A stretch of 24,538 bases of DNA, from NCBI GenBank assembly GCA_022360105.1, contig JAKSDL010000184.1:1-24538 (forward strand), read 5' to 3'. Numbering within the stretch: the stretch's first letter is position 1; every line of letters starts with the position of its first letter. Source of the stretch: Pseudomonadota bacterium (lineage in GTDB: Bacteria > SAR324 > XYD2-FULL-50-16 > JAHJRI01). The position numbers and the translations under genes are program-made. The notes beneath the pieces are model-generated. The model made no database searches and was not told the origin of the DNA. It was given only the letters and a program-made list of their open reading frames with translations. Positions 1-24,538 of this stretch are shown piece by piece.

Positions 1-996
1 GGGATTGCTAATTTCAGCGTTGCGGAATCTTGTTCCCATGATATGAATGAGCTTGCTGCTAAAGCTGTTGAGATCTTTAAACAACAAATCGAAAATTCAT
101 CTCTTAAAAATCCCAGGTTTAAGATATCTACCAGGCGAAGCAGCAAGGATACACCTCTTAATTCACAACAGATTTCCTCTGAAATTGGCGGAGCTGTCCT
201 GAATGCTTTTCCTGATTTAAAAGTGGATTTATCGAATCCGGATCTGGACCTGGGCATAGAAATATGGTCTAAAAACAGATCAATTTTGTATCTGGAAAAA
301 GTCTCCGGACAGGGTGGTTTGCCTGTCGGAACGTCAGGAAATGTCATGTCATTCATCAGTGGAGGGATAGACAGCCCTGTTGCCAGCTGGTTTATGATGA
401 AAAGGGGTTGTAGAACAACTTTTATTCACTTTCACTCCTACCCGTTTATTGGTGAACAGAGTCGACAAAAAGTCGTTGATTTAGTGACACACCTGAGTCG
501 TTTTCAACCAAAAACCACGCTAATAATTGTTCCTTTTGCTGAAATACAAAAGGCAATACGGGAATCCTGCGAAGAAAAGAATCGAACTATCCTTTACCGC
601 CGAATCATGTATCGAGTCGCAGAAGCAGTTAAAGACCGATACAAAGCGATTGGTTATGTGACAGGTGAGGCTGTTGGACAAGTGGCGTCCCAGACTTTGG
701 AAAACCTGGCTTGCACGCAGGATGCGACATCCATACCTGTCTTGAGACCTTTGATCGGCATGGATAAGGCAGAAATCACCGAATGGGCCAAAAAAATCGG
801 AACTTATAAAATCAGCATCCAGCCATTTGATGATTGTTGTACGGTTTTCCAACCTCAAAAACCTGAAATTCATGGGGTAGTAGATGAAATTTCAGGGGAT
901 GAAGGCAATCTGGAACTGGAGACCCTGCTGGAACAAACCATCGAAAACCTGGAAATTCTGACATTTAAAACAAAAGTAGAAGATAAGTTCTGGTAA
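1..996 (+). CDS. thiI: tRNA 4-thiouridine synthase ThiI, 5'-truncated by window edge
   Basis: Frame 1 is open from the first base, so the gene starts before the window and 331 residues of its C-terminal part are seen. The first residues (GIANFSVAES) look like the THUMP region, followed by the PP-loop ATP-pyrophosphatase signature SGGIDSPVASW and, near the C-terminus, FDDCCTVFQPQKP, the conserved Cys-containing segment of the ThiI catalytic domain. ThiI family members adenylate U8 of tRNA and transfer sulfur to give 4-thiouridine; many also feed sulfur to thiamin thiazole synthesis. The protein stops about 55 residues after the CC motif, so the C-terminal rhodanese domain of the enterobacterial enzyme is absent and sulfur relay must be of the short-ThiI type. 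The gene is convergent with ilvB. Confidence 0.93.
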   Translation, partial: GIANFSVAESCSHDMNELAAKAVEIFKQQIENSSLKNPRFKISTRRSSKDTPLNSQQISSEIGGAVLNAFPDLKVDLSNPDLDLGIEIWSKNRSILYLEKVSGQGGLPVGTSGNVMSFISGGIDSPVASWFMMKRGCRTTFIHFHSYPFIGEQSRQKVVDLVTHLSRFQPKTTLIIVPFAEIQKAIRESCEEKNRTILYRRIMYRVAEAVKDRYKAIGYVTGEAVGQVASQTLENLACTQDATSIPVLRPLIGMDKAEITEWAKKIGTYKISIQPFDDCCTVFQPQKPEIHGVVDEISGDEGNLELETLLEQTIENLEILTFKTKVEDKFW

Positions 997-1015
997 ATCA
1001 GAATTTATCTTCTAC
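976..1015 (-). terminator. Intrinsic terminator of ilvB, stem overlaps the end of thiI
   Basis: A 17-bp stem (976-992 with 999-1015, one G-T wobble) with a 6-nt loop. On the minus strand it is followed by TTTTGTTTT, as expected for a terminator of ilvB, whose stop codon is 14 nt upstream. The distal arm lies inside the last codons of thiI. There is no T-run on the plus side, so it is probably one-directional or weak for thiI. Confidence 0.75.
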
Positions 1016-1028
1016 CGGCAATAGCAGA

Positions 1029-2783
1029 CTACTCAATCATATTGTGGAGGGCTGCCCCCGGACTGACCATTGGCAATACATTTTCCCCGGGATCGATCAG
1101 GCATTCGACAAGTACCGGTCTATCGTTGATGGATAAAGCTTTAGCCAAGACAAAGTCCAACTCCTCTGTTTTGCTTGCCCTTAACGCCATTGCTCCATAG
1201 CATTCCGCCAGTTTTTGAAAATCCGGATTGGAGTCATGGAGCATGGTATGTGAAAATCGGTCCTTAAAATAAAAGCTCTGCCATTGCCTTACCATTCCCA
1301 AACTTCCGTTGTTAAAGACAATTATTTTGATTGGTAACTGGTAAGACACGGCTGTTGCCAGTTCAGCGGACGTCATTCGAAACCCGCCGTCACCGCAAAT
1401 ACAGACTACTGTTGAGTCAGGATCAGCCAAAGATGCTCCTATCGCAGCCGGCAAACCGAATCCCATGGTTCCCAGTCCACCCGAGGTTACAAACTGCCGG
1501 GGTCGCTTAAAGGAATAGTATTGAGCCGCCCACATTTGATGTTGCCCCACGTCGGTTACCACAGTTGCATCACTGTCAGTCAGCTCGGAAATTTTTTCAA
1601 TCACAAGCTGTGGCTTGATCACGGTATCATCAAACTGATACTTCAGCGGATGATTTGATTTCCATTGTTGAATCGTTTTCAGCCAGGACGGCTTGGATTC
1701 CATTTTCACCAACTCTGATAGTTGTTGTAATGCCTGCTTGACATAGTCATTGATGGGTACGTCAACGATCACATTTCTGTTAATAGATTCCGAATCGATA
1801 TCGATATGAATCTTTTTGGAGTGAGGAGAGAACCCATCGACATCACTGGTAACACGATCATCAAAACGCGCCCCCACTGCAATTAACACATCACATTCCT
1901 GAACTGCCATGTTGGCATACCATGTACCATGCATTCCCAACATTCCCAGTGACAGTTCATGGGTTTCAGGAAAGGCTCCCAATCCCATCAAAGTTGTAGT
2001 AACCGGTATATTGTTGTTTAAGGCAAAAGCTCTCAATTCGGAAGATGCTCCACCCGAGATCACACCGCCACCAACGTATAAAACGGGTCGTTTTGCTTTT
2101 TTTATCAGCTCTGCGGCTTTTAGATAGGTTTGTTTGGTTTCGAACGGAGTACCAATCACGCTTTTTCCTTCGTCGTTTAATCCTGGAACAACAGGACATT
2201 CATCAATAAATATGTCCTTTGGTATATCCACCAACACGGGACCCGGCTTGCCTTCAACGGCCACCTGCAAAGCTTTTTTTATGGTACTTTCCAGCAAATC
2301 TATGGAACGGACCTGACAATTCCACTTGGTAATGGGTCTTGTGATTTCCACAATATTCGATTCCTGAAAAGCGTTCTTTCCAATCAAAGGTATTTCCACC
2401 TGGCCGGTGAAGACAACGATTGGAATTGAGTCCATAAAGGCATCGGCAATCCCTGTAACTGTATTCGTAGCTCCCGGGCCGGAAGTAGTTAACACCACAC
2501 CCGGTTTTCCGGTGACACGTGCATAACCTTCTGCGGCATGCGTTGCTCCCTGTTCATGATTCACTAGTATGTGATTAATGCCTTGGTACTCCAGCATCCT
2601 GTCGTACAGACTTAGTACTTTCCCACCAGGATAACCAAATATGGTATCAACCCCACAATCCAACAAGGTTTTGAAAAATAGATCCGCACCGGTATAATTT
2701 GCATTTGAAGATCGAAACAGATTGGCTAATCCATTCCTATTGGTTTGATTATATTCGTTTCGTTTTTTTAAAACACTTTTCAT
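1029..2783 (-). CDS. ilvB: Acetolactate synthase (acetohydroxyacid synthase) large catalytic subunit
   Basis: ThDP-dependent enzyme that condenses pyruvate with pyruvate or 2-oxobutyrate, the first common step of Val/Leu/Ile synthesis. Visible family signatures are GYPGG near the N-terminus, the catalytic Glu in NHEQGATHAAEGYA, TSGPGATN, and the ThDP/Mg motif starting GDGGFRMTSAELA and ending in IVFNN. Length (584 aa) is normal for AHAS, with about 30 extra Ser/Asn-rich residues at the N-terminus. The ATG at 2783 is preferred because GGGG lies 6 nt upstream; an in-frame TTG at 2795 would add four residues. No regulatory small subunit (ilvN/ilvH) or ilvC is adjacent, so this is a monocistronic ilvB. 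Two leader-peptide/attenuator modules precede it, which fits end-product control by branched-chain aminoacyl-tRNA levels. Confidence 0.93.
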   Translation of the reverse strand: MKSVLKKRNEYNQTNRNGLANLFRSSNANYTGADLFFKTLLDCGVDTIFGYPGGKVLSLYDRMLEYQGINHILVNHEQGATHAAEGYARVTGKPGVVLTTSGPGATNTVTGIADAFMDSIPIVVFTGQVEIPLIGKNAFQESNIVEITRPITKWNCQVRSIDLLESTIKKALQVAVEGKPGPVLVDIPKDIFIDECPVVPGLNDEGKSVIGTPFETKQTYLKAAELIKKAKRPVLYVGGGVISGGASSELRAFALNNNIPVTTTLMGLGAFPETHELSLGMLGMHGTWYANMAVQECDVLIAVGARFDDRVTSDVDGFSPHSKKIHIDIDSESINRNVIVDVPINDYVKQALQQLSELVKMESKPSWLKTIQQWKSNHPLKYQFDDTVIKPQLVIEKISELTDSDATVVTDVGQHQMWAAQYYSFKRPRQFVTSGGLGTMGFGLPAAIGASLADPDSTVVCICGDGGFRMTSAELATAVSYQLPIKIIVFNNGSLGMVRQWQSFYFKDRFSHTMLHDSNPDFQKLAECYGAMALRASKTEELDFVLAKALSINDRPVLVECLIDPGENVLPMVSPGAALHNMIE

Positions 2784-2808
2784 TGGAAGCCCCAAAAATT
2801 CAGGTTAT

Positions 2809-2882
2809 AAAAACCTCACCCGCCAGGGGCTGTTTCCGATTAAAGTGTTTTGATGTTTCCGGAATCGCCCCTGGTCGTGGTT
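2809..2882 (-). promoter_or_regulatory. Attenuator B, proximal to ilvB
   Basis: On the minus strand, 6 nt after the stop of leader B, lies a two-part hairpin: CCAGGGGC/GCCCCTGG (2867-2874 with 2823-2830) continued by TTCCG/CGGAA (2834-2838, 2860-2864). A basal AACC/GGTT helix (2879-2882 with 2812-2815) is possible. T5 follows at 2813-2809, just before ilvB. A ribosome at the leader stop codon would cover the 5' arm, so the strong hairpin may be the antiterminator, and a smaller CCCC/GGG hairpin next to the T-run the terminator. Which role each plays cannot be settled by eye. Confidence 0.6.
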
Positions 2883-3111
2883 AGCTGCTAATAATCAGGC
2901 TAATAATCACAATCATGATAACTGCGATAATAGTAGCTGAAATAATAGTAACCAACTCAACAATCAGGATTGCAATTCCGTTAGAATTTAAGACTGAGAA
3001 AGCTTTGGTGAGGGACACTACAGAAGCAGAAATGCAGAAAAACCGGGCACAATTCACCCTGTCGCCTGAAAGGCGCCAGCTAACCAATGTTGTGAAAATT
3101 GTGTTTGTCAT
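2881..3111 (-). CDS. Branched-chain amino-acid-rich leader peptide B of ilvB
   Basis: A 76-codon frame whose last 32 residues contain 13 Ile, 4 Val and 3 Leu, ending in IAVIMIVIISLIISS. It directly precedes the ilvB attenuator hairpin, the position and composition expected for an ilv leader peptide, where ribosome stalling at Ile/Val codons signals low charged tRNA. The N-terminal half has no special composition. The true start could be internal: the ATG at 3111 has only AGAAGAG immediately before it, too close for an ideal ribosome binding site. The peptide is longer than known Ilv leaders (about 32 aa), so the start is the weakest part of this call. It is not expected to be a functional protein in its own right. 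Confidence 0.6.
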   Translation of the reverse strand: MTNTIFTTLVSWRLSGDRVNCARFFCISASVVSLTKAFSVLNSNGIAILIVELVTIISATIIAVIMIVIISLIISS

Positions 3112-3125
3112 ACTCTTCTGCGATT

Positions 3126-3199
3126 AAAAACCAAAATTTCTCACCACCGGGAAACGATCCCGATGTGTTTGAATTTTAATCTTCGGAGTCGTTTCCTGG
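3126..3199 (-). promoter_or_regulatory. Attenuator A, distal module with alternative hairpins
   Basis: Minus strand, again 6 nt after a leader stop codon: CCAGGAAACGA pairs with TCGTTTCCCGG (3189-3199 with 3147-3157, one A-C mismatch). The same 3' arm can instead form an 8-bp hairpin CATCGGGA/TCCCGGTG (3158-3165 with 3145-3152, loop 5 nt). Two mutually exclusive structures sharing an arm are the hallmark of leader-peptide attenuators. T5 lies at 3130-3126, then leader B starts. Arms and spacing parallel attenuator B. Confidence 0.6.
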
Positions 3200-3205
3200 C
3201 ATTTG

Positions 3206-3388
3206 TCAGCCGATAATAATCAGGCTGATAATAATAATACCAACAACGATTCCCTTTACAGAAAAGCAGGTTGTGTTGTGAGGATTACCGGTGAGTTGTT
3301 TGAAAAAAGCAACTGGCATAGAAACAGACATAGAGCTGCTGCTTAGTTCTGCATGATCCTGTTTGATTTTGCTGTTATCGGTTTTCAT
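3206..3388 (-). CDS. Branched-chain amino-acid-rich leader peptide A
   Basis: A frame ending in GIVVGIIIISLIIIG: 8 Ile, 2 Val and 1 Leu in its last 15 residues. Its final codons (ATC AGC CTG ATT ATT) match the end of leader B, indicating a duplicated module. The frame is open back to 3535, directly after the stop of the upstream kinase gene. The ATG at 3388 (60 aa) is chosen because it is the first ATG downstream of the start site predicted from the promoter at 3430-3459. ATGs at 3331 (41 aa) or 3319 (37 aa) would give a size closer to known ilv leaders, and none has a convincing ribosome binding site. The stop codon is followed after 6 nt by attenuator A. Confidence 0.55.
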   Translation of the reverse strand: MKTDNSKIKQDHAELSSSSMSVSMPVAFFKQLTGNPHNTTCFSVKGIVVGIIIISLIIIG

Positions 3389-3429
3389 TTTATGCCGGGA
3401 TTGCTTTTTAACTGCTTGATAATGAAGAA

Positions 3430-3459
3430 AGGATAGAATCTGATATTCAAGGTTGTCAA
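3430..3459 (-). promoter_or_regulatory. Sigma70-type promoter for the ilv leader transcript
   Basis: Minus strand TTGACA (3459-3454), 18-nt spacer, TATCCT (3435-3430). The -35 is a perfect consensus and the -10 matches 4 of 6. Transcription would begin near 3423, about 35 nt before the ATG of leader A, so both leaders and both attenuators would be on the same transcript as ilvB. Confidence 0.55.
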
Positions 3460-3488
3460 GAAGCAAGATGTAAACTTCAACAATTTTG

Positions 3489-3510
3489 GTGAGCAGACGT
3501 CCGCTCACCA
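3489..3510. repeat. 22-bp near-perfect palindrome upstream of the ilv promoter
   Basis: GGTGAGC and GCTCACC flank AGACGTCC; 10 of 11 symmetric pairs match. It lies 26 nt after the stop of the kinase gene and about 30 bp upstream of the ilv -35 hexamer. It could be a regulator binding site for ilv or the 3' hairpin of the kinase mRNA. There is no T-run on either side, which argues against a plain intrinsic terminator. Confidence 0.6.
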
Positions 3511-3535
3511 TGATGTTATGGAACCTATCTGACAT

Positions 3536-6238
3536 TTAAGCATTTGGAACGGTAATCATAAATTGAGTGCCGACTCCCGGAGTTGAAAGAACATCAATTG
3601 ATCCTTCAAGCTTTGCGACTTCCTCTGCAACAGCATCCATTCCCACGCCCCTGCCAGAAAGATCTGTGACCACCTCATTGGTTGAGAACCCGGGCGCAAA
3701 AATTAATTTGACCAATTCACTTTCTGTCATGGACTCAACCTGCGTCGTGCCAATCAACCCCTTATCAAGAGCTATAGACTTGATTGTTTCAGCATCGATT
3801 CCCGCACCATCGTCTGCAATATTGATTTTCAATTCTTTTTCGTCCGCCGCCACTTTGATATCAAGATTTCCAATCTCCGGTTTACGAGCTGCCAGACGGG
3901 TTTCAGGCTCTTCAATCCCGTGATCTACGCAGTTTCTAACTATATGAATAAGCGATGACAGCATTGGCTTGAAGGAATTGTGCACAATTTCCGTTTCCTC
4001 ACCTTCGAGGGTTATTTTAACCTTTTTGCCCAAATTGACAGCCAAGTCTTCCGCGTCTGAGGCAAACTTCTTCATTATATTCCGAATTGGTTGGCGTCGT
4101 AACCCTTTTACAGCTTGAGTTAGAGCTGGGCTTGCATTCAAGTCTTTCTTCAAAATTGCTTCGAGTTGAGTGATTTTAGATTCCGAGATCCTGAAATACG
4201 GCTGAAATCCTGCTTCGATAAGCTGTTTTGGAATAATCTGATCCAGACCGTTCAGTGTTTTCTTTAACTCTTCTTTGAGTTGGTCTGTTTCTTTGTCAAC
4301 CGATTTTAATAGGTCTTCAGTCGGCAGTGCACTATCTGTTCGCAGCGATTCAAGGAGGTTTTCGATATCGTGAGCTTTGTTAGCGACGTCAGTAAAAAAA
4401 TAGCTGCTCATGCCACCTTTGATAGTATGGAAGTATCTGAAGAGTTCTTTAACACTCATATCTGAGGCTGTCCCGGATAAGATCTCTTTAATTTTATCCA
4501 AACACATATTCACTTCATTCAAGAAATCTATAAACCCGTGTCGATCCACGGCAATTTTAACAATCATGCGGTTTTTCTCTTCATCCGATTTTAATTGTTG
4601 TTCCAGTTTTCTTTGGGTAGTAATATCCGTCATCACTATCATTATACGACCATCCACGTTCTGACGAGGTTCAATCCAATGATAGTCCACATTGTATATA
4701 TGTTCGTCTCTCGTAACCTCAGACGGTAAAATCCCCTCAACCAGTGTCAAATTACCGGCATCTTCAAATACCAGGTTTAGGAGTTTTTCCTTGTCCTCAT
4801 AATCATCGGGAAACATTAATTCAAGTGCGTTTTCATCTTCAATAGCTTTGCCAAAAAAATCATAGGTAGCTTTTGAAGTAAACTGCTGCACTTTATGATC
4901 CCGGGCGAAAGAGAAAAATCCCTGTCCTGTGTTATCCAATAGATCCTTTATAGCGGCTGTTCTCTCCTTGACCATTCGATCCAGACCAATCGACAGCTCT
5001 TCCACCATATCAAAGGCCTTGGAAAACTTGGCAGAAAGTACATACGATTGCATGAAGATCATGAAAAACAAGCCAAAGCCAATAATCTCAGCTGTGTGAA
5101 TTACTTCATGATTGTAAAGAATATCATTTACCAGCGAAACAATGATAAGTGCACATCCGCTTAAAACTACCCTGGCTCCGTCTCTTTTTTGGGCTACCGC
5201 CAAAACCAGCACTATCAAGGTAAATAGACTGGCTAGAACCATCACTGCCTGATAATAGACCAGATACGCAGTATACGTTGTGGCAGGAGTGACAATAGTA
5301 AACAAAACAAATCCGATTGAGATAATTACAATTATGTTTAGGGCAATGCGTTTAAATTCTGAAGGAAAGAGGCTCTGAATAAAAGCACAATAAAAAGTCA
5401 GACCAAAATATAAGGTAAAATAATCAAGTTTGACCAGAATTTCCCAAGATGCGTTAGGAAAGATGACGGAAAAAAAGGTCCCTCCGTGAATACTCATGCG
5501 AAAAGCGACATCCAGGCAAAATAAACCAAAAAACATGGGAGACGGTTCTTTGCGTCTTAAAGCAAATAAGGCAAAATGATAAAGTGCCATGATCAGGATG
5601 GCCCCCAGGATGAAAAGCTCTATTCCGGTCCGCATTTGATCTATGGAAGAAATATCCTCTTCAAGCCCAATTTTTAGTGTTTGCCAAATACCACCGTTGT
5701 TATGATGAAAATTTGAAATCTGCAGCACTAAATCTATTTCAGTAGCGATCTGTTTTAACACTGGGGTTTTTGGCAAAAATTGAGGTTGGGATGTTGCCCT
5801 TGATGTTCCAACAACACCATTAGTGGCGACCAATTCCCCGTTTGCCCACAGTTTGTATGCGGTATGCATCAGAGGCAAATCAAAAGCAACTAACTCGTTT
5901 GGAGGCAAATTGGTAACCTTGAGATGAAACGTTGCATATCCCAAACCAGTTAGCTCTTCACCATCCACCTTGTACCCATCCCAATAGCCGGGGGCATCTA
6001 TATAGCCGGTTCGTTGTAAAAGCTGACCACTGGCAAAATCATTAGGACTGATCAGCTTGTTCCAGTAAAACTCCCACTGACCATCCAAACTAAGCGGTCC
6101 CGCAGTCTTAAAATCCCAGCGAGAGACATCCAGCACACCTTTTTGAGCTACAGGGATAGAAACCGATCTAGCCGGATTAACCGCTAAAATTAGTTGAAGA
6201 CAGAATATTATTGTGACCAGATAAAAAGTTCGTTTCAT
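3536..6238 (-). CDS. 7TM-DISM sensor, PAS, Hpt and CheA-like histidine kinase
   Basis: 900 aa. Order: signal peptide (1-26, hydrophobic, ending near ARSVS); periplasmic 7TMR-DISM jelly-roll type domain (about 33-190, with PLSLDGQWEFYW); seven hydrophobic segments (about 203-405); a short linker helix; a PAS-like domain (about 428-545); an Hpt-like domain with FHTIKGG (phospho-acceptor His about 604); and a CheA-type ATPase domain with IVRNCVDHGIE (N box, Asn about 769), ADDGAGID and GRGVGMD. There is no HisKA dimerisation domain, CheW-like domain or receiver, so the His presumably sits on the Hpt and phosphate passes to a separate receiver protein. 7TM-DISM proteins are thought to sense carbohydrates or other small ligands through the periplasmic domain. 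The start ATG has no clear ribosome binding site. No cognate receiver is adjacent; the nearest orphan receiver is at 19392. Confidence 0.85.
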   Translation of the reverse strand: MKRTFYLVTIIFCLQLILAVNPARSVSIPVAQKGVLDVSRWDFKTAGPLSLDGQWEFYWNKLISPNDFASGQLLQRTGYIDAPGYWDGYKVDGEELTGLGYATFHLKVTNLPPNELVAFDLPLMHTAYKLWANGELVATNGVVGTSRATSQPQFLPKTPVLKQIATEIDLVLQISNFHHNNGGIWQTLKIGLEEDISSIDQMRTGIELFILGAILIMALYHFALFALRRKEPSPMFFGLFCLDVAFRMSIHGGTFFSVIFPNASWEILVKLDYFTLYFGLTFYCAFIQSLFPSEFKRIALNIIVIISIGFVLFTIVTPATTYTAYLVYYQAVMVLASLFTLIVLVLAVAQKRDGARVVLSGCALIIVSLVNDILYNHEVIHTAEIIGFGLFFMIFMQSYVLSAKFSKAFDMVEELSIGLDRMVKERTAAIKDLLDNTGQGFFSFARDHKVQQFTSKATYDFFGKAIEDENALELMFPDDYEDKEKLLNLVFEDAGNLTLVEGILPSEVTRDEHIYNVDYHWIEPRQNVDGRIMIVMTDITTQRKLEQQLKSDEEKNRMIVKIAVDRHGFIDFLNEVNMCLDKIKEILSGTASDMSVKELFRYFHTIKGGMSSYFFTDVANKAHDIENLLESLRTDSALPTEDLLKSVDKETDQLKEELKKTLNGLDQIIPKQLIEAGFQPYFRISESKITQLEAILKKDLNASPALTQAVKGLRRQPIRNIMKKFASDAEDLAVNLGKKVKITLEGEETEIVHNSFKPMLSSLIHIVRNCVDHGIEEPETRLAARKPEIGNLDIKVAADEKELKINIADDGAGIDAETIKSIALDKGLIGTTQVESMTESELVKLIFAPGFSTNEVVTDLSGRGVGMDAVAEEVAKLEGSIDVLSTPGVGTQFMITVPNA

Positions 6239-6827
6239 AGTATTAGTTTGGGTACTGGTTAATTCGTTGGAATGAAAAGACCATCAGGTTGCATCGAAGC
6301 CGGATTTCATCGGTGAATTCAGTTTTTTGCAAACGTCTTCCGAGCTATCGCAAATAGTTCGTTTTCTCATTTTTAAACTTGTATGATCCACCGTCTCCAC
6401 AGGACTAAAAGGGAATGGACTAAAATCGCAATTCCCAGATCGATTCAATATCGTGCCATTTTACTCTATTTAAATGAGAATGGTAAGAAATGATTCAACA
6501 TCAAAAGAACAAAAACCTGATAACACCTTAAAATGAAATAATCAACGAACTTGCCCCTGTAATATAAAGATTTTTAAAAATAGCCACATCTCTCATTTTC
6601 ACGATCGATCTGATTTTTTGCGTTTAAGGCTTGTAAACAGCATGCTGTTTCTGTGATAATAACAGAACTAAATCAAATTGAGTTACTTAAATTTCTGATT
6701 TTTAATGCCTTTTAGCAATAACGGACGTTCGTTCGTTTTTTTTAAAATTCAAGAATTTTCGCAATTTTTGATCGAAATTTAGCACCGAAAGTTTTCAAAT
6801 CAGAAACCTGATCTGCAAAAAAGGCAA

Positions 6828-6855
6828 TTGACTTTCAAAATGCTGATTATAAAGT
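6828..6855 (+). promoter_or_regulatory. Possible promoter of the fad operon
   Basis: TTGACT (6828-6833) followed after 16 nt by TAAAGT (6850-6855); the better -10 sequence TATAAA (6848-6853) is only 14 nt away, which is too short. The predicted start would place the two inverted repeats at 6856-6918 just downstream of the promoter, where a repressor would act. Weak evidence. Confidence 0.3.
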
Positions 6856-6882
6856 AACAAAACCGATGTTTACGGTTTTGTT
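6856..6882. repeat. 10-bp perfect inverted repeat upstream of fadN
   Basis: AACAAAACCG, 7-nt loop, CGGTTTTGTT. It is the first of two adjacent inverted repeats in the putative fad promoter/leader region. It may be an operator; AAAC/GTTT symmetry is common in TetR-family fatty-acid regulators, but no regulator gene is in the window. Confidence 0.5.
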
Positions 6883-6894
6883 TGCTGCTGTTTT

Positions 6895-6918
6895 GAACGT
6901 TGCAATCTGGCAACGTTC
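6895..6918. repeat. 9-bp perfect inverted repeat upstream of fadN
   Basis: GAACGTTGC, 6-nt spacer, GCAACGTTC, lying 12 nt after the preceding inverted repeat and 130 bp before the fadN start. No T-run follows, so an operator or mRNA leader structure is more likely than a terminator. Confidence 0.5.
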
Positions 6919-7048
6919 GATTAAAGGCAAATTAAGCACGACATTCATGGTAATTAAAACCCTCGCATAACGAATTGTATGTCTTGTTTGTCCCAAAACC
7001 AACAAAAGCCCTGCTTTCAAAGTCAAAGAATCAATTAGGGAGGATATT

Positions 7049-9460
7049 ATGTTAAAAAGGATTGAAAAAGTGGCAGTTATCGGCTCCGGTATTATGGGCG
7101 GCGGAATTGCTGCATTGTGCGCCAGTGCCGGCATTGAGACACTGTTGCTTGATATTGTACCGTTTGACCTGAAGGATGAAGAAAAAAACGATCCCAAAGC
7201 TAGGAATCGAATTGTGGAAATGGGATTGCAGAACATGATCAAGGCAAAACCTGCAGCTTTCATGGATAAGAAGGTTGATCCTAAATTGGTTACTACAGGT
7301 AACCTGGATGACGATTTTGATAAACTCAAGGACTGTGATCTGATCGTCGAAGTTGTGGTTGAAAATCTTAAAATCAAACAGGATCTATTCTCAAAAATTG
7401 AGAAGATCATGGGGTCTGATACCATTATCGCTTCCAATACTTCCGGATTGCCTTTGGCAAAAATGGCCGAAGGTCGTAGTGAGCAATTCAGAAAGAATTT
7501 TCTGATTACCCATTTCTTTAATCCGGTTCGCTATATGAAGCTTCTGGAAGTAGTTCCCGGCGTAGATACCAGCAAAGAGATTGTAGAGATGATTTCAGCC
7601 TGGGGAGAGAAAATCCTGGGTAAGGGAATTGTAATTGGAAACGATACGCCTAATTTTATTGGAAACCGGATTGGTGTCCACAGTATCGCCGTGATGCTTA
7701 ATACCATCAAGGATTCCGGCGTAACTCTTGAGGAAGTTGATGCTGTACTCGGTCCACCGCTGGGGCGACCTCGAACTGGAGTTTTCGGACTTTCAGATCT
7801 TGTAGGTCTGGATACTCTCCATCATCTTCTGATCAATTCTCATGAACTTCTTCCCAATGATGAAGCCAGAGACGTTTACCAGGTGCCGGACTGGTTCCAG
7901 AAAATGATCGATGCCAAACTCTTCGGAAACAAAACTAAAGCCGGTTTTTTCAAAAAAGAGATCACTCCGGATTGGAAGAAGAAAAAGCTGAAGTATGATT
8001 TTAATACCGGTGAATATGTAGATGCTGTTAAAAAGCCGGATCTGGAATGTGTCAAAACAGCCAAGGCTGCTAAAACACTGGCGGAAAAAGTAAATATCAT
8101 CCTTTATGGTGAGGATAAGGTTTGCAAGTATGCCTGGGAAGTGACAGCTGCCTCATTGATCTACTCCGCTAACAGAATTCCTGAAATCGCTGACTCCATC
8201 GTAGAAATTGATAACGCCATGAAGTGGGGCTACAACTACGAAGTGGGGCCATTTGAAATGTGGGATATGTTAGGGGTTAAAAAATCTGTCGAAAAGATGC
8301 AAGCCGATGGAATGACCATTCCTGAAAACGTAAAGAAGATGCTGGATGGTGGTAACGAGACCTTCTATAAAATCGAAAACGGTAAAAGACAATATTTCGA
8401 TTTTGTATCAGGATCCTACAAAACCATGGAATTGAGTGAAAATATTGTCTTCCTGGCCGATCTCAAAGCAGACAATAAAGTCATCAAATCAAATGACTCT
8501 GCAACAATGATCGATCTGGGTGATGGTGTAGTCAATCTGGAATTCCATACCAAAATGAACGCCTTGAATTTCGAGATTGTTGAAACATTGGCTGAAGCCC
8601 TTGATTACGTTTATGAGAATGGAACAGGTCTGGTAATTGGTAACCAGGCTGGCGGAATGCCCGGCGCATTTTCAGCAGGGGCGGATCTCCTGCAGATGTT
8701 GACAGCAGCTCAAGAAGGCAAATTTGACGATATTCTCACAGGTTGTAAAACCTTGCAGGACTCCAATCAAAGAATTCGCTATGCTCCATTCCCGGTTGTA
8801 GCAGCCCCATTCGGTCTGGTTCTGGGTGGTGGTTGTGAAGTCTGCCTGTCAGTGGATCGACTGGTTGCTCACAGCGAACTTTACATGGGTCTGGTAGAAA
8901 TCGGAGCCGGTTTGCTGCCTGGTGGTGGTGGACATATGATGTACTGGAGAAAGGTTCTGGAATCCATTCCAGCTGATGTTAAAACAACCGATTACGCTCC
9001 TTATTTTATCAATCTCTTAACCAATATTGGTCAGGCCAAGACTTCAACCTCTGCTGCTGAAGCACGAAGAATGGGTCTCTTAGGACCGAAAGATCGTATT
9101 GTATACAATAAAGACTATCTGATTGGCGAAGCCAAGAAAGAGGTTCTCAAAATGGTAGACGAAGGCTACATGCCACCAAGAAAGAAGATGCTTCCTGCCA
9201 TGGGTAAGGAAGGTGTTGGTATGGCATTGGCAAATCTCTATAACATGGAAAAAGGCGGTTATGTTCCTGCCCACATGGGACATATCACCAAGCAGATTGC
9301 TGCTGTGTTATCCGGTGGTGACGTTCTCGGCGGACTGGAAGTACCTGAAGAACACTTATTAAAAACAGAACGCGAAGCTTTTGTTGAACTCTGGAAAACG
9401 GAAAATACCCAGAAAATGGCTGAGCATATGTTGAAAAACGGAAAGCCGCTTTTTATTTAA
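7049..9460 (+). CDS. fadN: FadN-type 3-hydroxyacyl-CoA dehydrogenase/enoyl-CoA hydratase
   Basis: 803 aa bifunctional beta-oxidation enzyme. The N-terminal NAD-binding fold carries IGSGIMGGGIA (11-21); the dehydrogenase catalytic His is in THFFNP (about 155) with Glu at about 167; a C-terminal dehydrogenase domain follows. The crotonase (enoyl-CoA hydratase) domain is at the C-terminus (about 490-700), with the oxyanion-hole segment AFSAGADLLQM and the Glu-containing LGGGCEVCL and GLVEIGAGLLPGG. This order, dehydrogenase first, is that of Bacillus FadN rather than FadB/FadJ, where the hydratase comes first. It hydrates enoyl-CoA and oxidises the 3-hydroxyacyl-CoA. A strong ribosome binding site (AGGGAGG, 5 nt spacing) fixes the start. 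It forms an operon with the thiolase 38 nt downstream, and no acyl-CoA dehydrogenase (fadE) is adjacent. Confidence 0.92.
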   Translation: MLKRIEKVAVIGSGIMGGGIAALCASAGIETLLLDIVPFDLKDEEKNDPKARNRIVEMGLQNMIKAKPAAFMDKKVDPKLVTTGNLDDDFDKLKDCDLIVEVVVENLKIKQDLFSKIEKIMGSDTIIASNTSGLPLAKMAEGRSEQFRKNFLITHFFNPVRYMKLLEVVPGVDTSKEIVEMISAWGEKILGKGIVIGNDTPNFIGNRIGVHSIAVMLNTIKDSGVTLEEVDAVLGPPLGRPRTGVFGLSDLVGLDTLHHLLINSHELLPNDEARDVYQVPDWFQKMIDAKLFGNKTKAGFFKKEITPDWKKKKLKYDFNTGEYVDAVKKPDLECVKTAKAAKTLAEKVNIILYGEDKVCKYAWEVTAASLIYSANRIPEIADSIVEIDNAMKWGYNYEVGPFEMWDMLGVKKSVEKMQADGMTIPENVKKMLDGGNETFYKIENGKRQYFDFVSGSYKTMELSENIVFLADLKADNKVIKSNDSATMIDLGDGVVNLEFHTKMNALNFEIVETLAEALDYVYENGTGLVIGNQAGGMPGAFSAGADLLQMLTAAQEGKFDDILTGCKTLQDSNQRIRYAPFPVVAAPFGLVLGGGCEVCLSVDRLVAHSELYMGLVEIGAGLLPGGGGHMMYWRKVLESIPADVKTTDYAPYFINLLTNIGQAKTSTSAAEARRMGLLGPKDRIVYNKDYLIGEAKKEVLKMVDEGYMPPRKKMLPAMGKEGVGMALANLYNMEKGGYVPAHMGHITKQIAAVLSGGDVLGGLEVPEEHLLKTEREAFVELWKTENTQKMAEHMLKNGKPLFI

Positions 9461-9498
9461 CAGGACGATCAAGGAATATACTTACAGGAGAAAACATA

Positions 9499-10707
9499 AT
9501 GAGAGATGCATATATCGTAAGCGCCGTTAGAACCCCCGGTTGCAGAAGAAAGAAAGGCGCCCTGGCTCAAACCAGACCGGAACAGCTCATTAGCCACGTA
9601 GTTAAAGCCGCTGCCGAACAGGTGGATCTTGACAAAGGTTCTGTGGATGATTTCATGCTGGGATGCTCATTCCCGGAAGCGGAACAGGGAATCAATATTG
9701 GTCGAATTGCCGTGCAGATGGCTGGTTTTCCTGATTCCGTATCAGGTGCAACTATTAACAGATTCTGCTCATCAGGGTTGGAATCGATTGCTCAATCATC
9801 CATGAGGGTGATGGCTGGCTGGTCTGAAGTGACCATGGCTGGTGGTGTTGAAAGCATGAGTATCGTACCGATGGGTGGAAACCTTCCTCGACCGAATCCG
9901 GAATTGACCCAGGAAGCTCCTGAGAGTTACATCTCCATGGGTATGACAGCTGAGAACGTGGCTACACGTTATGATGTCAGCCGTGAAGACCAGGATGACT
10001 TTGCGTTCCATTCACACATGAAAGCCGCAGAAGCTCAAAAGAAAGGTCTCTTTACTGAGATCGTGCCGACTCCGGCTGTGAAATATGTTGTGAACGAACA
10101 GGATGGTACGGTAACCAAGGAAGAGTTCATGCAGGATTTTGATGATGGCGTAAGGCCAACTACAACCATCGAGGGTCTTGGTAAACTGAGACCTGTATTC
10201 TCAGCTATGGGAAGCGTGACTGCTGGTAACTCCTCTCAAACAACTGATGGTGCGGCTGCTTGTGTAATTATGAGTGAAGATGCTGTTAAAAAGTATGGCA
10301 TGAAGCCTTTGGCTAAGCTGAAGCTTTACACCACTGTTGGTTGTAAATCCGATGAAATGGGCGTCGGACCCGCTGTTGCAGTTCCTAAGCTGCTGGAAAA
10401 AGCAGGTTTGAAAGCGTCTGATATCGGACTATGGGAACTAAACGAAGCTTTCGCTTCCCAGTGTCTCTACAGCGCAAGGGTCATTGGTGTTGGTGATAAA
10501 AAATACTGGGCTTATGACAGTCCGGATAAAATTATCAACATTAATGGTGGTGCAATCGCTCTTGGGCATCCTCTCGGATGTACAGGCTCCAAGCTTGCTG
10601 CTACCCTGATTGCAAATATGCAGAGACTCGGCGTGAAATATGGCGTTGAATCTATGTGTATTGGAGGTGGAATGGGTGCTGCAGCATTGTTTGAGCTTTG
10701 TGATTAA
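9499..10707 (+). CDS. fadA: Acetyl-CoA acyltransferase (3-ketoacyl-CoA thiolase)
   Basis: 402 aa, normal thiolase length. It carries out the last step of beta-oxidation, cleaving 3-ketoacyl-CoA with CoA into acetyl-CoA and a shortened acyl-CoA. Catalytic residues are visible: nucleophilic Cys90 in NRFCSSGLE, His357 in GGAIALGHPLGCTG and Cys387 in MCIGGGMGAA. The start follows CAGGAG with 8 nt spacing. It is placed 38 nt after fadN with no promoter-like sequence between them, so the two genes are co-transcribed and would act on the same intermediates. A long hairpin follows the stop codon. Confidence 0.93.
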   Translation: MRDAYIVSAVRTPGCRRKKGALAQTRPEQLISHVVKAAAEQVDLDKGSVDDFMLGCSFPEAEQGINIGRIAVQMAGFPDSVSGATINRFCSSGLESIAQSSMRVMAGWSEVTMAGGVESMSIVPMGGNLPRPNPELTQEAPESYISMGMTAENVATRYDVSREDQDDFAFHSHMKAAEAQKKGLFTEIVPTPAVKYVVNEQDGTVTKEEFMQDFDDGVRPTTTIEGLGKLRPVFSAMGSVTAGNSSQTTDGAAACVIMSEDAVKKYGMKPLAKLKLYTTVGCKSDEMGVGPAVAVPKLLEKAGLKASDIGLWELNEAFASQCLYSARVIGVGDKKYWAYDSPDKIININGGAIALGHPLGCTGSKLAATLIANMQRLGVKYGVESMCIGGGMGAAALFELCD

Positions 10708-10718
10708 TTAGTTTTGTT

Positions 10719-10752
10719 GAAGGATCTCCATTTGATACCCCGGAGATCCTTC
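10719..10752 (+). terminator. Hairpin terminator of the fadN-fadA operon
   Basis: An 11-bp perfect stem GAAGGATCTCC/GGAGATCCTTC with a 12-nt loop, 11 nt after the thiolase stop. Only a mixed TCTCT follows, so the U-tract is poor. A second small hairpin (AACCGG 10785-10790 with CCGGTT 10801-10806) lies further on. Confidence 0.65.
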
Positions 10753-10875
10753 TCTACCAGCCCCTTTAGCCTCGGTGTTTAGAGAACCGGCACTACTCTC
10801 CCGGTTAATTTCCTGCCTCTTCCCTCTCTGAAGGTACGTCAAGTAATTCATTTTCTTTGCAAATTCTAATTGTCG

Positions 10876-11169
10876 CTAAAATGTTAAATCTCTTCGCATT
10901 TCCTGTAATTGTGCTGAGAAAGCCGACAGTTGATCCGATGCTGCTTCGTTTTCCCCCTCTTCATGAATTTTTTTAATAGAATTTATTGCAATATCGATTT
11001 GACTTTTTGGATTGTTTTTTACATCTTCAAGAAGTTGTTTTCTGTAGTCTTCAATTCTTTCATCCCCCTCTGAAATAATTGCCGACACTGATATAACAGT
11101 TGAAATTACTACAGCTACGATTAATGGCATTAAGGCCGCACCAATAATTTTTGTTCTGATTGATACATT
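10876..11169 (-). pseudogene. Fragment of a membrane sensor/chemoreceptor N-terminus
   Basis: The intact frame from ATG 11130 to the stop at 10876 codes for 84 aa: a hydrophobic helix (IVAVVISTVISVSAII) and then a charged helix with RIEDYRKQLLEDVKNN, the pattern at the start of single-Cache or MCP-type periplasmic domains. Upstream of the ATG the same frame stays open to about 11175 and reads NVSIRTKIIGAAL, a typical receptor N-terminus, but without a start codon. A GGAG plus ATG at about 11170 is in the neighbouring frame. After the stop, a different frame reads 30 further residues. A 5' frameshift plus an early stop is the simplest reading, so I call it decayed. It could instead be a small membrane protein starting at 11130. 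No downstream signalling domain remains. Confidence 0.4.
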
Positions 11170-11175
11170 TATGTT

Positions 11176-11781
11176 TCTCCAGGACTATGAGTTTATTTCA
11201 CAATGTCAATTTATAGATACTTTTCCATATCAAAGGAAATTTAAAGTTATATTGCGGAACAAGGCTAGCATCATGATCCCCCCTTCAAAGCTTTAATATT
11301 GTTGAAACACGAACATGCTATTCTTGTCCAGGCCAACTAACTGATGGAACGAGCCATTCCATACTTTTTGATATTTACCAGATTTTAGAAAAACCAATAA
11401 AACTACATCAAATTTTATCGGTTTGAAGCGATGTTGAGTCAAAATACCGTTCAAAGGGTATCGCTTTCAAGCTCAGTTGCCACTATGTGAGGGGTCATTA
11501 ATAGGGACATTGACAACTAAGCAGTTTGGGTAAGGATATGGTTCGGAGTCTTCCGATAATTCCCATTTTTACTATCCAGCAATTTTACTAATCTAAGTCC
11601 AATATGACGTTACTAATTTAAATCCGGGAAACCAGGCTTGACGCTCAGCTGATGTTTGATGGAGTCTTGTTGAGTCGTAGTTTATTGGATTTGGATTATC
11701 GACTTACAATTTAGTGTCGCTGAACGAATTTTGTTTTCGGTAGATATATAGATTTCTTATAAATAATCGGATCATCCAGCT
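11176..11781. other. Intergenic region upstream of the hybrid kinase
   Basis: About 600 bp with no coding frame I would defend. It contains GAACGAATTT (11722-11731), the reverse complement of the AAATTCGTTC element found at the symporter and CoA-transferase promoters, and an AT-rich stretch at 11741-11770 that may include the promoter of the kinase. A small 6-bp inverted repeat (ATGGAA/TTCCAT) lies near 11344-11362. Confidence 0.45.
11722..11731 (-). repeat. Inverted copy of the AAATTCGTTC element before the kinase gene
   Basis: The minus strand reads AAATTCGTTC, 10 of the 11 nt of the distal arm of the shared promoter motif, 50 bp before the kinase start. No GGAACAT partner is present at the usual distance, so this is a half-site at most and could be chance. 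Confidence 0.35.
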
Positions 11782-14700
11782 ATGAAATCTTTAAAAAAAA
11801 TACTCTATAATCTTCCTGTCAGATCAAAGCTTTTTCTGAGCTATTCATTGACGATGTTGCTCACTATTTCCCTGGGGGGATTGATCATGTCGTCAATTAT
11901 CAGGAATTCAATAGAATCCAACATTGAGAGTGAGCTTTCCAATTCCACCAACACCATCCTCAACTTAGTGAAAAGTACAACAGACGCTTCCATAAAAAAC
12001 CTTTTGCGTGCGATTGCAGAAAAAAACAAGGATATCGTGCAACATTTTTATGAACGGCATATTGCCGGAGAGATGGATCTGGAAACAGCTAAATCAAGGG
12101 CTAAAGAGGTTTTATTAAGTCAATCTATCGGCAGCACAGGTTATATTTATTGCATCGATAGCACCGGTACAATAAAAGTTCACCCAAATTCGAAGCTAAT
12201 AAACGAAGATATATCCGAGTTTGAATTCGCCCGCAATCAAACGAAAAAAAAGGCCGGCTATCTGGAATATGATTGGGCAAACCCGGGAGAAGCCAAGCCC
12301 AGGGCAAAGGCTTTGTATATGACTCACTTCGCCCCCTGGGATTGGATCATCTCCGCATCAACTTACAGGGAAGAATTTATTGAATTGCTCAAACCTGAAG
12401 ATTTTGAACAGGGGGTTTCATCCCTTCGTTTTGGAACGACAGGTTATTCTTATGTCATTGATGGCCAGGGCGACTTTGTTATTCACCCAACTTACCAGGG
12501 TAACAACATCAGAGAGTCCAGAAATTCCGATGATCACACTTTCTTTTATGAAATGCTGGCAAAAAAAAACGGAAACATTATTTATTCCTGGAGAAACCCG
12601 GGTGAAGTTAATGCCAGGGAAAAACTGGTGATCTTTAATTATATTCCTGAACTGGATTGGATTGTTGCTTCTTCCAGCTATTTGAATGAATTTTATCAAC
12701 CATTGTGGACCATCAATTACACCATCCTGATTGTTTTTTTGGCGACATTGCTGCTGGCCTTTTTAACCACCTACTACCTGGGACGTTCCATCACCTATCC
12801 GCTTTATCAATTGATAGATAATTTTAAAATAAAAACAGATGGTGATTTTTCGAATCGCATGGAAGTCAATTCAGGTGGAGAAATTGGAGAATTGGCCTCT
12901 TATTATAATGACTTCATGGAACGATTGGAAAACTATCACAAAAAACTCCTTGTTTCAGAAGAGAATTTCAGAGGTATTTTTGAAGGAGCAGTCGAAGGAA
13001 TATTTAAATCAAAGGCTGACGGACAAATAGTCAGTATTAATTCTTCACTGTCTGTCATGCTGGGGTATAGTAATCCTGAAGAGTTGATCGAAGCGACAAA
13101 AAACAGAATTTATCATTTGTTCACAAAGAGAACCACGGGCGCTGAAATTCTTAACGTGCTTGAGGAAAAAGGCAGCGTCACCAATTATGAAACCCAATTA
13201 CGGAAAAAAGATAAAAGCATTATCTGGGTTTCGCTGTCCATCAGAGGCATTCAAAATGACGAAGAACTCGAATATGTCGAAGGATTTGTAAACGATATTT
13301 CCGAGCAAAAAAAATCTGAGTTGGAACTTATAAAAAGACAGAAGGAGATCGAAGATAAAAACAGGATTTTAGAAAATCAAACGGATGAATTAAAACGTCT
13401 CAGCGCCATCAAGGATGATTTCCTGGCCATGACAACGCACGAATTGCGGACTCCACTACACGGAATAATCGGTATTGCTGAATCGTTGATTGATGGAATT
13501 GCAGGCGACTTGCCCACCAAAGTTAACAAAGACCTGGATATTATCGTTTCAAGCGGCAGAAGGCTTTCCAACCTGGTAAACGATTTGCTGGTATCGTCCA
13601 AATTGAAGCAAAAAGACATCATCCTTTACCAACAGCCACTTCACTTAAAACAGAATATAGATGTCGTACTTAATATTCATGGGACATTGAAAAAAAATCC
13701 GGGACTGAAACTGGAAAACAAAGTTTCGGACAATCATTTTGTAATGGCAGATGAAGAGAGATTGCAGCAGGTTTTACATAATCTGATCGGCAATGCCATA
13801 AAGTTTACAGAATCCGGCACTATTACCGTCACTTCCGAAATTATCAATGGAAACGTCCAGATCAGTATCTCAGATACGGGCGTAGGCATTGAACAGGACA
13901 AGCTTGAAGATATTTTCCTTCCTTTTGAACAAGGTGATTATTCTTCCACAAGAAAATACTCGGGCACAGGCCTGGGTTTATCCATTACCAAACAGCTGGT
14001 TGAACTTCACGGTGGAACAATTTGGGCAAAAAGCGAACCGGGTAAAGGATCAAGTTTTTCATTTACCCTGGAGCATTCACGTATTCCGGCAGTATCAGGA
14101 TCCCTACCTGTTGCCAAAACTATTGAGATTATCCCGGTAAAGAGAGAGCAATCCATTTCCCAACCGGAAACAAATAACGATCAACAGCCGGAAATAGTAG
14201 TTGTAGATGATGATTTAGTGAACCTTCACGTGGTTACCGGCTACCTGAGTTCGTTAAATTATCGAACCATTGAATTTACTTCAGGCATCGAAGCCGTTGA
14301 ATATGTCCGGCAAAACAAACCCCGGCTTATTTTACTTGATGTGATGATGCCTGAGATGGACGGGTTTCAGGTGTGCAATGCCATCAGAGAAATATACCCG
14401 TTAAACGAACTTTCCATAATCTTCCTAACTGCCAGAAACCAGGTAACCGATTTAGTCCAAGGATTTAACGTAGGTGGAAATGATTACCTGACCAAGCCTT
14501 TTTCCAAAAATGAGCTGCTTGCAAGAGTTCAAACCCAATTTCGCTTGCTGGAAGCCAAAGACAGGCTCATTGACCTCAGAAATTTCGCAAACCAGATCGA
14601 TACATATAAAAACCTGGACCAATTGTTCGAGCATGCCTTTCAATACCTGGCAAAGGTCAGACATATTCAAAACGGTGCTTTGCTTTCCGAAGGCAGGGTC

Positions 14701-15291
14701 ATTTCTTCAAAAGTTGACGACAACGACTTCATCCAGAAAATCAAAGCCAATGAGCAATCGGAAGAGGAAATTGACGTATTACCGGATGCTGATTCGCAAT
14801 TGATTAGTATCCGGGTCAAAGGAATGGATAGTCACAGGATTGTGTTGCAAACTGCTGAATTTGTAACAGGATTAAGGCTCGAATACATCCGCAACATGGT
14901 GGAGCAAATAAAAATAATTCGTGAGATTATCAACAAATTCTCATTTGATCCTGATATTTCAAAAGAAACATTTACAATTGGCTCCATGTTAAACGATATC
15001 TTGTACATTCAAGCTGCTAAACAGTACTGCATTGCTCACACAAAAGACGAGTCTATCGAACTGAGGCTTTCATTAAAAGAGAGCACACTCCGCTTCAGGG
15101 AGTACCAACTCCTTCAGGTACATCGCTCATATCTTATCAATCCGGATCTGGTTACCTCCATTGAGGTTGCCAAAAACAAACGAATTGATATCAACCTTGG
15201 AAAAGACAAAATTCCGGTAGGTGTGAATTATACATCTACCGTTTTAAAAACCTTTCCCAACCTCATTCAAAACGGATTACCCCCTCAATAA
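11782..15291 (+). CDS. Double-Cache hybrid histidine kinase with receiver and LytTR DNA-binding domain
   Basis: 1169 aa. Order: TM1 (about 20-40); two Cache-type periplasmic domains (about 80-200 and 210-305, each with a GYIY/GYSY-IHP pattern and a WIIAS/WIVAS ending); TM2 (about 311-333); HAMP (about 334-388); PAS (about 390-508); HisKA with MTTHELRTPLHG (His553); HATPase with NLIGNAIKF, SDTGVGI and GTGLGL; receiver with VVDDD, LILLDVMMPEMDG (Asp853) and TKPF (Lys905); a GAF-like stretch (about 930-1045); and LytTR (about 1065-1160, with DILYIQAAKQYCIAHT, QVHRSYLIN and IPVGVNYTS). One membrane protein therefore holds sensor, kinase, phospho-acceptor and DNA-binding output. Cache domains commonly bind small carboxylates or amino acids. 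No clear ribosome binding site precedes the ATG. Its neighbours are a symporter and CoA-metabolism genes sharing a promoter motif, which makes it a candidate regulator. Confidence 0.9.
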   Translation: MKSLKKILYNLPVRSKLFLSYSLTMLLTISLGGLIMSSIIRNSIESNIESELSNSTNTILNLVKSTTDASIKNLLRAIAEKNKDIVQHFYERHIAGEMDLETAKSRAKEVLLSQSIGSTGYIYCIDSTGTIKVHPNSKLINEDISEFEFARNQTKKKAGYLEYDWANPGEAKPRAKALYMTHFAPWDWIISASTYREEFIELLKPEDFEQGVSSLRFGTTGYSYVIDGQGDFVIHPTYQGNNIRESRNSDDHTFFYEMLAKKNGNIIYSWRNPGEVNAREKLVIFNYIPELDWIVASSSYLNEFYQPLWTINYTILIVFLATLLLAFLTTYYLGRSITYPLYQLIDNFKIKTDGDFSNRMEVNSGGEIGELASYYNDFMERLENYHKKLLVSEENFRGIFEGAVEGIFKSKADGQIVSINSSLSVMLGYSNPEELIEATKNRIYHLFTKRTTGAEILNVLEEKGSVTNYETQLRKKDKSIIWVSLSIRGIQNDEELEYVEGFVNDISEQKKSELELIKRQKEIEDKNRILENQTDELKRLSAIKDDFLAMTTHELRTPLHGIIGIAESLIDGIAGDLPTKVNKDLDIIVSSGRRLSNLVNDLLVSSKLKQKDIILYQQPLHLKQNIDVVLNIHGTLKKNPGLKLENKVSDNHFVMADEERLQQVLHNLIGNAIKFTESGTITVTSEIINGNVQISISDTGVGIEQDKLEDIFLPFEQGDYSSTRKYSGTGLGLSITKQLVELHGGTIWAKSEPGKGSSFSFTLEHSRIPAVSGSLPVAKTIEIIPVKREQSISQPETNNDQQPEIVVVDDDLVNLHVVTGYLSSLNYRTIEFTSGIEAVEYVRQNKPRLILLDVMMPEMDGFQVCNAIREIYPLNELSIIFLTARNQVTDLVQGFNVGGNDYLTKPFSKNELLARVQTQFRLLEAKDRLIDLRNFANQIDTYKNLDQLFEHAFQYLAKVRHIQNGALLSEGRVISSKVDDNDFIQKIKANEQSEEEIDVLPDADSQLISIRVKGMDSHRIVLQTAEFVTGLRLEYIRNMVEQIKIIREIINKFSFDPDISKETFTIGSMLNDILYIQAAKQYCIAHTKDESIELRLSLKESTLRFREYQLLQVHRSYLINPDLVTSIEVAKNKRIDINLGKDKIPVGVNYTSTVLKTFPNLIQNGLPPQ

Positions 15292-15504
15292 TTTGTCGAA
15301 ATAACGAGTTTGCTTGTCTGAAACATGTCTGTCAGTTTGAATAGTAACCTTTCAGCTAAAAAAAGAGTCAAATGTAAATAACTTGTTCCAACCTGTAACG
15401 GTAATTTCCAACTAACACTACCTTCGGTTTCACTTCTATTCTGCCCTCAAGCCTCCGATTAATTGATTTAATTGATCCTGAAGTATTTATTTCCTCTCAA
15501 GTAG

Positions 15505-15549
15505 TGTCTAAGCATTTGTGAAGTTCCAAGTTCTTAGACAAATAGTTTT
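15505..15549 (+). terminator. Possible terminator after the hybrid kinase
   Basis: TGTCTAAG (15505-15512) pairs perfectly with CTTAGACA (15533-15540) around a 20-nt loop, and AATAGTTTTTCTT follows. The stem is short and lies over 200 nt after the stop codon, so support is modest. Confidence 0.35.
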
Positions 15550-15606
15550 TCTTAAACTCGCGATTCGAAATAGTATTTTCGTTTCTAATCGGCAGTCGTT
15601 AATCAC

Positions 15607-15617
15607 AAATTCGTTCC
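15607..15617 (+). repeat. Solo copy of AAATTCGTTCC upstream of the symporter promoter
   Basis: Exact 11-nt match to the distal arm of the shared promoter motif, 99 bp upstream of the copy in the promoter. It is followed by AAAATCAGCACTAC, which resembles AAAATCAACACTG just downstream of the CoA-transferase promoter. It may be an auxiliary binding site. Confidence 0.5.
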
Positions 15618-15705
15618 AAAATCAGCACTACTTTATTTTTATGAATTTAATTTAATTATCTGTATTTTTTAGCTAATTATCGATCGATGCTGGCTAGTTT
15701 TTGGC

Positions 15706-15773
15706 AAATTCGTTCCAATGTTCACTAAACCGGGAACATTAATCTTGTCTCCTCCGCGAAATTATTCTAGCAA
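15706..15773 (+). promoter_or_regulatory. Symporter operon promoter with shared regulatory motif, copy 1
   Basis: AAATTCGTTCC (15706-15716), 16 nt, GGAACAT (15733-15739), 5 nt, TTGTCT (15745-15750), 17 nt, TAGCAA (15768-15773). The same blocks with the same spacings occur at 20497-20564. TTGTCT/TAGCAA with a 17-nt spacer is a weak sigma70 pair, as expected for an activator-dependent promoter. GTTCC/GGAAC form an inverted repeat with centres 21 bp apart (two helical turns), ending 7 nt before the -35 hexamer. Predicted start is near 15780, giving a leader of about 210 nt. Confidence 0.6.
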
Positions 15774-15848
15774 GAGCCACGCTTAAAAAGGCCGAACAAA
15801 ATCCCGGAATGTTCGAAATATTCGATTATTCGGAAACTTACCTAAATG

Positions 15849-15876
15849 CCATAAGAATTGTTTATGGTCTTTTTTT
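15849..15876 (+). terminator. Terminator-like hairpin in the symporter mRNA leader
   Basis: CCATAA (15849-15854), 7-nt loop, TTATGG (15862-15867), then TC and seven Ts (15870-15876). It lies about 70 nt after the predicted start and 115 nt before the first gene. The stem is weak (6 bp, AT-rich), so it may act as a pause or conditional terminator rather than a full stop. Confidence 0.4.
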
Positions 15877-15990
15877 GCGAGCCAAAACTCTAATGACTCC
15901 CCCTCTGGAGAATCGGTAAAACTGAAGACAAAACGAGAATGTGCCTGACGGTCCGTGGCTATAATTGATTTTTTAAAAAGGAGAACATAC

Positions 15991-16704
15991 ATGGAAAATA
16001 GCTCGAGGTACGATATTAATTTTTTTAAACCGCATACTCCGTTTTTGAAGGAGACTGTCCGGTTGGTAACAACTGGGCTGATTGTGTGGTTTGTAGCGGT
16101 TTATGGTTTTCATGTTCTTTTACGAATTATTGAAACTCCGACTCCGGAAAAGAACTTCATCACTTATCAGGCCTTGTATCCAAAATTGCAACAAGGTACA
16201 GCATCTTTTGAAGAACGTAAGGAAATGGCAAACATTTACCTGGGCTTATTAGGTAAATCCGCAGCTCTTTTAAATCAGAAAAACCAGGAATTGAAGATGG
16301 CTTTCACCTCCGTTGTAATCTCCCTGTTTGAAACGGATGAGAAAGAACTACTGCTGGAAACGATCGCAAAATTAAAAGCTGATAAATCAGCAGACATACA
16401 ATTTGTAGTCAATACACTTGGCATTGAAAATGATTTATCCCGAGTAGCCGTTTTGCCGTACGCCCTGGTTATACCAACGTCTTTGCCTGGTCAGATGACC
16501 TCTCCCGGAATTCCGGCAACCATGGAAAAATACCTGGTTCACAATCAGTCAGTGCTGACCGATACAAAATTTCTTGGCTTTCCGTTTCACTATTTTTATT
16601 CCGCGGTATTTCTCCTGGCATTATTCGTCACAATCTGCCTGGTTTATTGCAAAGCAATCGATCGAGTCATGAAGAAACATGATATGGAATCTGAATTTAA
16701 CTAG
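15991..16704 (+). CDS. Sodium:solute symporter small subunit-like (DUF4212-type) protein with a large loop insert
   Basis: 237 aa from the ATG at 15991, chosen because AAGGAG stands 8 nt upstream; an in-frame ATG at 15955 lacks a site. TM1 is about 22-47 (LVTTGLIVWFVAVYGFHVLL) and TM2 about 202-224, preceded by FLGFPFHYFY and followed by a short basic, then acidic tail. Both ends resemble DUF4212 symporter small subunits, which are normally around 80-110 aa and lie directly before an SSS-family permease, as here (13 nt gap). Between the helices is an extra domain of roughly 120-145 residues, helix-rich and charged, probably on the periplasmic side if the N-terminus is inside. The family assignment rests on TM motifs and gene order. 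The insert I do not recognise. Confidence 0.65.
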   Translation: MENSSRYDINFFKPHTPFLKETVRLVTTGLIVWFVAVYGFHVLLRIIETPTPEKNFITYQALYPKLQQGTASFEERKEMANIYLGLLGKSAALLNQKNQELKMAFTSVVISLFETDEKELLLETIAKLKADKSADIQFVVNTLGIENDLSRVAVLPYALVIPTSLPGQMTSPGIPATMEKYLVHNQSVLTDTKFLGFPFHYFYSAVFLLALFVTICLVYCKAIDRVMKKHDMESEFN

Positions 16705-16717
16705 GAGATAATAAATC

Positions 16718-18427
16718 ATGAAAAAAACAAAAAACTTGTCGGTTGTGCTCATTTCGATGTTAATTAGTCAGTTTTTTATGACTTTCCCGGTTTTTGGTGC
16801 CAGCGCTTCCAGTCTTGAAGGAAGTTTTAAAACTGCTCCAGCCATAATTCTGGTTGCTTGTATATTGGTGTTCATTGTGGTCGGTTTGAGAAACACCGCC
16901 AGAAACGTTGAAGGTTATTATGCAGCCGGTCGTTCAATCTCACGAGTTGGATCAGGGATGGCGATTGCATCCAACTGGATGTCCGCGGCATCATTTCTTG
17001 GCCTGGCAGCTGTAACATATGCCAATGGCTATCACGGAATTGCCTATGTTGTGGGTTGGACCGGCGGGTACGTGTTAATATTGGTATTAATCGCCTCTCA
17101 AATCAGACGCTTTGGGAAATACACAGCAACAGATTTTATTGGCGACAGATATTACTCGTCTGGATTGAGGATTGCCACAGCGTTTATCGCATTTTTTATT
17201 AGCTTCTGTTATGCCGTGGGGCAGTTTGGCGGAATCGGGCTGATGTTTAAATGGATTTTTGGCATCGACTATAGCTCTGCAGTAATTGTAGGATCTGTCG
17301 TAGTACTTGCTTATACCCTGATATCAGGGATGTTGGGAGTAACCAAAAATCAGCAGATTCAGTATATCATTTTGATCACAGCGTTTTTGATCCCGACTTT
17401 TATTTTAACCTTCAAATTTGACTATTTCTGGTTGATTCCACCCATTGGTTACGGTCAGGTTGTTTCCGATATTGTGCAGGGAACACAGACAGGTCACGTA
17501 TCTTCACTGGGTCATGCAATGAGCACTATTCCCAGCCCGGAATATGCAATGCCGTGGGACCCGGCGGTTGGTCAGAACTTTTTTCAATGGATGGCCACCT
17601 GCTTTGCCCTGATGATAGGTACTGCAGGGTTACCTCACGTAATACAGAAGTTTTATGTGGTGCCACGTCCAAGCGATGCCCGCTGGTCAGTAACCTGGGG
17701 TCTTTTCTTTATTTGCGTGCTTTACTGGGGGTCTCCGCTATATTCGGCCTTTGGAAAAATCCTTTCTTCAAGCCCGGAAGTGGGGAATCTGGCCAAAGAC
17801 GCCATTGTGGTCTACACAGCCCAGCTTGGGTCGGTTAATCCCTTAATCGTTGGATTTCTCGCTGCCGGTGCCATTTCCGCTGCTTTTTCTACGATATCCG
17901 GACTCTATGTTTCCGGTTCATCAGCCTTATCCAACGATATTTACTTCAAAGTTTTGAAACCTCATGCAACTGATGCCCAGCAGGTTAACATGGCTAAAAT
18001 TGCCACCATAGGGATGGCAGCCGCAGTCACCCTGGTAGCACTTTTAAAACTGGGTTTAATCGCTCAATTGGTGGCATTGGCTTTTTCCATAGCCGGATCT
18101 ACTTTTTTCCCCCTGTTCCTTACAGGAATCTGGTGGAGTAGGTCCAATCGGGCAGGTGGTATAGCAAGCATTACAGTTGGTGGAGGTATCTCCTTAATAG
18201 TGGTTTTCTATTTTGTCGCAGGAAAATTTGGCGTACCACTTCCTGCCAAGGCATTCATGAACTACTGGCTCAATCCATGGTATTTTGCCTGGATCGCAGG
18301 TCCCCTGGCTGTCCTGGCTAATGTTATCTTCTCATACCTGGGTGAGGACACGCCTCTGGAAATCAAAAAACATCTTGCAGTTGCCGTACACGGAATAGAA
18401 GAAGAAACCACCCGGGTTAATCAATAA
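16718..18427 (+). CDS. SSS-family Na+/solute symporter, ActP-like
   Basis: 569 aa, multi-spanning (about 13-14 hydrophobic segments), with a cleavable-looking first segment (MKKTKNLSVVLISML... ending near VFGASA). Family-typical segments include NVEGYYAAGRSIS, AIASNWMSAASFLG, TATDFIGDRYYS and AAGAISAAFSTISGLY. This is the large subunit partner of the preceding small protein. Symporters of this ActP-like group import acetate, propionate, pyruvate or related monocarboxylates with Na+; the exact substrate cannot be read from sequence. Ribosome binding site AGGAGA, 9 nt before the ATG. The operon ends with a strong terminator immediately after the stop codon. Nearby CoA-transferase and methylmalonyl-CoA mutase genes share its promoter motif, which favours a short-chain carboxylate. 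Confidence 0.87.
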   Translation: MKKTKNLSVVLISMLISQFFMTFPVFGASASSLEGSFKTAPAIILVACILVFIVVGLRNTARNVEGYYAAGRSISRVGSGMAIASNWMSAASFLGLAAVTYANGYHGIAYVVGWTGGYVLILVLIASQIRRFGKYTATDFIGDRYYSSGLRIATAFIAFFISFCYAVGQFGGIGLMFKWIFGIDYSSAVIVGSVVVLAYTLISGMLGVTKNQQIQYIILITAFLIPTFILTFKFDYFWLIPPIGYGQVVSDIVQGTQTGHVSSLGHAMSTIPSPEYAMPWDPAVGQNFFQWMATCFALMIGTAGLPHVIQKFYVVPRPSDARWSVTWGLFFICVLYWGSPLYSAFGKILSSSPEVGNLAKDAIVVYTAQLGSVNPLIVGFLAAGAISAAFSTISGLYVSGSSALSNDIYFKVLKPHATDAQQVNMAKIATIGMAAAVTLVALLKLGLIAQLVALAFSIAGSTFFPLFLTGIWWSRSNRAGGIASITVGGGISLIVVFYFVAGKFGVPLPAKAFMNYWLNPWYFAWIAGPLAVLANVIFSYLGEDTPLEIKKHLAVAVHGIEEETTRVNQ

Positions 18428-18434
18428 TCCTTTT

Positions 18435-18479
18435 CCGATCTTTATTGCTTGTTGTTAAAAGCGGTAAAGATCGGTTTTT
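18435..18479 (+). terminator. Strong intrinsic terminator after the symporter
   Basis: A 16-bp stem (18435-18450 with 18459-18474, two G-T pairs) with an 8-nt loop, followed by TTTTT (18475-18479). It begins 8 nt after the symporter stop codon. It also covers a possible TTG start (18449) of the next frame, which makes that start unlikely. Confidence 0.88.
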
Positions 18480-18493
18480 ATAAAAAATCACAC

Positions 18494-19321
18494 ATGTTTG
18501 TAGATTTTAAGTCAGGCACCATTAAGGTTTTAATAGGAACATTGACAGCTGTGGGTATTATGCTGATTGGATCTTACTACTATTATGATAAAATCAACAG
18601 CACTGAAGATCCACGAGTACTGAAAGCAAAGCAGTTATTGTTGCAGTATGAAAAAGGCCTGAAAAGCGATCAATATGTTCAGGCCTTCAGTCTCCTGGAG
18701 ACGATTCTGTCGATCTACAAAAACACTCCCGGATATGCGGATTCTTATGAAGTAGGTGTGGTGCTGAATAACCAGGCAAGTGTACATCTGGTGAAGCTGG
18801 AAACAGATTTACTTGTTCAAAACCAAGAAACGATCAACAAAGAGGACATGATCAAAACCTTGAAGGCAGCTATGGTCCTCACTAAAGACTCCATTGAGGT
18901 GTATAGAAACTGGATGGATTCAATGGGGAAACTTACCGAAAAAGAGATAAGGATACACCTCGGTAAATCTTTCGATCCGGAAGACATGGCTTTCGAAAAT
19001 GTAGACTTTGAGGCAGTATTCGAAAAAAGAGTAGAAGATATAAAATTGGCGCAAATAGAAACCGAACGTCGCTTGTCAGTCTCTCTCACTAACCTGGGTG
19101 TTATCAATCGCTACTTGGGGAATCTGGAAGAAGCAAAAGGCAACTATGAACAAGCATTGCTGCTCTGGGACAGAAATTATACGGCAAAAAACAATCTTAA
19201 CATCCTAATGAACAGACCGTTGGAAAAAAGATCCCTGATTGATCGCCTCTTTCCTCCTGAAAGGCTTCAAGAACTCAGGGACGAGCTAAAAATCAAAAAA
19301 CCTGAAGGGAATTTTAATTAA
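18494..19321 (+). CDS. Membrane-anchored TPR-repeat protein of unknown role
   Basis: 275 aa from the ATG at 18494; the frame extends to a TTG at 18449, but that lies in the preceding terminator hairpin. One N-terminal membrane helix (about 8-30, KVLIGTLTAVGIMLIGSYYYY), then a mostly helical soluble part. A TPR-like pair is seen late in the protein (SLTNLGVINRYLGNLEEAKG with NYEQALLLWD), and earlier helices (QYVQAFSLLETILSIYKNTP) look like another. The likely location is the periplasmic face, with the membrane anchor acting as an uncleaved signal. No Shine-Dalgarno is visible, so expression may be low or start elsewhere. It is followed 70 nt later by a receiver gene. I do not recognise a specific family. 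Confidence 0.6.
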   Translation: MFVDFKSGTIKVLIGTLTAVGIMLIGSYYYYDKINSTEDPRVLKAKQLLLQYEKGLKSDQYVQAFSLLETILSIYKNTPGYADSYEVGVVLNNQASVHLVKLETDLLVQNQETINKEDMIKTLKAAMVLTKDSIEVYRNWMDSMGKLTEKEIRIHLGKSFDPEDMAFENVDFEAVFEKRVEDIKLAQIETERRLSVSLTNLGVINRYLGNLEEAKGNYEQALLLWDRNYTAKNNLNILMNRPLEKRSLIDRLFPPERLQELRDELKIKKPEGNFN

Positions 19322-19391
19322 ACAAAATTATGATGTAACCTGACCGAATCCTTTGATAGAAATTCCCAATCCAGACCCACTGAGCTGTTCT

Positions 19392-19754
19392 ATGCCAAAA
19401 AAGATACTAATAGTCGACGACGAACCCAATATTGTTATTCCCCTGGAGTTTCTGATGAAACAAAGCGGTTATGAGGTATCTACGGCATGCAACGGAGACC
19501 AGCTCTTTGCTGCGATTGATTCTGAACAGCCAGACTTGATCCTGCTGGATGTCATGCTTCCGGGGATGGATGGTTTTGAGATTTGCCACACCATTCGGGC
19601 CAATCACAATAAGAACATGAAAATCATTTTACTGACAGCCCGAAGCAGAGAAGTTGATATTAAAAAAGGTTTGGGAATGGGTGCCAATGCCTATATTAAA
19701 AAACCATTTTCCACAAAAGATTTAATGCACACCATACAGCAGATGATTAATTAA
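19392..19754 (+). CDS. Stand-alone receiver-domain (CheY-like) response regulator
   Basis: 120 aa from the ATG at 19392; the frame extends upstream to a TTG at 19353, but those 13 residues are not receiver-like. It is a complete receiver: acidic pocket D9-D10-E11, phospho-acceptor D53 in LILLDVMLPGMDG, T82 in LLTAR and K104 in KKPFS. There is no output domain, so it either relays phosphate or acts by protein contact. It contains only the receiver, so the CheA-like kinase at 3536-6238, which has an Hpt but no receiver, or the hybrid kinase at 11782 are possible partners. That pairing is speculative. The ribosome binding site is weak. Confidence 0.85.
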   Translation: MPKKILIVDDEPNIVIPLEFLMKQSGYEVSTACNGDQLFAAIDSEQPDLILLDVMLPGMDGFEICHTIRANHNKNMKIILLTARSREVDIKKGLGMGANAYIKKPFSTKDLMHTIQQMIN

Positions 19755-19975
19755 GCCCCCTGGTTAACCTGCAATATCCCCTGGTATTTTCCACCAATCC
19801 TGACAGATCCTTGCTCGTGAACGTGCTATCGCTCTCCCTCTTTGGCTTCAATAAATAATCATGTTTCTCATTCTGGTTGACGGGTAACGAGGTATCCATC
19901 CTACACAACCTATTTTTTTTGGTCGTATAATAGGAAGTTTTTTGAATCCGTGCACGAGTTTGCCAGGAATGTAGC

Positions 19976-19995
19976 ATGGGCAACTTGTTGCCCAT
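19976..19995. repeat. 20-bp palindrome
   Basis: ATGGGCAAC, TT, GTTGCCCAT: 9-bp perfect arms with a 2-nt centre. It is too tight for a stable RNA loop, so a DNA-binding site is more likely than a terminator. No T-run follows. Confidence 0.5.
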
Positions 19996-20184
19996 CAGAA
20001 GCATCGTTATGAGATCGAAGGACTAATTTGCCTGGCACAATCTGCAGCAAAGCCATGCCTGGAAACTGTAGAGGAAGGTAGTGCGACCCTAAGTCAATGT
20101 CATTTAGTCAAGAGAATCGGAACCGGTTGTCATCCTGGTCATGAGAAGCGAAAGTTTACTGCAGTGATTTTTCAATGAACCGCG

Positions 20185-20202
20185 GCGGAGTCGTAGCTCC
20201 GC
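20185..20202. repeat. GC-rich hairpin GCGGAG/CTCCGC
   Basis: A 6-bp perfect stem with loop TCGTAG, followed by TTTACCG on the plus strand. It may be a weak terminator or a remnant of a repeat; function unknown. Confidence 0.35.
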
Positions 20203-20496
20203 TTTACCGTTTGAAATACCTATCGAAATAAGCTCATTTAAGCTTTGGTAGCTTGCAGCCTCTAAATCTACTTTTATTCCTGTTGATAACTAACAGGTTA
20301 CCCATCTTACACCTCAAATCCCGGACAGAATGCATCTTGAATCTTCTTTGCAATATTCAATCTGACACCAGCTTCACAATTTGCTTCCAAAATACCAAAA
20401 ATTCATACCAAAAACCTTATCAAGCACCTCCGCAAGCACAACTTCATCTCTCTGTATTTTTTAACTTTTTACCAAAAACATTCATTGGTTTTACAA

Positions 20497-20564
20497 AAAT
20501 TCGTTCCTTCCTCCTTTTAGTTCGGAACATCAGGGTTGTCTGCTGTCCAATTATATTTTAGCTA
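20497..20564 (+). promoter_or_regulatory. CoA-transferase operon promoter with shared regulatory motif, copy 2
   Basis: AAATTCGTTCC (20497-20507), 16 nt, GGAACAT (20524-20530), 5 nt, TTGTCT (20536-20541), 17 nt, TAGCTA (20559-20564). It aligns without gaps to 15706-15773; by hand count 42 of 68 positions match, concentrated in the four blocks. The predicted start near 20571 gives a leader of about 155 nt. A separate TATAAT at 20665-20670 lacks a good -35 and could be a second promoter. Confidence 0.6.
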
Positions 20565-20725
20565 AAATCAACACTGAGAAATTTGAAATTGACATTCAAA
20601 ACCTCGCTGTATGGAACCATCGATATCTAGATCAGTCAGTTAACTACTTATAGATATTCTAGGTTATAATTTCTGATTTTGCCCAAATAACTTTCTACAT
20701 TCACCACTTGATAGGGGTATTAGCC

Positions 20726-21742
20726 ATGTTGTGGACCGGATTATCACCAGATGAAGCAAGAGAATATCTGGAACAAAAAGATAAATCTAAAAGAGACAAA
20801 CGAATGACTTTAACGGAGGCCGTCCGGAAATACGTCGGGGATGAGGATGTCATTGGCGTCGGTGGATTTGTAAACAGCAGACAGCCCGTTGCTATTGCTC
20901 ATGAGATCATCAGACAAGGCAGAAAGAACCTAACCCTTGCTTTCCAGTCAGCCGGCTTGGTTCCCGACTATCTCTTGGGAGCCATGGCACTGAGGCCTGG
21001 GCATGTTTCCGTAAAAAGAATGGAATTCGCCTATGCAGGCCATGAATACGCAGGAACGTCTTCTTTATTAAGATACATGACAGAAAATGAGAAGATTTTT
21101 ATTGAAGACTGGACCAATTTTAATATGTCAGCCCGTTTCAAGGCAGGTTCCATGGGAATTCCCTTCATGCCGATCAGAAGCGGAATGGGAGGTGACATAG
21201 AAAAATGCAACAGATCACAGGTCATCCAATGCCCTTTTTCAGAAAGAAATATCTTGCTGATACCGGCCTGTCATCCTGACGTTGGAATCTTGCACGTCCA
21301 AGAAGCCGATATCTACGGCAATTGCCGGATCAAAGGCCAGACTTTTACCTGCCCTGAAATTGCCATGGCATCTAAAAATGTGATTGTAACTTGTGAAAAG
21401 ATAGTGGATCACGACCTGGTGGCCATGAACCCGACACAAACATCCATACCTTTCTTTGCCGTCGACGCCATCGTTGAACTTCCCTATGGAGCCTACCCAA
21501 CGGTATGTCACGACATTCACTATTATGACAAAATTCACCTGGAACACTTCAAGGCACTGACTAACGCTTTCCGTAAAGGTGATGGGGATGGACTTGAGGC
21601 ATACTATGATCAATATATATTCGGTGTAAAGGATATCGACGAATTTATCGATCAAATTCCTTACAAACAATTGCGATATGCTCATCAAACAGAATCAAGA
21701 ACCCTTGAGCTACAAACCCATTTAGACGTACCGCAGGTATAA
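20726..21742 (+). CDS. Class I CoA-transferase, alpha subunit (glutaconate CoA-transferase type)
   Basis: 338 aa from the ATG at 20726, supported by AGGGG 8 nt upstream; the TTG at 20708 is less likely. It has the layout of GctA-like alpha subunits: MTLTEAVRKYV, VIGVGGFVNSRQP, GSMGIPFMP, a PVPQVDV-like segment (PACHPDVGILHVQEADIYGN), VTCEEI-like VTCEKIVDHD, then AVVELPYGAYPTVCH-like sequence. The alpha subunit binds CoA/acyl parts at the interface, while the catalytic Glu is in the beta subunit. The reaction moves CoA from a donor acyl-CoA to a carboxylate; the true substrates are unknown, and a nearby mutA favours propionyl-, acetyl- or succinyl-CoA partners over glutaconate. First gene of an operon with the beta subunit and mutA. 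Confidence 0.85.
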   Translation: MLWTGLSPDEAREYLEQKDKSKRDKRMTLTEAVRKYVGDEDVIGVGGFVNSRQPVAIAHEIIRQGRKNLTLAFQSAGLVPDYLLGAMALRPGHVSVKRMEFAYAGHEYAGTSSLLRYMTENEKIFIEDWTNFNMSARFKAGSMGIPFMPIRSGMGGDIEKCNRSQVIQCPFSERNILLIPACHPDVGILHVQEADIYGNCRIKGQTFTCPEIAMASKNVIVTCEKIVDHDLVAMNPTQTSIPFFAVDAIVELPYGAYPTVCHDIHYYDKIHLEHFKALTNAFRKGDGDGLEAYYDQYIFGVKDIDEFIDQIPYKQLRYAHQTESRTLELQTHLDVPQV

Positions 21743-21776
21743 ATATAATTCATTTCGGTGATATCAGATAAATGCC

Positions 21777-21803
21777 ATGAGTATCGATCTAAAAAATACT
21801 CAT
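21777..21803 (+). repeat. Hairpin between the CoA-transferase subunit genes
   Basis: ATGAGTAT (21777-21784) pairs with ATACTCAT (21796-21803), 11-nt loop, no T-run. It sits in the 80-nt gap between alpha and beta and ends 19 nt before the beta start. It may be an mRNA processing or stability element or tune translation of beta. Confidence 0.45.
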
Positions 21804-21822
21804 CAAGACAAGGAAGGAAAAC

Positions 21823-22617
21823 ATGACAGAATACGCAACAGATTACTCGCCCAGCGAAATGATTGTAACTGCTGGGGCAAGGCAGCTTGAAGACAATAAA
21901 GTGATATTTGCAGGAACCGGATTGCCGATGGTTGGAATTACTTTGGCCCAGTTAACAGCCGGCCCTGGAATCATACCTGTTTTCGAGGCCGGTGCGGTTG
22001 GTCCCACGTTGAATAGAAGTTTACCTCTGTCAGTAGGCGATTCCAGAACCACCAGCCAGGCCAATTTTATCCAGGGATTGAATTCGGCTTTTGAGTTAAC
22101 CCAGAGGGGATTTATTGACATCGGATTCATCGGTGGTGCTGAAATTGACCCTTTTGGAAATCTCAACTCAACAATGATCGGCGAGTTTCCTGCAAATTAT
22201 ATGAAACCGACTGTCAGGCTGCCGGGTAGCGGAGGAGCCGGAGACATGTCTTGTTCATGCACACACACCATTTTAATTGTCCAGCATGAATCCAGGAGGT
22301 TTGTGGAAAAACTACAGTACACAACCAGTATCGGTCATCTCGATGGTTCCAAAGATGCCAGAAAAAAGGCAGGCCTGCAAGGTAAAGGACCAAAGATCGT
22401 TATCACCACAAAAGCCCTTATGGGTTTTGATGACGAAACAAAACGAATGAAAATTCTGGCAACAATGCCCGGTGAAACGGTTGCCAGCGTTCAGGATGCT
22501 ACTGGGTTTGAATTGCTTGTTGATGCAAATCTTTACGAATACGAACCACCCACCAAAGAAGAAATCAGATTGATTAGAGAAGTGATCGATCCAACCCAGA
22601 TATTTTGTAAACGATAG
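21823..22617 (+). CDS. Class I CoA-transferase, beta subunit (catalytic Glu)
   Basis: 264 aa, length as in GctB-type beta subunits. The catalytic Glu that forms the glutamyl-CoA thioester is probably E55 in IPVFEAGAVG, followed by SLPLSVGDSRT and GFIGGAEIDPFGNLNST, all typical of this family. Ribosome binding site AAGGAAGG, about 5 nt before the ATG. It pairs with the upstream alpha subunit to give an active heteromer. It is followed after only 7 nt by the mutA start, so these genes are co-transcribed and probably translationally coupled. Confidence 0.87.
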   Translation: MTEYATDYSPSEMIVTAGARQLEDNKVIFAGTGLPMVGITLAQLTAGPGIIPVFEAGAVGPTLNRSLPLSVGDSRTTSQANFIQGLNSAFELTQRGFIDIGFIGGAEIDPFGNLNSTMIGEFPANYMKPTVRLPGSGGAGDMSCSCTHTILIVQHESRRFVEKLQYTTSIGHLDGSKDARKKAGLQGKGPKIVITTKALMGFDDETKRMKILATMPGETVASVQDATGFELLVDANLYEYEPPTKEEIRLIREVIDPTQIFCKR

Positions 22618-22624
22618 TTGAAAC

Positions 22625-24538
22625 ATGGAAAATAAACAAAACAAATTGCTGTCCGAGTTTCCTGTGCCAAGCTACGACCAATGGTTGCAACTGGTCGAGA
22701 AACAATTAAAGGGAGCTCCGTTTGAGAAAAAACTCATCACTAAAACAGCTGAAGAAATTGAGATCAAACCGATCTATTTGAAATCCGATCTTCCAAAAGA
22801 ATCATCAAATGATCAGTTGCCGGGATTCTTCCCGTTCACTAGAAGTACAAGCGCTACAGGTTCGGTAAGAGAAGGTTGGAAGGTGTCTCAGCAATACTTT
22901 TATCCGGATTCTGCCTTGTTAAATGATGCTATCCAACAGGATCAGGAAAAAGGACTAGATGCCGTGATGCTGGTGATTGATAAGGCCGGCAAGAAGGGAC
23001 TAGATCCTGATGCTGCGGTTGCTGATGAGATCGGATTGGAAGGATTGTCGCTATGCAGTCGGCAAGATCTTGAGCAGGCATTTCAAGGATTCGATTTTAC
23101 TACCAAATCAATTTTATTGGATAGCGGCCCCTCCGCATTTTCTACATTTGGGCTGTTGGTAGGATATCTCGAATCGCTTGGATTTGATGTAAAACAGCTG
23201 AAAGGTGCTTCCGTATTCGACCCCTTGGCTTATGTTTGCACGAATGGAAGTCTATCCCGATCAACCTCTCACTTCTTTGATGAAATGGTGGGCTTGGTTG
23301 GCTGGACCGATCAATTCACTCCCAATTTCAAAGCTATCGGTATCGATGCTCGCCCTTATGCAGAAGCAGGAGGCAATGCAGTTCAGGAATTAGCCTATGC
23401 CCTGGCAACAGCGGTTGAGTATATTCGGGAATTGAGACAAAGGGGGCTGAATATTGATCAAGCTGCCAGCAGCATGTCGCTGTTTTTGGGAATAGGAGCC
23501 GATTTCTTCACCGAAATTGCCAAACTAAGAGCTGCACGAAGCTTGTGGGCAAGAATGATTTCCGTATTTGGAGGCAATGAAGAGTCTCAAAAATTGACCA
23601 TTCATAGCGCCTCCATTAACTGGAATAAAACGGTGCACGATCCTCATGTGAACATTCTGAGAGCAACCACCGAGGCTTATTCAGGAATACTAGGGGGATG
23701 TGACACGCTTAGCGTGGCTCCGTTTGATCAAGTGTTGGGTCTTCCTGAAGAGGCTTCACGGCGTATCTCACGTAATATTCAGATCATATTGAAAGAAGAA
23801 TGTCATGGCCACAAAGTAATAGATCCCGCGGGAGGAGCATGGTTTGTGGAAGAGCAGACCAAGGAACTGGCTGAAAAAGCCTGGATCCTTTTTCAAGAAA
23901 TGGAAAGAGCAGGAGGATTTCAATCAGCACTTGAAAAAGGGGTGCCACAAAAAGCTATTGAAGACACGGCCGGACAGCGAAAATCGCTGATTGGAAAACG
24001 AAAGAAAGTGATTGTAGGTACGAACATGTTTCCTGACCTTAAGGAACAATCGCCACCTACCAAGAACTTTGTTCAAAATGCTTTTGCAAAAAGACGTGTC
24101 GATCAGGCAAGAATGTGGAAATTCTCGCGGGATCAGGGATCGGGCTGGGCGAGCCTCAAAGATATGAATTTCCAGAGTCCTGAGTTTTTTAATCAGATCA
24201 TAGAGTCCGTGAAAAAAGGACTCACCTTGGGAGAAATTAACTCGATCCTTTCAAAAGACAACAACGAACTGACACTCAACTCCCCTTTAGCAGCGGGAAG
24301 ATTGAGCGACGATTACGAAGAATTAAGAAAAAAAGCAGAAAACCATAAAGCGAAAAACGGATGTTACCCAAAAGTGTTCCTCGTAAACATGGGGCCGTTA
24401 AGACAGCACAAAGCTCGTGCCGACTTTTCAACAGGCTTCTTGCAACCGGGCGGTTTCGAGGTTTTGACCAGCGATGGATTCAATGCTATCGAGGACGCCG
24501 CTGCTGCCGCAGTTGTTTCAAAAGCCAATATCGTGGTA
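22625..24538 (+). CDS. mutA: Methylmalonyl-CoA mutase small (beta) subunit, 3' end cut by the window
   Basis: 638 codons are open from the ATG at 22625 to the last base, so the stop lies beyond. A mutase TIM-barrel region is seen with PFTRSTSATGSVREGWKVSQQY, GIDARPYAEAGGNAVQELAYALA, HPHVNILRATTEAYSGILGGCDT-like sequence and EECHGHKVIDPAGGAWFVE. Near the end it has VNMGPLRQHKARADFSTGFLQ in place of the DxHxxG cobalamin-binding motif, which identifies the non-catalytic small subunit rather than the B12-binding large one. The complex interconverts methylmalonyl-CoA and succinyl-CoA in propionate metabolism. The large subunit (mutB) is expected just past the window. It starts 7 nt after the CoA-transferase beta stop, with only a weak ribosome binding site (TTGAAAC). 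Confidence 0.9.
   Translation, partial: MENKQNKLLSEFPVPSYDQWLQLVEKQLKGAPFEKKLITKTAEEIEIKPIYLKSDLPKESSNDQLPGFFPFTRSTSATGSVREGWKVSQQYFYPDSALLNDAIQQDQEKGLDAVMLVIDKAGKKGLDPDAAVADEIGLEGLSLCSRQDLEQAFQGFDFTTKSILLDSGPSAFSTFGLLVGYLESLGFDVKQLKGASVFDPLAYVCTNGSLSRSTSHFFDEMVGLVGWTDQFTPNFKAIGIDARPYAEAGGNAVQELAYALATAVEYIRELRQRGLNIDQAASSMSLFLGIGADFFTEIAKLRAARSLWARMISVFGGNEESQKLTIHSASINWNKTVHDPHVNILRATTEAYSGILGGCDTLSVAPFDQVLGLPEEASRRISRNIQIILKEECHGHKVIDPAGGAWFVEEQTKELAEKAWILFQEMERAGGFQSALEKGVPQKAIEDTAGQRKSLIGKRKKVIVGTNMFPDLKEQSPPTKNFVQNAFAKRRVDQARMWKFSRDQGSGWASLKDMNFQSPEFFNQIIESVKKGLTLGEINSILSKDNNELTLNSPLAAGRLSDDYEELRKKAENHKAKNGCYPKVFLVNMGPLRQHKARADFSTGFLQPGGFEVLTSDGFNAIEDAAAAAVVSKANIVV

Follow-up and report, generated by a model that had tools for sequence, protein, structure and literature searches.

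Two 68-nt regions on the forward strand of the analysed window (24,538 nt of SAR324 DNA), site 1 at 15706-15773 and site 2 at 20497-20564, carry the same promoter-like architecture upstream of a symporter operon and a CoA-transferase/methylmalonyl-CoA mutase operon, respectively. With a probability of about two in three, we read sites 1 and 2 as operator-promoter copies of one unit that would be bound by a LytTR hybrid histidine kinase and would activate both operons. The architecture, the domain content and the gene order are plain from the DNA, and the gene order is partly conserved in relatives.

Two operons share a promoter architecture

The earlier note on this DNA described four blocks at sites 1 and 2, separated identically by 16, 5 and 17 nt; all coordinates and spacings were as given there. 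GTTCC and GGAAC are indeed inverted, with centres 21 bp apart (15714/15735 in site 1, 20505/20526 in site 2). Around these pentamers we predict operators made of inverted half-sites with an inferred length of 9 nt and a 12-nt gap, at 15710-15739 for site 1 and 20501-20530 for site 2, both on the forward strand. A -35-like TTGTCT (15745-15750 and 20536-20541) follows and, 17 nt further, a -10-like hexamer, TAGCAA at 15768-15773 in site 1 and TAGCTA at 20559-20564 in site 2. A gap of 5 nt separates the half-sites from the downstream -35-like hexamer, which agrees with the activator-like layout proposed earlier. As sigma-70 elements, TTGTCT is acceptable and TAGC(A/T)A is poor; a sigma-70 consensus promoter scan picked up neither promoter. 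Such a weak -10 would be compatible with activator dependence. A sigma-54 promoter was rejected at the site, where no GG-N10-GC was found by eye.

When sites 1 and 2 are compared, all 28 block bases are identical and 14 of the 40 spacer positions match. That the blocks were kept while the spacers drifted argues for constraint. Recent duplication would have left the spacers alike, so their low similarity argues against it. The claim that chance is an unlikely source of this arrangement also held: a fixed-register run statistic reached 17 for the site pair, the top value in the whole window, whereas 1000 dinucleotide-shuffled versions of the two intergenic regions gave 15 at most. The margin is modest at the level of the whole window, where 0 of 12 shuffles reached 17 and the maximum was 16. 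Plain 68-mer identity of the pair (42/68) is unremarkable by itself, the best direct 68-mer pair in the window scoring 43 and two other pairs also 42.

Further half-site elements, overlooked in the earlier note, lie upstream of both sites on the forward strand. A third perfect AAATTCGTTCC begins 99 nt before the core copy of site 1, at 15607; the corresponding extra half-site, CAAATTCGTTCCAA at 15606-15619, is an exact 14-nt direct repeat and is suggestive only. Upstream of site 2, a half-site-like element that is 86% alike (20396-20409) stands 98 nt before the core copy, where AAATTCATACC represents a weaker AAATTCGTTCC copy with 2 mismatches. Because two-mismatch matches to AAATTCGTTCC are common, the element of site 2 is weak evidence.

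The operons probably encode carboxylate uptake and activation

One regulator for uptake and activation of a carboxylate had been proposed, without naming it. Genes for both functions are present, all on the forward strand, and the candidate regulator is described below. Operon 1 starts with the symporter small subunit (DUF4212/TIGR03647 profile matches; 15991-16704), which has a long N-terminal extension. Its ORF opens at GTG 15955; the RBS-like AAAGGAG precedes ATG 15991, and the 237-aa record P0241 agrees with this second start. The next gene encodes a VC_2705-type sodium/solute symporter (TIGR03648; 16718-18427; 447.5 bits against a cut-off of 320.75). Directly 3' of it, an intrinsic-terminator-like hairpin of 16 pairs, 6 of them G-C (18435-18474), likely marks the end of operon 1. 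Terminator-like sites number 7 in the region against a shuffle average of 4.9, and the stem at 18435-18474 is by far the longest.

Domain and profile matches assign operon 2 to CoA-transferase subunit A (20726-21742), CoA-transferase subunit B (21823-22617) and the methylmalonyl-CoA mutase small subunit (22625-24538, cut by the window end). The ORF of subunit A opens at TTG 20708; we place the start at ATG 20726, as in the related SAR324 bacterium G001, where the large mutase subunit comes after the small one. An Rfam search for a riboswitch, such as a cobalamin riboswitch given the mutase, returned no match at gathering score, and the only match below that score was chance-like, to a human lncRNA. 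Folding of the leaders relative to shuffles gave z scores of -2.4 for operon 1, 0.6 for operon 2 and -1.4 for the G001 counterpart of operon 2. The operon-1 leader folds better than its shuffles and the operon-2 leader no better, and we claim no common element.

A LytTR hybrid kinase is the candidate regulator

A hybrid histidine kinase of 1169 aa is encoded at 11782-15291 on the forward strand and, by Pfam and inspection by eye for the TM segments, has the domain order TM-dCache-TM-HAMP-PAS-HisKA-HATPase-REC-LytTR. This single protein thus holds HisKA, HATPase, receiver and DNA-binding domain together with the acceptor His and Asp. The LytTR domain (PF04397, residues 1070-1154) scores 58.7 bits against a cut-off of 22.6, and the phospho-acceptors H553 and D853 are invariant in all 13 full-length orthologues, the kinase itself included. 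Pfam scans of 10 window proteins found no DNA-binding domain other than LytTR, and a receiver-only protein at 19353-19754 carries none. From its domains and position, this adjacent kinase is most likely the regulator of both operons. Its AlphaFold2 model has a mean pLDDT of 60, falling below 50 over residues 1052-1169 (the LytTR part), and the isolated LytTR domain had no PDB sequence match at E up to 0.1. Viral contigs contained no relatives of the kinase or of a 21-base core pattern of the sites; among plasmids, the 5000 best-scoring kinase matches were distant and none covers 80% of the query.

The sensor half matches the carboxylate-binding Cache domains 4k08 and 5g4y/5g4z (E 7e-11 and 6e-9). 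In PscD, according to the excerpt of PMC5062169 used here, Y90, H103, Y143 and K156 hydrogen-bond propionate. Y121, H134, Y163 and K176 of the kinase align with these four residues and are invariant in 13/13 orthologues, so that the first Cache module has the full propionate-bonding set of the PscD/McpP type (5g4z, 4k08). Of the stacking tryptophans of PscD, W145 is kept as W165 and W92 corresponds to Tyr123, Phe126 being left ambiguous by the alignment. PscD and McpP are chemotaxis receptors, whereas in the window protein it is a kinase that bears the double Cache, and Tyr replaces Trp92. The ligand is probably a C2/C3 carboxylate, and propionate is our best guess.

From these features we infer ligand, phosphorelay, binding and activation as follows. 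An extracytoplasmic C2/C3 carboxylate would bind the dCache sensor, upon which the kinase would phosphorylate H553 and pass the phosphate to its own receiver at D853. Dimerization of the kinase would pair its C-terminal LytTR domains, which would then bind the inverted GTTCC/GGAAC half-sites; from there, just upstream of the -35, they would bring RNA polymerase to promoters whose -10 is weak. Operon 1, once on, would supply a two-subunit Na+/carboxylate symporter for acid uptake; operon 2 would supply CoA-transferase and methylmalonyl-CoA mutase, which would activate the acid and feed it into succinyl-CoA.

The site and the kinase are conserved in a relative

The 21-base core pattern had one match in genome_contigs (84,980 species genomes), in G001, and this site (L038:9446-9513) precedes the orthologous CoA-transferase/methylmalonyl-CoA mutase operon, in keeping with the promoter role assigned to it earlier. 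All 28 of its block bases are identical to site 2, a match that is partly circular because 21 of the 28 formed the search pattern. Scatter of the motif away from promoters, which the earlier note named as evidence against its proposal, was not seen in this relative: the 6.7-Mb MAG holds a single site with fewer than 3 mismatches. The other 7 matches to an 18-base pattern in G001 all have 3 mismatches, and the reversed control gave 6 matches. Across 52 phylum genomes, the core pattern with at most 1 mismatch was found at 17 places in 14 genomes (G001's included) against 11 for the reversed control, and no genome has more than 2 such places. CGTTCC-N16-GGAAC alone gave 4 matches in G001 versus 6 in the control; one is the orthologous site and two are a single palindromic place. 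One match was rejected, lying inside a gene that by eye resembles a sigma-54 activator.

An 87%-identical kinase lies directly upstream of the CoA-transferase operon in G001, where neither the symporter operon nor its promoter copy is present. Kinase and CoA-transferase are apparently on one contig in two further species, P0003/P0122 (10,383 bp, ncbi) and P0004/P0137 (33,525 bp, ena), paired by identical longest-contig size and source tag and not by direct reading of the sequences. Three of the 12 non-window kinase orthologues are therefore tied to CoA-transferase, G001's by direct reading and two via contig match. The other 9 had no contig match among the CoA-transferases listed (120 of 533), and none of the 12 was matched among the DUF4212 proteins listed (120 of 871), by a test blunt enough to miss G001's own CoA-transferase as well. 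GTTCC-N16-GGAAC was absent upstream of 21 other CoA-transferase loci of the phylum, 5 of which had fewer than 500 nt available on that side.

Relation to known LytTR systems

The hybrid two-component systems of Bacteroides thetaiotaomicron have a DNA-binding domain of the AraC type, where the window kinase has LytTR. The 32 such systems of this species, as here, unite the kinase with its DNA-binding domain in a single membrane protein (PMC10269533); their ligands and phylum differ. The comparisons below draw on excerpts of the cited papers. A pair of 9-11-nt repeats, direct or inverse, with 11-13 nt between them makes up almost all LytTR sites, which have no common consensus (PMC4847170). The predicted operator fits that geometry with its 9-nt half-sites, 12-nt gap and inverse orientation, an orientation mentioned in the same source; the direct repeats typical of the best-described LytTR sites are not found here. 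In the LytTR operons of Streptococcus mutans, the prevailing arrangement is an interval of 12 bp between the repeats and a distance of 4-11 bp to the downstream -35 (PMC6193735), and most LytTR regulators bind upstream of the -35 and activate (PMC11347149).

Several characterized systems resemble ours in part. YpdB and BtsR of Escherichia coli (with the LytS-type kinases YpdA and BtsS) likewise have a LytTR output and control transport of a carboxylate, pyruvate (PMC4847170, PMC10653868). YpdB also binds paired half-sites, but in direct orientation and with a sequence, GGCATTTCAT, that bears no relation to the window's; both systems comprise two separate proteins, and the sensor of BtsS is 5TMR-LYT versus Cache here. 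HdrRM and BrsRM, LytTR Regulatory Systems of S. mutans, resemble the predicted window system in activating and in their 9-nt repeats, the 12 bp between these and the distance of 4-11 bp to the -35 (PMC6193735); their repeats are direct, however, and in place of a kinase they have a separate inhibitor in the membrane. CoxC and RcoM1 of CO oxidation have LytTR fused to a sensor as here, CoxC being membrane-bound, and their repeats are also spaced by about two helical turns (PMC11347149); unlike the window kinase, they are described as single-component gas sensors with three direct repeats and without kinase or receiver, and CoxC represses. HigX of Caulobacter crescentus is a membrane LytTR factor with an inverted-repeat motif of 8 bp, ATGTTASC/GSTACCAT (PMC13384398). 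Its halves have no spacer, its four-helix membrane part comes, as described there, without kinase, receiver or periplasmic sensor, and its functions, envelope and SOS, are unlike those of the window system.

We found no operator for LytTR-tailed hybrid kinases described in the open-licence PMC literature. If our reading is true, it would supply one, and it would tie the sensing of a short carboxylate to the acid's uptake and CoA activation in SAR324, most members of which are uncultured. It is also a clean case for asking whether LytTR domains, when carried by a symmetric membrane dimer, recognize inverted and not direct repeats, toward which the HigX repeat is a first hint (PMC13384398). A bolder version we put forward tentatively, as doubtful: the operator would have changed from the direct repeat normal for LytTR sites to an inverted one with wide spacing, matching the two-fold axis of the kinase dimer, in a private one-protein propionate-type phosphorelay that has just one target promoter in one SAR324 lineage and two in another, where a symporter operon has a promoter copy. 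Beyond the operator question, an ordinary nutrient-responsive circuit is plausible.

Alternative explanations

The operator-promoter could be genuine and yet be bound by a transcription factor encoded elsewhere, the kinase being merely a neighbour or controlling other targets. Helix-turn-helix dimers also bind short dyads of this type, a window of just 24.5 kb leaves further regulators out of view, and 9 of the 12 non-window orthologues are untied to CoA-transferase among the matches listed. We regard this as unlikely, if worth weighing, given that the kinase adjoins CoA-transferase in G001 and apparently shares its contig in two more species, that the half-site geometry fits LytTR (PMC4847170, PMC6193735, in the excerpts used), and that neither the scanned window proteins nor the receiver at 19353-19754 offer a second DNA-binding domain.

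Control by the kinase might also be repression or dual control instead of activation. Sequence alone cannot give the direction, and the membrane-bound LytTR protein CoxC is a repressor whose binding overlaps the -35 (PMC11347149, in excerpt). Half-sites that end 5 nt short of the -35, next to a weak -10, are the usual activation layout and make repression or dual control improbable. Sites 1 and 2 might, lastly, be remnants of a duplicated promoter that no longer function, or blocks that coincide by chance, which would suit the small whole-window shuffle margin and an AT-rich tract, CTGTATTTTTTA, also common to both sites at nearly equal distance. The contrast between conserved blocks and drifted spacers, and the fall of the single genome_contigs match on an orthologous promoter, render such an origin very improbable.

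Operator spacing was also surveyed at 24 of 27 LytTR-kinase loci (the window and G001 included, with 22 other SAR324 loci). They had no common inverted-repeat spacing, in a search by exact 7-mers that is unable to detect the window's own imperfect dyad and so says little. A direct-repeat peak at spacing 21 comprised 85 pairs from just 6 LytTR-kinase loci, perhaps tandem repeats.

Four blocks with fixed spacing precede both operons

On re-reading of the sequence, four short blocks (a half-site with GTTCC, then GGAACAT, TTGTCT and TAGC(A/T)A, separated by spacers of 16, 5 and 17 nt) were present exactly as the earlier note had claimed at 15706–15773 (site 1), before the symporter operon (operon 1), and at 20497–20564 (site 2), before the operon for CoA-transferase subunits A and B and methylmalonyl-CoA mutase (operon 2). 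The two sites agree at 28/28 block bases and 14/40 spacer bases, and their plain identity of 42/68 is by itself nothing unusual. A score that sums, across 68 nt, the excess length of identical runs (4 or more) was computed for all registers; the two sites gave 17, the top value in the window. No shuffle reached this value: the maximum was 15 when the two intergenic regions were dinucleotide-shuffled 1000 times, and 16 in 12 shuffles of the whole window. The claim that such conservation is improbable by chance thus holds against every shuffle, with a modest margin at the whole-window level (17 vs 16). Judged from the sequence, sites 1 and 2 are a real, constrained and duplicated unit of putative operator and promoter.

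The perfect half-site TTCGTTCC has three copies in the window, both strands counted (15610, 15709 and 20500), every one of them inside one of the two promoter regions. Separately, an AT-rich tract, CTGTATTTTTTA, is identical at 15660–15671 and 20452–20463, 46 and 45 nt upstream of sites 1 and 2.

The site is found once in a SAR324 relative

Scanning of TTCGTTCC-N16-GGAACAT-N5-TTGTCT against genome_contigs (84,980 species genomes) gave a sole match, JANQLH010000242.1, from a SAR324-cluster MAG (G001). Downstream of the site there is a CoA-transferase operon; its transferase subunits are 93% and 96% identical to those of the window and are followed by both methylmalonyl-CoA mutase subunits. It shares 28/28 block bases and 30/40 spacer bases with the window; since 21 of the 28 block bases constitute the search pattern, the independent evidence is the other 7 (AAA, TAGC) and the location. 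Scattering of the motif, which the earlier note would take as an argument against a promoter role, was not seen in G001: in this 6.7-Mb MAG, possibly incomplete, the search with the 18-base pattern gave no second site below 3 mismatches, and the remaining 7 matches have 3, as against 6 matches for a reversed control pattern. The window stretch from ~15225 to ~20452, with site 1 and the DUF4212, symporter, TPR and receiver genes, is missing from G001, which argues for a promoter unit common to both lineages with a second copy on the symporter operon. Among relatives, the support comes from G001, read directly, and from two others in which co-location of kinase and CoA-transferase was deduced.

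The geometry fits a LytTR-type operator

Excerpts of the YpdB paper (PMC4847170) describe almost all LytTR sites as two 9–11-nt repeats, direct or inverse, with 11–13 nt between them and no common consensus. At sites 1 and 2, GTTCC and GGAAC are indeed inverse with centres 21 bp apart, which corresponds to two half-sites of 9 nt and a gap of 12 nt, and the half-sites end 5 nt before the −35-like hexamer. In S. mutans LytTR operons most repeats lie 12 bp from each other, with 4–11 bp between them and the −35 (PMC6193735, in extract), and most LytTR regulators bind upstream of the −35 and activate, according to part of the CoxC paper (PMC11347149). The motif of HigX, a transmembrane LytTR factor, is given in an excerpt of PMC13384398 as an inverted repeat without spacer; the inverted arrangement recurs at sites 1 and 2, where a spacer separates the halves. 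By analogy, the geometry of the putative operator fits LytTR. The −10-like TAGC(A/T)A is poor and a sigma-70 scan passes neither promoter, as expected of an activator-dependent promoter, and equally so if the hexamers are wrongly assigned.

A hybrid kinase is the likely regulator

Immediately upstream of site 1 lies a gene (11782–15291, +) for a membrane hybrid histidine kinase with dCache, HAMP, PAS, HisKA, HATPase, receiver and C-terminal LytTR domains; its G001 orthologue, 87% identical, stands directly before the CoA-transferase operon. In its LytTR region the predicted structure of the kinase had too low a confidence to be used. Around other SAR324 LytTR kinases, a weak search saw no common repeat spacing. 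A search that scored only the candidates sharing most words returned a tight set of 13 orthologues including the kinase itself (59–100% identity, 1473–2588 bits; next match 757), one of them named as Desulfocicer vacuolatum DSM 3385. Two besides that of G001 were read as co-located with CoA-transferase orthologues from matching longest-contig size and source tag (10,383, ncbi; 33,525, ena). No such match was found for the other 9 among the 120 CoA-transferases listed, nor for any of the 12 non-window kinases among the 120 DUF4212 proteins listed, by a method that is blunt, as clusters hide members and G001's known case was also missed. In more distant species the kinase may have other partners. 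We consider this putatively carboxylate-sensing LytTR hybrid kinase the likely regulator of the adjoining candidate operator–promoter unit. In its mode of action the pair would resemble known LytTR and hybrid systems for nutrient sensing; the use, by a hybrid kinase in the membrane, of a LytTR-type operator with spaced inverted repeats would be a variant, of which we found no description in the portions of the literature searched.

A near-perfect half-site, AAATTCGTTCA, at 11721–11731 (−), ~50 bp before the kinase start, is possibly autoregulatory; in the matching stretch of G001 no copy was seen at up to 2 mismatches. Of 52 SAR324 genomes, 21 have LytTR domains (maximum 30 matches in one genome), and 23 of the 111 matches fall within open frames of 853–2223 aa, the size of hybrid kinases.

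Propionate is the best guess for the signal

The first module of the kinase sensor half matches in sequence the chemoreceptor Cache domains 4k08 and 5g4y/5g4z, and the second matches 2qhk and 4exo. Excerpts of PMC5062169 give glycolate, acetate, propionate and pyruvate as ligands of PscD (5g4y/5g4z), and acetate in 4k08 and pyruvate in 4exo as crystal ligands. The four propionate hydrogen-bonding residues of PscD, as named in the excerpted account, correspond to Y121, H134, Y163 and K176 of the kinase, invariant in 13/13 orthologues; Trp145 of PscD is retained as W165 and Trp92 is replaced by Tyr123. Propionate would be our best guess for the signal, because operon 2 encodes the mutase of the route from propionyl-CoA through methylmalonyl-CoA to succinyl-CoA. 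Acetate or pyruvate may also act as signal, and a dicarboxylate seems less likely from the predicted pocket.

The symporter operon and neighbouring genes

A terminator-like hairpin of 16 pairs lies directly 3' of the symporter gene (16718–18427) and suggests that operon 1 consists of the two symporter subunits only. Two proteins are encoded beyond it, at 18449–19754: a TPR-like one and a response regulator with only a receiver domain; the latter could take part in the phosphorelay. The small subunit (15991–16704) has a long N-terminal extension, DUF4212 covering only residues 201–244 in an ORF of 249 aa. Relatives with a length of ~235 aa are common; the names of some point to Desulfobacterota and that of one to SAR324. 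A search of the 52 phylum genomes with the DUF4212 protein, run without positive control, gave no match, and a separate protein listing gave a relative (P0341), 41% identical, named from a SAR324 bacterium. TIGR03648 symporters exceed the cut-off in 7 of the 52 genomes, G001 not among them.

In the operon 1 leader (15780–15900), a short hairpin with a T run behind it can be made out by eye, and of 200 shuffles 197 fold less well than this leader; an attenuator is possible. In G001, the kinase is immediately preceded by a 609-aa Cache-HAMP-MCP chemoreceptor in opposite orientation (L038:3287–5116, −; L038 being the locus with the kinase and the site). The window retains about the first 78 codons only (10939–11172, −), 86% identical, and its chemoreceptor looks truncated.
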